Origin: Oscillospiraceae bacterium
Lineage (GTDB): Bacteria > Bacillota > Clostridia > Saccharofermentanales > Saccharofermentanaceae
Assembly (NCBI GenBank): GCA_902802325.1
Contig: CADCLV010000004.1
Coordinates: forward strand, 124,001 to 188,000
DNA: 64,000 bases
Direction of reading: 5' to 3'
In this document: one piece after another, positions 1-64,000 of the stretch
How the letters are laid out: every line of letters begins with the position of its first letter
Position numbering within the stretch: position 1 is the stretch's first letter
The notes under the pieces: model-generated
Databases searched by the model: none
Told to the model about the DNA's origin: nothing
Seen by the model: the letters and a program-made list of their open reading frames with translations, nothing else
Made by a program: the position numbers and the translations under genes

Positions 1-851
1 TTGAATACGGACATGGACTGTTTGCCGTTGATCATGTTCTTTACGTTTGCGATGTCGCAATCCTGACCTGTGATGATCGGATATTCACCTGTGTAAGCAG
101 CTTCCAGAGCATTGGCTACACCAAGAGCGGTGGAGTCGTTGGAGCAGAGGACTGCATCCAGCTTTGTGCCGTCAGCATACTGACCTGCGATGATAGCATC
201 CATTCTCTTCTGCGCATTCTCTGTGGACCAGTCAGCTGTAGCAACAGTCTCGAAATCAACCTGGCCGGACTTTACAACGAGCTTGCCCTGATCAATGTAC
301 GGCTTGAGGACATCCATAGCACCGCCGTAGAAGAAACGGGCGTTGTTGTCACCCGGGTCACCGGTGAAGATCTCAATGTTGTAAGGACCATCGGTGCTGT
401 CGAGCTGCAGCTGATCGCGAATGTATTCGCCCTGGATAGTACCAACCTGATAGTTATCGAATGTAGCGTAGTAGGAAACAGCTTCGGTATCCATGATCAG
501 ACGGTCATAAGCGATAACCGGGATGTTCTTTTCCTGAGCTGCTGCAAGAACAGTACCCAGAGAGCTACCATCGATGGAAGCGATAACCAGAACCTTGCAG
601 CCGCCGTTGATCATGTTCTCGATCTGGTTCTGCTGTGTCGGGATATCGTTATCTGCATACTGAAGGTCAACCTGGAAACCGGCAGCTTCCAGCTTCTTCT
701 TCATGTTGTCACCATCCTGGTTCCATCTCTGCAGAGTTTTTGTCGGCATGGCAACACCGACTTTCTTGCTGTCCTGTTTTTTCGCACAACCTGCGCCAAG
801 ACCCATCAGCATGGTACCGGCAAGAAGCACACTCAAAAACTTCTTCTTCAT
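1..851 (-). CDS. Sugar ABC transporter substrate-binding lipoprotein, ChvE/XylF-like (3' end outside window)
   Basis: This is the periplasmic-binding-protein component of a monosaccharide ABC importer, anchored outside the membrane as a lipoprotein. The ATG at 851-849 follows a GGAGG ribosome site. The first 21 residues are a signal peptide ending in a lipobox-like LGAGC. The mature part begins with KKVGVAMPTKTLQRWNQDG and continues with the NDIPTQQNQIENMI and AYDRLI motifs typical of the multiple-sugar (ChvE) and xylose (XylF) binding proteins. About 283 codons are visible and the C-terminal lobe lies beyond base 1. The transporter ATPase and permease are presumably downstream, outside the window. 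Sugar specificity cannot be read from the sequence. Confidence 0.9.
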   Translation of the reverse strand, partial: MKKKFLSVLLAGTMLMGLGAGCAKKQDSKKVGVAMPTKTLQRWNQDGDNMKKKLEAAGFQVDLQYADNDIPTQQNQIENMINGGCKVLVIASIDGSSLGTVLAAAQEKNIPVIAYDRLIMDTEAVSYYATFDNYQVGTIQGEYIRDQLQLDSTDGPYNIEIFTGDPGDNNARFFYGGAMDVLKPYIDQGKLVVKSGQVDFETVATADWSTENAQKRMDAIIAGQYADGTKLDAVLCSNDSTALGVANALEAAYTGEYPIITGQDCDIANVKNMINGKQSMSVF

Positions 852-923
852 TTTTTTTACCTCCGTAAATTTGCTTTCGCAATTTTTATCGCAAATTCAG
901 AGTAGCATGAAGGAGGTCGATAC

Positions 924-995
924 GCACAAAAAAATTGTCGAAAATTTTTCGATGTTGTGCAAAATTTATAAGGTCGAATCAAATTTTATTGACAA
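924..995 (-). promoter_or_regulatory. Promoter/operator region of the sugar-binding lipoprotein gene
   Basis: On the minus strand a TTGTCA (990-995) lies 19 bp from TATAAA (965-970), or 17 bp from a weaker CTTATA. Just downstream, over the expected transcription start, is a perfect 7-1-7 palindrome TCGAAAATTTTTCGA (938-952). An outer inverted pair, GCACAA (924-929) and TTGTGC (955-960), flanks it. The position suggests a repressor site for sugar-dependent control. That is inference; no regulator gene is visible beside it. Confidence 0.45.
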
Positions 996-1011
996 CTTTT
1001 GCGAAACCGTA

Positions 1012-3195
1012 TCAATATTTTTGGATTTGCAGTTTTTCCTGACTATCTACTTTTTTCTTTCCGCGCAGGTCGATTTTATGGTAGCTGCCATCCTGATCCA
1101 GGAAGTGACTTCGAACCGTATCTTCCAGTTCCACGTTCAGAACTTCCATGACTCTTGCCTTACAATCCGGGTCCTCTACAGGGAACAGAAGTTCCACTCT
1201 TCGGATAAGATTTCTCGGCATCCAGTCAGCCGAAGAAAGGTAGATATCTTCCGCGCCTTCGTTATAGAAATAATAGATACGGGAATGCTCCAGGAAACGT
1301 CCGGTAATGGATCTGACCGTGATATTTTCCGAAAGGCCCGCAACTCCCGGACGAAGACAGCAGATCCCTCGTACGATCAGATCGATCTTGACGCCCGCAT
1401 TGGATGCCTCATAAAGCGCATCGATGATGGAAGCATCCACAAGTGAATTCATCTTGGCGATGATCCGGCTCTTCTTTCCCTTCTTTGCGTTCTTTGTCTC
1501 CTGAGAGATCTTTTCCAGGAAATACTTCTTCATTCTGGTCGGAGCCGGGATCAGGCGGCGCCACTCCGGCGGTTCCGAAAAGCCGGAAAGAGTATTGAAG
1601 AATTCCGAAGCATCCACGCCAAATGTTTCCGACGCGGTGAAAAGACCGATGTCAGTATAGATCTTTGCCGTAATATCGTTATAGTTACCGGTCGCCAGGT
1701 GAAGGTAACGGCGGATCCCGTCTTCTTCATCACGGACCACCAGCGTGATCTTACTGTGGGTCTTTAATCCCACCAGACCGTAGATAACATGGCAGCCGGC
1801 TTTCTCCAGCATCTTCGCCCAGTTGATGTTGTTCTCCTCATCAAAGCGGGCCTTCAGTTCAACCAGCACCATTACCTGCTTTCCGTTCTGGGCAGCTTCC
1901 GCCAGAGACTTGATGATCGGGGAACTGCTGCTTACACGGTAAAGGGTCTGCTTGATCGCAAGTACCTTCGGGTCTTCTGCCGCCTGACGGACAAATTCCA
2001 CTACCGGATCAAAAGACTCATAGGGGTGATGTACCAGTCTGTCTTTCTGACGGATCGCATCGAAAATATTCATATCCTTCGGAAACATCTGGGGCCTGGC
2101 CGGCTGGAAAGCATGGTAGCAAAGCTCCGGATAATCATCACTGATCTTTCCGACCACTTTCATGAGGAATGTCAGATCGATGGGGCCGCTGACCGCAAAG
2201 ATATCCTTCTTCGAGATCTTTAAAGACGATGTCAGAAGCTTCAGAAGTCTCTGGTCCATATCCTCGTTGATCTCCATGCGGATGATCTCGCCGAAACGTC
2301 TCTTTCTGACCTGCTCCTCGATTTCTTTCAGAAGATCTTCAGCCTCATCCTCGTCGATATCCAGATCGGCGTTACGCATAACACGGTAGAAACCACAGGC
2401 CAGGACCGAAGAGCCCACAAACAAAGACGAAAGGTTGGCCTTGATGATCTGTTCGATCGGCACGAAGCAGACGCCCGTTGACAGGTGCATTTGAAATAGT
2501 CTCGGAACCACCGCCGGAACCTGAAGGGTGGCAAAGCGGTAGGAAGGATCGATGGTCTTCCCTTTCTTTTCCTGCTTGGCAAGTCTTGCCTTCTTTTCCT
2601 CGTCCGCCTCATCGATCAGTACGCACAGATTGAGCTGGCGGTTATAGATCAGGGGCAGCGGACGGGACGAATCCACGGCCATCGGAGTCAATATCGGATA
2701 CAAAGTGGAACGGAAATAATCATCGCAGACTTCTTTTGCATGCTGATCCAGATCCTGGTAATCGCTTATGTAGATGCCGTGGTTTTTCAGCGACGGCAGA
2801 AGCGATCTTGTATAGGTGGAATACATAAGCGCCATGGCTGCCCGGGCTTTGGCATCGATCTCGGAAAGCTGCTGTTTGACCGTTCTTCCGGAGATATCCA
2901 GTTCATCGTAATCCACACTCTGAAGGTCACGAAGTGAAGCGACACGGACGATATAAAACTCATCCATATTCGATGCCGTGATCGACAGAAATTTCAATCT
3001 TTCCAGAAGCGGATTCTTGGTATCTCTCGATTCAAACAGAATGCGGTTATTAAACTCCAGCCAGCTGAGTTCCCGGTTGAAATACCGGGTCGAGTCGGCC
3101 TCGATATCCGCATTATCCATAGCGGAATGGGCCACTTCCGTGCTGACTCCCTTGAGGATCTTTTCCTTTTCTTTCTTATCTTTCTTGATGCTCAT
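1012..3195 (-). CDS. ppk1: Polyphosphate kinase 1
   Basis: Catalyses reversible transfer of the ATP gamma-phosphate to inorganic polyphosphate. The 727-residue length and domain order (N-terminal, head, two phospholipase-D-like C-terminal domains) match PPK1. The start is clear from YFNRELSWLEFNNR (residues 38-51). The autophosphorylated histidine is H480 in GLKTHSK, and the second conserved histidine is H637 in FLEHSR. A lysine-rich tail of about 30 residues precedes the conserved domain. The start codon overlaps the end of the upstream ppx-like gene by 4 bp (ATGA), so translation is probably coupled. It is the last gene of the leuCDB-ppx-ppk operon. Confidence 0.96.
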   Translation of the reverse strand: MSIKKDKKEKEKILKGVSTEVAHSAMDNADIEADSTRYFNRELSWLEFNNRILFESRDTKNPLLERLKFLSITASNMDEFYIVRVASLRDLQSVDYDELDISGRTVKQQLSEIDAKARAAMALMYSTYTRSLLPSLKNHGIYISDYQDLDQHAKEVCDDYFRSTLYPILTPMAVDSSRPLPLIYNRQLNLCVLIDEADEEKKARLAKQEKKGKTIDPSYRFATLQVPAVVPRLFQMHLSTGVCFVPIEQIIKANLSSLFVGSSVLACGFYRVMRNADLDIDEDEAEDLLKEIEEQVRKRRFGEIIRMEINEDMDQRLLKLLTSSLKISKKDIFAVSGPIDLTFLMKVVGKISDDYPELCYHAFQPARPQMFPKDMNIFDAIRQKDRLVHHPYESFDPVVEFVRQAAEDPKVLAIKQTLYRVSSSSPIIKSLAEAAQNGKQVMVLVELKARFDEENNINWAKMLEKAGCHVIYGLVGLKTHSKITLVVRDEEDGIRRYLHLATGNYNDITAKIYTDIGLFTASETFGVDASEFFNTLSGFSEPPEWRRLIPAPTRMKKYFLEKISQETKNAKKGKKSRIIAKMNSLVDASIIDALYEASNAGVKIDLIVRGICCLRPGVAGLSENITVRSITGRFLEHSRIYYFYNEGAEDIYLSSADWMPRNLIRRVELLFPVEDPDCKARVMEVLNVELEDTVRSHFLDQDGSYHKIDLRGKKKVDSQEKLQIQKY

Positions 3196-4739
3196 TGAAT
3201 CTGCCTCCGGACACGTAAGAATGCTTGTACTGAGAAAAACTGTGTAAACAGGTCAGTATGGTTTTCAAAGAACCATTTATCGTAGGTCATGTCATACATG
3301 GTATCGCCGCTGATCTGAAGTCCTTCCGGAGTCATGACGGCGGTGATGTCATGAAGTTTCTGCTTGTGGGATCCGTCCAGTGCATCCGCCATACGAAGAA
3401 GCGCCGTCAGTTTACTGACCAGTACCTGATCGGAGGTGCTGATCTCCGCATATCTGGCATCGTGGTAGAACTGCGGATCCGTGTAGTATCTTCCCACCAG
3501 CGCCACGATCTTTCTTTCCGGATCGGAAAGTCCGATCAGCTCGGTACGGTCGATGATGCTGTAGGTCGAGGGACTGGGGTTGGAGATATTGATGAATTTA
3601 CCCAGCTCATGCAAAAGCGCGGAAAGACGAAGAAGGGTCCGTTCTCTGCTTCCCATGCCATGCAGTTTCTTTGTCGCGTCAAAGACCGACATGGCTGCAT
3701 TTTCCACAAAGGTAATATGTTTCTTTTCCGACTTATAACGCTTGGCCACATGCCGTGCCGCCGAGATCAGGTCCATTTCCGGATCGATCACCAGGTCGTA
3801 ATGCTTATGGGACCAGGCATAGTCGTACATGACGCCTTCGGTCAGGGAGGCATCCGGCATATGCACACCGTCGACCCCCATATAGTCCAGCATCTTCTTT
3901 ACCATCAGAGCCGTCGGCAAAAGAAGCGGCGCCGTGGATGGCGTAATATCCAGCTGTCGTGCAAGTCTGTCGGATGGGATCTTCAGAAGATCGTTGACCA
4001 CCTTATCGAACCGTTCCAAAGTCAGATAGCAGTATTCTCTCGGGGACTCCCCGGCCAGTGCTTTGATAAAGCCCATGTCACTTCCGAATACCACCAGGTT
4101 CTTATACTTGACGTTTTTCGGTTCGATGGCGTGATACTCCGCCAGATCCTGTGAGATATATTCTTCCAGCACCTCGGTATAGTGAGTGGTCTGCTTGGCC
4201 AGATCCGAAAGCATCTCACTGACACGAAGCGACCCGAGTTTGGTATTCTGGCTGAATACCAGGTCCGACTTATCGTAAAGCGTGGCCTGCATACTTCCGG
4301 AACCGATATCCAGTACCATCGTTCCTTCGGTGACCAGATCCGCAAAATGGGGCTGGCTCTCTTTTACCGCCAGATTATGGAAATACCGCTCCTGGGCGTT
4401 GTCCAGGACCTTGACCCGGATGCCGGTCTGTACCCGGATCTGCTCGATGACCATAGCCCGGTTACTGGCTTCGCGAAATGCACTTGTGGCCACGCACAGG
4501 ACTTCTTTGATCTTATATTCCCTGATCTTTTCGGCAAAGCCCCGTAAAACATCCACCAGCTGGTTGACCACAGAAACCGGGATCACGCCTTCTGAATAGG
4601 CCTTGGATGCAAAGGACAGATATTTCCTGACAGATTCGATCTCTTTGGGAAGGGTGCCCTTATCCCCCAGTTCAAAGATCTTCAGTCGCAAAGACAAAGA
4701 TCCCAGATCGATCACGGCCAAAAGCGTCTTTTTACTCAT
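3192..4739 (-). CDS. Ppx/GppA-family phosphatase with C-terminal HD-like domain
   Basis: A 515-residue protein of the exopolyphosphatase/pppGpp phosphatase family: an actin-like ASKHA fold (residues 1-300) followed by an HD-like helical domain with ALLHELGKF (about 380-390). Position between leuB and ppk, overlapping both, suggests polyphosphate turnover partnered with PPK1. Two phosphate-binding motifs are altered. The usual DLGSNS is DLGSLS near the N-terminus, and the usual DIGGGSTE is DIGSGSMQ (about residue 143). Activity may therefore differ from classical Ppx, and a regulatory or pppGpp-related role cannot be excluded. The start overlaps the leuB end by 8 bp. Confidence 0.85.
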
Positions 4740-5844
4740 ACCGGTATGCCTCCATGACTTTCTTTGTCATCTCTTCGGTGCCGAGGACTTTTTCCGTCTG
4801 GCCCTGGGCGATATCCACCGTCCGGTATCCGTCAGAAAGAACCTTTTTCACCGCCAGATCCAGACAGTCGGCTTCTTTCGAAAGTCCCAGAGAGAAACGA
4901 AGCATCAGCGCCGCCGACAGTATCGTCGCCAGAGGATTGGCGATGCCTTTTCCGGCTATATCCGGCGCGGAACCATGTACCGGCTCATACATGCCCGGCT
5001 TTCCGGGATCGCCCAGAGATGCCGAAGGAAGCATGCCGATGGAACCGGTGATCATGCCTGCCTCATCCGAAAGAATGTCTCCGAACATGTTACTTGTCAC
5101 GATCACATCCAGGGATGCCGGACGGCGCAGAAGCTGCATGGATGCATTATCCACATACATATAGTCCACTTCCACCTGCGGGTAGTCACCTTTCACCCGT
5201 TCGGTCACTTTTCTCCAAAGTCTGGATGTCTCCAGGATATTCGCCTTATCTACCACCGTCAGTTTCTTTTTTCTTTCCATGGCTGAAGTAAAGCCGACCC
5301 GTAAGATCCGCTCGATCTCCGCTTCACTATAGGTCTCCACATCGAAGGCTTCCATGCCCTTGGGAGTACCGTTTTCCAGGGTTTCCGAAGATTCGGAAAG
5401 TCCCCGTTTTCCAAAATAAATACCGCCGGTCAGTTCCCGGACGATCAGAATATCCACTCCGTTTTCCACCAGATCCGGGCGAAGCGGACTTGCCTCTTTC
5501 AGTTCCGGAAACAGTACCGCCACACGCAGATTCGCAAAAAGCCCCAGGCCTTTCCGAAGTCCCAGAAGCGCTGCCTCCGGACGCTTATTTCCGGGAAGGC
5601 TGTCCCATTTCGGTCCGCCTACGGCGCCCAGAAGCACCGCATCGCAGTTCCGGGCGAGAGAAAGAGTTTCAGGCGGAAGCGGATCTGCGGTCTCATCGAT
5701 GGCGATGCCGCCGGCCATGGCTTCCGTAAAGAGAAAACGATGACCGGATCCCTCCGCCACCTTTTCCAGCACCTGACAGGTGCTCTTTGTTACTTCCGGT
5801 CCGATCCCGTCTCCGGGTATTACGGTAATCCGATATTCTGCCAT
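4732..5844 (-). CDS. leuB: 3-isopropylmalate dehydrogenase
   Basis: Oxidises and decarboxylates 3-isopropylmalate in leucine biosynthesis, using NAD. The 370-residue length is normal. The N-terminal [14 protein letters not shown] and the C-terminal [18 protein letters not shown], with [11 protein letters not shown] before it, are family signatures carrying substrate, metal and NAD contacts. It lies directly after leuC and leuD (14-bp gap to leuD) and its end overlaps the ppx-like gene, so the five genes read as one transcript. leuA is not in the window. Confidence 0.97.
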
Positions 5845-5858
5845 GGTTCACTCACCTC

Positions 5859-6356
5859 TTATTTTTTATTCTGTTTTGCGCGGGTATAGCCCACCAGGCC
5901 ATCTGCGCGGATGATCTCGCTTATGAATTCGGGAAATGCACCTGCATGAAATACGATTCCGGTTGTGAGATCTTTGATCTCTCCGGTATCAAAATCCACG
6001 GTGATGCGGTCGCCGTCAGAGATCTTCTCGTAGGCTTCTTCACATTCCAGGATCGCCAGTCCCGTATTGATGCTGTTGCGGTAAAAGATCCGGGCAAAGG
6101 ACGGGGCGATCACACAGGCGATCCCGCTGGCCTTAATGGCTACCGGCGCATGTTCTCTTGAAGACCCGCATCCGAAGTTAGGTCCCGCCACGATGATGGC
6201 GCCCTCTTCCACTTTCGATTTGAAATCCGGATCCAGATCTTCCATACAGTGGGAAGCAAGTTCCATCTTATCCGATGTATTCAGATAGCGTGCCGGGATG
6301 ATCACATCCGTATCCACATTGGCGCCGTACTTAATGACTTTTCCTTCGATCTTCAT
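5859..6356 (-). CDS. leuD: 3-isopropylmalate dehydratase small subunit
   Basis: Small subunit of the isopropylmalate isomerase that interconverts 2- and 3-isopropylmalate. At 165 residues it is the short form found with separate leuC in Firmicutes and archaea. It contains [15 protein letters not shown] near the start and the swivelling-domain motif [14 protein letters not shown] (about residues 58-71). The start codon overlaps the leuC stop by 4 bp, which fits stoichiometric production of the two subunits. Confidence 0.96.
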
Positions 6357-7648
6357 GCTTCGCCTTCTTTCTCCAGAAGGGCCGGATCTGCGATATATCC
6401 CAGTACAGAAGAGGCCGCAGCCACTTCTACTCCGGTCAGATAGACTTCCGATCCCTTATGTCCCATGCGTCCCACAAAGTTCCGGTTCGTGGTGGAGACA
6501 CACTTTTCTCCCTCTGCCAGAACGCCCATATATCCGCCAAGGCAAGGACCGCAGGTGGGCGCCGATACGACACAGCCAGAATCGACAAACACTTCCAGAA
6601 GACCTTCCTTCAGGCATTGCTTATAGACTCTTTGGGAACCGGGAAGAATGATCGCCCGAATTCCCTCTTTGACCTTTCTTCCGGAAAGGATCGATGCTGC
6701 CTTTCTCATATCTTCGATACGGCCATTGGTACAGGAACCGATGACCACCTGATCGATCTCGATCTTGGGGAACGATCCGATCTCTTTCGTATTGGACGGA
6801 AGATGCGGGAAAGCCACCATAGGACGGATCGAGGAAAGATCGATGTCGACGGTCTTTTCATATACTGCATCCTCATCCGGGAAAAGCCATTCCGGAGCAC
6901 TCTGATAGCCTCCGGGGATCTTTTCCGAAAGATAGGAAAGCGTGATCTCATCTACCGGGAAGATCCCGTTTTTAGCGCCGCACTCGATCGCCATATTGCA
7001 GATGGTCAGACGGTCCGCCATGAAAAGTTCTTTTACCCCTTCCCCGGTAAATTCCAAAGAACGGTACAGGGCGCCGTCCACGCCGATTCTACCGATCAGG
7101 TAAAGGATCACGTCTTTTCCGGCCACATATCGGGGAAGTTTTCCCGTTAGGTTGACCCGGATCGCTTCCGGCACTTTAAACCATGTCTGACCGGAGGCCA
7201 TGGCGCAGGCAAGATCTGTTGATCCGACGCCTGTGGAAAAAGCACCTAGCGCGCCATATGTGCAGGTATGGGAATCGGCGCCGATGATCAGGTCACCGGG
7301 CTTGACAAGTCCGTTATCCGGAAGGATGACATGTTCCACGCCCATGCCTTCCTGTCCCTGCTCGTAGTAGTATTTTATATTCTGCTTTCTGGCAAACTCC
7401 CGCATGCGCTTACATTGGGCTGCGGACTTGATATCTTTATTCGGCGCGAAATGATCCGGAACCAGTGCGATCTTTTCGTTATCGAAGACCCGGTCGAATC
7501 CGCTTTTTTCGAAAATATCGATTGCCGGCGGAGTGGTAATGTCGTTTCCTAAAAGAAGATCCAGGGATGCCAGTATCAGGTCTCCCGGCGCACAGCTTTC
7601 CTTCTTGGCGTGCCTTGATAGGATCTTCTGTGTCATAGTCATGCTCAT
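6353..7648 (-). CDS. leuC: 3-isopropylmalate dehydratase large subunit
   Basis: Aconitase-family large subunit holding the 4Fe-4S cluster. Cluster cysteines are in VIGSCTNG and in [21 protein letters not shown] is also present. The open frame extends up to 7714, but the ATG at 7648 ([10 protein letters not shown]) is preferred. The promoter with -10 at 7686-7691 puts transcription start near 7679, inside the extended frame, and family members begin at this motif. The product is then 431 residues. It heads the leuCDB-ppx-ppk operon. No T-box or leader-peptide attenuator was recognised in the short 5' leader. Confidence 0.95.
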
Positions 7649-7685
7649 TTTTACGGACCTGCCTTTGCGTATGTCTCTACCTTTA

Positions 7686-7714
7686 ATGATACTTTCCAAA
7701 TCGGCGGTACGCAA
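7686..7714 (-). promoter_or_regulatory. Promoter of leuCDB-ppx-ppk
   Basis: TTGCGT (-35, 7709-7714) is separated by 17 bp from TATCAT (-10, 7686-7691) on the minus strand. The predicted transcript starts about 30 bases before the leuC ATG at 7648, leaving little room for a leader-based control element. Confidence 0.6.
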
Positions 7715-7750
7715 GAAAGAATGTTGAGATTTCTTTATATTAAGGAATTA

Positions 7751-7759
7751 TGATATAAT
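7751..7759 (+). promoter_or_regulatory. Extended -10 promoter for the zinc-ribbon/ABC-F pair
   Basis: TGATATAAT is a perfect extended -10 element (TGnTATAAT). It lies about 35 bp before the ATG at 7794, which follows an AAAGGAG ribosome site. No good -35 is present at 16-18 bp, which is usual for extended -10 promoters. Confidence 0.65.
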
Positions 7760-7793
7760 GCGTTTGATAGCATCGTAAAAGGAGTATCTAATC

Positions 7794-8168
7794 ATGAGCA
7801 GATTCAATATGTTTCAGAACTACAATAACGTAGATGCCAATTATTCCAATACCGCCAACACGAAAGTGCATGAATATGGTGAGGAGATCGCCAAGCTCAA
7901 AAATCAGGTGGAAAGATTGAATCTGATCACAGAAGGTATGTGGGAACTTCTGAAAGAAAAGGGCATGAAGGACGAAGATCTCGTCGCTGCCATCTCCCGT
8001 GTGGATGAAGCTAAAAAGGCAAAGAAGAAAGCACTGGAAGAAGGAACCGACGATAAGAACACGGTCCTTTGCCCCAACTGCCACGTTCCGCTTCAGAATA
8101 ACGGCAACCTGGCCAACCGGTGCATTTACTGCGGACACGAGATCATTACGAGTCCTTTTAAGACGTAA
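7794..8168 (+). CDS. Small zinc-ribbon protein of unknown function
   Basis: A 124-residue protein. The N-terminal half is rich in Asn/Tyr, then residues 25-60 form a likely coiled coil (EYGEEIAKLKNQVERLN), followed by a Lys-rich stretch. The C-terminus carries a CPNCHVPL and CIYCGHEI pair, a treble-clef or rubredoxin-like zinc site (CxxC-x15-CxxC). I do not recognise a named family. It sits 36 bp upstream of the ABC-F gene behind the same promoter, so a role linked to translation is possible but unproven. Confidence 0.75.
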   Translation: MSRFNMFQNYNNVDANYSNTANTKVHEYGEEIAKLKNQVERLNLITEGMWELLKEKGMKDEDLVAAISRVDEAKKAKKKALEEGTDDKNTVLCPNCHVPLQNNGNLANRCIYCGHEIITSPFKT

Positions 8169-8204
8169 TCATTATTCTTAACTATATCGGAGGATCTTTC
8201 TTCC

Positions 8205-10103
8205 ATGCCGTTAATATCGGTCAATAAAGTTTCGAAGTCGTATCATTCCAGACTTCTTCTCGATGAAGTCTCGTTTTCGGTCGAGCGGGGCGACAAGATC
8301 GCCTTGATTGGAAATAACGGCACGGGCAAATCCACGCTGTTCAAAATGATCCAGGGCAAGGTCTCACCGGACGAAGGTGAAGTCCTGCATCACGGTACTT
8401 CCATTGCCGGGTATCTGACCCAGAATATGGAAGAACTGGACATGGGCGGAAGTCTTCTCATCAGTGAAGAACTGCAGAAGATCGAAGATAGGATGCGCGA
8501 GGCGGAATACCGTCTGGCCCATGCCGACAGTTCCCAGTCCCAGTCTCTTCTTCGCACATATGAACAGCTCACTTCCCGCTTTGAGGCCCTCGGCGGCTAT
8601 GATTATGAACCCCGCATGAAGGCAGCCCTGGCAGGGCTGGGACTTTCCAATATCGACTGGACACGGGACGTCAACAGTTTTTCCGGTGGCGAGAAAATGC
8701 GTATCTGTCTGGCACGTCTCATCGTGTCGAGGCCGGATATCCTTCTTTTGGACGAGCCGACGAACCATCTGGACACCGATGCCATGGAATGGCTGGAGTC
8801 CTTTATCCGCTCCTACGGCGGCGCCGTGCTTCTGATCTCCCATGACCGATACTTCATCGATCAGACTGTTACCAAGGTCTTTGAACTGGAAAACGGCCAC
8901 ATTACCGCCTACCGCGGAAACTATACCGACTACAAAGAGCAGAAGCAGCGTTTCCTGGAAGACCAGCGTCAGGTCGTTGCCAACCTGGAAAAGGAACTGA
9001 CCCGTCAGGAAGGCGTTACCCAGACCATGCTTTCTCATAGAAATATTTCCGGCTATCACGCCCGTGAAAAAGTGGTGGCGAAGCTTTCGGAGAAACTTTC
9101 GGCCGAGCGGGCCAAGCTTTCCGGCGGACCTCTGAAGATGAGCTTTAAACTTATGCCGGAAGAACGTTCCGGAGATCCGGACAAGAAACTTCTGGAAGCC
9201 AGAGACCTGGGAAAGACTTTCCCGGACGGCAAAGTCCTCTTCTCTCACGTTTCTTTTGAGATCAAGGCCTCGGACAAGATGTTCCTTCTGGGTCCCAACG
9301 GCTGCGGCAAATCCACTATGTTATCTCTTCTTCTGGGTAAGATCCCGGAGTTTGACGGCGATGTTCTGATCTCCGGTTCGTCCCGTATCGGCTACATGGG
9401 CCAGTTCGTGGATTTCGAATCAGAAGAGCGTACCATATTGGAAGAACTGATGGAGCGAAGCGAGCTGGGCGAAACTTCCGCCCGTAATCTTCTTGCCCGC
9501 TTCGGATTTCGGGATATCGATGTCTATAAGAAGATCTCTGTCCTCTCCGGCGGCGAAAGATCCCGTCTGTATCTTTGCTGCCTTCTGGAAGAAAAGCCGG
9601 AGCTTTTGTTCCTGGATGAGCCGACAAACCATCTGGATATCGAGTCCAGAGAAGTACTGGAAGATGCCCTCGCCGGCTATAACGGCGCGATCCTGGCTGT
9701 CAGCCATGACCGTTATTTCATCGAAAAATGCCAGAGCCGCATCTTAGGTTTCCTGGGAGAAAAGGTGAAACTTCTGGACCGCTACGATGAATACCGCCGC
9801 GAGTACAAAGCATATTTGGAGCAGAAAAATGCCGACCGTGCCCCGCGCGCCTCAAAGGAGGAGAAACCGAAGAAGGATTCTTCCCCCGTCGTGAACCGGG
9901 CCCAGGAAAGAAAAGAAATCGCCAAACGCAAAGAACGCATGCGTTTTCTGGAAGCACAGATCGCAGAAAAAGAAGCCCGTCAGAAAGAACTGGAGTCTTC
10001 TTTCGGCCCTTCCACCCCGCCTTCGGATTACGATGAATATGCGGCCATCGGCGAGGAGTTGGAAGCCATGTACGATGAATACATGGAACTGGAAAGCACC
10101 TGA
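8205..10103 (+). CDS. ABC-F family ATPase (ribosome-associated)
   Basis: A 632-residue soluble protein with two ABC domains and no membrane segments, the architecture of ABC-F factors that act at the ribosomal E site. Domain 1: Walker A GNNGTGKST (about 36-44), signature FSGGEKMRICLARL, Walker B LLLDEPTNHLD. Domain 2: GPNGCGKST, signature LSGGERSRLYL, LLFLDEPTNHLD. Between them is the interdomain linker helix region (about 240-310), and a charged coiled coil follows domain 2 (about 540-632). This resembles housekeeping YdiF/Uup-type members. An antibiotic-resistance role cannot be decided from sequence alone. Confidence 0.93.
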   Translation: MPLISVNKVSKSYHSRLLLDEVSFSVERGDKIALIGNNGTGKSTLFKMIQGKVSPDEGEVLHHGTSIAGYLTQNMEELDMGGSLLISEELQKIEDRMREAEYRLAHADSSQSQSLLRTYEQLTSRFEALGGYDYEPRMKAALAGLGLSNIDWTRDVNSFSGGEKMRICLARLIVSRPDILLLDEPTNHLDTDAMEWLESFIRSYGGAVLLISHDRYFIDQTVTKVFELENGHITAYRGNYTDYKEQKQRFLEDQRQVVANLEKELTRQEGVTQTMLSHRNISGYHAREKVVAKLSEKLSAERAKLSGGPLKMSFKLMPEERSGDPDKKLLEARDLGKTFPDGKVLFSHVSFEIKASDKMFLLGPNGCGKSTMLSLLLGKIPEFDGDVLISGSSRIGYMGQFVDFESEERTILEELMERSELGETSARNLLARFGFRDIDVYKKISVLSGGERSRLYLCCLLEEKPELLFLDEPTNHLDIESREVLEDALAGYNGAILAVSHDRYFIEKCQSRILGFLGEKVKLLDRYDEYRREYKAYLEQKNADRAPRASKEEKPKKDSSPVVNRAQERKEIAKRKERMRFLEAQIAEKEARQKELESSFGPSTPPSDYDEYAAIGEELEAMYDEYMELEST

Positions 10104-10141
10104 TCACAGAATTCTTCACCTGATACAAAACTGACGAAAAG

Positions 10142-10178
10142 AAAAAGGACGGTCTCCAAAACGGAAACCGTCCTTTTT
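10142..10178. terminator. Bidirectional intrinsic terminator
   Basis: AAAAAGGACGGT and ACCGTCCTTTTT form a 12-bp inverted repeat with a 13-base loop. A-rich and T-rich flanks on both sides allow it to end the ABC-F transcript and the converging deacetylase transcript. Confidence 0.9.
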
Positions 10179-10199
10179 GTCTTTGAGTTTATTACCCGA

Positions 10200-11231
10200 T
10201 CAGGACTCCGGCTTCTTACCGAATACGTACTTGTTGCTGGAGTATTCGTAGCGGACACCATATACCGGACCGCCCGGATAGGCTTCAACTGCCTCTGTCC
10301 AGCCCTGCGCCTTGGCATCCTCAATACCGATCTTATCGGAAGTAGCCTCCAGAAGCTGGGAAACGGTAACAAATACATATCCCTTCTCCTTCAGGCCCGT
10401 GATCATCTCATCCAGAGATTCCACTGTGGACTTGTGGGAATCATGGAGAAGTACGCAGTCATATTCACTGGCGTTATCGATAACGTGCTGTGCCGTATAG
10501 TGGGCATCACCCAGAGCCGGCTTCTGCCAGTCAGCCGGGCAGCTGGCATCGTTCCAGTTGATCACGTATTCCCTGTTCTCCAGTGCATACTTGAATAATC
10601 CGGTATTCGTAAGTCCGGCACCTTGCGGCGGACGGATAACGGTGGCCTTCTGGCCGATCTTGGCCATCAGTGCCTCATCGCACTTTCTCAGTTCTTCATA
10701 AGCCTGATCCGCATCTACTTTCGAAAGGATCGTGTGGCTCCAGGTGTGGTTTCCGATCTCGCACTTCAAGTCGACCATGCGCTGCAGAAGCGCCTGATCT
10801 GCGCCGCTGACATTCTGTCCCAGCATGAAGAAAGTTGCCACGATGCCGTGCTTTTCCAATGTATCCAGCACCTGCTGGGTGTTCTCGCAAGGACCGTCAT
10901 CGAAAGTCAGCGCGATCAGCTTGGTACCGGCCGGATAAGTCGCATGGGCTTCCGGAACGGTCGCTTCCGTTGTCGCCTCCGTAGTGGTATCCTCCGGAAC
11001 GGTCACATCCGCGCTTACATCTGCGGACGGATCCGAAGACTGCTCCGCAATCGTTGTTGTGGTGGTAGTATCACTCTTCTTGTCGCTTTTTCTCTTGTTA
11101 ATGGCATTGACCATTACCACAAAAGCCAAAAGCAGGATCATTAAGACCGCAAGCAGAGACAGCGCCGTATTTGAAAGTGCGCGTAACTGTGCATTGAGAC
11201 TCCGCTTCGGTCCGCTTGGCATTGAACTCAT
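10200..11231 (-). CDS. Membrane-anchored polysaccharide deacetylase (NodB domain)
   Basis: Predicted peptidoglycan or surface-glycan N-deacetylase acting outside the cell. One membrane anchor (residues about 20-45) is followed by a Thr/Ser/Glu-rich linker (50-95) and a NodB domain (about 105-320). Motifs: TFDDGP with the catalytic Asp and metal Asp, HTWSH with two metal-binding histidines, RPPQG (Tyr replaced by Gln in the usual RPPYG), and LLHDS with the C-terminal histidine. About 30 residues follow the catalytic domain. The gene stands alone, with its own extended -10 promoter and a shared terminator. The 343-residue length fits PgdA/PdaA-like enzymes; the substrate is not determined. Confidence 0.88.
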   Translation of the reverse strand: MSSMPSGPKRSLNAQLRALSNTALSLLAVLMILLLAFVVMVNAINKRKSDKKSDTTTTTTIAEQSSDPSADVSADVTVPEDTTTEATTEATVPEAHATYPAGTKLIALTFDDGPCENTQQVLDTLEKHGIVATFFMLGQNVSGADQALLQRMVDLKCEIGNHTWSHTILSKVDADQAYEELRKCDEALMAKIGQKATVIRPPQGAGLTNTGLFKYALENREYVINWNDASCPADWQKPALGDAHYTAQHVIDNASEYDCVLLHDSHKSTVESLDEMITGLKEKGYVFVTVSQLLEATSDKIGIEDAKAQGWTEAVEAYPGGPVYGVRYEYSSNKYVFGKKPES

Positions 11232-11272
11232 TATGGATTGCCTCCTATACTCTTAGAAAACATACTAAAAGG

Positions 11273-11317
11273 ATTATAACATACATTGTCGGGAGCAGTT
11301 CAACGGATACGTATCCG
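11273..11317 (-). promoter_or_regulatory. Deacetylase promoter with perfect 14-bp palindrome upstream
   Basis: The minus strand has TGTTATAAT (extended -10, 11273-11281). A TTGAAC sits 19 bp upstream. Immediately above the promoter is the perfect palindrome CGGATACGTATCCG (11304-11317), overlapping the -35 region, as expected for an operator. No cognate regulator is identified. Confidence 0.6.
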
Positions 11318-11330
11318 AAATCACCTTGTA

Positions 11331-11362
11331 AAGAAAAAGGACTGTCTCCGAAGAGACAGTCC
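11331..11362 (-). terminator. Intrinsic terminator of fba
   Basis: On the minus strand GGACTGTCTC, a short TTCG-type loop and GAGACAGTCC are followed by TTTTTCTT. It lies 36 bp after the fba stop codon. Confidence 0.92.
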
Positions 11363-11397
11363 CTCTGAACATTTTATAGAAATGTTTTCCGAAGAAA

Positions 11398-12366
11398 TCA
11401 GGCCTTGCCGTTAGAACCCAGAACATACTGGATCTTGTGAGCAACCATATCCTTAACAGCCTGACGGGCCGGCTTCAGATACTGGCGAGGATCGAAGTGA
11501 TCCGGATGCTCAGCGAAGTACTTACGGATGGTACCTGTCATAGCCAGACGGATATCGGAGTCGATGTTGATCTTGCAGACTGCGAGGGTAGCTGCCTTAC
11601 GGAGCTGCTCTTCCGGAATACCAACTGCATCCGGCATGTTACCGCCATACTGGTTAACCATCTTTACGAACTCCTGCGGAACGGAAGAAGAACCATGCAG
11701 TACGATCGGGAAGCCCGGGAGCTTCTTCATGCACTCTTCCAGAACGTCGAAACGGAGCGGCGGCGGAACGAGGATACCTTCCTCATTTCTTGTGCACTGT
11801 GCAGCAGTGAACTTGTAAGCACCGTGGGAAGTACCGATAGCGATAGCCAGGGAGTCGCAGCCTGTTCTGCTTACGAACTCTTCAACTTCTTCCGGACGTG
11901 TATAAGACTCATGACCAGCCTCTACTACTACTTCGTCCTCGATACCGGCCAGAGTACCCAGCTCAGCCTCAACAACTACGCCGTGAGCGTGAGCGTACTC
12001 AACAACCTGCTTTGTCAGAGCGATGTTATCCTCGAAAGACTTGGAGGAAGCGTCGATCATTACGGAAGTAAAACCACCGTCGATGCAGGACTTGCAGAGC
12101 TCGAAGGAATCACCATGGTCCAGATGCAGAGCGATCGGGATCTCCGGATTTTCAGCAACAGCAGCCTCAACGAGCTTTACAAGATAGGTGTGGTTCGCAT
12201 AAGCTCTGGCACCCTTGGAAACCTGGAGGATAACCGGGCTCTTCAGTTCGCCTGCAGCCTCTGTGATACCCTGAACGATCTCCATGTTGTTTACGTTAAA
12301 AGCACCAACAGCATAACCGCCGTCATATGCCTTCTTAAACATTTCAGTAGTAGTAACTAATGGCAT
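11398..12366 (-). CDS. fba: Class II fructose-bisphosphate aldolase
   Basis: Zinc-dependent glycolytic aldolase cleaving fructose 1,6-bisphosphate to DHAP and glyceraldehyde 3-phosphate. The sequence starts MPLVTTTEMF and has AFNVNNME. The metal and active-site motif is ALHLDHGDS, with further metal histidines in GTSHGAYKF and VLHGSSSVP. The 322-residue length suits the class IIB form. Strong ribosome site AAGGAGA. Flanked by its own promoter and terminator, so it is monocistronic, as expected for a highly expressed glycolytic gene. Confidence 0.96.
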   Translation of the reverse strand: MPLVTTTEMFKKAYDGGYAVGAFNVNNMEIVQGITEAAGELKSPVILQVSKGARAYANHTYLVKLVEAAVAENPEIPIALHLDHGDSFELCKSCIDGGFTSVMIDASSKSFEDNIALTKQVVEYAHAHGVVVEAELGTLAGIEDEVVVEAGHESYTRPEEVEEFVSRTGCDSLAIAIGTSHGAYKFTAAQCTRNEEGILVPPPLRFDVLEECMKKLPGFPIVLHGSSSVPQEFVKMVNQYGGNMPDAVGIPEEQLRKAATLAVCKINIDSDIRLAMTGTIRKYFAEHPDHFDPRQYLKPARQAVKDMVAHKIQYVLGSNGKA

Positions 12367-12422
12367 AAGAATATCTCCTTTATGTTATTTAATTATATAT
12401 GCATATATTTGCACCACAGATA

Positions 12423-12451
12423 ATTTTAAGGTGGAATGAAGTTTTCGTCAA
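12423..12451 (-). promoter_or_regulatory. Promoter of fba
   Basis: TTGACG (12446-12451), a 17-bp spacer and TAAAAT (12423-12428) on the minus strand. The leader to the ATG is about 50 bases. The -35 nearly touches the stop codon of the upstream membrane-protein gene. Confidence 0.8.
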
Positions 12452-12453
12452 TC

Positions 12454-13239
12454 TTAATCTTCGCTCTTTTCGACTTTCTCTTCTACTGCCTCTTCCACCT
12501 TTTCAACTGCTTCCGCAGCTTCTTCAGCAGCAGCCTTCTCGGCCTCTTCTGCTGCCTTGGCAGCTTCTTCCGCTTTCTCGGTCTTTTCTTCCTTCAGGAC
12601 GCTCTTTACGAGAGAAGCCACATCATCCGAAGATGTCTTTTCATCTTCTTCATCGGTCTTTAATGCGTCATACTTTTCCTTGGCCTTGTAAACAGCGGAT
12701 ACAGCCTTTGCCTCTTTTACAAGAAGATCAAAGTCTTCCTTTGTTGCCAGATCCTTGGAAGATGTCTGATAGCAGACTTCCTCATATACATTATCCAGGA
12801 TCAGGTAATCCACATGCTCCATGTTGGCGCCGAGGGTGGAGTTTTTAAGAAGCTGGGCAACTCTGTCACCTTCACCGTCTCTGGCATCAAAAGAATCAAA
12901 AGGAATCGTGATCTTAGAGAACATATAGCGAAGAGCCACTTCGTTATTCTTGTAGTCCATGGCCACACGATACTTGGCAATGACAAATGTATGGATGAAA
13001 ACGATGGCGCAGACAATGAAGACGGCTACGAATACGCACCACAGAAGCGGTGTCGGCGCTGTGTCTCCAACCAGAAGATAACCCAAAAGACCTGCGTCTA
13101 CTGCGGCGATCAGTACCGTCAAAATTCTTCTTTTTAAGATCTGCGACTTGGATGCCGGAAAGCAGTGCACCGTATCCTTTGGCAGTTTGTCCAGTTCCTC
13201 CTGGGAGATCTCAATGATCTTCTCTTCATTTTCGCTCAT
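12454..13239 (-). CDS. Hypothetical membrane protein with Glu/Ala/Lys-rich tail
   Basis: 261 residues, good ribosome site (AGGAGGGTGAAGC before ATG). Two adjacent hydrophobic segments (about 37-60 and 65-92) suggest a two-pass membrane protein. A folded middle region follows (about 95-185). The last 65 residues are low-complexity repeats of Glu, Ala and Lys that should form a highly charged helix. No named family recognised. It is the last gene of the XRE-ligase-valS operon (25 bp after valS). No terminator is obvious before the fba promoter. Confidence 0.75.
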   Translation of the reverse strand: MSENEEKIIEISQEELDKLPKDTVHCFPASKSQILKRRILTVLIAAVDAGLLGYLLVGDTAPTPLLWCVFVAVFIVCAIVFIHTFVIAKYRVAMDYKNNEVALRYMFSKITIPFDSFDARDGEGDRVAQLLKNSTLGANMEHVDYLILDNVYEEVCYQTSSKDLATKEDFDLLVKEAKAVSAVYKAKEKYDALKTDEEDEKTSSDDVASLVKSVLKEEKTEKAEEAAKAAEEAEKAAAEEAAEAVEKVEEAVEEKVEKSED

Positions 13240-13264
13240 GCTTCACCCTCCTGTTATTGTTCGA

Positions 13265-15916
13265 TTATTTCAGAGCTGCAATACGTGCCAGCACGTTATC
13301 TAACATTTCCTTATACTTGGCCTGCTTTTCACGTTCAGCGGCAATGACCTTCTCCGGAGCCTTCTTAACAAATTCTTCGTTTGCCAGCTTGCCGTTCACA
13401 CGTTTCATCTCTCCTTCGAGACGTTCCTTCTCCTTGCCGAGACGCTCCAGTTCCTTATCAATATCGATCAGGTCCTCAAGCGGGATATAGATCTCACCTG
13501 CAGAGCAGACACAGGCAACAGCCGTATTCGGGATACCGTCCTTGTCTTTTCTGGTCTCCACTTCCGTAACGTTGGCCAGTCTTTCAAGGAAAGCCTTACC
13601 ATCCAGGAACATGCCGGCTGTCTCGTCATCAGAGGTAACGAGGATCATGCCGATCTTACGGGACGGAACCACGCCCATGTCGGTTCTGACATTACGGATG
13701 GAACGGATCGCATCCATCAGGACTTCCATCTGCTTCTCTTCCTTCGGGAATACTTCGTTTTCACGGTATTCCGGCCAGGTGGAGATCATGATGGAATCAC
13801 TCTTATCTGTAAGTACCAGATTTCTGTAGACATCTTCACTCAGGAACGGCATGAAAGGGTGCAGAAGCTGCATGGATCTGCCGAGAACATCATTTAAGAT
13901 GTACTGTGCTTCTTTTCTCGTACTGCATTCCTTATCGAAGAGACGGGACTTGGCGATCTCGATGTACCAGTCGCAGTATTCTTCCCAGATGAAAGAGTTG
14001 ATCTTGGAAAGAGCCACACCGAACTCGTAGTTATCGAAATTATCGGTAACTTCCTTGATGACCTGATTCATGCGGGACAGGATCCACTTATCTTCGAGAG
14101 TGAATTTAGAAGGATCCACATCGTCAAAGGTCAGGTCATCTTCGCAGTTCATCAGGACGAACTTCATGGCATTCCAGATCTTGTTGCCGAAGTTTCTGCC
14201 GGCCTCGATCTTATCCTGCTGGAAACGCTGGTCATTTCCCGGAGCATTACCGGTAACGAGAGCATAACGAAGCGCGTCCGCACCGAACTTCTCGATGATC
14301 TCGAGAGGATCGATACCGTTACCCAGAGACTTACTCATCTTTCTGCCCTGGGAGTCACGTACGAGGCCGTGGATCAGGACAGTATCGAAAGGTGTCTGCT
14401 TCATGTGGGCGCAGCCGGCAACGATCATACGGGATACCCAGAAGGTAATGATGTCATAACCGGTAACCAGTGTATTTGTCGGATAATAACGCTTCAGATC
14501 CGCAGTCTCATTCGGCCAGCCCAGAGTAGAGAACGGCCACAGTGCCGAGGAGAACCAGGTATCCAGCGTATCCGGATCCTGACGCATCGGCTTTCCGCAC
14601 TTCGGACACAAAGCGGAATTTTCCTTGGTCACAACAAGTTCACCGCAGTCATCGCAGTAGAATGCCGGTATACGGTGACCCCACCAGAGCTGTCTGGAGA
14701 TACACCAGTCACGGATATCCTCCATCCAGTTGAAGTAGTTCTTATCGAATCTTTCCGGAACGAACTTTGTCTTTCCGGATCTTACCGCCTCGATAGCCGG
14801 CTCGGCCAGAGTCTTCATCTTTACGAACCACTGCAAAGACACTCTCGGCTCAACAGTGGTGCCACAGCGGTAGCAGGTACCTACGTTATGGGCATGGGGC
14901 TCAACCTTAATGAGGAATCCGCCCTCTTCCAGATCCTTTACGATCGCTTTTCTGGCTTCATAACGGTCCATGCCGGCATACTTCGGATAATCGTCTGTGA
15001 TCTTGGCATCCTCAGTAAGGACTGTGATCACCTCAAGGTTATGGCGAAGTCCTACCTCAAAGTCATTCGGGTCATGGGCAGGTGTGATCTTAACGACACC
15101 GGTACCAAACTCGATATCAACATAACTGTCGGCAACAACAGGGATTTTTCTTCCAACCAGCGGAAGGACCAGCATCTTGCCGATCACATCCTTATAACGC
15201 TCATCTTTCGGGTTTACGGCAACTGCGGTATCGCCCAGGAGTGTCTCCGGACGGGTGGTGGCCAGTTCCAGATATCCGGAACCATCTTCGAAAGGATAAC
15301 GAAGATGCCAGAAAGAACCCTGCTGATCTTCATACTCAACTTCGGCATTGGAGATCGAAGTCAGGCATTTCGGGCACCAGTTGATGATGCGCTCGCCACG
15401 ATAGATCAGGCCTTCGTTATAGTACTTAATAAATACTTCTTTTACCGCTTCCGAGCAGCCTTCGTCCATGGTGAAACGCTCATGGGACCAGTCACAGGAA
15501 GAACCGATCTTCTTAAGCTGTTCAACGATACGTCCGCCGTACTGCTTCTTCCATTCCCATGCGCGCTCCAGGAACTTGTCTCTTCCCAGATCGTCCTTGG
15601 TCAGGCCCTCTTCTTTCATCGTAGCAACGATTCTCGCCTCAGTTGCGATAGATGCATGGTCCGTACCCGGAACCCAGAGAGTATCAAAGCCCTTCATTCT
15701 CTTATAACGTACGAGGATATCCTGAAGTGTGTTATCGAGCGCATGACCCATGTGGAGCTGGCCCGTGATATTCGGCGGCGGCATTACGATGCAGAAAGAA
15801 TCTTTCGTCGTGTCGCCCGAAGGTTTGAAATAGCCTTTATTCATCCACTCTGAATAAAGTCTGCTCTCGGCCTCTTTCGGGTCAAAAGCCTTACTGATAT
15901 TGTCTGTACGTCCCAT
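13265..15916 (-). CDS. valS: Valyl-tRNA synthetase
   Basis: Charges tRNA-Val in the cytoplasm and edits threonine. The 883-residue length is typical. Class I signatures: PPPNITGQLHMGHALDNT (HIGH motif, about 48-65) and KMSKSLGNG (KMSKS). A zinc-binding pair is visible (CDDCGELV, CPKCGKP), and the C-terminal coiled-coil tRNA arm is present. The start codon shares one base with the stop of the acyl-CoA ligase gene (TAATG), so it is translationally coupled to that gene. It has no T-box leader of its own, unusual for a Firmicute valS. Confidence 0.97.
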   Translation of the reverse strand: MGRTDNISKAFDPKEAESRLYSEWMNKGYFKPSGDTTKDSFCIVMPPPNITGQLHMGHALDNTLQDILVRYKRMKGFDTLWVPGTDHASIATEARIVATMKEEGLTKDDLGRDKFLERAWEWKKQYGGRIVEQLKKIGSSCDWSHERFTMDEGCSEAVKEVFIKYYNEGLIYRGERIINWCPKCLTSISNAEVEYEDQQGSFWHLRYPFEDGSGYLELATTRPETLLGDTAVAVNPKDERYKDVIGKMLVLPLVGRKIPVVADSYVDIEFGTGVVKITPAHDPNDFEVGLRHNLEVITVLTEDAKITDDYPKYAGMDRYEARKAIVKDLEEGGFLIKVEPHAHNVGTCYRCGTTVEPRVSLQWFVKMKTLAEPAIEAVRSGKTKFVPERFDKNYFNWMEDIRDWCISRQLWWGHRIPAFYCDDCGELVVTKENSALCPKCGKPMRQDPDTLDTWFSSALWPFSTLGWPNETADLKRYYPTNTLVTGYDIITFWVSRMIVAGCAHMKQTPFDTVLIHGLVRDSQGRKMSKSLGNGIDPLEIIEKFGADALRYALVTGNAPGNDQRFQQDKIEAGRNFGNKIWNAMKFVLMNCEDDLTFDDVDPSKFTLEDKWILSRMNQVIKEVTDNFDNYEFGVALSKINSFIWEEYCDWYIEIAKSRLFDKECSTRKEAQYILNDVLGRSMQLLHPFMPFLSEDVYRNLVLTDKSDSIMISTWPEYRENEVFPKEEKQMEVLMDAIRSIRNVRTDMGVVPSRKIGMILVTSDDETAGMFLDGKAFLERLANVTEVETRKDKDGIPNTAVACVCSAGEIYIPLEDLIDIDKELERLGKEKERLEGEMKRVNGKLANEEFVKKAPEKVIAAEREKQAKYKEMLDNVLARIAALK

Positions 15917-17613
15917 TATTTCGCCTCCAGTTTTTCGCTATCTCTCTTTCTGATATCGGCACGCTTGATCTTGCCGGATGTGGTCTTCGGAAGTTCATCG
16001 ACGTACTCAACGACACGAGGATATTTATACGGTGCCGTTGTCTTCTTTACGTGATTCTGAAGTGTCTTTGTCAGTTCTTCAGAAGGCTCGTATCCCTTAG
16101 CCAGAACGATAGTCGCCTTAACCGCAAAACCTCTGACCGGATCCGGAACACCGGTAACGGCGCACTCGAGAACGGCCGGATGCTCCATCAGGGCGCTTTC
16201 TACCTCGAAAGGTCCGATACGGTAACCGGAAGACTTAATTACGTCATCCACACGCCCGACATACCACAGGAATCCGAGCTCGTCACGATATGCGGTATCA
16301 CCTGTATGGTAAAGGCCGTCATGCCAGGACTTTGCCATTGCTTCCGGATTCTCCTCATATCGCAGGAGAAGTCCTACCGGACGTCCGCCGTATTCTTCGG
16401 AAGTTCTGATGCAGATCTCGCCGGTCACACCGGTGGGGCACTCATTTCCGTCCGGATCCACAACAGCAACATGGAAGCCCGGTACCGGGTAACCCATGGA
16501 ACCGGTTCTCGGAAGTACCCACGGGAAGTAGGTGCCGCAGACAACAGATGTCTCGGACTGGCCGAAACCTTCATAGATCTTACAGCCGGTATTCTTCAGC
16601 CACTGGTTGTACACCTCCGGGTTCAATGCTTCACCTGCGGTGCAGCAGTGCTTGAGGTGAGAAAAATCATAGCCTTCAAAGCTTTCCTTGATCATGAAAC
16701 GGTACATGGTTGGCGGTGCGCAGAAAGTGGTGATCTTATAATCACAGATCTTCTGCAGGATATCCGCGCCATGGAACTTATCGAAATCGTAGATGAAGAG
16801 GGCTGCTTCGCCGAACCACTGGCCATAGAATTTACCCCACATGCACTTCATCCAGCCGGTATCGGAGATGGTGAAGTGAAGTTTTCCTTCTTCAACACGG
16901 TGCCAGAAAACACCTGTGAAAAGGTGACCCAGCGGCAATGTATGGTCGTGAAGGACCATCTTCGGATAACCTGTCGTACCGGAACTAAAGCACATCAGCA
17001 TCGGATCGGTCGCCATAATATCATCGGCGCCGGTCGGACGGGTCCACTCGTCACTCATCTTCGCAACTTCTGCATCGAAGTCGATCCAGCCTTCCTTCTT
17101 CTTACCCCAGGTAACGCAGCGGATGACCTCGTGATCGTACTGATCCTGATCCTCATCGAAACGCTCTGTGCAGTCGTCATCACCGGTGATGACCGCCATC
17201 TTGATATGGGCGCTGTTGATACGATAGACATAGTCTTTTGCCATCAGCTGGTTGGTTGCCATAACGGTAACGGCACCGATCTTATGAAGGGCCAGTACCG
17301 AGAACCAGAACTGATAGCCTCTTTTGAGGACCAGAAGAACACGGTCGCCCTTTTTAATGCCCTGGCTCTTAAAGAAATTCGCGGTCATGTTGGAATACTT
17401 CTTGACATCACCGAAAGTAAAACGCTTCTCTTCATTATTCTTACTGACCCAGAGGATCGCCAGATCATTCGGCTTCTTGGCTGCGATCTCGTCCATAACG
17501 TCATAGGCGAAATTGAAGTTTTCCGGATAAGTAACTTTATAGTTTTTCTGCAGATCATCGAGGGTCACAAAATCGTCTCTGTTGCGGCCCACAAATTTTT
17601 CATAAATTGGCAC
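15916..17613 (-). CDS. AMP-forming acyl-CoA synthetase (medium-chain/acetyl-CoA ligase-like)
   Basis: ANL-superfamily ligase that activates a carboxylic acid through an acyl-adenylate and transfers it to CoA. A10-type motifs: CFSSGTTGYPKMVLH (phosphate loop, about 211-225), EGFGQSET (about 355), YHTGDTAYRD, GRVDDVIKSSGYRIGPFEVE, and the C-terminal lysine in TTSGKIKR. The 565-residue length and overall pattern resemble ACSM/medium-chain ligases more than housekeeping Acs. The substrate is unknown. It lies 3 bp after the XRE-cupin gene, a pairing common in Clostridia, so that protein is the likely regulator. Confidence 0.88.
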   Translation of the reverse strand: MPIYEKFVGRNRDDFVTLDDLQKNYKVTYPENFNFAYDVMDEIAAKKPNDLAILWVSKNNEEKRFTFGDVKKYSNMTANFFKSQGIKKGDRVLLVLKRGYQFWFSVLALHKIGAVTVMATNQLMAKDYVYRINSAHIKMAVITGDDDCTERFDEDQDQYDHEVIRCVTWGKKKEGWIDFDAEVAKMSDEWTRPTGADDIMATDPMLMCFSSGTTGYPKMVLHDHTLPLGHLFTGVFWHRVEEGKLHFTISDTGWMKCMWGKFYGQWFGEAALFIYDFDKFHGADILQKICDYKITTFCAPPTMYRFMIKESFEGYDFSHLKHCCTAGEALNPEVYNQWLKNTGCKIYEGFGQSETSVVCGTYFPWVLPRTGSMGYPVPGFHVAVVDPDGNECPTGVTGEICIRTSEEYGGRPVGLLLRYEENPEAMAKSWHDGLYHTGDTAYRDELGFLWYVGRVDDVIKSSGYRIGPFEVESALMEHPAVLECAVTGVPDPVRGFAVKATIVLAKGYEPSEELTKTLQNHVKKTTAPYKYPRVVEYVDELPKTTSGKIKRADIRKRDSEKLEAK

Positions 17614-17616
17614 GGA

Positions 17617-18180
17617 TCAAATATCCCCTTTCATTACGATCGCCAGGAATTTACACGGCTTACCGTTATTTGCCTTCATGGAATGCGGATAATCAGAATT
17701 GAAGTAGACGCTGTCTCCCTCATTCAATTCATATACGATATCTCCGATGAAGAGAGTCATAGACCCTTCTACCACGTAGTCGAACTCCTGTCCCTCATGG
17801 GCATGCTGGGTCGGCTTTTCAATATCGTTCGGTTCTACCGTAACCAGGAACGGATCGGCGATCTTTTTTCTAAATGTAAATGCTAAATGTCTATAGTTAT
17901 AAGCCGCACGGCGGTCAATCTCAAATCCTTCGCCCTTGCGGACGACGCAGGCGATAGAGAGTTTCGGAGAATCTCCGACCATAATGTCGACCATGTCGAC
18001 GCCGAGGATCACCGCCACATTATTCAGAAACGAGACGGAAAAATCTTTCTTTCCCTGTTCATAGAGAATATAATCCTCTTCAGATACTTCACAACGAGCT
18101 GCCATTGTCTTCACATCGATCTCTTCGATCTCGCGAAGTGCGGCGATTCTTTCGCCGATCTGACGCAATTGATCTGTCAT
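17617..18180 (-). CDS. XRE-type regulator with C-terminal cupin domain
   Basis: DNA-binding HTH (about residues 5-65, MAARCEVSEEDYILYEQGKK) followed by a small cupin (about 105-185, HAHEGQEFDYVVEGSM and YFNSDYPHS). Such proteins sense a small ligand in the cupin and regulate adjacent metabolic genes. An upstream GTG at 18186 is possible, but AGGAGG lies 7 bases before the ATG at 18180, which I chose (187 residues). It heads the operon with the acyl-CoA ligase and valS. A palindrome covering both divergent -35 elements suggests autoregulation. Confidence 0.87.
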   Translation of the reverse strand: MTDQLRQIGERIAALREIEEIDVKTMAARCEVSEEDYILYEQGKKDFSVSFLNNVAVILGVDMVDIMVGDSPKLSIACVVRKGEGFEIDRRAAYNYRHLAFTFRKKIADPFLVTVEPNDIEKPTQHAHEGQEFDYVVEGSMTLFIGDIVYELNEGDSVYFNSDYPHSMKANNGKPCKFLAIVMKGDI

Positions 18181-18211
18181 AGACACCCCTCCTAGGATAA
18201 TTCATCACTTT

Positions 18212-18240
18212 ATAATAGATTTCAAGGCATAAAGTGTCAA
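18212..18240 (-). promoter_or_regulatory. Promoter of the XRE-ligase-valS operon
   Basis: TTGACA (18235-18240, perfect consensus), 17-bp spacer, TATTAT (18212-18217). Its -35 directly abuts the -35 of the divergent moxR promoter. Confidence 0.88.
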
Positions 18241-18270
18241 CTGACAAAACAGCCAAATGTGCTGTATAAT
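18241..18270 (+). promoter_or_regulatory. Promoter of moxR-DUF58-DUF4129
   Basis: CTGACA (18241-18246), 18-bp spacer, TATAAT (18265-18270). TGTCAACTGACA (18235-18246), a 5-2-5 palindrome, spans this -35 and the divergent one. Confidence 0.78.
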
Positions 18271-18310
18271 ATGAAAACAACAATATATTGGTCGCTTTTC
18301 GGAGGTTTTT

Positions 18311-19309
18311 ATGGACAACACAGCTGGAGCAGGCAAGAATCAGGTGATTTCCCGTATAATTGACAACGTCGGAAAGGTCATCGTCGGAAAGGACAAGCAG
18401 ATCGAGCTTCTTATGGTCGCACTTCTTACCGGCGGACATGTTCTTCTGGAAGATGTTCCGGGAACAGGTAAGACAAAGACTGCCCGAGCTCTGGCCCAGT
18501 CGCTGAATCTGGAGTTTAAAAGAGTCCAGTTTACGATCGACCTTCTGCCTTCGGATCTGACCGGTATCCATTACTTTGACAGAAGCGCGGACAAGTTCGT
18601 TTTCCGTCCGGGTCCGCTTTTCACTAATATCCTTCTGGCAGACGAGATCAACCGTGCCACCGCCAGGACCCAGTCCAGTCTTCTGGAGTGCATGGAAGAA
18701 AAGCAGGTCACCGTTGACGGCGAGACCCATATCCTCCCTCCTCCGTTCCTGGTTATTGCGACCCAGAACCCGATCGAGTCCCAGGGTACCTTCCCGCTTC
18801 CGGAAGCCCAGCTGGACCGTTTCCTCATGATGCTGTCCATGGATTATCCGTCCCACGAAGAGAGCATCGCCATCTTAAAGCGCTATGCAACAGAAGACCC
18901 GCTTACCACGCTTCAGTCCGTGGCTGATCCTTCCGAGCTTTTCGCGATGCAGGAGGAAACCAGAAAGATCTTTGTTTCCGATCTTCTTTATGATTATGCG
19001 GCATCCATTGTCGAGGCGACCCGCCATGCATCGGAGATCCGTGTCGGCGCCAGCCCTCGTGCCCTTCTGGCCTTTGTTGCTGCGGCAAAAGCACTGGCGC
19101 TCCTGCGTGGCCGTGACCACTGTATTCCGGAAGACTTTAAGGAACTGGCAGTTCCGGTCCTTGCTCATCGTCTGTCTATGCAGTCATCCGGTATTTCTTC
19201 CCGAAATGCCAATGGTACTTTCATGAGCCAGCACGAATATGCTTCATCTGTAATGACCAGTATCCTGGGTTCGGTTCCCTGCCCGACGGAGGATTTCGAC
19301 CGTAAATGA
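18311..19309 (+). CDS. MoxR-family AAA+ ATPase
   Basis: Chaperone-like AAA+ protein of the MoxR family, usually working with DUF58 and VWA proteins to assemble or activate a partner. Walker A EDVPGTGKTKTA (about residues 48-59), Walker B NILLADEINRA, sensor 1 VIATQNPIE, and the C-terminal lid. 332 residues, standard length. Preceded by GGAGG. The ATG of the DUF58 gene overlaps its stop by 4 bp. No VWA protein or transglutaminase is in the cluster, so the client is unclear. Confidence 0.94.
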   Translation: MDNTAGAGKNQVISRIIDNVGKVIVGKDKQIELLMVALLTGGHVLLEDVPGTGKTKTARALAQSLNLEFKRVQFTIDLLPSDLTGIHYFDRSADKFVFRPGPLFTNILLADEINRATARTQSSLLECMEEKQVTVDGETHILPPPFLVIATQNPIESQGTFPLPEAQLDRFLMMLSMDYPSHEESIAILKRYATEDPLTTLQSVADPSELFAMQEETRKIFVSDLLYDYAASIVEATRHASEIRVGASPRALLAFVAAAKALALLRGRDHCIPEDFKELAVPVLAHRLSMQSSGISSRNANGTFMSQHEYASSVMTSILGSVPCPTEDFDRK

Positions 19310-20436
19310 CACTTCTGATCTTTCTGATCCTTTTGGCCATACTGGCCTCTGTCGAACTTTTCATCTACCGCAAACATGCGCTGGATGACTTAAGTCTGGA
19401 TGTGCATTTTTCCACAGATCTGGCCCAGTTCGGCGAGATCATCGAGGTCATTGAGACAGCCCAGAATAATAAGCGCATGCCGCTTCCTTTTCTGCTTCTC
19501 AAGTTTGAATCTCCGGTCTCCCTGAAGTTCCTGGATATGACAAACACCACCATGTCCGACCTTCTTTATCGGGAAGATATGCTCACCATGAAGCCTTTCT
19601 CCCGTCATACCCGTCGGATCAAGGCACAGTGCATTAAGCGCGGCTATTATTCCTTTGTCCGCGTAAATATCACCACCTCCGATATTCTTCTGATGGAAAA
19701 GCTGACGAAAGAATTCGATAATTCCTCGAATATCACGATTTTACCGGAAGTGGTCAATGTGGATGAACTCCGTTCCCTGATGTCCATCACCTTCAGTGAT
19801 GTCCAGCAGCGCCGTACTCTTCTTACCGATCCTTTCGCTTTTTCCGGTATCCGGGAATATCAGCCCTGGGATCCGATGAAGTCCATAAACTGGACCGCCA
19901 CCGCCCGTTCAGGAGACTTCATGGTCAACCAGAATGCTTCCACTTCCATGAGGCAGGTGACTATCCTTATGAATCTGGAGTTTTATAACCAGAAACATTC
20001 CGATTCTCTTCTGGAGAAATCCATAAGCCTTGCTTATTCCTATATGCAGCAGCTATGTGAAGCCGGGATCCCCTGTTCGCTTCATACCAACGGAAGAGAT
20101 ATCCTGACCGGTCTTCCCGTTTCCATGGAAACATCTTCAAATTTGGCCGATATGCCGCAGAGGGGAGAGAAACTTTCACGTATCGACTTAAGTTCGGAAG
20201 TCCTTCCCTTTGCCGATATTCTGGAATCCCATATCGGACACAGCCGTTCCGATGACTTCACGGTCATCATCTCACCCAGATATGATGCTTCTTTCCGGGA
20301 AAGTCTGATCGACGTTTCGTCTCTGCGGCCTTCCCTTCTCTGGGTAATGCCCTGCTATCGTCTCTCGCCGAAGATCGATGTGGAGAACGAGCTGAAAAAT
20401 CTATACTACAGATGGGAGACATTGGGCCGTGACTGA
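19306..20436 (+). CDS. DUF58 domain protein
   Basis: 376 residues with an N-terminal hydrophobic segment (residues 2-20) and the DUF58 core FSGIREYQPWDPMKSINW followed by TATARSGDFMVNQ (about 183-212), a degenerate VWA-like fold commonly next to MoxR. The usual glycine in REYxPGD is tryptophan here. Overlaps moxR by 4 bp and the next gene by 8 bp, showing tight coupling. Biochemical role unknown. Confidence 0.9.
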   Translation: MTLLIFLILLAILASVELFIYRKHALDDLSLDVHFSTDLAQFGEIIEVIETAQNNKRMPLPFLLLKFESPVSLKFLDMTNTTMSDLLYREDMLTMKPFSRHTRRIKAQCIKRGYYSFVRVNITTSDILLMEKLTKEFDNSSNITILPEVVNVDELRSLMSITFSDVQQRRTLLTDPFAFSGIREYQPWDPMKSINWTATARSGDFMVNQNASTSMRQVTILMNLEFYNQKHSDSLLEKSISLAYSYMQQLCEAGIPCSLHTNGRDILTGLPVSMETSSNLADMPQRGEKLSRIDLSSEVLPFADILESHIGHSRSDDFTVIISPRYDASFRESLIDVSSLRPSLLWVMPCYRLSPKIDVENELKNLYYRWETLGRD

Positions 20437-21727
20437 GAAAAAAAGCCGTTTTTCGACGAACCAACTGAATATCGACCTTTTCGCTTCCCTGATCTTCGCC
20501 TTCACGATCCTGACGATCGCGTGTATGGGCCTGCTTTATGTGCAGATCATCGATCTGGGATATCTGCACCTGTTTTCGGTCATTATTCTGACAGAGATCT
20601 TCGTACTCATCCGGCGTATCCGTATCAAGCTGGTCCCCATGTTCCTGCTTCATGTGCTTTCTATGGTCCTGTATCTTTGGGGCATGTCGTTCCTGCTTAC
20701 ATGGCAAGGGAAAAAAGACATTCAGGCGGGGCTCATCTTCCTGGGCGTGATGGCTGCGGCGAATCTCGTTTATTCCATGCTCCGCCGGTTCCAGAAATCG
20801 TCTGTTTCCGTTACCCACGATGTATTTATCGCATCACTGGCCCTGCATCTGGTCCTTTATATCATCGCTTCCATCGTAGATATGGGAACAAAGGTAGAAG
20901 AAGGGGCCTCAAGCGGTGCCGGAACCATTGTCCGTTCCCTTTCCGGCACAGGCGCGACACGGCACTTTATTCTTCTTAATACCATTCTGATCGTATGTGT
21001 CTATCTCGTTGCCAGACAGCTCTATACCTTCGATACCAAATATCACCACAACACCCACTCCAGTACCCAGCCCGTCAAACAGGTCAATCGCCAGAATCAC
21101 CTGACTATCGCCTTTATCTTCGGTGGGATTTTACTGGCGCTTCTGGTATTGAACACGATCCCGGTCAGCACGATCCTTTCCGGACTTCGTTCCCTCGTTG
21201 TGATGATCGGCCGTTTCTTCGCCCAATTCCTTCCCAATGAAGATGGAAGTATGAGTGGTCCTGACGATGCCTCTTCACAGCAGGATGATACGATGCTTCC
21301 GGATCCCGGTGACGGCGGAGAACCGCTGTTTGTACAGATCCTCATTGTTATGTTTGTCGTATTCGTCATCATCATGTTCCTGGTAGCCGTATATAAGGCC
21401 TTTAGAAGATTCCTGAAGCTCTTCCATATTGAAGAATCAGTAGAGAGAGTCAAAGGTGCTGACGATGCCGTAGTCGACATTATTGAGGAGGTCCCTCAGG
21501 ATAAGAAATCCCGGTTTGCCAAGAAAGATTTCGGAACGGGCTACGAGCGGGAGATCCGGAAAAAATACTATAAGACTGTCCAGAAGGCGATCCACTCCGG
21601 CACGAAGGTCGATCCGTCCTATACGCCCAAGCAGATCGAATCTGTCCTCAAACGACAGGGAGATCCGTCCATTTCTGAACTGACCTCCCTGTATGAATCG
21701 GTTCGATATAGCGAGAAGAAGGATTAA
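20429..21727 (+). CDS. Multi-pass membrane protein with DUF4129-like C-terminus
   Basis: 432 residues. About seven or eight hydrophobic segments: clustered in 14-125, then around 130-150, 180-200 and 225-270, and one at about 305-325. The cytoplasmic tail ends in REIRKKYYKTVQKAI and LTSLYESVRYSEKKD, resembling the C-terminal DUF4129 found in MoxR-DUF58-transglutaminase operons. The transglutaminase domain itself is absent. A GTG start overlaps the DUF58 gene by 8 bp. Its stop overlaps the stop of the converging glk by 4 bp, with no terminator between them. Confidence 0.78.
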   Translation: MTEKKSRFSTNQLNIDLFASLIFAFTILTIACMGLLYVQIIDLGYLHLFSVIILTEIFVLIRRIRIKLVPMFLLHVLSMVLYLWGMSFLLTWQGKKDIQAGLIFLGVMAAANLVYSMLRRFQKSSVSVTHDVFIASLALHLVLYIIASIVDMGTKVEEGASSGAGTIVRSLSGTGATRHFILLNTILIVCVYLVARQLYTFDTKYHHNTHSSTQPVKQVNRQNHLTIAFIFGGILLALLVLNTIPVSTILSGLRSLVVMIGRFFAQFLPNEDGSMSGPDDASSQQDDTMLPDPGDGGEPLFVQILIVMFVVFVIIMFLVAVYKAFRRFLKLFHIEESVERVKGADDAVVDIIEEVPQDKKSRFAKKDFGTGYEREIRKKYYKTVQKAIHSGTKVDPSYTPKQIESVLKRQGDPSISELTSLYESVRYSEKKD

Positions 21728-22692
21728 CCCTTCTTCATCATGTCATCGATCATGGCGAGCGCGCCATAAAGGATCGAATCATCTCCCAGCGCCGCAGCCT
21801 TAATCGCGACTGTATCCCGGATAGACGGCATGCAGTACCGGTCCACATCCTTCAGTACTTTTTCCAGGAAAACATTTCCCATGGATTCCATCACACCACC
21901 ACCCAGAACGATCATCTCGGGGCTGAAGGTGTTGATCAGGTTTCCGCATCCGATGGCCAGATAATGGCAGGCACGGTCCACCGCTTCCACAGCTACCGCA
22001 TCGCCTTCATCGTAAGCCGCTTTCAGTGCTTTACTCTTAAAGACACCCTTCTCTACTGCTTTAGCCATGGATGTGCTTCTTCCTCTTTGGGCCTGGGTAC
22101 GGATATAATCCGAGATTCCCTGCTTACTGGAAAAAGCCTCCAGGCATCCCCGCTGGCCACAGTTGCATTTCGGGCCTTCCGGATCCAGAACCATATGTCC
22201 GCACTCGGCGCCTTTATCCAGATGTCCGGTAAAGAGCTTCCCGTCAATGATCAGACCGGCACCCATACCGGTACCGACAAAGAGACCGACCACCTGGGTA
22301 AGGCCCTTGGCCGCGCCGTATTTCCATTCGCCGTAAACGCCGACATTGACGTCATTTCCGATAAAGAACGGCACTTTGAATTTCTTTTCGATATTCTTCT
22401 TGATCTCATAATTCCGCCAGGGAAGATTCGGCGAGAAAAGGACGATCCCCTTTTCGATGTTGATCACGCCGGGAGCGCCTGCACCGATGGCCACCACATC
22501 CTTGGAGGTGATCTTGAATTCTTCCATCAGCTGCTCAACAAGAGAGATAATGGTATTTTCGATATTCTCGGTGTTGTCGCCGCCGCTTTTCGTCTTCTTC
22601 TTGATCCGATAGACGATCTCGCGCTGGCCGTTAAAAATCGCACCTAAAACTTTGGTTCCGCCAATGTCCAGACAGATATAGTACTTTGCCAT
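21724..22692 (-). CDS. glk: ROK-family glucokinase
   Basis: Phosphorylates glucose or a related hexose with ATP. ROK signatures: N-terminal phosphate loop DIGGTKVLGA, sugar-binding GHMVLDPEG, zinc motif CNCGQRGCLE, and GTGMGAG. There is no N-terminal HTH, so it is an enzyme rather than a ROK repressor. A GTG at 22698 is too close to the ribosome site; the ATG at 22692 sits 8 bases after AAGGAG and gives 322 residues. Third gene of the clpX operon, 2 bp after the small membrane protein. Confidence 0.93.
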   Translation of the reverse strand: MAKYYICLDIGGTKVLGAIFNGQREIVYRIKKKTKSGGDNTENIENTIISLVEQLMEEFKITSKDVVAIGAGAPGVINIEKGIVLFSPNLPWRNYEIKKNIEKKFKVPFFIGNDVNVGVYGEWKYGAAKGLTQVVGLFVGTGMGAGLIIDGKLFTGHLDKGAECGHMVLDPEGPKCNCGQRGCLEAFSSKQGISDYIRTQAQRGRSTSMAKAVEKGVFKSKALKAAYDEGDAVAVEAVDRACHYLAIGCGNLINTFSPEMIVLGGGVMESMGNVFLEKVLKDVDRYCMPSIRDTVAIKAAALGDDSILYGALAMIDDMMKKG

Positions 22693-22694
22693 AT

Positions 22695-23063
22695 TCACCG
22701 CTCCTTTCGTTTCTCCATCTCATCAATTAAAGTATAGAGCCTCTGCACTCCGTTTTCCAGATAGAAGTAATGGAAAATATACGGCACCAGAAGGACCGTG
22801 ACCAAAAGAAGGAGCGGAAGAAGATTCCACTTCTCCGTCATAACAAAAAGTCCGAAAGCGATGAAGTCACAGATAGCAAATAACACTGTTACAATCAGGT
22901 GGATCAGCCGTTCATGCTGGAAATACTGGAGCCATCTGTGCATATAGGAAAGCAGGCCGGTAAGCCTGCTTTTATCTACGGCGCCGCCGTTTGCGGCCGC
23001 CTCATCAAACTCTTTCAGAAACGTTTCTGCCTCAAGGATCAGTTTTTTCAGTTTCTTCGCCAT
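22695..23063 (-). CDS. Small membrane protein of unknown function
   Basis: 122 residues. An N-terminal charged, probably helical region (1-45) is followed by two hydrophobic segments (about 56-75 and 80-102) and a charged C-terminal helix ending EKRKER. No family recognised. It lies between clpX (14 bp) and glk (2 bp), so it is co-transcribed with both. Confidence 0.72.
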   Translation of the reverse strand: MAKKLKKLILEAETFLKEFDEAAANGGAVDKSRLTGLLSYMHRWLQYFQHERLIHLIVTVLFAICDFIAFGLFVMTEKWNLLPLLLLVTVLLVPYIFHYFYLENGVQRLYTLIDEMEKRKER

Positions 23064-23077
23064 GACTTAGAACCTCA

Positions 23078-24391
23078 TTACGCGCCCTTTTCTTCAGTCT
23101 TCTCACTGCGGCTTCTGGACTTCTTCGGCTTGGCCCCCTTAATCAGTTCAGGGGTCTTTCCGTCTGTGATGCATTCCTTATGGACGATACACTTTACCGC
23201 ATCCTGCTGGGACGGGACATCGTACATGATGTCCAGCATCAGTTCTTCCAGAATGGCACGAAGGCCTCTGGCGCCGGTCTTTCTTTCGATCGCCTTCTTT
23301 GCGATCTCCACCACGGCCTCATCGTCGAACTCCAGCTCCACGCCATCCATCTTCAGCATCTTCCAATACTGCTTCAGAAGCGCATTCTTCGGCTCGCGGA
23401 GGATCCGGATCAGGGCATCCTCGTCAAGGCCGTCCAATGTCACATTGATCGGCACACGTCCAATAAACTCAGGAATCAGACCGAACTTCATCAGGTCCTG
23501 CGGAACCAGCTGAGACAGCCACTCCCCGGCCTGTTTTTCCTGCTTGGAAACGATCTCGGCGCCAAATCCGAAATTCTTCTTACCGACACGCTGCTCAATG
23601 ATCTTTTCCAGTCCGTCAAAAGCACCGCCGCAGATGAAAAGGATATTGGTGGTATCGATCTGGATGAATTCCTGATGCGGATGCTTTCTTCCACCTTGCG
23701 GAGGTACATTGGCAACCGTGCTTTCCAGGATCTTCAGAAGAGCCTGCTGAACACCTTCACCACTGACATCACGGGTGATGGACGGGTTTTCGGACTTCTT
23801 CGTGATCTTATCGATCTCATCGATATAAATGATACCGCGCTGGGCAGCTTCCACATCGTAATCGGCCGCCTGAAGAAGCTTCAGAAGGATATTCTCGACA
23901 TCCTCACCGACATAGCCGGCCTCCGTAAGTGTCGTGGCATCCGCGATGGCAAACGGCACATTCAGAGCACGGGCCAGTGTCTGGGCAAGAAGAGTCTTGC
24001 CGCAGCCGGTAGGACCGATCAGCAGAATATTACTCTTTGTAAGTTCAATATCGTCATTGGAGCTGAACTTGGAGAAAACACGCTTATAGTGGTTATATAC
24101 GGCAACAGCCAGCGCTTTTTTCGCCTGTTCCTGTCCGATGACATACTCATCCAGCGCCGCCTTCAGCTCTGCCGGAGTCGGCAGATGATCCTTATTGGCA
24201 GAACTTGTGTATTTCGGATTGGAAAAACCGATCTCACCCTCCGCCAGGATGGATTCACAGATCATGACGCATTCATTACAGATATAGATACCCGGCGGGC
24301 CCGCCAGCATTCGGGAAACTTCCTGCTCGCTCTTGCCGCAGAATGAACAATGGATTATACCATCAAAATCGAGTACATCGTCGTTGGCCAT
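23078..24391 (-). CDS. clpX: ATP-dependent unfoldase ClpX
   Basis: AAA+ unfoldase that feeds substrates to ClpP. The N-terminal zinc-binding domain has CSFC and CNEC pairs (about 16-44). Walker [12 protein letters not shown], Walker [11 protein letters not shown], and the pore loop in the [11 protein letters not shown] region are present. The ClpP-docking loop IGF-type motif appears as NFGFGAE. The GTG at 24397 lies on the ribosome site, so the ATG at 24391 (5 bases after AAGGAG) is preferred, giving 437 residues. Trigger factor is next door but clpP is not. Confidence 0.96.
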
Positions 24392-24408
24392 ATACACTCC
24401 TTGAAACC

Positions 24409-24436
24409 GGGGCGCACCTATAGAAGAAAGCGCCCC
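24409..24436 (-). promoter_or_regulatory. GC-rich hairpin in the clpX leader
   Basis: GGGGCGC and GCGCCCC form a 7-bp stem with a 14-base loop, ending about 6 bases before the clpX ribosome site. There is no T-run after it, so it is not a terminator. A role in translation or mRNA stability is only inferred. Confidence 0.4.
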
Positions 24437-24550
24437 CCTCTACTTGCTTTTACCTTATCATGTTACCCGAACTGTCTCATTGTTTCAATGAAGATTACCC
24501 GATTTTTTATTACTAATTCTTTTCATTTCAAAAATATAGTTTTAAAACCG

Positions 24551-24593
24551 GAAAAGAAAGGACCCGCTCTCCGGCTTTTCCGAAGAACGGGTC
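24551..24593 (-). terminator. Intrinsic terminator of trigger factor gene
   Basis: On the minus strand GACCCG and CGGGTC close an imperfect hairpin (24561-24593) followed by CTTTCTTTTCC. It separates tig from the clpX unit, so the two are not one transcript unless read through. Confidence 0.75.
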
Positions 24594-24627
24594 TTATTTT
24601 ACTTTTCAGATTATTGAAAAGACGGGA

Positions 24628-26028
24628 TTACTCCTCTGTCTTCTCCTCGGAAGCCTCAGCCTCTTTCTCCGCCTTCTTTGTTGTCTTCTTGGCGGTCTTC
24701 TTAGCCGGCTTTTCTTCCTTTGCCTCTTCCTTCGGCTCATCCTTAGCTTCCACCTTCTTAGCAGAAGCGGTCAGCGCGTCAACTGTCTTTCTGCCGACGA
24801 TGCTGTCACGGATGAACTGATCGTTGTCCTTGATTCTGGCCATGAAATCATCTTTCTTCATGCCGTACTGGGCAGCGATCTTCTCGGCTTCTTCCTCAAC
24901 GTCTGCATCAGTCGCCTCGATGTTCAGAGCTTTACCAACTGCTTCCAGAACCAGAGAAGTCTTTACACGGCCCTCAGCCATGGTGCGCAGACCTGCTTTG
25001 TACTCATCCATGGTCTGACCCATGTACTTGAGGTACATCTCCAGGGCAATACCCTGAGAACGCATACGGTAGCTCTGCTCCTCGATCATGTTATCGACTT
25101 CGGTATCAACCATGCAGGACGGAATGTCGACCTTGGCATTCTCGGTAACAACCTTAACAACCTCGTTCTCGAAGCTGTCCTGAGCTGCCTTCTCAGCCTG
25201 CTCGGTCTGAGTCTTCTTGATGTCAGCCTTATACTCATCCAGAGTATCGAACTCGGAAACGTCCTTAGCGAAATCATCGTTGAGCTCCGGCAGTTCCTTT
25301 ACCTTGATAGCGTGGAGCTTGATCTGGAATGTTGCTTCCTTACCCTTGAGCTCTTCAGCGTGATACTCCTCCGGGAAAGTCACTGTGATCGGGAATTCTT
25401 CGTCGATGTTGTGACCGATGAGCTGCTCTTCGAAGCCCGGGATGAAGGAATTGGAACCGATCTTCAGATCGTGGCCCTCAGCCTTACCGCCTTCAAAAGC
25501 AACACCGTCTACGAAACCTTCGTAGTCGATAGTAACGGTATCGCCGTTCTCAACTGCACGTCCCTCAACCGGAACCATACGGCCGTTTCTGTCCTGCAGT
25601 CTCTTCAGCTCAGCTTCAACAGTCTCATCTGTCGGAGCGATGAAACGGTATGTAGCTTCTACACCCTCGTACTGGCCAAGTTCAACTTCCGGCTTAACAG
25701 TAACGGTGATGGTGTACTTCATGCCCTTATCTTCACCGATCTCCTGGATATCCAGTTCCGGACGGGAAACGACCTTCAGGTCATGTTCCTTGATTGCAGC
25801 GGAATACTGGGGATTTACGAGGATATCAATGGCATCATCGTAGAGTGCGCCCTCTCCATAGTACTGCTTTACCAGCTTGTACGGAGCCTTACCCTTACGG
25901 AAGCCCGGGATCTGGAAACGATTCTTATTCTTATTGAAGGACTTCATCATAGCGTCCTTGAATTCTTCTGCGGATGCCTCTAACGAGATAACTACGATGT
26001 TGTTCTCCTTCTTCTCTACAGATGACAT
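24628..26028 (-). CDS. tig: Trigger factor
   Basis: Ribosome-bound chaperone and prolyl isomerase. Ribosome-binding motif IPGFRKGKAPYKLVKQYYG (the GFRxGKxP signature), FKBP-type PPIase domain (about 160-240, GDTVTIDYEGF), and the helical C-terminal domain. Start at the ATG 26028, 7 bases after GGAGGA, gives 466 residues. The last 45 residues are an unusual Lys/Glu/Ala-rich tail (KKTAKKTTKKAEKEAEASEE) absent from typical trigger factors. Own promoter and terminator. Confidence 0.95.
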   Translation of the reverse strand: MSSVEKKENNIVVISLEASAEEFKDAMMKSFNKNKNRFQIPGFRKGKAPYKLVKQYYGEGALYDDAIDILVNPQYSAAIKEHDLKVVSRPELDIQEIGEDKGMKYTITVTVKPEVELGQYEGVEATYRFIAPTDETVEAELKRLQDRNGRMVPVEGRAVENGDTVTIDYEGFVDGVAFEGGKAEGHDLKIGSNSFIPGFEEQLIGHNIDEEFPITVTFPEEYHAEELKGKEATFQIKLHAIKVKELPELNDDFAKDVSEFDTLDEYKADIKKTQTEQAEKAAQDSFENEVVKVVTENAKVDIPSCMVDTEVDNMIEEQSYRMRSQGIALEMYLKYMGQTMDEYKAGLRTMAEGRVKTSLVLEAVGKALNIEATDADVEEEAEKIAAQYGMKKDDFMARIKDNDQFIRDSIVGRKTVDALTASAKKVEAKDEPKEEAKEEKPAKKTAKKTTKKAEKEAEASEEKTEE

Positions 26029-26076
26029 ATGTATCTCCTCCATATAATAAATATATATCTAGTCAAACGAATAGAT

Positions 26077-26105
26077 ATTTTATCACAGAGTTCTACGTAT
26101 TTCAA
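26077..26105 (-). promoter_or_regulatory. Promoter of tig
   Basis: TTGAAA (26100-26105), 17-bp spacer, TGA plus TAAAAT (-10 at 26077-26082, extended) on the minus strand. Confidence 0.75.
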
Positions 26106-26118
26106 TCATCTTTTCTTG

Positions 26119-27084
26119 TCACTTGATCTCTTTGAGAAGCTCCGCTTTCTTGGAATCAAACTCTTCCTGAGTAAGGACACCCTGGTCCAGAAGGTCCTTC
26201 AATTCCTTGAGAAGTTCCAGGTTCTTCTTGGATTGATCCGCAATCGTCGAAGAATCTGCCGCAGGTGCTTTTTCCGTAGAAGCTGTTCTCGCCATTTTCT
26301 TTTCCGCTTTATCCCGCGCTACCTGGCTCTGCGTCTTTCCGCATCCGCATGTATGGGAATAGCCGGGATTTACTTTTCCGCAGGAACATACCCAGCTGCC
26401 CGGAGCGGGCGCATTTTTCCGCAAAGAACCGTAACGGGAGCCTGTTTCAGGTTCGTCTGTAACCGGAAGATTAGAATAAGCGATCAGCGATCTTCCTGTT
26501 TTTCCAAGAAGAACGATCATCCAGATCTGAAGAACTATGGCAAAGATGGAAAAGCACAGCAGGAAAAAGAGATATGCCTCGCCTGTAATAAATCGGATCA
26601 AAAGCAGCAGTATCAGTGCAGCCAGGCCGATATTCATAATGGTATACGCGGTCCGGTAGGTCTCCCAGGACGACGAAAGTCCGTAATCGGCATCCACCAG
26701 TGAATCTGATGTCGCTGAGACAAACGAATACATATACATAAGACTAAAGACTGCAGCAGCAATCGTTACAACAAGAACGAAAAGGATGACTCCCGCATAA
26801 TTCGAAAAAAACTGCAGACCAATCGAGATCAGATAATAGATGCCGGAGTTCCGGAATTCGCCGGAATCTGACGGAATCGTAAGGATTACGATTCCGAATG
26901 CGATATTCAGGATCAGCCCCAGAATCGACACGTAGGGCACTTTGATAAGCGCAGCCACAGCTAACCCGACACTCGCAAGAGAAATATAAAACAGCACATT
27001 CATGCGAGTGCCGATTGCTCTTGCTTCACTTCTCTTTTGGCGCATGACCTCTTTCGGATCCGCATCACTTGAAAAATAACCCAT
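26119..27084 (-). CDS. Membrane protein with zinc-ribbon and C-terminal SHOCT domain
   Basis: 321 residues. About five or six hydrophobic segments between residues 25 and 200. These are followed by a small cysteine motif (CSCGKVNPGYSHTCGCGK, about 225-242) likely to bind zinc, a linker, and a C-terminal SHOCT helix pair (LLKELKDLLDQGVLTQEEF). SHOCT modules often mediate oligomerisation. Function unknown. No clear partner gene: the next gene upstream is the small peptide gene in a separate transcript. Confidence 0.78.
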   Translation of the reverse strand: MGYFSSDADPKEVMRQKRSEARAIGTRMNVLFYISLASVGLAVAALIKVPYVSILGLILNIAFGIVILTIPSDSGEFRNSGIYYLISIGLQFFSNYAGVILFVLVVTIAAAVFSLMYMYSFVSATSDSLVDADYGLSSSWETYRTAYTIMNIGLAALILLLLIRFITGEAYLFFLLCFSIFAIVLQIWMIVLLGKTGRSLIAYSNLPVTDEPETGSRYGSLRKNAPAPGSWVCSCGKVNPGYSHTCGCGKTQSQVARDKAEKKMARTASTEKAPAADSSTIADQSKKNLELLKELKDLLDQGVLTQEEFDSKKAELLKEIK

Positions 27085-27215
27085 ATTCGACCTCCTACTG
27101 ATCGATGAAAAATACCCTCTCGTTTCTTTATCAAAGAAACTTGCTTTTTCTAAATCTTACAACATATCCCAAAGAGAAGCAATTCCTCTATTTCCGCGCA
27201 TTTTCGGGAATAACG

Positions 27216-27247
27216 AAAAGGAACTGCCTTTTGGGGGCAGTTCCTTC
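27216..27247 (-). terminator. Intrinsic terminator after the giant surface protein and peptide gene
   Basis: Minus strand GGAACTGCC, loop, GGCAGTTCC then TTTTCG. Almost the same sequence as the terminator behind tRNA-Arg at 32021-32051 (AAAAGGAACTGCCTTT identical, then CAGTTCCTT identical). Confidence 0.88.
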
Positions 27248-27284
27248 ATCACAATTTTCTAATAATTCGATCTGTGGCGGAGAA

Positions 27285-27398
27285 TCAGTCGCCACCCCCA
27301 TCTTGTCCCTCGTTATTTCCATAGGGGGAAGCGGTAATGACATCTTCGTTATCAAATTCCATTATCTCCAGTTTCAGAGCCTCGTACTTCTTTTCCAT
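27285..27398 (-). CDS. 37-residue peptide of unknown function
   Basis: A short gene with a proper ribosome site (GGAGG, 7-8 bases before ATG 27398) and a stop at 27285. It begins 15 bp after the stop of the giant secreted protein and before the shared terminator. The peptide starts MEKKYEALKLEIMEF, has a central DVITAS motif and ends in an acidic glycine-rich tail (QDGGGD). The Y-x-K/A-x-K-LE-x-E pattern followed by DVIT and Ser is reminiscent of short Clostridial peptides that I cannot name with certainty. No modification enzyme or dedicated exporter is adjacent. It may be a signalling or precursor peptide; that is inference. Confidence 0.6.
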   Translation of the reverse strand: MEKKYEALKLEIMEFDNEDVITASPYGNNEGQDGGGD

Positions 27399-27413
27399 TT
27401 TCTTTTCCTCCGC

Positions 27414-30400
27414 TTACTCGTTAATTATACCAGACAAGTTCGCCCGTACAAGTTCTCCGTATACTGTATGTTCCTCACCGGCCTCATCCCGGTAAACGAG
27501 ATACGAACGGGCACACCAGACATCGTTTTCACCGATTTCCTTCTTCGTCCATGTGTACTTAAATGCCAGATAGTCGTAACATGTGGTGTCATTATATCTG
27601 ACATACTTCGCCGTATCGGTCGTCAGTTCCGCGCCTTCCAGATCCGCTTCGTTACTGGCCACGATACCGGCCCGCAGGATCCGGGCACCTTCCGGAATGG
27701 ATACTTTCGATACGAAAGCCAGCTTTCCTTCGGAAACGAGCGTGACGCTTTCTATAAACGCAGTACCCTTCTTTTCCACTTCGGCCTCAACGTCCGAATA
27801 TACAGCCTCAAGGGTCATGTCATGGGAAGCGACATGGAAGTAATATGTTGCGTTATAACTTGCCACTTCGCCATTAAGCTCCCAGTGGTCAAACTGTTTT
27901 CCTTCCTCCGCCGGATCTGCCTTAGCAGTAAGTTCTGTGGCAGACCGGAAATCGCCTTCTCGAATTCCATCTTCAAAGGTACCGCCGGTAACAGTAACAT
28001 GATATATTTCTTCTTTCTGCTCATAATCCACTTCTACCAGGATCGGTTCAGAAGGAGCTTCTGCTACCAGTTCCGCGACTGCTGCCTGTACCTCTTCCGA
28101 TGTAGAATAGAGCGTACCATTTACTTTCCATCCGGCAAAATCATAGCCATCCAGATATGGAGAAGCAGGAACTTCAAAGTCTCTTTCACTAAAGTCCTCG
28201 ACGCGGACACGCAAAGGTGTAATGTAACCGTTGATGTCCTTCTCATCGATCTCCACCATGGTGTATTCTTTTTTCGGGATCACCAGTTCTTCCCATTCGA
28301 CTACGACATACTCTCCGTCTTCCATAATGTAATAGTTACCATCTGAACCGAAGTAGTATTCGAGGTGGCCTTCCGCCTCGTAAGTCGGATCCAGTGCTTC
28401 AACGTACTCGTAGGACACAGAAGCTCCATAGATTTCAAAATAGAATACCGCCGCGTCGATCCAGAGTTTTCCATCCTTATCCTTGGGATCTCTTTCCTGG
28501 ATGACCAGCTGATATGTGCCGACCTCCACTGGTACTCCGTCCATGGGGAAGGTATATTCTTCTTTTTCCTTCATCACCACTTCACGGAACTCATAGCGGA
28601 CATCGCCCATCTTCTCCAGTTCGCCCCAGTTGCCTTTTCCGCCGTCTACGGAAAGGCCCTTGAACGGATCGAAGAAGACCGGTTCGCCGTCATATTCCTT
28701 GTCGAGGTATTCGTTAAGTTCATAAGTATGCTCACCGGAAACATTATATTCCGTCACAGAAAAACTCGTGGAGGCAACTATGGTCTTTACATCATGGTCC
28801 ACATAAAGGAACTGAAGGCTGTACTCACCCGGCTGGGTAGGACCGTAGATAAACCAGCGCGTTCCACCGATCACATCACTGTCTCCGGCAGAAAGCACAT
28901 CCAGGTCACCTGTCGGATGGACCCATTCCTGACCTGTCGAAAGGTCGATCCACCTGAACTCCATATGTACCGGAGGAGTGCCGATCGTCATAGTACTCTC
29001 GCCCTCCGCATAATAGAAGTCTGCCCAGAGAGAGGGAATATACGGATACAGGAATGTCTCCAGCGAGATCCGGCACACATCATTTACCGTATAATCATCG
29101 ATTCCGGAAGTAAGCGAGAAGGAAAGATCCTTCCACACCGGGGTTGCGATCTTATTGGAGGTGATCGTAATTTCCTGTCCCTCATAGTATGCCGCGTTGT
29201 TGATCACCCAGTGGTCCAGCATCTTTCCTTTCGGCGGCTGAAGTCCGCACTGCGGAAGCGTCACTTTTCCGCCTTTTCCGGCATATACCGGTTTCATCGC
29301 TTTTTTGCCACGATCCAGACCCTGGATCCAGTAACCCATGGAACCGCCGTTATAGTCATATGGCCTTTCATTATCAAAATTGATAGCAGGACCCAGAAGT
29401 GTTACGAAGCACACATCCGATTCAATGACGCTGTCTTCGTCTTCTGTGAGCCATGCACGGAGCCGGTAATAATGCAGGCCCCATGTGCTTGCATCTCCGT
29501 TATTGATAAATGTATAACCGGTGTCTGTCGGGCTCAGATATTGGGAATGGGTCTGCCCATCCTCATCTTCCCATATCATTTCCAGTTTGCAAGGAACAGC
29601 ATTCAGTCCCCACATCATGGTATCGCTCTCCCCTTGCTTGATATCCTGTGTGTTGTGATACCAAACCTTCAGGGCATCCTCATAATAGAAATACGGCTGC
29701 ATGGAGAACTGGAACTCCTCTACGGAGAACAGATCGCTGTATACCACGTCATTCTCTCCGTATCCGAAGTAAGCATAAAGATCATAGTTTCCATACGGAA
29801 GCGTATAAGTTCCCATGGAAGACGGATTCGGGAACTCGATGATTTCGAGGGTACCATCTTCCAGATACTTACGAGCACCTATACTCAGCGGCTCAAAATT
29901 CAGTTTCCATGTAACATCTCCACTATAACCCGAATGCGGCAGCGTTACCTCTCCATTCACCTCTGTAAATTTCTCATATCGTCCGATCGTAAAAGGCTTA
30001 CTGTCTACGTAAACCGTTGATTTTGATCCATAGGCAGTATTGAAGCATAAGTTTTCCCGGATAAAGTAAACGCCCGGCGACACAGTGTAGTAAACCCCAT
30101 CATGCTCTTCCAACGGAAAATCCTTTTTATATACGCCACTGGCATCTCTTTTCCACAGTTCATAACTATCCCATTCCGTATGTTCAAAATTGATTTCCCA
30201 GTCAACCACACAATACGGAAACAGAGAAAGACCGCCTTCATGTTTTTCCAGCACACCGTCCTGTGGCTGCTTGGTAAACTGCAGATGTTCACTCACCGCA
30301 AACCCTGTGGCAACATACATATCATCAGTGAAATAAGCGCGAAGCTCAAATCCACCTGTTTCATGATCCAGATAGAAGAAATCATTCACCTTCTTGATAT

Positions 30401-31892
30401 TCTTCACCTCAGCATGGTGGCCGGCCACACTATAAGGGGATTCTTCATATTTATAAAGTACGATTCGGCACGGATGGAAATTCAGTTCCCAATCCACATA
30501 GAATGTGTTGTATTCGTTGACCATACCGGATACCGGGGTTTTCGTGAAGTGTATATCAAGATATGTCTCTACGAATACATCAGACGCTACAAATCCCACT
30601 TCCGAATAGTAGGCACGGAGATAGTACTCTTTCGCTCTTTCAGGCACAAAGTCCGTTATCGTCTTTTTCGTCTTATCGACATCCGTAATCGTTCGTTCGG
30701 TCACCCATTTTTTATTCTCAACGTATCCGATTTCCACCCGCTCCGGATTAAAATTGGTTTTCCAGCTTAAGCTATAGTGGAGTTTTCCAAATCCGGTAGA
30801 AGAATTTGTTTCGGAGGTATAGTAACTGCCTTCTGGCTGCATTTCAAATCCCAGATCACCCTGCGAAACATTGAAGGCTTTCTCCAACGTGCAGTATTCT
30901 GAAAACTTCGCCCGGATCACATAACGGCCCGGCATATAAATCGGATAGTTTGTTTCCCATACGTACGGATACCCGACGATTCGATCTTCTGTCTCATAGT
31001 ATACTTCGATCCGAAGCGGTGTCTGTGTAAACTCGAATGGAACAAGATAGTGCACCGCATTGTGGTTGTCTGTATACTGTAAGGAACCATCTACCGGCTC
31101 CGTAGTAAAATCAAAACCCGAGTTATCCGCATGAAAGTAGTCGGAAATGATGTATTTACCATCACAGTAATATGCCACGATAGCATAATCAACATAAGGT
31201 TCTGGAAGAAAACCGTCATATTCGAAATTTCCGGAAGACATACTTTTAAAAGACTTATCCGTTGTCCAGCTATATTCACCGTGGTTATACTTCACATCGT
31301 GAACGATCATCAGCTTTGTGGGAGTAAACGGAGTCTTGCAGGAGATTTTAAACTTCGTACTGAAATCATACGGATTATCTTCTGAATGACCGGACTCGGT
31401 ATAGTAGCTTCCGCTCTGCGGCTGCTCGCTGAAACTGAAATACGAAGAATAGGCACTTCCTAAGGAGATCGTATTTGAAACTATACTGGCATTCTTCCAC
31501 GTACCATCATACTGCTGTTCGGGATAGTAGGTCTTTACACGAATAATTTCGCCATAATACCTGATATCGACCGGGCAACTTTGTTCCTTTGAATATACAG
31601 CAGCTTCAACGTGCTTAATCGAAACATACTCTTCCGCACCATAGTCATAATGCTCAATATCGTATGACGTCTGATTAAAGTCTGTTTCCCAGCTAATCGT
31701 AAATTCGTTCTTACTTGAATCGAACACATCGTGAGGCTGTACGATAAAAGTATGCGAATCCGCCAGAACATTCTGTGCGAATCTGGCTCCTAGAAGAAGA
31801 TTCGTGTTTAAGGCAACGATCAGAAGGACCGCGACCGCCCGCCACCATGTCTTCCTACGCATTTTCCCTGTAAAACAACTCGAATTACCCAT
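27414..31892 (-). CDS. Giant secreted/surface repeat protein
   Basis: 1492 residues from the ATG at 31892, which follows AGAGGTG; the frame extends to 31931. A signal peptide (about 1-45, ending near QNVLADS) indicates export. Residues about 45-860 hold roughly eight degenerate units of 90-110 residues. Each opens with F-x-x-x-P-x-x-G and contains W-x-x-NF-x-P (for example FTKQPQDG, VDWEINFE). A later part contains a divergent InlB/Flg_new_2-like repeat (VTVTGGTFEDG, DHWELNG, about 1310-1380). There is no LPxTG, S-layer or choline-binding anchor at the C-terminus. Likely an extracellular adhesin or binding protein. Ligand unknown. Confidence 0.8.
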   Translation of the reverse strand: MGNSSCFTGKMRRKTWWRAVAVLLIVALNTNLLLGARFAQNVLADSHTFIVQPHDVFDSSKNEFTISWETDFNQTSYDIEHYDYGAEEYVSIKHVEAAVYSKEQSCPVDIRYYGEIIRVKTYYPEQQYDGTWKNASIVSNTISLGSAYSSYFSFSEQPQSGSYYTESGHSEDNPYDFSTKFKISCKTPFTPTKLMIVHDVKYNHGEYSWTTDKSFKSMSSGNFEYDGFLPEPYVDYAIVAYYCDGKYIISDYFHADNSGFDFTTEPVDGSLQYTDNHNAVHYLVPFEFTQTPLRIEVYYETEDRIVGYPYVWETNYPIYMPGRYVIRAKFSEYCTLEKAFNVSQGDLGFEMQPEGSYYTSETNSSTGFGKLHYSLSWKTNFNPERVEIGYVENKKWVTERTITDVDKTKKTITDFVPERAKEYYLRAYYSEVGFVASDVFVETYLDIHFTKTPVSGMVNEYNTFYVDWELNFHPCRIVLYKYEESPYSVAGHHAEVKNIKKVNDFFYLDHETGGFELRAYFTDDMYVATGFAVSEHLQFTKQPQDGVLEKHEGGLSLFPYCVVDWEINFEHTEWDSYELWKRDASGVYKKDFPLEEHDGVYYTVSPGVYFIRENLCFNTAYGSKSTVYVDSKPFTIGRYEKFTEVNGEVTLPHSGYSGDVTWKLNFEPLSIGARKYLEDGTLEIIEFPNPSSMGTYTLPYGNYDLYAYFGYGENDVVYSDLFSVEEFQFSMQPYFYYEDALKVWYHNTQDIKQGESDTMMWGLNAVPCKLEMIWEDEDGQTHSQYLSPTDTGYTFINNGDASTWGLHYYRLRAWLTEDEDSVIESDVCFVTLLGPAINFDNERPYDYNGGSMGYWIQGLDRGKKAMKPVYAGKGGKVTLPQCGLQPPKGKMLDHWVINNAAYYEGQEITITSNKIATPVWKDLSFSLTSGIDDYTVNDVCRISLETFLYPYIPSLWADFYYAEGESTMTIGTPPVHMEFRWIDLSTGQEWVHPTGDLDVLSAGDSDVIGGTRWFIYGPTQPGEYSLQFLYVDHDVKTIVASTSFSVTEYNVSGEHTYELNEYLDKEYDGEPVFFDPFKGLSVDGGKGNWGELEKMGDVRYEFREVVMKEKEEYTFPMDGVPVEVGTYQLVIQERDPKDKDGKLWIDAAVFYFEIYGASVSYEYVEALDPTYEAEGHLEYYFGSDGNYYIMEDGEYVVVEWEELVIPKKEYTMVEIDEKDINGYITPLRVRVEDFSERDFEVPASPYLDGYDFAGWKVNGTLYSTSEEVQAAVAELVAEAPSEPILVEVDYEQKEEIYHVTVTGGTFEDGIREGDFRSATELTAKADPAEEGKQFDHWELNGEVASYNATYYFHVASHDMTLEAVYSDVEAEVEKKGTAFIESVTLVSEGKLAFVSKVSIPEGARILRAGIVASNEADLEGAELTTDTAKYVRYNDTTCYDYLAFKYTWTKKEIGENDVWCARSYLVYRDEAGEEHTVYGELVRANLSGIINE

Positions 31893-31954
31893 AAATGCAC
31901 CTCTTTTTTTCCAATGCTTCCCATATTCCATTTTTAGTTAGGATTATCAAACTT

Positions 31955-31983
31955 ATTTTATAATGGATCCCCCTTTTTTTCAA
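31955..31983 (-). promoter_or_regulatory. Promoter of the giant surface protein gene
   Basis: TTGAAA (31978-31983), 17-bp spacer, TAAAAT (31955-31960) on the minus strand. The leader is about 55 bases. Confidence 0.7.
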
Positions 31984-32020
31984 CCAAGCGGGAAGCCGGA
32001 AAGTGCATTTACCGTGGATA

Positions 32021-32051
32021 AAAAAAGGAACTGCCTTTAAGACAGTTCCTT
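32021..32051 (-). terminator. Intrinsic terminator of tRNA-Arg
   Basis: Minus strand AAGGAACTG, loop, CAGTTCCTT followed by TTTTTT, beginning 5 bases after the tRNA CCA end. Confidence 0.9.
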
Positions 32052-32055
32052 ATTC

Positions 32056-32132
32056 TGGCGCGCCCGGCAGAGATCGAATCCACAACCTTCTGATCCGTAG
32101 TCAGACACTCTATCCAGTTGAGCTACGGGCGC
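32056..32132 (-). tRNA. tRNA-Arg (anticodon ACG)
   Basis: 77 bases with an encoded CCA. Acceptor arms GCGCCCG and CGGGCGC, D-loop AGCTCAACTGGATAGAG, anticodon stem TCTGA/TCAGA with loop CTACGGA (ACG), T-arm with GGTTCGATTCC-like bases (TTCGATC). The first anticodon base is expected to become inosine, reading CGU, CGC and CGA. Confidence 0.95.
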
Positions 32133-32164
32133 ATTTGCTTGTTGCCGCTTGCACAGCATGATGT

Positions 32165-32193
32165 ATTTTAGTCCCACGATTGGAAATTGTCAA
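32165..32193 (-). promoter_or_regulatory. Promoter of tRNA-Arg
   Basis: TTGACA (32188-32193, perfect), 17-bp spacer, TAAAAT (32165-32170). The -35 overlaps the stop codon of the histidine kinase gene. Confidence 0.87.
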
Positions 32194-33119
32194 TGGTCTT
32201 TCGAAGGATTCTCCAATTTTTTCTTATCCAGCGGGATCGAAATGGTGATCTTAAACAGTCCTTCGTCTACGCACGCCGAGATTTCACCATGCATTCTGTC
32301 CACCAGGCCCTTGGCGATGGAAAGTCCCAGACCTGTGGAAGTCGAGGTTCTGGCCCGGTCTCCTTTATAGAATCTTGTAAAGATCTTATCCACATCGATG
32401 ATCTCTTCTTCTTTTTTATCGTTATAGCAGAGGAAAAGAAGCGAATCTTCTCTTTTCTGAAGTTTCAGGCCCAGCCTGTTCTTACCGTGCTCCAGTGCAT
32501 TTTTGACCAGATTCTGGACGACACGGCGAAGCGCCACTTCGTTACCGATGATCGGCAGCTCATCTTCACAGAATTCCACCTCCGGCTGAAGTCCGCGCTC
32601 CTCGAAGTCTTCATAGAAGGCCAGTACGGTCTCGCAAATGCACTGTCGGGCGTCCATCGGCATACAGGCCAGTTCGTAGTGCTGATCCTGCATCTTGGTA
32701 TAGGTAAAGAGTTCTTCCAGAAGTTCCTTCAGGCTGGAAATACGGTTCTGGATGATCTTCAGGTAATGCTCCTGTTCCTCCTTGGAATCGGACATGACCA
32801 GAAGCTGGACATAGCCGTCCAAAGATGTCAGCGGAGTTCTTATATCGTGAGACAGGTTGGCGATGGCCTCTTTCAGGTTATTCTCATTTCTTTCGATCTG
32901 AATGCTGTCCTGCTGGTAACGGTTACAGATATCGTTGACACGCATTACAAGCTCATTGATCTCACCGTAAGGCACTTCAGAAGTCAGCCGCTGGTTCGAG
33001 GAATGCTTCTGCATCACCTGAAGCTGCCGGCAATTCTTCCGGATCTGGTTACGGTACTGGATCATGGCGATCAATAGCGCTAAAGCAATGACCGTTGCTA
33101 CAATGGCCCAGATAATCAT
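32190..33119 (-). CDS. Sensor histidine kinase
   Basis: 309 residues. A single N-terminal hydrophobic segment (about 2-20) and no extracellular sensor domain are seen. The dimerisation domain has the phospho-accepting His in NLSHDIRTPLTS (about 88-99). The HATPase part has the N box (NLVKNALEHG), a G-box region GLGLSIAKG, and F-box RFYKGD. Kinases beside peptide-type ABC transporters usually detect flux or the peptide through the transporter, consistent with the lack of a sensor. It is 3 bp after ABC ATPase 1 and is the last gene of the module whose response regulator is at 38488. Confidence 0.92.
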   Translation of the reverse strand: MIIWAIVATVIALALLIAMIQYRNQIRKNCRQLQVMQKHSSNQRLTSEVPYGEINELVMRVNDICNRYQQDSIQIERNENNLKEAIANLSHDIRTPLTSLDGYVQLLVMSDSKEEQEHYLKIIQNRISSLKELLEELFTYTKMQDQHYELACMPMDARQCICETVLAFYEDFEERGLQPEVEFCEDELPIIGNEVALRRVVQNLVKNALEHGKNRLGLKLQKREDSLLFLCYNDKKEEEIIDVDKIFTRFYKGDRARTSTSTGLGLSIAKGLVDRMHGEISACVDEGLFKITISIPLDKKKLENPSKDH

Positions 33120-33122
33120 CTC

Positions 33123-34058
33123 TTACTTCGCCCCCTGGTTTTTCCCGGTATTTCGTTCCGAAGTCAGAGACAGATAATAATCTTCCAGCGCCTCATTTTT
33201 CACTTCGATACCCAGTGTCTTTATGTTGTTTTTTGCAAGTTCCAGAACGATATCGCCGCTTCCGTCCAGTCTCTCATAGATCTGGATCAAGCTTCCATCC
33301 ATGATCTTAAATTCCGTAATGCCCATTTTTTCAATGACCATACATGCCTTTACCGGATCCGAGGTGCGAAGCTCGATCCTTTCCCGGCACCGCCGCAAAA
33401 GCTCCTGATGGCTGAATGTATCGATCATATGTCCATGATCGAGGATACCGTAGCGGTTTGCAAGCTTACTCATCTCTTCCAGGATATGGGAGGAGATAAT
33501 AACGCTGATATTTCTTTCTTTACTTAACCGGCCGATCAGGTCACGGATCTCAACGATACCCTGCGGGTCGATTCCGTTAATGGGTTCATCTAAAAGGAGA
33601 AGGTCCGGATGACCGACAAGCGACATGGCGATACCCAGACGCTGCTTCATACCCATGGAGTACTTCTTTACCGGACGCTTGTCTTTTATGGAAAGACCCA
33701 CATCTTCCAGAAGCTCCCGGACATAGGCCGAGTCATTCATTCCCAGCGTCAGTTCCTTAAGCTTCATATTCTCCCAGGCATTCATATTGGGGTAAAGTCC
33801 CGGAGTTTCCAATAAAATTCCGATTCTGTCCCGAAGCGTTTTACTCTTTTCCGGGGACTCCCCGAAAATGGTGAAACTTCCCTCTGTGGGACGTGCCAGG
33901 CCCGCCAGGATCTTTAACAGTGTCGTTTTTCCGGCGCCGTTTCTGCCGATCAAGCCATAGATCTCGCCTCTCTGAAGACGAAGATCCACATGATCCAGTG
34001 CCATCACCGAACCGTATTTTTTCGATATGCCATTTGTTTCCAGAATATATTCTTCCAC
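33123..34058 (-). CDS. ABC transporter ATPase 1 (LanF/BcrA-like)
   Basis: Peptide/antibiotic-type ABC ATPase of the LanF/BcrA family. Walker A GRNGAGKTT, signature YSMGMKQRLGIA, Walker B LLLLDEPINGIDP, switch His in ISSHILEEM. The frame reaches 34094, but a promoter -10 at 34104-34109 and AAGGAG 8 bases before a GTG at 34058 favour that start. It gives EEYILETNGISKKYG, aligning with the two sister ATPases (311 residues). It has no dedicated permease gene beside it and is transcribed with the kinase. Confidence 0.9.
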   Translation of the reverse strand: MEEYILETNGISKKYGSVMALDHVDLRLQRGEIYGLIGRNGAGKTTLLKILAGLARPTEGSFTIFGESPEKSKTLRDRIGILLETPGLYPNMNAWENMKLKELTLGMNDSAYVRELLEDVGLSIKDKRPVKKYSMGMKQRLGIAMSLVGHPDLLLLDEPINGIDPQGIVEIRDLIGRLSKERNISVIISSHILEEMSKLANRYGILDHGHMIDTFSHQELLRRCRERIELRTSDPVKACMVIEKMGITEFKIMDGSLIQIYERLDGSGDIVLELAKNNIKTLGIEVKNEALEDYYLSLTSERNTGKNQGAK

Positions 34059-34103
34059 AAAAATGTCTCCTTCTGCCAGTGGAGAGCCTTCCACAGTATT
34101 CTT

Positions 34104-34131
34104 ATTATATCATGAGAATAATCCGGCTCAA
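34104..34131 (-). promoter_or_regulatory. Promoter of ABC ATPase 1 and histidine kinase
   Basis: TTGAGC (34126-34131), 16-bp spacer ending TGA, TATAAT (34104-34109): -35 plus extended -10 on the minus strand. It shows the kinase and ATPase 1 form their own unit. Confidence 0.82.
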
Positions 34132-34133
34132 AA

Positions 34134-34180
34134 AGAAAATAGAATCTGCCCTGGGGTAAGGACAGGTTCTATTTCCATGT
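34134..34180 (-). terminator. Terminator after ABC permease 1
   Basis: Minus strand AATAGAACCTGTCC, loop, GGGCAGATTCTATT (14-bp stem, one mismatch and one G-T pair) followed by TTCTTTTT. It separates the permease 1 unit from the ATPase 1-kinase unit. Confidence 0.78.
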
Positions 34181-34214
34181 TAAGAGGGTATTATGTTAGA
34201 AAGGTCATGCAACA

Positions 34215-35009
34215 TTATTTCACATCTCTCTTCTGGGTAAGAAGCATGCTGCCTCCTACCGAGAATACCAGATAACCAACGCATACAGCTGCCAGGATCA
34301 GACAGGCGGTCATGCCGGAGTCCATATTGAAGTTCAGGAACTTGGCATCGAGGAAAAGGTCTGTCGGAAGAAGCTTCGGGCTGCCTGCCACCTTCTTGAC
34401 CAGAAGGTCCAGAAGCTGCTCGATCATGTACAGTATACCTGTGCAGATCACCAGGGACGGAACGACGCCGCCTGCGGCACTTCTGAAAGCTGTGGTGAAG
34501 AAGAAGAATACACCGGCAAGAGCTACGGTTCCAAGATATGTCAGGCCCAGTGTCTTAACAAATGCTGTGGCGCTTCCGAAGGTGAATGCATTGACAAACA
34601 GTGCGCTGCAGCCGATACCAATGATACCGGTGATCGCCATCAGGGCGGTAACACCGATCACTGCTGCGATGAAGCGGGACAGCGGGTGCAGCCATCTGTG
34701 CTTGGTAATGCCGATGATGTTCTTATCAAATCCGCACTTCTGCTCTGCATTTGCGAAAAGAACTACGAATACTGCAACAATGATCAGGAAGTTGCTGGAG
34801 CGGAGGAAATTCGAAACCAGTGTCGATGCGGTAACAGAATCAAATCCCATTTCGCTAGCCATGCTGCCCATGATGTTAAACGGATCATCCGCGATCAGCT
34901 TCAGGATACCAAACTGCATAAGGCCGAACAAAGCAGATACAATCGCCAGTACCTTTGTTGATGTCGCATTCATCATGCGATACAAGTTCATTTTGATCAG
35001 ATTAATCAT
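34215..35009 (-). CDS. ABC transporter permease 1 (LanE/LanG-like)
   Basis: 264 residues with about six hydrophobic segments, the usual form of lantibiotic-immunity type ABC-2 permeases. It begins MINLIKMNLYRMMNATSTKV and ends QKRDVK, an ending shared with permease 2 (KKRDVKI). It overlaps ATPase 2 by 8 bp, so that pair forms a transporter. Probably moves a peptide or lipid-II-targeting antibiotic away from the membrane, which is inference from the family. Confidence 0.85.
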   Translation of the reverse strand: MINLIKMNLYRMMNATSTKVLAIVSALFGLMQFGILKLIADDPFNIMGSMASEMGFDSVTASTLVSNFLRSSNFLIIVAVFVVLFANAEQKCGFDKNIIGITKHRWLHPLSRFIAAVIGVTALMAITGIIGIGCSALFVNAFTFGSATAFVKTLGLTYLGTVALAGVFFFFTTAFRSAAGGVVPSLVICTGILYMIEQLLDLLVKKVAGSPKLLPTDLFLDAKFLNFNMDSGMTACLILAAVCVGYLVFSVGGSMLLTQKRDVK

Positions 35010-35916
35010 TGCTCTGTCCTCCTGTCAGCTGGAAGTAATAGTCTTCAAGTGCATCGCTCTTCAGTGCGATCTCATTGGTCATAATATTTTCTTTGGCAAG
35101 TGCCACGGTGATCTGGCCGCCTTCGTTTAATCTCTCATAGATGTTGATGGTGTCATCTTTTACTTCGATCTTGGAGAAGCCCATGGAATTGAGTACTTCG
35201 AGAGTCTTGGTGATATCGTTGGTCTTCAGTTCCAGTCTCTCACTGCAGCGGGCGAACAGTTCTTCTTTGCTGGCTTCTTCCAGAAGTTTTCCTTCGTGGA
35301 TGATGCCGTAGCGGGTCGCTACCTTGCTGAGCTCATCGAGAATATGGCTGGAGATCAGGATCGTAATACCACGGTCATTGCAGAGGTGATGCAGGATCTG
35401 GCGCATTTCCGCGATACCCTGCGGGTCCAGGCCGTTGATCGGCTCATCGAGGATCAGAAGTTCCGGCTGATTCACCAGTGCCATCGCGATACCCAGTCTC
35501 TGCTTCATGCCGAGGGAGAACTGCTTAGCTTTCTTCTTGCCGGTATTTTCCAATCCGACTTCCTTAAGAAGTCCCTGAAGATAAGATTCATCTTTGATAC
35601 CCAGGGCGATCGCCTTTGTCTTTAAGTTCTGCATCGCTGTCATGTTCGGATACAGACCCGGAGCTTCGATCAGGATACCGACTTTCGGCATCATCTTTTC
35701 GGTCTTCTCCCCGTTCTTTCCGGTGATTTCAAAAGAACCGGATGTGGGGTGGGTCAGACCGCCGATCATTTTCATAAGAGTGGTTTTACCGGCACCGTTT
35801 CTGCCGATCAATCCGTAAATGTCACCGCGCTGTACATGGATCGATACTTCATTAGAAGCTTTATAAGATCCGAACTTCTTGGTAAGCGCATTCGTGGTTA
35901 AAATGTAATCCATCAT
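35002..35916 (-). CDS. ABC transporter ATPase 2 (LanF/BcrA-like)
   Basis: 304 residues. Walker A GRNGAGKTT, signature FSLGMKQRLGIA, Walker B LLILDEPINGLDP, His switch ISSHILDEL. The C-terminal half (about 215-304) is the extra domain found in BcrA-like ATPases. It pairs with permease 1 (8-bp overlap). Two adjacent ATGs follow GGAGGAAGCA; the first is used here. Clearly a paralogue of ATPases 1 and 3. Confidence 0.92.
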   Translation of the reverse strand: MMDYILTTNALTKKFGSYKASNEVSIHVQRGDIYGLIGRNGAGKTTLMKMIGGLTHPTSGSFEITGKNGEKTEKMMPKVGILIEAPGLYPNMTAMQNLKTKAIALGIKDESYLQGLLKEVGLENTGKKKAKQFSLGMKQRLGIAMALVNQPELLILDEPINGLDPQGIAEMRQILHHLCNDRGITILISSHILDELSKVATRYGIIHEGKLLEEASKEELFARCSERLELKTNDITKTLEVLNSMGFSKIEVKDDTINIYERLNEGGQITVALAKENIMTNEIALKSDALEDYYFQLTGGQSND

Positions 35917-36000
35917 TGCTTCCTCCTTTGTGTTTACAAGTTCATTCTAACGATGAATTCCTAAACAATCGCCAAGAGGAGTTTTATAAATGGATAAGAA

Positions 36001-36028
36001 ATTATAAAGAAAAGATAAAGTGACTCAA
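36001..36028 (-). promoter_or_regulatory. Possible internal promoter before ABC ATPase 2
   Basis: TTGAGT (36023-36028), 16-bp spacer, TATAAT (36001-36006) on the minus strand. The -35 overlaps the permease 2 stop. The leader is about 80 bases. Confidence 0.6.
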
Positions 36029-36891
36029 ATCTTTACATCCCGCTTTTTAGCCAGAAGAACTGCCAAACCCAGTCCTATCAGGGCATACGCCGCCGATACG
36101 ATTACGGTACGGGCAATATCTGACTGTTCCATAGCCGGAGAGAAAGAAATAAATACATTATCTATACAGTAATCAGAAATACGGAAAAACTTTCTGGCTC
36201 CTTCTTCGGCAAGACCGGTAAAGGCCATGATCGTTTCTTTGCCGGTCGCACCGGAAAGCTTAGCGATGATCACATCGATCAAACGCTCGATACTCTGAAG
36301 GATACCGCTGGCGATCACAAGACCGATGACCATACCGCCTGCAGAACTCTTAAAGAGGGAGGTGATCAGGAAGACCATCGTCATCATGGCGATACATCCG
36401 ATATATACGACGACGAATTCGATCAGATACAGATCCCAGTTTCCGGATTCATAAGAAGTACGGTAGCAAAGGATCGCCAGGCCCAAGGAGACGATAGAGG
36501 TGACCAGATAAACGAGCGTAACCGAAGACATTACCGCACACCACTTGGCCAAAACCAGCTTTCCCTTATCTTCGAACATGCCGTAAATGTTCTTCACAAA
36601 TCCTTTCGTGATATCACTGTTGGTCATCAGTACCGTAAAGATCGTAAGAAGGATCAAAAGCGCGCTGTTGCCCTGAATAAAGAACTGATGCACCAGATCC
36701 GGTGTCAGGGAGACATCGGAACCATTGCTCTGGATATAAAGCCCGCCTGCCTGAATATTCAGCGGATCTTCAAATACAATGTATCCCAGACCCAGATGAA
36801 GGAATGTGAAAACAACAAGTAAAATACCCAGGACCAAAGTCGACTTGGACTTAAGGGTACGATATATATGCATGCGGAAAAGATTATACAT
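36025..36891 (-). CDS. ABC transporter permease 2 (LanE/LanG-like)
   Basis: 288 residues with about six hydrophobic segments. It begins MYNLFRMHIYRTLKSKSTLV, close in pattern to permease 1, but has a longer loop after the first segment (about 38-70), which would face outside. It overlaps ATPase 3 by 8 bp, repeating the ATPase-permease arrangement. Probably arose by tandem duplication of an ATPase-permease pair. Confidence 0.85.
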   Translation of the reverse strand: MYNLFRMHIYRTLKSKSTLVLGILLVVFTFLHLGLGYIVFEDPLNIQAGGLYIQSNGSDVSLTPDLVHQFFIQGNSALLILLTIFTVLMTNSDITKGFVKNIYGMFEDKGKLVLAKWCAVMSSVTLVYLVTSIVSLGLAILCYRTSYESGNWDLYLIEFVVVYIGCIAMMTMVFLITSLFKSSAGGMVIGLVIASGILQSIERLIDVIIAKLSGATGKETIMAFTGLAEEGARKFFRISDYCIDNVFISFSPAMEQSDIARTVIVSAAYALIGLGLAVLLAKKRDVKI

Positions 36892-37795
36892 GGGGATTTC
36901 CTCCTGTCAGCTGGAAGTAGAATTCTTCAAGAGACTGTCCTTCCGAACGGATCTCCAGAGTCTGGATATCCGATTTGGCCAGCACCATGGAGATCTGCCC
37001 ACCCTGATCCACTCTCTCACGGATCTCAAAGTGATCACCGTCAAAGGAATAGTCCGAAATACCCATCTCAGAAAGGACTTTCTTCGTCTTTTCCGGGTCG
37101 TTGGTACGAAGGAAAATATGCGGCTTGCACTGCGCCATAAGCTGCTCGTTTGTAGCTTCCGCCAAAAGTTTTCCATTATGGATAATTCCATAGCGGTTCG
37201 CAACTTTACTCAATTCATCCAGAATATGGCTGGAAATGAGGATCGAAATATGACGCTCGGTGCAAAGGCGGTGAAGAAGATTACGGACTTCCGCAATACC
37301 CTGCGGATCCAATCCGTTGATCGGCTCATCCAAAAGAAGAAGCTCAGGTGAATTTACCATAGCCAGACCGATTCCCAGTCTCTGCTTCATACCTAAAGAA
37401 AAATTCTTCACGGGTTTATTTCCGACAGCACCCAGACCGACAAAGTCCAGAAGATCACGGATATATTTATCATCATTCACACCGTAGGCAATGCCCTTGG
37501 CCTTCATGTTATGAAATGCGCTCAGGTTCGCATAAAGGCCCGGATCTTCGATCAGAACGCCCACCTTCTTGCGCATCTGTGCTTCCGTCTCGCCATTGGC
37601 GCCGGAAAGGGTAAAAGATCCGCTGGTAGGAAAAGCCAGACCTGCGACCATCTTAAGAAGAGTCGTCTTGCCGGCGCCGTTTCTGCCGATGAGACCATAG
37701 ATCTCTCCCCGTTCCACATGGATCGAAACATTGTCGACAGCCAGTTTTTGCTTATATTTCTTCGTGATCTTGTCTGTTGTCAGAATAAAACTCAT
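36884..37795 (-). CDS. ABC transporter ATPase 3 (LanF/BcrA-like)
   Basis: 303 residues. Walker A GRNGAGKTT, signature FSLGMKQRLGIG, Walker B LLLLDEPINGLDP, ISSHILDEL. It starts 12 bp after the response regulator and overlaps permease 2, so it is the first transporter gene of the regulator-led transcript. Its C-terminus ends LEEFYFQLTGG, matching ATPase 2 (LEDYYFQLTGG), further evidence for duplication. Confidence 0.92.
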   Translation of the reverse strand: MSFILTTDKITKKYKQKLAVDNVSIHVERGEIYGLIGRNGAGKTTLLKMVAGLAFPTSGSFTLSGANGETEAQMRKKVGVLIEDPGLYANLSAFHNMKAKGIAYGVNDDKYIRDLLDFVGLGAVGNKPVKNFSLGMKQRLGIGLAMVNSPELLLLDEPINGLDPQGIAEVRNLLHRLCTERHISILISSHILDELSKVANRYGIIHNGKLLAEATNEQLMAQCKPHIFLRTNDPEKTKKVLSEMGISDYSFDGDHFEIRERVDQGGQISMVLAKSDIQTLEIRSEGQSLEEFYFQLTGGNPHV

Positions 37796-37807
37796 ATATA
37801 AAGCTCC

Positions 37808-38488
37808 TTATTTAGCAAGCTTGTATCCGATACCCCATACTGTCTCGATAAACTCGGTATCCGTGAATTCCTTGATCTTCTTTCGGATATTACTGATATG
37901 CACATTGATGGTCTTATCTTCACCGATGTAGATCTCATTCCAGGCGCAGTCATAAATATCCTGCTTGGTGAACACACGCTTCGGGTGGGCAACCAGAAGG
38001 GCCAGGATCTGGAATTCTCTTTTCGTCAGCTGGATCTCGTGATCGTTGACCATAACCGTAAAGGACTGCTCATCCAGCGTCAGTTCCTTATAGGTCAGTT
38101 TGCCTTCACTTACTTCTCCGGCTCCGGAGTTATTACGGCGGATCTGTACAGCTACGCGGGCCAGAAGCTCCGGGATCTCAAAAGGCTTCGTGATATAGTC
38201 TTCCGCACCGGAAGTCAGCATCTCCACCTTCGTATCCATCTCGTCTTTCGCGGATACCACGATGACCGGCACATTCTTGATCGCCTTCATCTTCGGGAAA
38301 AGTTCATCACCGCAAAGTCCCGGCAGCATCATGTCCATGAGCACCAGGTCATAATTATCTTTTTCATAATAAAGGAGCGCCTCGGTTCCGGAAAATGCCT
38401 GTGTGCATTCATATCCGGCCTTCTTCAAGGCCTCTGTCATCATATGGTTGATCTCGGTATTATCTTCAATAATTAATAGTTTTTTCAT
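37808..38488 (-). CDS. OmpR/PhoB-family response regulator
   Basis: 226 residues. Receiver domain with the acidic pair in IIEDN, the phosphorylated Asp in LVLMDMMLPG (about 52), and Lys in ITKPFE, followed by a winged-helix domain (LTKREFQILALL, INVHISNIRKKI). The ATG at 38488 lies 4 bases after GAGGTGG; a longer frame to 38512 lacks a ribosome site. It heads the transporter operon and is presumed to be activated by the kinase encoded 4.7 kb downstream. Confidence 0.94.
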   Translation of the reverse strand: MKKLLIIEDNTEINHMMTEALKKAGYECTQAFSGTEALLYYEKDNYDLVLMDMMLPGLCGDELFPKMKAIKNVPVIVVSAKDEMDTKVEMLTSGAEDYITKPFEIPELLARVAVQIRRNNSGAGEVSEGKLTYKELTLDEQSFTVMVNDHEIQLTKREFQILALLVAHPKRVFTKQDIYDCAWNEIYIGEDKTINVHISNIRKKIKEFTDTEFIETVWGIGYKLAK

Positions 38489-38573
38489 AATCCACCTCGC
38501 TTTATCTATCATATCATAAATACCGGATCTTCATGATATAATCTTTTCGGAAAAAGAAAGGCAGGAAGAGTAT
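38489..38573. promoter_or_regulatory. Divergent promoter region, response regulator / tyrosine phosphatase
   Basis: Plus strand: TGATATAAT (38534-38542), an extended -10 about 32 bp before the phosphatase ATG. Minus strand: TATGAT (38513-38518) is a candidate -10 for the response regulator, without a good -35, which fits an activator-dependent promoter. Confidence 0.55.
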
Positions 38574-39314
38574 ATGACCTATATCGCAAAAACGGAGAAA
38601 CTTTCGATCCCGGGGCTGTTTAATGCCAGAGAGCTGGGCGGCATGCCCACCAAAGACGGCCGCACGATCCGCACTCACCGGCTGATCCGTTCTGACGCGC
38701 TGGATCATCTGTCAAAAGAAGGCATCGAGCTTCTTTCTTCCTACCCCGTTTCGGTCGTTATCGACCTTCGCTCGGAATCCGAAGCCTCGAGAAACCCGGA
38801 CAAGATCCTTTCCGACCCGCGCTTTACTTACTATAATTATTCACTACTGCCGATCAGTGCCGACTATCAGACAAATTCCCTCATCCAGGAAACGATCCGC
38901 ACAAGTCTCGGAAAGCTTTATGTGTGGATGGCGGAAAATGCCAAAGAAGCCTTTGCCCAGGTCTTCCGCGCCATTCTCAAAGAAGCCCCCAGGACAGTGC
39001 TTTTCCATTGTGCCCACGGAAAAGACCGTACCGGCATGATCACCGCGCTTTTATACCTTCTCTGTGGCGTTTCCCGGGAAGACATTATCTCGAATTACGC
39101 GATCTCCTACGAATATGTGAAAGATCTGGTGGCGCCGCTGATCGCGAAGAATCCTCCGGAAGTGTCGCACATTTTCCGAAGCGATGAGGAAAACATAAAG
39201 ATGTTTCTTTCCCATATCGACGAGAAATACGACGGGAAAGCCGAAGTATACCTGGAAAGCATCGGATTGACCCAAGACGAGATCTCCTCTTTACGTGATC
39301 TTCTTCTCAGCTGA
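38574..39314 (+). CDS. Tyrosine/serine protein phosphatase (MptpB-like)
   Basis: 246 residues. P-loop HCAHGKDRTGM (about 145-155) matches the HCxxGKDRTG signature of the tyrosine/lipid dual-specificity family that includes mycobacterial PtpB. The N-terminal NARELGGMPTKDGR is also typical. The lysine in the P-loop is associated with phosphoinositide activity in that family. There is no signal peptide, so it is probably cytoplasmic or exported by another route. Monocistronic. Preceded by a weak ribosome site (GGAAGAG). Confidence 0.9.
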   Translation: MTYIAKTEKLSIPGLFNARELGGMPTKDGRTIRTHRLIRSDALDHLSKEGIELLSSYPVSVVIDLRSESEASRNPDKILSDPRFTYYNYSLLPISADYQTNSLIQETIRTSLGKLYVWMAENAKEAFAQVFRAILKEAPRTVLFHCAHGKDRTGMITALLYLLCGVSREDIISNYAISYEYVKDLVAPLIAKNPPEVSHIFRSDEENIKMFLSHIDEKYDGKAEVYLESIGLTQDEISSLRDLLLS

Positions 39315-39342
39315 TTTTTCTACGGGAAATACACTGTGCCTT

Positions 39343-40677
39343 TTATTTTCTGGAAAGCTTCAACGACGAGATCGGATGGCTTCCTTCCGCATTGGTATGC
39401 TCCCGGTCCAGCTCCACATTCAGAACATAGGTGTCACCGTCCATGGTGATCTCAAGAACGTAATCTGTCTCATCGGCAAAGGGATATCTCTTCAAAACAT
39501 CCCAGGAAGTCTTATCCACAGAGATCTCATTTCCGATACTGGCTTTTTCCGTATCCCAGATCCGGAAACGCACATAGGTGCCTTCCCAGTCATCTTCGCC
39601 GTAGTAGCGTCCATAGACCGTGATCACAAATCCGTGGTAGCGGATCAGGATGTTCCTATATCCGTCCGCTTTGTTCGTTTCCGCACTGCCGCCGTTTAAT
39701 ACCGGCCCGCAGCTGATGGAAATCGGTTTTCCGAACATGTTCTCCAGCTGGGATGCGGCCGCATGCTCACCGATCCGGACAGTACGCCGGCCGTTATAGT
39801 AAAGGTAAAGATCCATAGTCCGCAATTCACTGGTAATGGGATCCAGAACCGTGATCTTATCTTCCGAATTACTCTTGAAATGCACCTGCCGGTTATTGGC
39901 GTGAAGGTGGGTATCCAGTACATCGTTCTGCAGATACACCAGATTGGAGGCATCGATGGAGATCATCTCGTAGTCGTTGAGATTGGACTTCGTGACGTTT
40001 ACGGAATAAAAGCGGATCATCTCCTGTGCCTTGGCCATCAATATATCATCAGATGCGGGGATAGGTTCTTTTACTTCCGTGTAAGGAAGAAGTGATTTCA
40101 CATCCGTCAGATTCTGATTGGTATAGGCTTCGAAATAGTGAACCGAAAAAGCATACAGATTCAGGCAGCTCATGATCCAGTCACGGTTGAGGTACACTTC
40201 TCCGTCATCTCTTTTCTGAAGATAGATATACAGAGGTCTTCCCGATGCGCGGGCACCGGTGGTCTCCACCCGTACCGGCACACAGCTGTCGATCAGGTTC
40301 ATGTACTCTTCGGAATCCGTATCCTGCATTTCGGAAAGAAGTGCCTGTCTTTCCACGCCTTCCACTATATCGAAAGCCGTGATGCGGCTTCCTCTCGGCA
40401 TCATTTTCTGAAGGATGGAGATATACTCGCAATACTCAGAGAAAGTCACTCCGATCCGCTGATCCTCGGGGATCTTTCTGTAGTAATTCTCGATCTCTCC
40501 GTCATCCTGCATGGAGTCCACAAGAAGACGGGCCATTTCCGGCACATCAATGATTTTCTTTTTAAATCCGGAACCGGAGCAGGCAGAAAGAATCGAAGCC
40601 AGAAGGCAAAGCACGGCCACTCCCGCCGCAAAACGGGTGCGAAGCAGTCTTTTCTTTCCTTCCGGTTCTCTCTTCAT
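39343..40677 (-). CDS. Lipoprotein of unknown function
   Basis: 444 residues from the ATG at 40677 (AAGGA 7 bases upstream). The longer frame would overlap rlmB by 74 bp and put the signal peptide inside. Residues 1-33 are a lipoprotein signal: basic KKRLLRTR, hydrophobic core, lipobox LSAC. The mature protein has no motif I recognise. It is mixed alpha/beta with a C-terminal all-beta-looking half. Last gene of the cysE-cysS-mrnC-rlmB operon (4 bp after rlmB). Confidence 0.8.
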   Translation of the reverse strand: MKREPEGKKRLLRTRFAAGVAVLCLLASILSACSGSGFKKKIIDVPEMARLLVDSMQDDGEIENYYRKIPEDQRIGVTFSEYCEYISILQKMMPRGSRITAFDIVEGVERQALLSEMQDTDSEEYMNLIDSCVPVRVETTGARASGRPLYIYLQKRDDGEVYLNRDWIMSCLNLYAFSVHYFEAYTNQNLTDVKSLLPYTEVKEPIPASDDILMAKAQEMIRFYSVNVTKSNLNDYEMISIDASNLVYLQNDVLDTHLHANNRQVHFKSNSEDKITVLDPITSELRTMDLYLYYNGRRTVRIGEHAAASQLENMFGKPISISCGPVLNGGSAETNKADGYRNILIRYHGFVITVYGRYYGEDDWEGTYVRFRIWDTEKASIGNEISVDKTSWDVLKRYPFADETDYVLEITMDGDTYVLNVELDREHTNAEGSHPISSLKLSRK

Positions 40678-40681
40678 ACGC

Positions 40682-41584
40682 TTATCCTTTACTGCTATCG
40701 AGCTTTCTTTGCTTGACGGCTTCAAACACAACGATACCGGCAGCGACAGCGGCATTAAGGCTGTTGACGGATCCGGCCATCGGGATCGACATCAGGAAAT
40801 CACACTTTTCCCGGATGTTCTTATTCATGCCTTCTCCTTCGCTTCCGATCACGATGGCCATCGGGCCGGACCAGATATCATCACAATAGAGGTGGTCACC
40901 TTCGGCATCCGTGCCGGCGATCCAGAAACCTTTTTCTTTCAGTTCCAGAATGGTGCGGGAAAGATTATTTACTCTCGCGACCGGCACATACTCGATGGCA
41001 CCGGCGCTGGCCTTCGCCACCATAGAATCCAGACCGATCGAGCGGTGCTGGGGGATGATCACGCCGTGCACACCGGCCGCATCCGCGATTCGGAGGATCG
41101 AACCCAGATTATAAGCGTCTTTCAATTCATCCAGGATCAGAAGAAGCGGGGCTTCGCCTTTTTCTTCCGCCTTTTCCAGCATGGTATCAATGTCCACATA
41201 TTCATGGGCCGCCACCTGGGCGATCACGCCCTGATGATTATGGGTCTGGGACATGCTGTCGAGATTGGCCTTCGGCACTTCCATGATCGGGATCTTCTGC
41301 TCGATCGCCATGTTAATGATCCGCGCCATTGTCGGATCCGGGCGGGAATTTTCCAGCCGCTTCATTACGAAGAGCTTATTAATGGTCCGTCCGGCGCGCA
41401 TAGCTTCCAGGATCGGATTTCTTCCTTCGATACGGTCATCCGTCGGAGTCTGTTCCTCAGGCTGGAATCGGCTGGGCGTAAACTCCCTGGCAGAAGGAAG
41501 CCGGTCTCTCGGTATTCCCTTTGGTCTTCCCGTATCATGATTATTCCGTCTCGGGGTTCTCGGCCCCGGTCTTCTCGGTTCCAT
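40682..41584 (-). CDS. rlmB: 23S rRNA 2'-O-methyltransferase, RlmB/TrmH family
   Basis: SPOUT methyltransferase, 300 residues. The N-terminal substrate-binding domain starts at EGRNPILEAMRAG (about 54). SPOUT motifs are NLGSILRIADAAGV, IVIGSEGEGM and SIPMAGSVNSLNAAVA. An extra N-terminal stretch of about 50 basic, proline-rich residues precedes the family start and probably contacts RNA. Its place after cysS and mrnC is the common Firmicute order. Confidence 0.92.
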   Translation of the reverse strand: MEPRRPGPRTPRRNNHDTGRPKGIPRDRLPSAREFTPSRFQPEEQTPTDDRIEGRNPILEAMRAGRTINKLFVMKRLENSRPDPTMARIINMAIEQKIPIMEVPKANLDSMSQTHNHQGVIAQVAAHEYVDIDTMLEKAEEKGEAPLLLILDELKDAYNLGSILRIADAAGVHGVIIPQHRSIGLDSMVAKASAGAIEYVPVARVNNLSRTILELKEKGFWIAGTDAEGDHLYCDDIWSGPMAIVIGSEGEGMNKNIREKCDFLMSIPMAGSVNSLNAAVAAGIVVFEAVKQRKLDSSKG

Positions 41585-41596
41585 CTCGTCTCTCCT

Positions 41597-42001
41597 TTAA
41601 TCAGCCTCTTCACAGATCCGGATGATCTGGTTGAGTAATTCATCAAGCCGTTCTTCTTTTCCGCTCAGGTACAAATACCCGATCAGAGTCTCCAGTCCGG
41701 TGGCATATTTATAGTCTGCCGGGCTGGCATTTTTCGCCATACTTCCCTGGTGCCCGTTCTTGCCTCTCCGGAACACCGCCTGCTCTTCCTCCGGAAGCGA
41801 ATCATGGAGGAGACGGATCGCGTGCGCCTGAGCAGGAGCACTGACGTAGCGCACCGCCTTTCTGTGCAGGACACCGGACTGTCCGCCGATGCGGGAAACG
41901 ATGTGCATGCGCACATAAAGTTCATATACGGCATCGCCGACATAAGCCAGTACCGAAGTCGGTACCTCACGGATATCCTCCGGCGGGATCGGTATCATCA
42001 T
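41597..42001 (-). CDS. mrnC: Mini-ribonuclease III
   Basis: 134-residue RNase III catalytic domain without a dsRNA-binding domain, the enzyme that matures 23S rRNA ends in Bacillus. The signature VLAYVGDAVYELYVR carries the catalytic acidic residues, and TGLETLIGYLYL holds the C-terminal Glu. It overlaps cysS by 4 bp and precedes rlmB by 12 bp, so three of the genes here serve translation. Confidence 0.94.
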   Translation of the reverse strand: MMIPIPPEDIREVPTSVLAYVGDAVYELYVRMHIVSRIGGQSGVLHRKAVRYVSAPAQAHAIRLLHDSLPEEEQAVFRRGKNGHQGSMAKNASPADYKYATGLETLIGYLYLSGKEERLDELLNQIIRICEEAD

Positions 42002-43419
42002 TTCTTCGTCACCTGCGGGCCTTGCGGCGTATCCTTGATCTGATAGCCCATTTCGGCTACCTGGTCACGAAGCGCATCCGCCTTGGCAAAATCCTTATTC
42101 TTCTTTGCTTCCACTCTCTGATTCACCAGATCCATGACCTCAGATGGGATTCCGCTGTCCTTTTTCAGGATCGCACGTACATCAAGTCCAAGAACATTCA
42201 TCAGTTCACAGATCATGTCTGCCGCTTCTTTGATCTCCCCGGCGGACACATCCTTGGCCGTCAGGTGGGTATTCAGCACACGGACCAGTGTATATACCGA
42301 TGTGATCGCATCTGCTGTATTCATATCATCGTCCATGTTGGCGATGAAAGAAGCCTTCGCCTCTGCTGTCGCGTCAGAGAGTTCTTTTACCGCGGCATCA
42401 GACGGAGCAAGGCCGGACTCGTTACTTAAAATGAAGTCCGAAGACTCGACCGCAGTCATGATCCGCTCAAGACCGTTCTGCGCAGACTTTAAAAGCTCAT
42501 CACTGAAGTTGATGGGCATTCTGTAGTGACCGGACAGAATAAAGAACCGGATCACTTCATACGGGAACTTCTCCACGATGTCACGGACGGTGAAGAAATT
42601 ACCGAGAGATTTACTCATCTTCTCGTTATCCACATTTACGAATGCGTTATGCATCCAGTAGCGGGCAAATGTGCAGCCGTTGGCCGCTTCACTCTGGGCG
42701 ATCTCATTTTCATGGTGCGGGAAGATAAGATCCTGTCCGCCGCCGTGAATATCGATCGTCTTACCCAAATACTTTCTGTTCATGGCCGAGCACTCGATAT
42801 GCCAGCCCGGACGTCCTTCTCCCCACGGAGACGGCCAGAAGGGTTCGCCTTCCTTCTTAAACTTCCAAAGCGCAAAGTCGGCAGGATTCTTCTTGCCTTC
42901 GTAGGAAGCGCCGCGCTCACCGCCGCCGGCCTGAAGGTCTTCCAGGTTATAGTGGGAAAGCTTGCCGTATTCCTTGAACTTCGGCACATCGTAATACACG
43001 CCGTCGCCCTCGATGATATATGCATAGCCCTTCTCCATGAGATCGGAGATCAAAGAGATGATCTCGTCCATAGTCTCCGTCGCTCTCGGCTGGAAAGTCG
43101 GACGCAGGATCCCCAGCGCATCCGCGTCTTTATAGTATTCGGCGATATAACGGTCCGCGATCTCCTTGACCGTGGTTCCTTCCTCGTTTGCCTTGTTGAT
43201 CATCTTATCGTCGATGTCGGTAAAGTTCTGGCAGAAGGTAACATCATATCCTCTGTACTCCAGATAACGGCGCAATGTATCGAATGTCACGAAAGGACGT
43301 GCATTTCCCAGATGGAAGTAGTTATAGACCGTCGGACCGCAGGCATACATCTTTACCTTGCCTTCTTCCATCGGCACAAACTCTTCTTTCATTCTTGTCA
43401 TGGTATTAAAGATTTTCAT
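41998..43419 (-). CDS. cysS: Cysteinyl-tRNA synthetase
   Basis: 473 residues, class Ia synthetase. HIGH motif FHLGNARP, KMSKS motif KMSKSLGNF, zinc ligands in YACGPTVYN, WHIECSAM and the HGGG-DLIFPHHENE segment. The start (MKIFNTMTR) follows GAGGGAGAAGAAA and overlaps the cysE end by 14 bp. The cysE-cysS pairing ties cysteine supply to cysteine charging. Confidence 0.97.
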   Translation of the reverse strand: MKIFNTMTRMKEEFVPMEEGKVKMYACGPTVYNYFHLGNARPFVTFDTLRRYLEYRGYDVTFCQNFTDIDDKMINKANEEGTTVKEIADRYIAEYYKDADALGILRPTFQPRATETMDEIISLISDLMEKGYAYIIEGDGVYYDVPKFKEYGKLSHYNLEDLQAGGGERGASYEGKKNPADFALWKFKKEGEPFWPSPWGEGRPGWHIECSAMNRKYLGKTIDIHGGGQDLIFPHHENEIAQSEAANGCTFARYWMHNAFVNVDNEKMSKSLGNFFTVRDIVEKFPYEVIRFFILSGHYRMPINFSDELLKSAQNGLERIMTAVESSDFILSNESGLAPSDAAVKELSDATAEAKASFIANMDDDMNTADAITSVYTLVRVLNTHLTAKDVSAGEIKEAADMICELMNVLGLDVRAILKKDSGIPSEVMDLVNQRVEAKKNKDFAKADALRDQVAEMGYQIKDTPQGPQVTKK

Positions 43420-44104
43420 TTTCTTCTCCCTCTATCAAAACGTCTTCCGCCTTTTCCGGAAGTTTCATATCCGGATGCTGGTGCTGGATCGCTTCTTCCA
43501 GCGCTTCCACATGGCGTGCCAGACGACGGATCTCAGATTCAAGCGGATCTTCCACAGTCGGATGATCCAGTTCGTCCGCATGATTCACGGGCTGACCCTG
43601 CATACGGACTACTTTTCCGGGAACACCTACCACTGTCGCTCCGGCCGGTACATCGTGAAGTACCACGGCATTGGCACCGATTCTGGCATTATCGCCTACA
43701 TTCACGGGCCCCAGGATCTTCGCGCCGGCTCCGATCAGGACATCGTTTCCCAGTGTAGGATGACGCTTTCCTTTACCATGGCCGGTACCACCGAGCGTCA
43801 CACCATGGTAAATCGTACAGTTATCGCCGATCTCCGCAGTCTCACCGACGACGATCCCCATACCGTGGTCAATGAATAATCCGTGGCCGATCTTCGCCCC
43901 CGGATGGATCTCAATGCCGGTACACGTTCTTCCGAACTGGGAATTCCATCTGGCCAGTCCGTACAAGTGGATCTTATAAAAAAAATGACTTACGCGGTGA
44001 AATATCAGAGCATGAAAACCGGGGTAAAGAAGGATAACCGAAACCACGCCCCGCGCTGCAGGGTCGCGCTTGGCAATCTGTTTTGCGTCCTTCCAAAGCC
44101 CCAT
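43406..44104 (-). CDS. cysE: Serine O-acetyltransferase
   Basis: Makes O-acetylserine for cysteine synthesis. 232 residues from the ATG at 44104, which has AGGA 6 bases upstream; a TTG at 44110 is less likely. Left-handed beta-helix hexapeptide repeats with catalytic HPGAKIGHGLFIDHG, GVTLGGTG and GKRHPTLG. The C-terminal tail is longer than average and acidic. First gene of the operon, about 20 bp downstream of the structured RNA at 44125-44318. Confidence 0.95.
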   Translation of the reverse strand: MGLWKDAKQIAKRDPAARGVVSVILLYPGFHALIFHRVSHFFYKIHLYGLARWNSQFGRTCTGIEIHPGAKIGHGLFIDHGMGIVVGETAEIGDNCTIYHGVTLGGTGHGKGKRHPTLGNDVLIGAGAKILGPVNVGDNARIGANAVVLHDVPAGATVVGVPGKVVRMQGQPVNHADELDHPTVEDPLESEIRRLARHVEALEEAIQHQHPDMKLPEKAEDVLIEGEENENL

Positions 44105-44124
44105 GTCCAATCCTGTTTCGACAA

Positions 44125-44318
44125 ATAATAAAAGCCTAAACCCGCGCCCACTTTTGACACCTAGCGATCGCCAGGTGGGTATCCTGCGGCAGTCTAAGAT
44201 CTTCCTCTCGGGAGCGCTTCCCTAAAGAAGCGGTAAGGCTTGATCGTCTCTGCTCCGACTGCGGATTCCCGATTATGTCATGAAGGTTCAAAAATATGAG
44301 CATCAGCTTTAGGTTGTC
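44125..44318 (-). ncRNA. ssrS: Structured RNA upstream of cysE, 6S RNA candidate
   Basis: About 194 bases starting just after TATAAT. The ends pair (CCTAAA near the 5' end with TTTAGG near the 3' end). Inside, GGGaATCCGCAGTC pairs with GACTGC(CGCA)GGATaCCC. TCGGAGC pairs with GCTCC(C)GA, and CGCTTC/GAAGCG closes an inner hairpin. ACCTGGCGATCGCTAGGT forms a hairpin on the 3' side beside the open A/T-rich 5' strand. Paired ends, a large central bubble and a 3'-side hairpin are the layout of 6S RNA. No T-box sequence (GGTGG-ACCGCG) is present. A cis-acting cysE leader is the alternative. Confidence 0.5.
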
Positions 44319-44321
44319 TTT

Positions 44322-44330
44322 ATTATACCA
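44322..44330 (-). promoter_or_regulatory. Extended -10 promoter of the structured RNA/cysE
   Basis: TGGTATAAT on the minus strand (TATAAT at 44322-44327). No other promoter lies between the RNA and cysE, so cysE is probably expressed by read-through. Confidence 0.65.
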
Positions 44331-44401
44331 GTATATTTACTAAAAGGGAAGAAAAACACATTGCCGAAATGTAACAATTCCGCGACGTAACAATGTTAAA
44401 T

Positions 44402-45148
44402 TCATTGATTTTCCCGATGCGTAGCAGCCACTGCCCCAATAACCAGATTCGCCCCGGCGGCATAAAGGATCCGCGCCGCCTCGTGAAGGGTCGCGCCGGA
44501 AGTCAGTATATCGTCAAGAAGAAGCACATTCCACCCGCTGATATCCCAGTTTTCTTCTACGGAAAATGCACCGGAAACATTCCCTTCCCGCAAAAGAGGG
44601 TCATGAAAGCGGCTTTGCCGGTTGGTGTGTCTGTTTCTGACCAATACGTCTTCCAGAAGCGGAACGGAAAGGGCCCTTGAAAGTTCTTCGCCGAGGATCG
44701 ATGACTGGTTAAATCCCCTTTCCGCCAGTCGTTTTTCAGAAAGCGGGATCGGGATCACGCAAGTAAAGGTTATGTCCAGTTCTTTCGGAAATTCCCTTGC
44801 GATCAGGTCACCGAGAAGCTGACCGCAGTAAGAAACCGATTGAAACTTCAGCCTCCGAAGAAGCCCGGTCACCGGCATTTCATAGTGAAACAGCGCCCAC
44901 ACGGAAAAATCCGGGATCGGGTCTGTCTCATAAGGATCCGAAAGGCAATGAAACCACCTATCGTTTTGAAGTCTTACGGGAAATGCCGAAAGGCACCTTA
45001 CGCAGAGCTGCCTTTTCATAAGATAGGGACCGGCATTTCTTTCTGACAGCACCTTTCCGCAGATCATGCAGACCTGAGGGAACAAGAAATCCGTCACCTG
45101 ATCAAGTATCGCGTGAATATCGATTCGGGAAAAAGCGCAAAGCTGCAT
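44402..45148 (-). CDS. comF: ComF family phosphoribosyltransferase-like protein
   Basis: 248 residues. An N-terminal Cys4 zinc finger (CMICG and CVRC, about 27-53) precedes a PRTase fold with the PRPP-type loop VLLLDDILTSGATL (about 212-225) and the GFNQS motif. In competent bacteria ComF helps single-stranded DNA enter the cytosol; in others its role is uncertain. Preceded by AAGGAG. It follows the RecD-like helicase by 31 bp in the metK operon, and a DNA-handling role for the pair is plausible. Confidence 0.9.
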   Translation of the reverse strand: MQLCAFSRIDIHAILDQVTDFLFPQVCMICGKVLSERNAGPYLMKRQLCVRCLSAFPVRLQNDRWFHCLSDPYETDPIPDFSVWALFHYEMPVTGLLRRLKFQSVSYCGQLLGDLIAREFPKELDITFTCVIPIPLSEKRLAERGFNQSSILGEELSRALSVPLLEDVLVRNRHTNRQSRFHDPLLREGNVSGAFSVEENWDISGWNVLLLDDILTSGATLHEAARILYAAGANLVIGAVAATHRENQ

Positions 45149-45179
45149 ATCTGCTCCTTTCCGAAAAAGGAGCCGGATC

Positions 45180-46988
45180 TTATGACTCCTTCTCTTTTGA
45201 CTCTTTCTCTTTGGCGTCTTGCTCTTTTGCCTGGTTTTTCTTTGTGTCGAGGAAGATCTTTAATGCCGTCTTTCTCGTCTCGGAATACTGGCTTCGGATC
45301 ATGCGGGAGATCGTCTTTTCTTCTCCGATGATCCACAGTTCCTCCTTCGCGCGAGTCACAGCGGTATAAAGAAGATTCCGGTTGAAGATCGGACCGAATT
45401 CCGGCGGCAGCACCAGAAGGACTCTCTTCCATTCTCCTCCCTGCGCCTTATGCACCGTCAGCGCATAAGCAAGTTCCAGCTCCTGAAGATTCCCCGCCGT
45501 ATAGGTCGCCCGTCTTGCATCGTCGAAAATCACATCGGCCGGAAACTGTGAAGACGGCGCCAGTCTGTCCACATAGCCGATATCACCGTTCCAGACTCCC
45601 GAACCTTCCGTTCCGTCGCCTTCCCGGCATAAAAGTTTGTAGTTATTCTTGACCTGGATCACCCGGTCCTCTTTGGCAAAGAGCCGTTTTTTCCCTTCTC
45701 CCACTTCGATGGAATAAAGGATCACGCCTCTTTTTTCCGCGTGCATCTTCTGTAATCTCTCATTGATGGCATTGGTACTTATGGAGCCGTTTCTTTTAGG
45801 ACAGAGGATCGCCGTCTCTTTCCATTCCTCCACATGAAGATCCGGGTTTTCTTTTTTTACCCACTCCTCCACTTTCGCCAGCATGTCCTTTGAACTGGTA
45901 GGGATCAGGTGGCAGTCCGCCTGATCATCCGGAAAAAGCATCTCCCGGCCGTGAAGAATGTTCGAAGCGTTTTGGACAATGAGGCTGTCATGAAGCTGAC
46001 GGAAATTTTCTACCAGCGTACAGACCGGCACGGTACTCGAACCGATCAGATCTGCCAGAACGCGGCCCGCGCCCACAGACGGCAGCTGGTGGGAATCGCC
46101 TACCAGTATCACCACTGCATCCGTATCAATGGACGAAAGAAAAGCGTCAAAGATCATGGCATCCACCATGCTGGCCTCGTCCACCAGAAACACTTTTCCG
46201 GGGTGGTGGTTCTTTTCGGTATAAAAGAAAAAAGTCTCCTCCGCTTCTTCATCGAAAGCGGCGCCAAGAAGCCGGTGGATGGTGCATGCAGATGAATGTG
46301 TTGCTTCCGAAAGACGCTTGGCGGCTTTGCCGGTTGGCGCACAGCAGAAGACTTCGTCTGGAAATGCATCAAAATAGTATTGGTAAATGATCCGCAGAAT
46401 AGTAGTCTTCCCGGTACCCGGACCGCCGTCTACCACCACCATATTCTGGCTCAGAACTTTCCGGACCACTTCCTGCTGTTCATTGGAGATCTTAAACTTT
46501 TCTCCGATCTGAGACCATTTCAGGACCGAAGACAATCGCTCTTCGGAAATCTCTCTTGTACGGACCCGATCTTCGATCTGATGGGCAATGGAAGCTTCCG
46601 CGCAGATCGCGTCATAATCGGCGATCCATACTTCTTCTTTCGATTCGCCGGCGCGTTTCAAAGTCTTAAAGAAATGCAGCTTCGACTTGACCCGGTCATA
46701 GTAGCATAAAGCGATTCTTTTTTCGGCGATCTTCTCTTCCAGAAATGCCCGGACAAACCCGTTTAAGACACCTTCTCTGTATGTCTGGCAATCCGCCTTT
46801 TTATAAAAGGCACAGAAATAGCAGGGTGTGGAAAAATCACAATGATTCCAGGCATCCCGAAGGATCTGTGCCGCTTCTTTTTTCCAGGTTTCATAAGGCA
46901 GAAAAGTATGCCCGTTCTTCCCAAGGATCCCTTCGAAAGAACGGCGCAATTCTTCTGTGACAAAATGACTCATGCACATACCGTCCAT
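45180..46988 (-). CDS. RecD-like SF1B helicase with N-terminal cysteine cluster
   Basis: 602 residues. The helicase core has Walker A DGGPGTGKTT (about 187-196), Walker B LVDEAS (about 268-273), motif III GDSHQLPSVGAG (298-309), and a UvrD_C_2-type end with AYALTVHKAQGGEW. It is shorter than RecD2 and lacks an obvious helix-hairpin-helix region. Instead residues 50-67 carry C-x5-C-x2-C-x7-C, a possible Zn or Fe-S site. The C-terminal tail is Lys/Glu repeats. AAGGAG precedes the ATG. It sits between metK and comF. Confidence 0.88.
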   Translation of the reverse strand: MDGMCMSHFVTEELRRSFEGILGKNGHTFLPYETWKKEAAQILRDAWNHCDFSTPCYFCAFYKKADCQTYREGVLNGFVRAFLEEKIAEKRIALCYYDRVKSKLHFFKTLKRAGESKEEVWIADYDAICAEASIAHQIEDRVRTREISEERLSSVLKWSQIGEKFKISNEQQEVVRKVLSQNMVVVDGGPGTGKTTILRIIYQYYFDAFPDEVFCCAPTGKAAKRLSEATHSSACTIHRLLGAAFDEEAEETFFFYTEKNHHPGKVFLVDEASMVDAMIFDAFLSSIDTDAVVILVGDSHQLPSVGAGRVLADLIGSSTVPVCTLVENFRQLHDSLIVQNASNILHGREMLFPDDQADCHLIPTSSKDMLAKVEEWVKKENPDLHVEEWKETAILCPKRNGSISTNAINERLQKMHAEKRGVILYSIEVGEGKKRLFAKEDRVIQVKNNYKLLCREGDGTEGSGVWNGDIGYVDRLAPSSQFPADVIFDDARRATYTAGNLQELELAYALTVHKAQGGEWKRVLLVLPPEFGPIFNRNLLYTAVTRAKEELWIIGEEKTISRMIRSQYSETRKTALKIFLDTKKNQAKEQDAKEKESKEKES

Positions 46989-47028
46989 GGGTTGCTCCTT
47001 ATGTCATGGAAAATGGCAAAGCGGGATA

Positions 47029-48228
47029 TCAGATCCCGGCTTTGCTCTTGAGGATCTCCACCTTGTCTGTCTTTTCCCACGGGAATCCGGCATCGTTTCT
47101 TCCGAAGTGGCCGTATGCCGCAGTTGCCTTGTAGATCGGGCGGCGCAGATCCAGATCACGGATAATGGCAGCCGGACGAAGATCAAATACTTCGTTGACG
47201 ATCTCTGTGATCTTCTCATCCGAGATCTTACCGGAACCGAAAGTATCGACCATAACAGAAACCGGACGGGCAACACCGATGGCGTAGGCGAACTGGATCT
47301 CGCACTCTTCAGCAAGTCCTGCCGCTACGATATTCTTTGCGATATAACGGGCCATGTAAGCAGCGGAACGGTCAACTTTCGTCGGATCCTTACCGGAGAA
47401 AGCGCCACCACCGTGATGCGCATATCCTCCGTAGGTATCAACGATGATCTTTCTTCCTGTCAGACCACTGTCACCCTGAGGACCGCCCACAACGAAACGT
47501 CCTGTCGGATTAATGAAGATCTTGGTATTTTCATCCACATATTCCTTCGGAAGGATCGGGAAGATAACCAGTTCTTTCACCTTCTCGGCCAGTTCTTCAT
47601 AGGAAACGCTGTCTTTGTGCTGAGTGGAAATAACTACAGCTTCAATACGCTTCGGGATACGTCCGTCGTATTCGATCGTTACCTGGCTCTTTCCATCCGG
47701 ACGGAGGAAATCCACCAGACCCTGCTTTCTGACTTCTGTCAGACGGCGGGTGAGCTTATGGGCCAGAGAGATCGGCAGCGGCATCAGTTCATCGGTATCG
47801 TTATTGGCATAACCGAACATCATGCCCTGGTCTCCGGCACCGGTATCCAGGTCACTGTCATCCTGATGCTCTCTGGATTCCAAAGACTGGTTAACGCCCT
47901 GGGCAATATCCGGAGACTGCTCATCGATCGATGTCAGGATCGCACAGGTCTTATAGTCGAAGCCGGAATCCGATCCGTCATAACCGATCTCTTTCACGGT
48001 CTCACGAACGATAGACGGAATGTCCACATATGCCGATGTCGTGATCTCACCCATGACAAAGACCATACCTGTGGTACAGGTCGTCTCGCAGGCAACACGA
48101 GCCTTCGGATCGTCCTTGATGATCGCGTCGAGCACAGCATCCGAGATCTGATCGCAGATCTTATCCGGATGTCCCTCAGTTACGGATTCCGATGTAAATA
48201 ACCATTTTCCCTGTCTGTTTCTGTCCAT
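47029..48228 (-). CDS. metK: S-adenosylmethionine synthetase
   Basis: Makes SAM from methionine and ATP. 399 residues with signatures [20 protein letters not shown] (substrate and metal contacts), [12 protein letters not shown] and [19 protein letters not shown]. It heads the metK-helicase-comF transcript and is preceded by a SAM-I riboswitch, giving feedback control by its product. Confidence 0.98.
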
Positions 48229-48257
48229 TTCTTTACCTCCAAAAAAGTAATTAAAAA

Positions 48258-48410
48258 AACCTCTCCTGAATCATCCGAGGAAAGGTCAGAAAAAAATCTT
48301 TATATCTATCCTCATCTTTCAGGTTACACCTGCTGGACTTGGCACCGCTGCTTTCCGCGGTTGCCGGACTTCATAGGGCCAGTTCCCTCCGTCACTCTTG
48401 ATAAGAGATG
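48258..48410 (-). promoter_or_regulatory. SAM-I riboswitch (S box) with terminator
   Basis: Aptamer at about 48311-48406 on the minus strand: P1 arms CTTATC/GATGAG, the conserved AGAGTGACGGAGGGAACTGG, CCCTATGAAGTCCGGCAACC, and GGTGCCAAGTCC followed by AACCTGAAAGATGAG. The expression platform ends in a terminator, ACCTTTCCT, loop, AGGAGAGGT then TTTTTTT (48258-48286). High SAM should stabilise the aptamer and terminate before metK. Confidence 0.96.
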
Positions 48411-48427
48411 CATTCATTTGTGGCTAA

Positions 48428-48477
48428 ATAGTACCACTTGATGACCTAGTTGGCAAGTAGTTTTTTCATGATATTTT
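48428..48477. promoter_or_regulatory. Divergent promoters of metK and the Tad operon sharing one -35
   Basis: Minus strand (metK): TTGCCA (48451-48456), 17-bp spacer, TACTAT (48428-48433). Plus strand (Tad): TTGGCA (48450-48455), 16-bp spacer ending TGA, TATTTT (48472-48477, extended -10). The heptamer TTGGCAA at 48450-48456 therefore supplies both -35 elements, so the two promoters should compete for polymerase. Confidence 0.7.
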
Positions 48478-48482
48478 CCAAC

Positions 48483-48518
48483 CCGACAAGATTGTCGGTA
48501 ATTGTCGACTTTTGTCGG
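48483..48518 (+). promoter_or_regulatory. Phased TTGTCGR repeats before the Tad operon
   Basis: TTGTCGG at 48492-48498, TTGTCGA at 48502-48508 and TTGTCGG at 48512-48518 lie exactly 10 bp apart, with an inverted copy CCGACAA at 48483-48489. They begin at about the predicted transcript start. Binding of a regulator to one face of the helix is inferred. A hairpin CCGACA/TGTCGG in the RNA is also possible. Confidence 0.55.
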
Positions 48519-48585
48519 TTTTTTCGGCTTTTTTCCGTGGTTAAATAAGGCCAGGTTCAAAAAAACGGAAAGGAGAAAGAAGCAC

Positions 48586-49569
48586 ATGAATCGGACGATT
48601 GCGATAATTGATGCAGACATTTGTTTTACCTATCTTCTGGTTTCACGTCTTCAGAAGCACCTTCCCGATGTGATGGCTTTTCCCGTATCGGCAGAAGCTT
48701 TACGATCACATCGGACATTGATCCTGGACAATGACTTTGTCCTTTATAACCAGCACGAGATCTCCGAAAATGAGATCCTCCGGCATTGCGTCAAAGAGCC
48801 CCTTCCGATCCTCATTCCCCTTCTATCGACGAAGGCGCCCTATCCCCCGAAAGACGTTCTGATGCTTTTACACGAAGTGGAATCTCGTGCCGGCCTGGGC
48901 CGGATCCCTTTACCTAAAGGGTCCACCGTTCAGACATGCCTTGCCCTTTCCTTCATATCCCCCGGGGAAAGGGAGGCGCATGTCCGAAATCTTCTGGAAC
49001 GCGCCGGAACGGATTTCCGGCATATCATCAGACTTGACCTGATGCCCGGAATCCGGATGGCAGCCGATCCGCCATCCTGGAATCAGGATGGAATTCCTTC
49101 GACCAGCGGGATCTCTGCAGTTCTTTCCAAACTGAAATACAGCTCGATCAACATGAGAGACATCCCCTCCTATCTTGAGCCGGATCCATACGGGGATCTC
49201 CGATTCGGACGGCCGGTCCATTCGGACGATGTCATCAATGCACATGCCAGGACCATACTTCGGCTGATCAACTTTACTTACCGTTATCTGCAAAGTCTCG
49301 GCGAACCGTCGCTTCTTTTCGTTGTTGCGGACAGTCTTAGTTTTACCCGTATGCGTACTCTGGCAAAAGCACTTCGTCACCTGGAACTCATGACGCCTCT
49401 GGACATGGGTACCGACTGCATGCTTCTTTCCGAGATCGATGCGATTACGAAAGTCCATGTCGGCACCTCGCATGTGAATCTTCCGTTCACCCTTACCAAA
49501 GAAGCCTACTCACATAAACCGAAAAAACCAAAGAAAGGAGACGCCGTTCTGGCAGAAGGAAATCTATGA
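48586..49569 (+). CDS. Tad-locus protein, TadZ/CpaE-position, no ATPase motif
   Basis: 327 residues from the ATG at 48586 (GGAG upstream); the frame extends back to 48502 without a ribosome site. It starts TIAIIDADICFTYLLVSRL, similar to a receiver-like N-terminal domain of TadZ/CpaE proteins. The position before cpaF is where those localisation factors are encoded. No Walker A or deviant Walker motif is visible, so if homologous it has lost ATP binding. The family assignment rests mainly on context. Overlaps cpaF by 4 bp. Confidence 0.6.
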   Translation: MNRTIAIIDADICFTYLLVSRLQKHLPDVMAFPVSAEALRSHRTLILDNDFVLYNQHEISENEILRHCVKEPLPILIPLLSTKAPYPPKDVLMLLHEVESRAGLGRIPLPKGSTVQTCLALSFISPGEREAHVRNLLERAGTDFRHIIRLDLMPGIRMAADPPSWNQDGIPSTSGISAVLSKLKYSSINMRDIPSYLEPDPYGDLRFGRPVHSDDVINAHARTILRLINFTYRYLQSLGEPSLLFVVADSLSFTRMRTLAKALRHLELMTPLDMGTDCMLLSEIDAITKVHVGTSHVNLPFTLTKEAYSHKPKKPKKGDAVLAEGNL

Positions 49570-50732
49570 AAACCAGTAAAACTTCTCTTTCGGAAGAAAG
49601 TGCCCTTTCGGATCTGACCACCATGACGCTTCAAGTCATGCATACATATGAGGAACTGGACGATCACAGTTTTCAGGAGATCATTGCCGACCTCATTAAC
49701 CAGTCGGAAAAGTACAGAAAGCTTCCTCTTGAAGAAAAGCGGCATCTTGCCGTGACTTTATTTAATCGGATGCGCCGTCTGGATATTCTTCAGCCGCTGA
49801 TGGATGAGGAGTCCGTCACAGAGATCATGGTCAACGGGCCGTCACGGATCTTCTACGAAAAAGACGGACAGCTCTATCCGTCCGAACTTCAGTTTGAGAA
49901 TGCCGATCAGCTTCAGCAGTTGATCCTGCATTTCTTCTCTGCCGCCAACCGTCCCTTAAACGAAGCCTTCCCGATCGCAGATCTTCGTCTTCCGGACGGG
50001 TCCCGCGCCAATGCCGTCCTTCCACCGATCGCTCCGGATGGCCCGATTTTTACTATTCGAAAATTCACCGGCATCCGGCCGGACATCCAGTCTCTGATCC
50101 AAAGCGGCTTCATCACTTCTGAAGCTGCCAGATATCTGTCCCGTTCCGTCAAATCCAGAAAGACGATTTTTCTTTGTGGCGGTACCGGAAGCGGAAAGAC
50201 TACGTTTTTGAATGTTTTGTCCAGTTTTATTCCTAAGACAGAACGCGTCGTCACTATAGAAGATTCGGCAGAATTGTCTCTTCAGGGCATTGCCAATCTT
50301 GTCCGTCTGGAGTCACGCCTCCCGGGTCCGGACGGACATGGCGGCGTGGATATCGGCCAGCTGATCCGCACCGCCCTTCGCATGCGTCCGGACCGGATCG
50401 TAGTCGGAGAAGTCAGAGGAAGTGAGGCCGCCGACATGCTTCACGCACTTCATACCGGACATCCCGGTTCACTTTGTACCGGGCATGCCAATTCCTGTCT
50501 GGAGATGCTGGAACGTCTTGTCACTATGGTCATGGCCGGTTCCACTCTTCCCTACGACGCCGTGATCCGGCAGATCGCCATGGGCGTGGACATCCTGGTG
50601 CATATCACACGAGGAAGAAACGGTCTTCGATACATCGACGAGATCTGTGAAGTACGGCCTATTCGGGACGAACAGTTTCAGATCGAACCACAATTTCTAT
50701 ACAAGGAGGATATCGGACTTGAAGCATGCTGA
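49566..50732 (+). CDS. cpaF: Tad pilus secretion ATPase CpaF/TadA
   Basis: 388-residue PilT/VirB11-like ATPase that powers Flp pilus assembly on the cytoplasmic side. Walker A CGGTGSGKTTFLN (about 203-215), Asp box TIEDSAEL, Walker B RPDRIVVGEVRG, His box HTGHPGSLCTGHAN. The N-terminal domain ITEIMVNGP is typical. It overlaps the genes on both sides (4 and 14 bp). Confidence 0.95.
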   Translation: MKTSKTSLSEESALSDLTTMTLQVMHTYEELDDHSFQEIIADLINQSEKYRKLPLEEKRHLAVTLFNRMRRLDILQPLMDEESVTEIMVNGPSRIFYEKDGQLYPSELQFENADQLQQLILHFFSAANRPLNEAFPIADLRLPDGSRANAVLPPIAPDGPIFTIRKFTGIRPDIQSLIQSGFITSEAARYLSRSVKSRKTIFLCGGTGSGKTTFLNVLSSFIPKTERVVTIEDSAELSLQGIANLVRLESRLPGPDGHGGVDIGQLIRTALRMRPDRIVVGEVRGSEAADMLHALHTGHPGSLCTGHANSCLEMLERLVTMVMAGSTLPYDAVIRQIAMGVDILVHITRGRNGLRYIDEICEVRPIRDEQFQIEPQFLYKEDIGLEAC

Positions 50733-52305
50733 TCCAATTCTACTATCTTTACCGGGGCTTTCTTCTCTTTCCTCTTCTGAAGAAAACGAAATAAGAAAGC
50801 TCAGCCGAAGGACCTACTTTTTGTTTATGAGCCGATGTCTTCCCATTCTGCCGGTTTGTATCTTTCTGGTCTTCCTTTTATCCCGTTCCTTTCTTCCCGG
50901 GATCCACACCCGTCTTTTCCTTTCTGTTCCTCTTGGAATCTTTCCTTTCATCTCATGTGTCAGGGTCTTATACGGAAAGAGAACTTCCACCCTTCGTGCC
51001 CAGAATAAAGTTCTGATGCAATCACTGTGTACATCTGTGTCTGACGGATATTCCATCGAACGCGCATTTCTTTGTGCACGCGTGGATATCGAAAAAGCTT
51101 TCAGCCGGCACTGTGCATTTGCCCTGGCTTTAAAAGATGTTGAACATCAGCTCAATGCGCATGAGCCTTTGGACAGATGTATGACACGCTTTTGCCATAA
51201 GCTGGATTACTATGAGACCCTGCCGGTCCTTCACGCGCTTTCTCTTCAAAAGACAGTCGGGAATCAGATCATTTCGATCCTAAGAAGTTCCTGTCAGATG
51301 CTGTCGGAACTTCATGCCGTTGCCTCGGAAGTCGAGGCCAATAACGCCGGTAAAAACACCGAAGCTTTACTACTAAGCATCATGCCATTCGGGATCACCT
51401 ATATGCTTTCGGTGACCAGTGCGGATTACCTTTTTCAGGCACAGCAATCCGGTATCGGAAAACTCCTTATGACGATTGCTTTTGTGATCTCTGTTTTTTC
51501 CGGAACATATCTGTTTTCCCTGATTGGTGAAAAGCCGACAAAAAGTGTTTTTTCTTTCGAAAAACAACATTTGCGCATACCGGATAAAATGCAGAAAATA
51601 GTCGAAAGGATCGGTGATCTTCTTCCGGCTATCTACACGACAAGACTTCACGAGTGGTGCAGTGAAATATCTTTTTTCCCGAAAGAAACATACCATGCAT
51701 TTTTATACAAAGGCATCTGTGTTTTTACTCTCTGCACACCTTTCGTTTTTCTTTTCTGTATGCTTCTTCATCTGCCGGTTCTGATCACCGTGGTGTTTAC
51801 TGTTTTACTCATGATCCTTCTTCACGTGGACCTCAAATCACTGGTCACAAAACGGAGGTTGATCCTGATGGAAGATCTTCCTCTTTTCATCTCCATGCTG
51901 TCCACACTTCTTGAGTCAGGCATTCTTCTTCCCAAGGCATTACATACCTGCGGATATGCCTTTTCTGATCAGAGTCTTCTCAGTAAAGAACTACAGCATA
52001 TCCTTACCGATATTGAAGGTGGCAGAAGTGCAGCTGATGCACTTGAATCTTTTTCTCATCGCGTCAGTATTCCGGAAGCGCAGGCAGCGCTTCTTCTGGC
52101 CGCCCGTTACGAACGTTCAGGCGGAGAAGAAGTATTGGGTCTTCTTCGTCTTCAGGCTTCTTCCTGTTGGTCACTTTGCAGAAATGCTTCACGCAAAAAG
52201 CGCGAGCGGGAAGCATTCACCATGATCCTTCCGATGATGCTGGATTTTGTTGCTGTACTACTTGTTACCATCGCTCCGGCACTCAACACATTTCAACTTG
52301 TTTAG
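50719..52305 (+). CDS. Fused TadB-TadC type II secretion F-like membrane protein
   Basis: 528 residues. Two halves each look like a T2SSF platform protein: hydrophobic pairs at about 50-90 and 225-275, then 340-385 and a C-terminal segment at about 505-525, with cytoplasmic helical domains between (residues about 105-215, and LPLFISMLSTLLESGILLPK to SGGEEVL, about 410-480). Normally tadB and tadC are separate. The start is inferred as TTG at 50719, 9 bases after AAGGAGG; an upstream ATG at 50647 lies inside cpaF without a ribosome site. Confidence 0.8.
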   Translation: MKHADPILLSLPGLSSLSSSEENEIRKLSRRTYFLFMSRCLPILPVCIFLVFLLSRSFLPGIHTRLFLSVPLGIFPFISCVRVLYGKRTSTLRAQNKVLMQSLCTSVSDGYSIERAFLCARVDIEKAFSRHCAFALALKDVEHQLNAHEPLDRCMTRFCHKLDYYETLPVLHALSLQKTVGNQIISILRSSCQMLSELHAVASEVEANNAGKNTEALLLSIMPFGITYMLSVTSADYLFQAQQSGIGKLLMTIAFVISVFSGTYLFSLIGEKPTKSVFSFEKQHLRIPDKMQKIVERIGDLLPAIYTTRLHEWCSEISFFPKETYHAFLYKGICVFTLCTPFVFLFCMLLHLPVLITVVFTVLLMILLHVDLKSLVTKRRLILMEDLPLFISMLSTLLESGILLPKALHTCGYAFSDQSLLSKELQHILTDIEGGRSAADALESFSHRVSIPEAQAALLLAARYERSGGEEVLGLLRLQASSCWSLCRNASRKKREREAFTMILPMMLDFVAVLLVTIAPALNTFQLV

Positions 52306-52314
52306 GAGGTATAT

Positions 52315-52497
52315 ATGAAAAGACTGAATAATCACTCATTCATTAAAACAGCCCGTGGTATGGGCACTGTGGAAATTGTAATCATAATCGCTATCTTAGT
52401 TGCACTGGCATTGACGTTCCGTAGCGCACTGACAGGATATGCAGATTCTGTCATGAATTATGTCTTCGATGAAGGCAAAGTAATCGGTCAGCTGTAA
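52315..52497 (+). CDS. Flp1-type type IVb pilin
   Basis: 60 residues: short basic leader (MKRLNNHSFIKTARG), then MGTVEIVIIIAILVALALTF, where G/TVE with the Glu five from cleavage is the type IVb pilin signature, followed by a short tail. The prepilin peptidase should cut after Gly near residue 15-17. It is 9 bp after tadBC, with AGGAGG upstream. The major fibre subunit of the locus. Confidence 0.9.
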   Translation: MKRLNNHSFIKTARGMGTVEIVIIIAILVALALTFRSALTGYADSVMNYVFDEGKVIGQL

Positions 52498-52518
52498 GAG
52501 CTTTTCGGACGTGGCAAT

Positions 52519-53739
52519 ATGAGTACAGATACATTTTCAAACAGCATACTTTCATCGGATGAAATGATCACGGTGATCATCCGGGATCAAGAGGAGGTCT
52601 GTCTGCACGCGCTGGAAATTCTGCAGACAGATCCTGCCTCTTCTTATCTTCCGGTGTATATCGGCCAAGACAACTCATCGCTTTCTATCGATACTTCAGA
52701 ATGTGTGCATTTTTCTTCCCTTTCTTTTTCCGAAAGGTTATATGTGGAAAGAAATTTCCGGAAACTCTTTTCCGAATTTCTTCTTTCGATTATGCATTCA
52801 CTGGATCAGGGACTTTCCCCCGGCGGGATCTGGTATAGCGGTGAGCATCTTTACTATCACCCGAAACTTCACCGCATCATGTGCATCTATCTTCCTCTAA
52901 AGAATCATCTTCAAGGAAGACCCGTACGTCTTTCAGAAATCCATGATGATAATATGGACGATCTGCTTCACGTGTTTTTCGAGAAGAAATGGATCACCCA
53001 GGATCTGATGGCGCCGGTCTACAATTTCTTTGAAAAAGACGACGAAGAAGCGCTTCGAAACTATATCCGTAAGGACATGTGGAAAGAGCATTCCGCACTT
53101 CCGCCTCCGTTAAAAAGCGCGCTTGCCGCATACGCGCTTCTCCTTATTCTCTATATCCTTTTCTCTCCCTATACCGAGGAATACTTTTCTGATAACGTTA
53201 TTGCATTGATTCCGGGACTTCTGTTTCTTACATCGACTATACTTCTTTTTTCTTCTCTTTTACTTTGCATCAGAACGAAAAAAAGGAACCGTGATCATCT
53301 TCTTTCCGAGAAAGATAAACGAAGAAAAGACAGAAATGCCCGAATGCTTTTCCCGTCTGAAAAGCCCGTGGAGAATCTCTCTTCATGCATGTACGAATTT
53401 GCGCCGGATCCGGTACAGTTTATTGAAACAACAGGAAATGAAGGAAGAAAGAAGTTTACGATCTGGACCAAAGGATTTACCATCGGGCTGGATACTGACT
53501 GCTGCGATCTGACCATCGATCACTCATCTGTTTCATTGAAACATGCTTTTCTCGGAACGGATGAAAATGGTTTCTATATTGAAGATCTGCATTCGCGGCA
53601 TGGCTCATTTGTGAACCGGAAAAGAATCGAGCCGGAAGAGAAATACTATCTTTCAGATGGAGATCTCATCGGGTTCGGAAAGAAAGAATATATTATGCAC
53701 TTTGTGCATGAAATTAAAGAGGATCAGAGTCCGAACTGA
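52519..53739 (+). CDS. Membrane protein with C-terminal FHA domain, Tad-locus associated
   Basis: 406 residues. N-terminal domain (about 1-190) resembling the region found in Clostridial Tad-locus FHA proteins, two membrane segments (about 202-250), a basic loop, then FHA (about 315-400). The FHA strand motif IGR is IGLD here, so the usual phosphate-contacting Arg is missing. SVSLKHA and HSRHGSFVNRK preserve the Ser, His and Asn positions. Phosphothreonine binding may be weakened. The last 16 bp overlap the converging atpC gene. Confidence 0.82.
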   Translation: MSTDTFSNSILSSDEMITVIIRDQEEVCLHALEILQTDPASSYLPVYIGQDNSSLSIDTSECVHFSSLSFSERLYVERNFRKLFSEFLLSIMHSLDQGLSPGGIWYSGEHLYYHPKLHRIMCIYLPLKNHLQGRPVRLSEIHDDNMDDLLHVFFEKKWITQDLMAPVYNFFEKDDEEALRNYIRKDMWKEHSALPPPLKSALAAYALLLILYILFSPYTEEYFSDNVIALIPGLLFLTSTILLFSSLLLCIRTKKRNRDHLLSEKDKRRKDRNARMLFPSEKPVENLSSCMYEFAPDPVQFIETTGNEGRKKFTIWTKGFTIGLDTDCCDLTIDHSSVSLKHAFLGTDENGFYIEDLHSRHGSFVNRKRIEPEEKYYLSDGDLIGFGKKEYIMHFVHEIKEDQSPN

Positions 53740-54176
53740 TCCTTCTTCTTCTCATTATCTTTTACGATCTGAAGTCGTGCTTTCGCACGGCGGATCGCAT
53801 GTCGTGCATAGATACGCTGTTCCTCTGTAGCGGAAGCATCATGCATACGTTCATGTGCACGTTCAAGCGCTCTTTTCGCACGCCCGGCATCGATGGATTC
53901 CGGCCATTCTGCCGCATTACACACCACCACAGCCACATGCTGGCCGATCTCGGCGAATCCCTCGGAGATAACAAATTTCTTCTCCTGACCATCCACGACG
54001 AAACGGGCCACACCCGGCGTTACGGCAACCACGATCGGAGCATGGCCGGGCAGCACACCGAACTGACCGTCCAGTGTGGGGATCACGATGCTTTCGACCT
54101 GGCCTTCGTAGAAAACCTCATACGGGTTGACCACTTCCAGCATCATCTTATTTTTTTTGCCTTCATCTTTGGCCAT
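53724..54176 (-). CDS. atpC: ATP synthase epsilon subunit
   Basis: 150 residues: N-terminal beta-sandwich (LEVVNPYEVFYEGQVESIVI, GQFGVLPGHAPIV) and a C-terminal helical hairpin (RAKRALERAHERM) with a lysine-rich end. Part of the F1 central stalk and a regulator of hydrolysis. Last gene of the atp operon, 10 bp after atpD. Its stop overlaps the FHA gene from the opposite strand and no terminator is visible. Confidence 0.95.
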   Translation of the reverse strand: MAKDEGKKNKMMLEVVNPYEVFYEGQVESIVIPTLDGQFGVLPGHAPIVVAVTPGVARFVVDGQEKKFVISEGFAEIGQHVAVVVCNAAEWPESIDAGRAKRALERAHERMHDASATEEQRIYARHAIRRAKARLQIVKDNEKKKDQFGL

Positions 54177-54186
54177 GACTTAATCC

Positions 54187-56522
<2,336 letters not shown>

Positions 56523-56530
56523 AGTCCCGA

Positions 56531-58428
56531 TTATGCCTCACGGTTCTGGTATTCTTTATGCTCGGCCACAAATAATGCGTGATACTCTTCTTCGATCTCG
56601 TCAATTTCCTTCTTGACGTCATCATCCAGTACACGGGTATCCGTGATCTTCTTCATGATTTCCGGATGCAGCACGCTCATACGCTGCAGGAATTCCTGCA
56701 CGTATTCTTTCGCATCTTCCTTATCCAGGAAAGTCAGTTTCTCGGATGTGGCCAGATACAGCATTACGACCTGTTCGTCCAGCTGCATCGGCTGATACTG
56801 CGGCTGCTTTAAGATCTCATTTAAGATCACGCCTCGCTTGATCTGCTTCTGGGTATTCGGATCCAGATCCGACCCGAACTGGGCAAAGGCAGCCATTTCT
56901 CTTGCCTGTGCCAGACTGATACGAAGCGGACCGGCCACTTTTTTCATGGCCTTGGTCTGGGCTGCACCACCTACACGGGATACAGAAAGACCTACGTTGA
57001 TAGCCGGACGCTGACCGGCAAAGAACAGTTCCGATTCCAGATAGATCTGACCGTCTGTAATAGAAATAACGTTGGTCGGAATATATGCTGAGATATCGCC
57101 GCTCAAGGTCTCGATGATCGGCAGTGCAGTAATGGAACCGCCACCCATCTCATCACTGAGTTTGGCAGCTCTTTCCAAAAGACGGGAGTGCAGATAGAAA
57201 ACATCACCCGGATAGGCTTCACGTCCCGGCGGACGGCGAAGAAGAAGCGAGATCGCACGGTAAGCCTGAGCATGCTTGGAAAGGTCGTCATAAACGATCA
57301 GCACATCCTGATGCTCTCCGTACATAAACTCTTCGGCAATGGCGCAGCCTGCATAAGGGGCAATATACTGAAGTGATGCCGGCTGGGCCGCACTGGCTGC
57401 CACGATCACGGTATATTCCATCGCATTATGTTGCTCTAAAGTATGTGCCACCTGCACAATATTCGACATCTTCTGTCCGATGGCCACATAGACGCAGAGG
57501 ACATTCTTACCACGCTGGTTTATGATCGTATCGATAGCAATCGCGGTCTTACCTGTCTGACGGTCACCAATGATCAGCTCACGCTGGCCACGGCCGATCG
57601 GCGTCATGGCGTCGATAGCGGTAATACCTGTCTGAAGCGGCTCGCAGATCGGAGATCTGGCCACGATACCCGGTGCCGGATACTCGATCGGACGGCGGCT
57701 GGTGGAACGGATAATGCCTTTTCCATCGATCGGATTTCCCAAAGGATCCACAACACGGCCAACCATACCACGGCCAACCGGAACTGAAACCGTACGGCCG
57801 GTTCTGTGACACATTCCACGTCCCGGCATTCATTTAACAAAACGACGCCGACTGTGTCGGTCTCCAGGTTCATGGCAATACCATAAGATGTTTCAGAGAA
57901 CATGATCAGCTCACTGGCCACACAGTTTTCCAGGCCGCTGACGGTAGCAACACCGTCACTGACGGAGATAACTTTACCGACCTGCTCCACTTCGGAAGCC
58001 TTGGCAAATTCGGTCAGAAGATTTTCTCTTTTTTCCGTCTGCTCTTCCGCATCATCTTCCCATAGCGCATCTTCTTCAAAAAGACTGGCCGGGCGTTCAT
58101 CGAAATCACGAAGGGATTCCATAAGTGACTTATGGATCTCGTCGGCTTCCCCGCCATCTTCCAATTTCACGGAATCGTTTCCACGATCCGTCTTCAGGTG
58201 CCGGCCGATACGGGCCAGCTGACCTGCATAACTGTAGTCATATTTTGTACCCTGCGCGTAGATCACATATCCGCCGATCAGAGACTTATCTGTCTCCTGC
58301 TCGATGGTATATCCCTGGATATGAAGATGCTCCGCAAAACGGCGGGCGATCAGCGCCACTTTCTCCGGTGGCATGTCGTCCGACGCATTGACGATACGAA
58401 TGACTTCAAAACCACTATCATTATTCAC
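56531..58428 (-). CDS. atpA: ATP synthase delta(C-domain)-alpha fusion, frameshifted
   Basis: The ATG at 58428 overlaps the atpF stop by 8 bp. Residues about 8-78 match the delta/OSCP C-terminal domain ([40 protein letters not shown]). A charged linker (80-150) leads to the alpha start [20 protein letters not shown]. The frame breaks near 57811-57817, after CRDVE. Alpha resumes at [13 protein letters not shown] in the next frame, with P-loop GDRQTGKTA and [10 protein letters not shown] intact to the stop at 56531. The upstream frame otherwise runs on to 57604. Joined, it would be about 633 residues. The six-helix delta N-domain is not encoded nearby. Confidence 0.85.
57811..57817 (-). other. 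Frame break inside atpA
   Basis: Upstream frame reads CRDVE then wrong-frame residues. The +1 frame reads [10 protein letters not shown]. Compared with other alpha subunits (D-x-x-EGM-x-x-x-x-TGR), a few codons plus the frame are lost here, so a short deletion or assembly error is likely. No slippery heptamer is visible. Confidence 0.75.
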
Positions 58429-59017
58429 CGGTCTTCACCTCTGCAGAAGCAAGTTCTTGCTGGACCTTTTCACGAAGTTCACTGTCGGAAGGTTTGCCTT
58501 CGGTGTTACTCAGAACACGGGCGGCGATAGAAACAGCCAGATCAGCTACTTCATCCTTCATCTCTTCCAGCACGGCCTTACGGGTGCGCTTTGCATCCTC
58601 TTCGGCACGGTCGCGGATATCCTGTGCTTCTTTTTTCGCCGTTTCCACGATTGTTTCGGATTGCTTCTCCGCCTGGGAACGGGCATCTGCGATGATCTGG
58701 ATCGCTTCCTCATGAGAAGCATCCAGTTTCTTTGTTGCTTCTTCCAGCTTCTCTTCCGCCTGCTTTTCTTTTTCTTCCGCCGAAGTCAGCTTTCCGCCGA
58801 TAGTCTCCGAACGCTTCTTGATCACTTTGATCAACGGCTTAAAGAGAACGGCCTTCAAAATCAGATAGGTCACTAAAAGGGTCAGGATCGTGACCAGCGC
58901 TGTGGCCAGATAGTGGCCCAGCTGATCCGGAGAAAGAAGGGAGCTCTCCTCTGCTTCTTCCGCCAGCGCCAGTACCGGTGTTCCGGCTAATGACAGCAGT
59001 TTCACTGCACTAAACAT
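58421..59017 (-). CDS. atpF: ATP synthase subunit b
   Basis: Peripheral stalk subunit, 198 residues. N-terminal hydrophobic leader (about 5-20) and the main membrane helix (about 36-60, VTILTLLVTYLILKAVLFKPL), then a long charged coiled coil, and a C-terminal globular end (SIAARVLSNTEGK) that normally binds delta. Complete; it does not contain the missing delta N-domain. The last 8 bp overlap the fusion gene. Confidence 0.94.
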   Translation of the reverse strand: MFSAVKLLSLAGTPVLALAEEAEESSLLSPDQLGHYLATALVTILTLLVTYLILKAVLFKPLIKVIKKRSETIGGKLTSAEEKEKQAEEKLEEATKKLDASHEEAIQIIADARSQAEKQSETIVETAKKEAQDIRDRAEEDAKRTRKAVLEEMKDEVADLAVSIAARVLSNTEGKPSDSELREKVQQELASAEVKTGE

Positions 59018-59037
59018 AGTTTTTCACCTCGAACGAA

Positions 59038-59307
59038 TCAGAACGTAAAGATAAGAAGCAGACTGACAACCAGAGAATAGATCGCAACGGACTCCATAAA
59101 TACGATGGAGATCAGAAGCAGCGTCTGCAGTTTACTGTACATTTCAGGCTGACGGGAAGCCCCTTCCAGTGCACGGCCGGCGGCCATACCGATACCGATC
59201 GTGGTACCCAGAGCACCAAGACCGATGGCAAGACCGGCACCAAATCCGGCTAAGCCCTTCGGATCCATTGCGGCGGCATCCAGTAAAACTCGTGATAATT
59301 GAAACAT
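59038..59307 (-). CDS. atpE: ATP synthase subunit c
   Basis: 89 residues forming two membrane helices and a polar loop GRALEGASRQPE. The ion-binding Glu is in FMESVAIYSLVV on helix 2. In Na+-specific rings helix 1 has Gln three residues before AAG (QGYAAG). Here the position is Ile (IGMAAG), so a proton-binding ring is more likely even though the ES pair is present. Confidence 0.96.
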   Translation of the reverse strand: MFQLSRVLLDAAAMDPKGLAGFGAGLAIGLGALGTTIGIGMAAGRALEGASRQPEMYSKLQTLLLISIVFMESVAIYSLVVSLLLIFTF

Positions 59308-59327
59308 TTTTCTCTTCCTCCTTATGT

Positions 59328-60206
59328 TCAGGCTGCGCTCTTTGCCTCTTCGGCTTTGGCGGCAGTTTCTTTTTCTGCTTTCAGCTTCATCTGTTCATGT
59401 TTTCTCTCTTCGACGGCATGGGAGCTTTCCACGACCTCACCGATATAGGAGATGGTCAGGTAGCAGAAGACCACTGCCTGCAATATTCCATCCATCAGAT
59501 CGAACCAGAGGCTGAGGACACCCGGCAAAAGGACCGGCAGCACCATTCCGACAAATTCCATCAGGATAAACGCACCGAATACGTTACCGAAAAGACGGAG
59601 CGCCAGAGAGATCGGTTTGATAATGAAGTCGATGATCTTAAAAGGCACCATGAATCCCTTCGGATCAACGAAGGAACGGCCGAATCCTTTTAAGCCGACA
59701 AAACGGATCGACATAACGATCACATATACGATGGCAAAGATCGCCATAGCAAACGGGAACGCGATATTCTTCGCCGGCGGGGGCAGATGGAATACCGCAA
59801 TCAGGTTACAGGAAATCAGGAAGATACCCATGGAACCAACCATCGGCACCACCTTCTCGGCCTGTTCTTCATTCAGGCCGTAATCCTTGCAGACACCGAA
59901 AAGAAGGCCGATCAGCGACTCCATCAGAGCCTGTCCGCCCTTGGGGTGGATCTCTCTTTTTCTTCCCAGTGTGCTAAAGATCAGAATGCCAAAGAATGCC
60001 GCGATCCACGAAATAATGATCGCGTCTGTGATCGGAATACGGTTTCCGCCAATAGAAAGATATCCTTTCCACTGGAGGATCGCTTCGCGGATCTCATCAC
60101 CGATGTTGACACTTCCGGTGTAGATCCCGCCGAACACATTCTTTAGTTCTCCAATAAACGCTTCCCAGAACCTTGCGCCCCAGGATGCATCCAGCAACAA
60201 ATTCAT
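59328..60206 (-). CDS. atpB: ATP synthase subunit a
   Basis: 292 residues, five or six membrane helices. The essential Arg is in PISLALRLFGNVFGAFIL (about 210-227). It carries an N-terminal outside segment of about 60 residues and a charged C-terminal tail (EERKHEQMKLKAEKETAAK) of about 30 residues, longer than usual. atpI is absent upstream. The gene starts 20 bp after upp. Confidence 0.95.
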   Translation of the reverse strand: MNLLLDASWGARFWEAFIGELKNVFGGIYTGSVNIGDEIREAILQWKGYLSIGGNRIPITDAIIISWIAAFFGILIFSTLGRKREIHPKGGQALMESLIGLLFGVCKDYGLNEEQAEKVVPMVGSMGIFLISCNLIAVFHLPPPAKNIAFPFAMAIFAIVYVIVMSIRFVGLKGFGRSFVDPKGFMVPFKIIDFIIKPISLALRLFGNVFGAFILMEFVGMVLPVLLPGVLSLWFDLMDGILQAVVFCYLTISYIGEVVESSHAVEERKHEQMKLKAEKETAAKAEEAKSAA

Positions 60207-60226
60207 AAAAGGCTTACCAGTCCTTA

Positions 60227-60856
60227 TCAGTTAGTACCGAAGAGACGGTCACCGGCATCACCCAGACCCGGAATAATGTAGGCGTGATCGTTCAGCTTCT
60301 CATCCTTGGCCGCGCAGAAGATCGGCACGTCCGGATGTTCTTTTTGCAGTCTCTCGATGCCTTCCGGTGCCGAGATCAGGCAGACGAATTTAATGTTCTT
60401 AATGCCGCGGTCCTTCAGGAAAGTGATCGCCGCAGAAGAAGAACCGCCGGTAGCCAGCATCGGATCCAGAACTACGACTTCACGCTCGGTGATGTCTTCC
60501 GGGAGCTTGCAGTAATACTCGACCGGCTTCAATGTGTTCGGGTCACGGTAAAGACCGATATGGCCAACCTTGGCATTCGGGACGATGGACAGCATACCGT
60601 CGACCATGCCTAAGCCTGCACGAAGGATCGGAACCAGTGCGATCTTCTTTCCTGCCAGAACCTTCGCCTTCGTGGTCGCGACCGGTGTCTCGATCGTCAC
60701 TTCCGTAAGTGGAAGATCGCGGGTCACCTCGTAAGCCATCAGCATGGACAGCTCATGGACCAGTTCACGAAACTCCTTGGTAGATGTGTTCTTGTCTCTC
60801 AGGATCGAGATCTTGTGCTGAATCAGCGGATGATCGAATAAGAATACCTGTGCCAT
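60227..60856 (-). CDS. upp: Uracil phosphoribosyltransferase
   Basis: Salvages uracil to UMP using PRPP. 209 residues. PRPP loop [18 protein letters not shown] (about 128-145), N-terminal [13 protein letters not shown], and C-terminal uracil-binding [12 protein letters not shown]. Linked to atp genes in many Firmicutes, here 20 bp upstream of atpB. Confidence 0.97.
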
Positions 60857-60879
60857 AAAGAATCCTCCCGTAATCTCTG

Positions 60880-61332
60880 TTATTTAAAAAGTTCTTTCTC
60901 TTGTTCCTTCATATCATTAACACGAGTCTGGTGACGGCCGCCGTCGAAAGGCTCGCTCATATAGGCATCCACGATACCCAGTGCCAGGGAGCTTCCCACT
61001 ACACGGGCGCCCATGGAAAGGACGTTGGCATCGTTATGCTGGCGGGACATTCTGGCCATATACTCATTGGTGCAGAGCGCGCAGCGGATACCTGGGAATT
61101 TGTTGGCGACCATGGAGATACCGATACCGGTACCGCAGATCACGATGCCGCGCTCGGCATTGCCTTCCAGAACATCTTTAGCTACTTTCTGGCCGGCCAG
61201 AACGTAACTGTACGGTACGTCAGCCGAGGTAGCGCCGCCCTCTAAGATAGTATGGCCCTGCTTTGTCAGGTGCTCCACGACCGTCTTTCTTAAACCGTAA
61301 CCGGCGTGATCAGATGCAATCGAAATAATCAT
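60880..61332 (-). CDS. rpiB: Ribose 5-phosphate isomerase B
   Basis: 150 residues of the RpiB/LacAB family. SDHAGYGLR (phosphate and ring-opening residues), catalytic Cys in [12 protein letters not shown] (about 68), [10 protein letters not shown], and GGRHQTRV. Supplies ribose-5-phosphate for PRPP, matching its place next to upp (23-bp gap). Confidence 0.95.
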
Positions 61333-61348
61333 TTTTCAGTACCCCTTT

Positions 61349-62629
61349 TCAAAGAATATGTTTATGTGTGAAATGCCGTGTGCCGTTGGCATAATCTGCT
61401 ACGATGTTGCCATGGCCGACGACCTTATACTTATAGGTGACCAGTCCTTCCAGTCCCACAGGACCTCTGGCATGAAGCTTGCTTGTGCTGATTCCGACCT
61501 CGGCGCCAAATCCATAACGGAAGCCGTCCGAGAAACGGGTAGAGCAGTTCCAGAAAGCATTACCGGAAGCCACACGGTTCATGAATTCCTCAGCAGCCGA
61601 AGCATCAGAAGTCACGATGGATTCCGTATGACCGGAACCGTACTTATTGATATGCCCGATCGCTTCCTCAAGACCGGAAACGACCTTGATGGAAACCTTA
61701 TAGTCAAGATATTCATGGTGCCACTCTTCCACAGGCAGCACATCCGGGAGGATCGCCTTGGTCTTTTCGCAGCCGTGGATCTCCACAGTCTTCTCGGAAA
61801 GTGCTTTCGAAAGTTTCGGCAGGAAATCCTTCGCGATCGACTCATCTACCAGGATCGTCTCGCAGGCATTACATACCGCCACATACTGTGTCTTACTGTC
61901 GACGGCGATAGAAAGCGCCATGGCTTCATCCGCCTTTTCATGGATATAAAGATGGCAGACACCGTCCGCGTGTCCCATGACCGGGATCGAAGAGTGCTGC
62001 ATGATGTACTGTACAAAGGAATTGGATCCGCGCGGGATGATCAGGTCGATATACTGATCCAGAAGGAGCATCTCGGCCACATCGTTTCTGGTCTCCATAA
62101 GCGTGATCCAGCCATTCGGAAGTCCTGCTTCCTCCGATGCCTCTTTAATGACTTCAAAAAGTACACGGTTGGTATTGGCCGCTTCACTTCCGCCTTTCAG
62201 GCAGCAGGAGTTACCGGATTTTAATGCAAGGGATGCGATCTGTACCAGCGCATCCGGACGGGATTCGAAAATAATGCCCAGCACACCGATCGGGCAGGAA
62301 ACACGGGTCAGGATCAGATCATCGTCCATCTCCGTCTTCATCAGTTCTTTTCCCACAGGATCAGGAAGGGTCGTCAGACTGGAAAGTCCGGCAGTCACTT
62401 CGCGGAGTTTCTTCTCATCGAAAAGAAGACGCTTCTGAAGCGGCATCGGGAGATCCGTCTCCTTTGCCTTCTGCATATCGATCTGATTTGCAGAAAAAAT
62501 CTTCTCTTGATTCGCTGTCAATGCATCCGCGATCTTAAGAAGTGCCGCATTCTTGACCTCTGTCTTCAGGACAGCCATAGCAAAGGATGCCGTCTTGGCT
62601 TCACTGGCTCTTCTCTCGAAATCTGTCAT
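61349..62629 (-). CDS. proA: Gamma-glutamyl phosphate reductase
   Basis: NADPH-dependent reductase of proline biosynthesis, 426 residues. Catalytic Cys in YVAVCNACETILV (about 252), GVLGIIFESRPDA, KGGSEAANTN, and NCSTRFSDGFRYGFGAEVGIST. The open frame begins at 62659, but transcription is predicted to start near 62656. The ATG at 62629 is 6 bases after AGGA, so it is chosen. proB is not adjacent. It heads the proA-rpiB-upp-atp transcript with gaps of only 16-23 bp. Confidence 0.95.
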   Translation of the reverse strand: MTDFERRASEAKTASFAMAVLKTEVKNAALLKIADALTANQEKIFSANQIDMQKAKETDLPMPLQKRLLFDEKKLREVTAGLSSLTTLPDPVGKELMKTEMDDDLILTRVSCPIGVLGIIFESRPDALVQIASLALKSGNSCCLKGGSEAANTNRVLFEVIKEASEEAGLPNGWITLMETRNDVAEMLLLDQYIDLIIPRGSNSFVQYIMQHSSIPVMGHADGVCHLYIHEKADEAMALSIAVDSKTQYVAVCNACETILVDESIAKDFLPKLSKALSEKTVEIHGCEKTKAILPDVLPVEEWHHEYLDYKVSIKVVSGLEEAIGHINKYGSGHTESIVTSDASAAEEFMNRVASGNAFWNCSTRFSDGFRYGFGAEVGISTSKLHARGPVGLEGLVTYKYKVVGHGNIVADYANGTRHFTHKHIL

Positions 62630-62659
62630 ATTCATTCCTACTTCCGCAATATACTTCAC

Positions 62660-63039
62660 TCTATTATATCAGATTCCCATATAGATGAACGATGCACTTG
62701 CTGTTTTTTTCATTTTCATTTCATTTTTGTTTGAACGTCAAACTGAAAGGAAATGATTTCCACAAAAAGAAAAAGTTTTCCACAGTTTTTCTCTTCCGCG
62801 AAAGAAAAAACCTGTGGAAAAGGTGGAAAAGTCTGTGGATAACTTAAAGACAAGGCTTTTCGCGAATCTCACTTTTCAAAGCCTTGAAATTAGGCAGTGC
62901 ATTTTTTGTCAAGGGGTTTTTGAAAAAACGCAGAAGTTTATTTAGTCAGATAAGAGCCCTCTATTTCAAGGCTTTCGAGCTTCCTTTCGCCCGAATTTGA
63001 CATTTACGGTGTCCACCTGTGGTGGACGGTCGTCTCTTA
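62660..63039. other. Gene-free region with DnaA-box-like sites and inverted repeats
   Basis: No gene seen. It holds TTATCCACA (minus strand, 62834-62842, perfect DnaA box) and single-mismatch TTTTCCACA at 62776-62784 (plus) and 62813-62821 (minus). The latter two form TTTTCCACAG/CTGTGGAAAA arms. Further inverted or repeated AAGGCTTT/AAAGCCTT (62852-62885, again near 62966) and the palindrome GTCCACC-TGT-GGTGGAC (63010-63026) are present. AT-rich overall. May be a DnaA-titration or regulatory site. Confidence 0.5.
62663..62671 (-). promoter_or_regulatory. Extended -10 promoter of the proA-rpiB-upp-atp operon
   Basis: TGATATAAT on the minus strand (TATAAT at 62663-62668). No other promoter of similar quality was noticed before atpB. 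Confidence 0.7.
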
Positions 63040-64000
63040 TTATTCTTTCGGCGGAAGACGATAATAGTTTGTCAATTGACAGCGGATGGAACCGTTATAC
63101 AATTTTCTTCTTTTATCTGCTTTTCGAACGACCTGCTTTTCGAAACCATCGTCCGGGGTAATGACAGAAAGACGGATTCCTTTTTTACAGTATCCCTTCG
63201 CATCAAGATAGGTAGAAGCGATGCCGCGGTAGATCTCTTCGGCCATTTCCGGCGTCAGAAGACGGCCGCCGTACGGAGGGTTACAAAGGATCAGCTGGCG
63301 GGAAAGTCCCGTCCAGGAAGCAAGTTTTTCCGGCGTTTGCTTTCGGAAATCCGCCACCTGAAAACGGATGAAATCAGAAACTCCGGCCGCCTGCGCATTT
63401 CTCTGCGCCGTCTGCACCGCCTTCGGATCTATATCCGAGCCGTAAAAATATATATCGTCCATAGGTGACAGATCCAGAAGATCCTTCGCCTCTTCTCTTG
63501 CCAGATCGTAGGCTTTCTGCCCGATAAAAGGAAGCTTTTCGCCGGAAAAGTCACGTTTCAGGCCCGGCGCGATATTTAATGCCATCATGGCCGCCTCGAT
63601 CACGATGGTACCGGAACCGCAGAACGGATCCACCAGCGCCTCTTCACCGAAGAAACGGTACTGGGCGGCACTGACCATGCCGGCCGCCAGCGTTTCCTTG
63701 ATCGGCGCCTCATGCATCAGCGGACGGTATCCCCGCTTGTGCAGACCTTCGCCGGTAATATCGATCATGACATTGACCTGGTTTTTCACGATCCCGAACA
63801 CGATCTTGATCAGACCGATCTTCTCGTTCTCGTCCAGATGCGAAGTCTCCGGAAGGTGCCTTTCAAACAGAAGCGCCTTAACAATGGCTTTCTTGGCAAG
63901 GCTCTGGCAGGCAGGAATTCCGAAGAGTTTGGAGTCGCGTGAGTAGCCGTTTACGATGAAGGCCGCTCCGTCCGGAATGTAATCGCGCCAGCGCATCGTG
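63040..64000 (-). CDS. 23S rRNA guanine-N2 methyltransferase, RlmL/RlmK-N family (5' end outside window)
   Basis: About 319 visible codons; the frame continues past 64000 and the N-terminal THUMP domain is mostly outside. The methyltransferase domain has VDPFCGSGTIVIEAAM (SAM motif I, about 142-157 of the visible part), YGSDIDPKAV, and the catalytic LILCNPPYGGRL (NPPY). Typical of the YpsC/RlmL single-domain form of Firmicutes. Ends at 63040 before the repeat-rich gene-free region. Confidence 0.9.
   Translation of the reverse strand, partial: TMRWRDYIPDGAAFIVNGYSRDSKLFGIPACQSLAKKAIVKALLFERHLPETSHLDENEKIGLIKIVFGIVKNQVNVMIDITGEGLHKRGYRPLMHEAPIKETLAAGMVSAAQYRFFGEEALVDPFCGSGTIVIEAAMMALNIAPGLKRDFSGEKLPFIGQKAYDLAREEAKDLLDLSPMDDIYFYGSDIDPKAVQTAQRNAQAAGVSDFIRFQVADFRKQTPEKLASWTGLSRQLILCNPPYGGRLLTPEMAEEIYRGIASTYLDAKGYCKKGIRLSVITPDDGFEKQVVRKADKRRKLYNGSIRCQLTNYYRLPPKE

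Follow-up and report, generated by a model that had tools for sequence, protein, structure and literature searches.

Directly behind the gene for a giant exported protein, in a 64,000-nucleotide stretch of an Oscillospiraceae genome (the window), lies an open reading frame of 37 codons. Is so short a frame a gene, and if it is, does its product act as made or is it the precursor of a modified peptide?

A short gene and its family

The frame is found on the minus strand at 27285-27398 (start at 27398) and comprises 37 codons followed by TGA; its translation is MEKKYEALKLEIMEFDNEDVITASPYGNNEGQDGGGD. The first-pass annotation had described a 37-residue gene with a good ribosome-binding site, and the GGAGG found 8 nt from the ATG agrees with that description. 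The neighboring exported protein, given there as 1492 residues, has this length when read from the second ATG and 1505 residues when read from the first. The proposed common terminator was located as a hairpin and T-run at 27247-27217; a terminator pattern scan by itself was not significant (1 found versus 0.7 expected), and the same hairpin is kept 3' of the homologue in a sister genome (G016). The features of the locus are as follows.

27217..27247, minus strand: intrinsic terminator 3' of the peptide gene (12-pair hairpin and T-run)
27285..27398, minus strand: 37-aa gene, candidate precursor of a RiPP resembling the linear polyphosphorylated peptides (LPP-like; from ORF reading, paralogues, profile matches and alignment)
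27407..27411, minus strand: ribosome-binding site GGAGG, 8 nt 5' of the ATG (from the sequence)
27414..31931, minus strand: partner exported protein, 1505 aa, with an N-terminal signal sequence (ORF; its stop is 15 bp from the peptide gene)

A search of Pfam and NCBIfam with the 37-aa peptide returned no model. A frame of just 37 codons in the trailer of a giant gene could have arisen by chance, and one genome alone is not decisive. Homologues, for which the first-pass annotation had proposed a tblastn search, were found in numbers. The window genome contains five family copies: the window copy and, on other contigs, four paralogues. A profile built from these five has matches in 20 of the 23 genus genomes, with up to 13 copies each, and also matches 8 genomes from a sister genus. 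It has no match in the other sampled families of the order; a broader profile extends the family to several more families of the class. Two orthologous paralogue pairs differ mainly by synonymous changes (dN/dS of about 0.19, from few sites). Because of the four paralogues, the presence in 20 of the 23 genus genomes and the mainly synonymous divergence, the gene is real, and a chance reading frame, which this conservation across the family contradicts, was rejected with a residual probability that we place close to nil.

The N-terminal part of about 20 residues is conserved and of fixed length, Y-x-x-[L/P]-x6-F-x3-D-[V/I]-I-T-x-S, and the DVITAS string picked out earlier as a central motif is the end of this block. 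Among 67 homologues the Phe is present in 67 of 67, the Asp in 65 of 67, the Tyr in 64 of 66 and the Ser in 63 of 67. In a larger set of 98 homologues, for which the search pattern itself required the Phe and the Asp, Tyr was found in 96 and Ser in 94, and residues beyond the Ser are close to random. YxxL is present in 51 of these 98 sequences and YxxP in 18. The spacing from Tyr to Ser is fixed across the multicopy family, and the short, acidic tail varies, with E, G, D, P and N abundant. By these alignments, the window peptide is a member of a large, multicopy and unnamed family of short, probable precursor peptides.

Pairing with genes for secreted proteins

The peptide gene probably shares a transcript with the gene for the giant exported protein, since the two lie 15 bp apart and have a common terminator. 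Of the four paralogues in the window genome, three lie directly after the gene for a secreted or large 5'-cut protein and the fourth lies directly before one. In the two best-sampled genera, 57 copies have a readable upstream gene, and for 53 of them this is a same-strand gene at a distance of no more than 120 bp. The products of 51 of these 53 genes are at least 450 aa long, and 50 have a cut 5' end or an N terminus judged to be signal-like by a simple home-made heuristic. Thus 50 of 57 peptide copies follow the gene for a large secreted protein, versus 92 of 483 other ORFs (P = 3e-25). At three exceptions (L009, L045 and L076) the secreted protein is encoded just downstream of the peptide. 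Five other families of the class were also read, and nearly all of their copies keep the pairing, with L231 as the clear exception. The pairing of peptide genes with genes for secreted proteins is therefore shown; a search of the open-licence literature found no paper that describes it.

The domains of the partners include LRR, beta-helix, InlB-type, LamG-like and Ig-like modules; the window partner (31931-27414) carries an InlB-type repeat at residues 1313-1380. No LPxTG was found near the C terminus of the window partner or near the ends of the other partner proteins that were checked. A C-terminal module common to many partners was considered as the sole determinant of the pairing and rejected, with just 52 of 89 terminal modules preceding a listed peptide. 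The C terminus of the window partner, moreover, differs from this module, and we therefore take the link to be with secreted proteins in general.

Just upstream of the giant gene, at 32190-38512 on the minus strand, are genes for a histidine kinase, three ABC ATPases, two permease-like partners and a response regulator; a tRNA gene (32059-32132, minus strand) separates the giant gene from that of the histidine kinase. A layout of histidine kinase, response regulator and ABC genes also occurs in peptide-antibiotic immunity. With a histidine kinase and three ABC ATPases encoded so close, the peptide might give rise to a secreted signal or autoinducer that is read by a sensor, a role that would suit short, multicopy peptides with variable tails. 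Copies at other loci, however, adjoin surface proteins and not sensors, and no signal peptide, double-glycine leader or AgrB-like neighbor was seen. We regard a signaling role as very improbable.

A kinase, an RRE, a protease and an exporter

In several genomes the peptide gene is clustered with genes for a PqqD-like protein, an S26-like protease, an HprK-like kinase and an ABC exporter. The first-pass annotation had proposed a search for conserved neighbors such as radical-SAM enzymes or exporters. Beside the window peptide there is no radical-SAM gene, and the enzymes of these clusters are not its neighbors; in the window genome the exporter is encoded on a third contig and the other enzymes on another. 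Genes for the HprK-like kinase, a PqqD/RRE protein and an SpI-like protease are adjacent at G000:C2:8452-9939 (locus L115). The closest match in this genome to the MsbA-like exporter of the clusters is found at G000:C10, directly after clpC, which is the place occupied by the kinase and protease in G019 (L129). All four enzymes are thus encoded in the window genome, the trio on C2 and the exporter homologue on the separate contig C10.

The RRE of the window genome is recognized by the Pfam PqqD model (8e-12). No significant match to the RRE sequence was found in the PDB; the fold comparison did provide one, with an RRE model (pLDDT 90) matching TbiB1 and TfuB1, two lasso RREs solved with their leaders. 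The model of the kinase (pLDDT 93.5) matches HprK/P. Ser24, His69 and Asp84 of the protease are invariant in 10 of 10 aligned sequences.

With an alignment of the kinase, 80 named kinase loci were collected; they come from Clostridia of the rumen and gut, Ruminococcus flavefaciens among them. Both an RRE and a protease are encoded near the kinase at 56 of the 80. At 30 a peptide gene is no more than a few kb from the kinase, and 27 of these 30 also have the RRE and protease; the peptide is also close to the kinase in L064, L080-L082, L118, L119, L130 and L244. In a sample of the class, the peptide was found in 24 of 48 kinase-positive versus 0 of 48 kinase-negative genomes (P = 2e-9, uncorrected for phylogeny). 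Among 98 relatives, 25 have both, 4 the kinase only, 3 the peptide only and 66 neither (P = 5e-16, likewise uncorrected for phylogeny), and the three genus members that lack the peptide also lack the kinase. The kinase search gave no match in three peptide-bearing genomes (G001, G003 and G036). One of the genomes counted as kinase only (G039) does have a peptide at the kinase locus, a divergent one with YxxP, and divergent leaders may perhaps also account for the half of the kinase-positive genomes in the class sample that gave no peptide match. The association of the peptide family with the HprK-like kinase and its enzyme set is shown by these data.

The peptide could also be an unmodified accessory of the preceding surface protein (a chaperone, a stabilizer or an export helper), with the link to the kinase reflecting the shared ancestry of two surface systems. 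The excess of copies that directly follow a large secreted protein, its recurrence in the five other families and the lack of linkage between peptide and enzymes in the window genome are all consistent with such a role. Against it stand the many loci at which the peptide lies inside a cluster of RRE, kinase and protease genes, the joint absence of peptide and kinase within one genus, and a division into a conserved RRE-type leader and a hypervariable tail that resembles RiPP precursors. We consider an unmodified accessory unlikely. The earlier suggestion that the peptide is the precursor of a modified product thus gains support from the family, the co-occurrence with the kinase and the clusters, all of which is comparative evidence.

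Short genes for lipoproteins or proteins with a single transmembrane segment are frequent at the LPP-like loci (L080:6253-6993, L082:3943-4365, L137:5392-5898, L204:9363-9845 and others). Their products have a linker rich in Ser, Thr and Pro and end with ELPFVPxx. The same LPxxP-like string is found in some precursor tails, and the tail in L140 ends with SGELPFVPAE. In L164 (8068-8610) a lipoprotein is in frame with a complete precursor that has a leader, DVITTS and an ELPIIPIR tail; this fusion suggests that the lipoprotein tail and the peptide core may be related. Longer precursors of 114-126 aa (METPKMDVVRFQEADVIVASGD...) are encoded in genomes of the sister genus (L131:9317-10308 and L132:8927-9271), together with RRE-like, S26-like, kinase and ABC genes.

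Predicted maturation and comparison with known RiPPs

Linear Polyphosphorylated Peptide (LPP) RiPPs of Paenibacillus and other Bacillota were first described in May 2026 in Nat Commun (PMC13381572), and the biochemistry of the machinery has been published for Paenibacillus (PMC13381572). The RRE LppB, through residues N33 and D70, binds the leader motif YxxPxVLxHQxIxFETxxS / Px9Fx[T/A], in which the Pro of LppA matters for binding; LppK phosphorylates Ser3 of the LppA core; the SpI-like LppS, with catalytic residues S29, H68 and D93, cuts LppA after F-E-T; and LppD is the expected exporter (PMC13381572). An MsbA-like exporter and an NTP transferase are further features of the LPP systems (PMC13381572). 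By analogy, the window peptide can be divided as follows.

27348..27398, minus strand: predicted leader, residues 1-17, MEKKYEALKLEIMEFDN, with a putative RRE-binding YxxLxL segment and the conserved F15 (alignments and analogy to LppA)
27288..27347, minus strand: predicted core, residues 18-37, EDVITASPYGNNEGQDGGGD, with conserved D19, V20, I21 and S24 and a variable acidic tail (alignments)
27327..27329, minus strand: codon of Ser24, the proposed kinase target (Ser in 94 of 98 homologues; analogy to Ser3 of LppA)

The most likely site of cleavage, an uncertain assignment modeled on F-3, E-2 and T-1 of LppA (PMC13381572), is after F15-D16-N17; 64 of the 98 homologues have A, S, N or T at the third position of the F-x-x triplet. 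A cut nearer to Ser24 is possible.

The peptide is, in our judgment very probably, the precursor of a linear LPP-like RiPP, made with its surface-protein partner and matured in trans by enzymes encoded elsewhere. Residues 5-10 (YEALKL) would bind the PqqD-type RRE, the HprK-like kinase would phosphorylate the conserved Ser24, which is the likely phosphosite, and the SpI-like Ser-His-Asp protease would remove the leader to give EDVITASPYGNNEGQDGGGD. The MsbA-like exporter would then take the short acidic phosphopeptide out of the cell, where, we speculate, it acts with the surface protein from the same transcript. On comparative grounds, a single small set of enzymes, encoded elsewhere in the genome, appears to modify and release the peptides of the family. 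The location of precursors and enzymes on different contigs in the window genome counts against this LPP-like maturation in trans, as do the three peptide-bearing genomes with no kinase match, the half of the kinase-positive genomes with no peptide match, and a leader with YxxL and a Phe spacing unlike that of LppA. A broader proposal, which we advance tentatively and hold to be somewhat less probable than its negation, is that a single trans-acting set of kinase, RRE and protease matures many scattered precursors genome-wide in gut and rumen Clostridia, each phosphopeptide being dedicated to the large surface protein encoded next to it, as a ligand, an anchor or a capping group.

Phosphorylated lasso peptides of the paeninodin type also have an RRE-recognized leader of the [Y/W]xxP type, an HprK-like kinase and an MsbA-like exporter. 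Membership in this class was rejected, since the window genome, 95.6% complete, lacks the lasso leader peptidase (B2, PF13471); the leaders reported here are also unlike the lasso leaders listed for rumen bacteria (PMC7533575). The RRE fold is shared with PqqA/PqqD and radical-SAM RiPP systems, and a reading of the genes near the window peptide and near the G000:C2 enzyme locus showed no radical-SAM gene. The sole relative found beside such a gene, a divergent peptide (MKYVKPEAEIINIENEDIVVASIGCP...) directly before a radical-SAM/SPASM protein (L133:6156-7819), indicates that similar leaders may serve another chemistry.

Piece by piece, the enzyme set has its counterpart in the LPP machinery. 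Both systems have short precursors with a conserved N terminus, a variable C terminus and a conserved Ser shortly after the leader. Both have an HprK-like kinase, a discrete RRE and a SipW/SpI-like Ser-His-Asp protease, here encoded together at G000:C2:8452-9939, in addition to an MsbA-like exporter, here a homologue on a separate contig, and no macrolactam cyclase was seen at the loci. S24, H69 and D84 of the protease correspond to S29, H68 and D93 of LppS. The equivalents of N33 and D70 of LppB, assigned by position and fold without direct alignment to LppB, are conserved in 55 of 55 and 52 of 55 RREs from the named loci, and both are invariant in the alignment that includes the RRE of the window genome.

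The leader differs from that of the LPPs, being Yxx[L/P]x6F...DVITxS; the window peptide has Y-E-A-L with the Phe 10 residues after the Tyr, a spacing unlike Px9Fx[T/A]. Homologues at many loci are encoded in or near an enzyme cluster, and the window copy is not. Because of its leader and its unclustered precursor, we call the window peptide LPP-like and do not file it as an LPP. Published LPP clusters contain one to three precursors, many of them among capsule genes (PMC13381572), whereas a genome studied here can have as many as 13, at dispersed sites, each next to the gene for a large secreted protein. The terms "Clostridi", "Lachnospir", "surface" and "adhesin" are absent from the main text of that report (PMC13381572), and the new element here is that the precursors are scattered and that a surface protein accompanies each of them. 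If the pairing holds, a widespread and unannotated peptide family of the rumen and gut becomes testable. No function has been assigned to the LPPs (PMC13381572); the surface proteins found beside the precursors (LRR, beta-helix, Ig-like and lectin-like) are a strong hint at where the function of phosphorylated RiPPs may be sought, and a genome-wide surface system, if true, would provide a definite biological role for LPP-type RiPPs that could be tested.

Follow-up and report, generated by a model that had tools for sequence, protein, structure and literature searches.

How does an F-type ATP synthase hold its peripheral stalk, and how many stalks can it carry, when delta appears to have been reduced to its C-terminal domain and joined to alpha? 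The question is raised by an atp operon in a 64,000-nucleotide stretch of contig CADCLV010000004.1 (the window; Oscillospiraceae bacterium, assembly GCA_902802325.1). The standard enzyme has a lone delta at its three-fold axis, with the N-domain bound to the N-terminal regions of alpha and the C-domain holding the single b2 stalk (PMC12229609). The window operon is encoded on the minus strand, its genes running a, c, b, delta-alpha, gamma, beta, epsilon, as read from ORFs and Pfam matches:

59328..60206, minus strand: atpB, subunit a (PF00119)
59038..59307, minus strand: atpE, subunit c (PF00137)
58421..59017, minus strand: atpF, subunit b (PF00430; match to Bacillus PS3 b, 6n2y, over residues 39-173 of 198)
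57604..58428, minus strand: ORF with GTG start, 274 aa, encoding the delta C-terminal domain, a linker and the alpha N-terminal barrel, its last ~70 residues outside the alpha frame
58192..58404, minus strand: delta/OSCP C-terminal domain (residues 9-79; Pfam stretch 20-78, AF2 elements, VIA match)
58000..58191, minus strand: linker and degenerate alpha N-terminal helix region (residues 80-143; sequence, secondary structure, conservation in relatives)
57823..57990, minus strand: alpha N-terminal beta-barrel (residues 147-202; PF02874)
57810..57820, minus strand: site of a 10-base deletion relative to aligned relatives, where the alpha frame is broken (alignments with relatives)
56531..57829, minus strand: remaining alpha, nucleotide-binding and C-terminal domains, in another frame (PF00006, PF00306; TIGR00962, 664.6 bits)
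55590..56522, minus strand: atpG, gamma (PF00231)
54187..55578, minus strand: atpD, beta (PF00006, PF02874, PF22919; operon position)
53724..54176, minus strand: atpC, epsilon, both domains (PF02823, PF00401)

Residues 20-78 of the ORF following atpF match PF00213 (OSCP) positions 114-172 (E 9.4e-6, 26.2 bits; gathering score 22.3) and residues 147-202 match PF02874 (alpha/beta barrel; E 8.4e-7); a delta C-domain (about 105-172) is joined in frame to the N-terminus of alpha. An earlier note on this DNA, made from the sequence alone, had read the gene as a delta/OSCP C-domain, linker and alpha N-terminus and had proposed a PF00213 search of the fused N-terminus; both matches bear this reading out. 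Its observation that atpF overlaps the start of the fusion also holds, the GTG at 58428 lying within the 3′ end of atpF (58421-59017) with an overlap of 8 bases. Across the genome that contains the window (2.7 Mb, 145 contigs, 95.6% complete) the fused gene, matched over its C-domain part only, is the sole PF00213 match at E <= 10, and neither a second match nor a separate full-length atpH was found by this search, in agreement with the note's statement that a gene for the delta N-domain is missing. All other subunits are present and there is no separate two-domain delta: the window enzyme is a variant of the F-type ATP synthase, not the standard form. It is close to certain that this gene is a real fusion of alpha with a delta trimmed to its C-terminal domain, and that it is the only delta of the genome.

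The fused N-terminus is conserved among relatives. A profile of the delta C-domain plus linker (A1), built from 15 fused N-termini, gave a match at E <= 0.001 in 134 of 188 genomes of the order, a few of these matches being ordinary delta C-domains. Among them are 18 genomes of family f4, 108 of the 115 genomes of the window's own family (in 107 the match covers the delta part, and in G074 it is confined to the last 30 positions) and all 23 genomes of its genus; with matches throughout the genus and in 108/115 family genomes, the fusion is therefore not due to chance. A complete fused frame of 635-639 aa is present in 21 of the 23 genus genomes, the exceptions being G110 (contig end) and the window (broken frame). 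Separate atpH and atpA in related strains had been named in the earlier note as evidence against a fusion; all 23 genus genomes match the fused profile and no full-length delta was found among the matches listed for them (G099 has a second, weak PF00213 hit). Within the family, 53 of 115 genomes, each a member of the sister genus g5, encode a full-length delta (E < 1e-30), and 49 of them carry the fusion as well. The fused profile was not found in G058, G084 and G087, which carry full-length delta and are each under 90% complete, and G074 (92% complete) has only a fragment at a contig end. In the four operons read to their end (L178, L179, L181 and L235), the full-length delta belongs to a second, complete canonical operon (a-c-b-delta-alpha-gamma-beta-epsilon).

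The best 80 of 117 named GTDB relatives were also fetched, titled Saccharofermentans, Mageeibacillus or Clostridia (no genus name), many of them from ruminants according to their titles. At 77 of these 80 loci delta and alpha are read through as a single complete open frame (627-676 aa), and at the remaining three (L060, L081, L082) the fused frame is ended by contig edges. Eleven columns before residue 150 are invariant, ten in the delta part (F31, G53, Y63, D64, Y65, G69, Q70, L71, R73, K79) while E111 falls in the linker. In 20 family loci 56-76 residues lie between the profile matches for delta and alpha. Genes for a, c, b, gamma, beta and epsilon are found in order around the fused gene in all 20 family operons fetched (L032-L051). 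In the operons read, a, b and c are encoded by a single gene apiece, so that extra copies of a or b would need higher translation.

Ten bases are missing from the window at about 57815; they are present in 20/20 aligned relatives and in L071 (CADBGD010000052.1), which has 93.8% DNA identity to the window over 9.5 kb and is intact at this site. Because of their absence alpha resumes in another frame (57829-56531), and the window fusion protein would be interrupted after about 203 residues, a break close to the end of the stretch reported in the earlier note (57811) and missing from it. The only other indel relative to L071 across the 6.5-kb operon is of one base, between gamma and beta. The deletion may be an assembly error or a genuine recent mutation, either of which fits the window data; in the latter case the window strain may be without this enzyme. 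A dead F-type enzyme in this strain, the deletion being real and the cell living on a V-type ATPase and Rnf, is rather unlikely: the deletion was found in the window alone among the genomes aligned, and RnfC and a V/A-type A subunit are encoded in all 23 genus genomes, the window's included, but the relatives compared are intact, the 6.5-kb operon has no further frame-breaking change relative to L071 and a lone indel could be a mistake of the draft assembly, which is in 145 contigs. That the fusion itself is an artefact of annotation or assembly, with a normal atpH in existence and a frame error joining the genes, is scarcely conceivable. The window does contain a frame error, but within alpha and away from the delta-alpha junction, and complete fused frames at 77/80 named loci, from many assemblies including a record titled as strain KHP2 and not as a MAG, refute such an origin.

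An equivalent of the fusion has been made in the laboratory. Ueno et al. (2025) removed the delta N-domain of the Bacillus PS3 enzyme and fused delta 105-178 to alpha, and the resulting deltaDeltaN-alpha FoF1 contained 2.2x a and 1.8x b compared with wild type, with an H+/ATP of 5.8 vs 3.0 (PMC12229609). By cryo-EM, 0, 1, 2 and 3 stalks were seen in 15, 51, 26 and 8% of particles, and it was concluded that the delta N-domain restricts stalk number to one (PMC12229609). The same paper names a natural delta-alpha fusion (Acidaminococcus fermentans, UniProt G4Q3K6 and A0A1I2C5T3), for which its authors consider a multi-stalk structure highly likely. The fusion design as such has thus been in print since July 2025, and the earlier note, whose reader knew of no delta-alpha fusion, is to be corrected on this point. 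Besides PMC12229609, no report of natural delta-alpha fusions or multi-stalk F-type enzymes came up in searches of open-access PMC, nor did biochemical or structural data on natural fused members.

Structure comparisons also point to the engineered enzyme. An AlphaFold model of the first 202 window residues (53 sequences; single-chain, medium confidence, mean pLDDT 66.5) has the elements E8-14, H21-35, E40-46, E53-58, E61-66 and H67-80 in the delta part, followed by the barrel after 150; a full-length model (single-chain, mean pLDDT 69.1), weak in the middle, was left out of the fold search. The top three Foldseek matches in the PDB were chains K, I and J of 9jc1 (E 1.4e-8 to 9e-8; next match 3.2e-4), the engineered triple-stalk PS3 enzyme (PMC12229609). 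VIA-align placed 9jc1_K first (Z 11.0 over 142 residues; next entry 8.6 over 54), followed mostly by alpha chains over about 54 residues (Z 8.6 and below), and matched residues 7-80 to the Pseudomonas delta chain 9o19_W (Z 8.1, rmsd 2.1 over 72 residues). With the A1 profile the best PDB match was the engineered delta-alpha chain 9jc1_I (E 4e-8), with PS3 delta 6n2y_I close behind (5.3e-8); the delta part of 9jc1_I is derived from natural PS3 delta (PMC12229609).

The best overall explanation, in which we have good confidence, is that the delta C-domain on each alpha is a stalk socket and that more than one stalk can probably attach. Each alpha would bear its own socket, the delta N-domain being gone, and F1 would have three, because its three alpha chains are identical (as expected from the universal alpha3beta3 core). 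The delta C-domain of the fusion very likely serves as stalk anchor, b2 most likely gripping it in the usual manner; subunit b aligns with Bacillus PS3 b to about residue 173 of 198, reaching the C-terminal part. As the three-fold symmetry is left unbroken, more than one stalk, each with its own a, can probably attach, and one to three b2-a units may do so per F1. The argument of the earlier note, that three delta C-domains per F1 with one b2 stalk imply an altered stalk attachment or stoichiometry, was right, and has been borne out by experiment for the engineered equivalent (PMC12229609). By analogy with that enzyme, the extra stalks and a subunits would raise H+ per ATP, a low gear that would permit ATP synthesis, or proton pumping, at low proton motive force. 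How many protons are spent per ATP determines the minimum proton motive force that still supports ATP synthesis. On the same analogy, the chances that at least part of the natural enzymes carry several stalks are evenly balanced.

A substantial possibility, of rather less than even probability, is that F1 has three sockets and one stalk, the fusion easing assembly while steric or dosage limits hold b2-a at one and leave two sockets idle. Every operon read has a single a and a single b gene, and 66% of the cryo-EM particles of the engineered enzyme had one stalk or none, but SDS-PAGE and H+/ATP of that enzyme indicate about two stalks on average, and the delta N-domain, stalk-limiting according to Ueno et al. 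(PMC12229609), is absent from the window genome. It is improbable that the N-terminal domain has given up stalk anchoring, with b2 binding elsewhere and the delta-like part merely stabilising alpha. Such a role would suit a delta part that reaches just 26 bits against Pfam and is separated from the alpha match by 56-76 residues, but ten of the 11 invariant columns fall in that part, and the similarity of b to PS3 b extends into the C-terminal part. A further sign that the N-domain is truly gone from fused enzymes is the loss of constraint on its docking helix. In pairs of alphas matched for catalytic-core identity (0.70-0.85), identity of the alpha N-helix was 0.43 in canonical vs 0.14 in fused enzymes (97 pairs vs 351 in the order and 137 outside), and that of the adjacent barrel was 0.55 vs 0.55 (order) and 0.45 (outside). 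The alpha helix on which the delta N-domain docks thus appears no longer to be conserved in fused alphas; this is support, not proof, since the same sequences recur in different pairs, which are therefore not independent, and the helix lies next to an alignment end.

Fused genes are also found outside the family. Of the 138 genomes in an even class sample, 89 encode an F-type alpha (E <= 1e-100); the census followed up alpha frames of at least 585 aa (plus G302 and G228, neither fused), and shorter or broken fusions would escape it, so the counts are lower bounds. Delta is joined to alpha in at least 21 of the 89 (window included), and a C-domain-only fusion is present in at least 17, in 11 families (f1, f3, f7, f14, f15, f18, f19, f29, f31, f52, f57). 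The weakest of the 17 is G235, its delta part matching our own-built profile in two pieces (12 and 10 bits). A full-size delta piece is fused to alpha (679-690 aa) in four genomes: L217, L218 and L219 (f20), in which the delta N-domain is weakly recognised (13 bits), and L191 (G320, f29). G210, one of 21 long alpha frames, was rejected as a fusion, its frame extending upstream and its delta being separate. Beyond the class, a phylum sample of 398 genomes yielded fused genes in f108 (3 genomes) and f197 (1); in G751, a fourth f108 genome, a contig end cuts the gene, whose start looks alike. A quick tree built from the 89 alphas requires 8 changes in the fused state; for the C-domain-only label, branches with good support demand no fewer than 4. 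Independent origins are not established, because a single clade of fused alphas is not rejected by the AU test (p 0.20) and several long branches meet; the sequences are compatible with one origin or several.

Other arrangements of delta accompany a separate alpha. A free-standing delta C-domain gene precedes alpha in G154, G195, G199, G233, G283 and G837, and in G154, a one-contig genome, this gene (89 aa) is the only PF00213 match at E <= 0.1. Tandem delta C-domains (N-C-C) lie ahead of alpha in G119, G130, G432 and G606, where one N-domain would be combined with two possible stalk sockets:

L182, 7967-8236, minus strand, and L205-L209: free-standing delta C-domain genes, 77-94 aa
L162, 1533-2315, minus strand; L163, 1413-2177, plus strand; L210; L203: N-C-C delta, 254-290 aa

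At L211 (G701), two ORFs of 130 and 169 aa match the delta C-domain, and no other atp subunit was recognised in the fetched stretch. L233 (G248) has the N-ATPase-like order beta-epsilon-a-c-b-alpha-gamma, and its b (250 aa) ends with a delta C-domain match. In G312, gamma and beta share one open frame of 786 aa (L227, 6097-8457, plus strand), probably owing to a sequencing error or a lost stop, because a rotor-stator fusion is hard to understand.

Strain KHP2 (G066, FWXP01000001.1) carries two complete F-type operons on one 824,806-bp contig, one fused (L048/L087) and one canonical (L235), with different c subunits. The c subunits of fused operons lack the threonine pattern (ETT...Y) that we take to be the mark of Na+ enzymes, and c of the canonical second operon of g5 has it; as a lead, assuming this motif, the difference suggests H+ for the fused and Na+ for the canonical second operon. 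RnfC is encoded in 23/23 genus genomes (over NCBI's cut-off), as is a V/A-type A subunit (TIGR01043, E down to 1e-279, in all below the curated cut-off of this archaeal model), and the F-type enzyme is therefore probably not the sole rotary ATPase. An RnfC-like gene (G000:C4:191599-192897) lies about 3.6 kb past the window end (188000) and about 9 kb from the delta-alpha gene of this contig, and the spacing is similar in G103 and other genus genomes.

In a combined picture, whose chances we put somewhat below even, loss of the N-domain with a delta C-domain on each alpha would be common in Clostridia and give real multi-stalk, multi-a, low-gear enzymes, KHP2 would have two gears in one membrane, and in other lineages N-C-C delta would give a two-stalk enzyme by another route. 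Natural variation in H+/ATP has been attributed to c-ring size (PMC12229609). The laboratory design of 2025 occurs naturally in about a fifth of the alpha-bearing class-sample genomes (at least 17/89 C-domain only, at least 21/89 in all), and relatives that retain the canonical enzyme alongside allow comparison, so that the existence of natural multi-stalk ATP synthases becomes directly testable. Within the literature covered, the following go beyond what is in print: how widely the fusion occurs, the weakened constraint on the docking helix, delta C-domains that stand alone or in tandem, and the presence of both enzymes in a single strain.

Among known systems, engineered PS3 deltaDeltaN-alpha, with delta 105-178 on the alpha N-terminus and the N-domain gone, is the closest by profile and structure. 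It differs in its short, engineered linker, where the window family is natural and conserved with 56-76 residues between profile matches, and in epsilon, which retains both domains in the window. The Acidaminococcus fermentans fusion likewise lacks the delta N-domain and has the C-domain on alpha, with several stalks suspected by the authors (PMC12229609), but belongs to the Negativicutes, while the window is from a relative of Saccharofermentans. In some Mycobacterium and Gordonia delta has also been rewired by gene fusion, there with b and here with alpha (PMC5709465); a b-delta fusion was rejected for the window, where b is a separate gene with no Pfam match to delta. N-ATPase operons (beta, epsilon, a, c, b, alpha, gamma) have no delta and share with the window the absence of a separate full delta gene, but gene order and alpha type differ (PMC5709465). 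Over its 432-aa alpha part the window gene reaches a score of 549 with TIGR03324 (alternate alpha; cut-off 750.5) and of 665 with standard atpA (cut-off 484), and an N-ATPase was rejected on this score, which covers the 432-aa part only, and on the order a-c-b-deltaC/alpha-gamma-beta-epsilon. V-ATPases with three peripheral stalks would resemble the fused enzymes in having several, if the multi-stalk reading holds, although their stalks are heterodimers of E and G, unlike the F-type b2 (PMC6131620).
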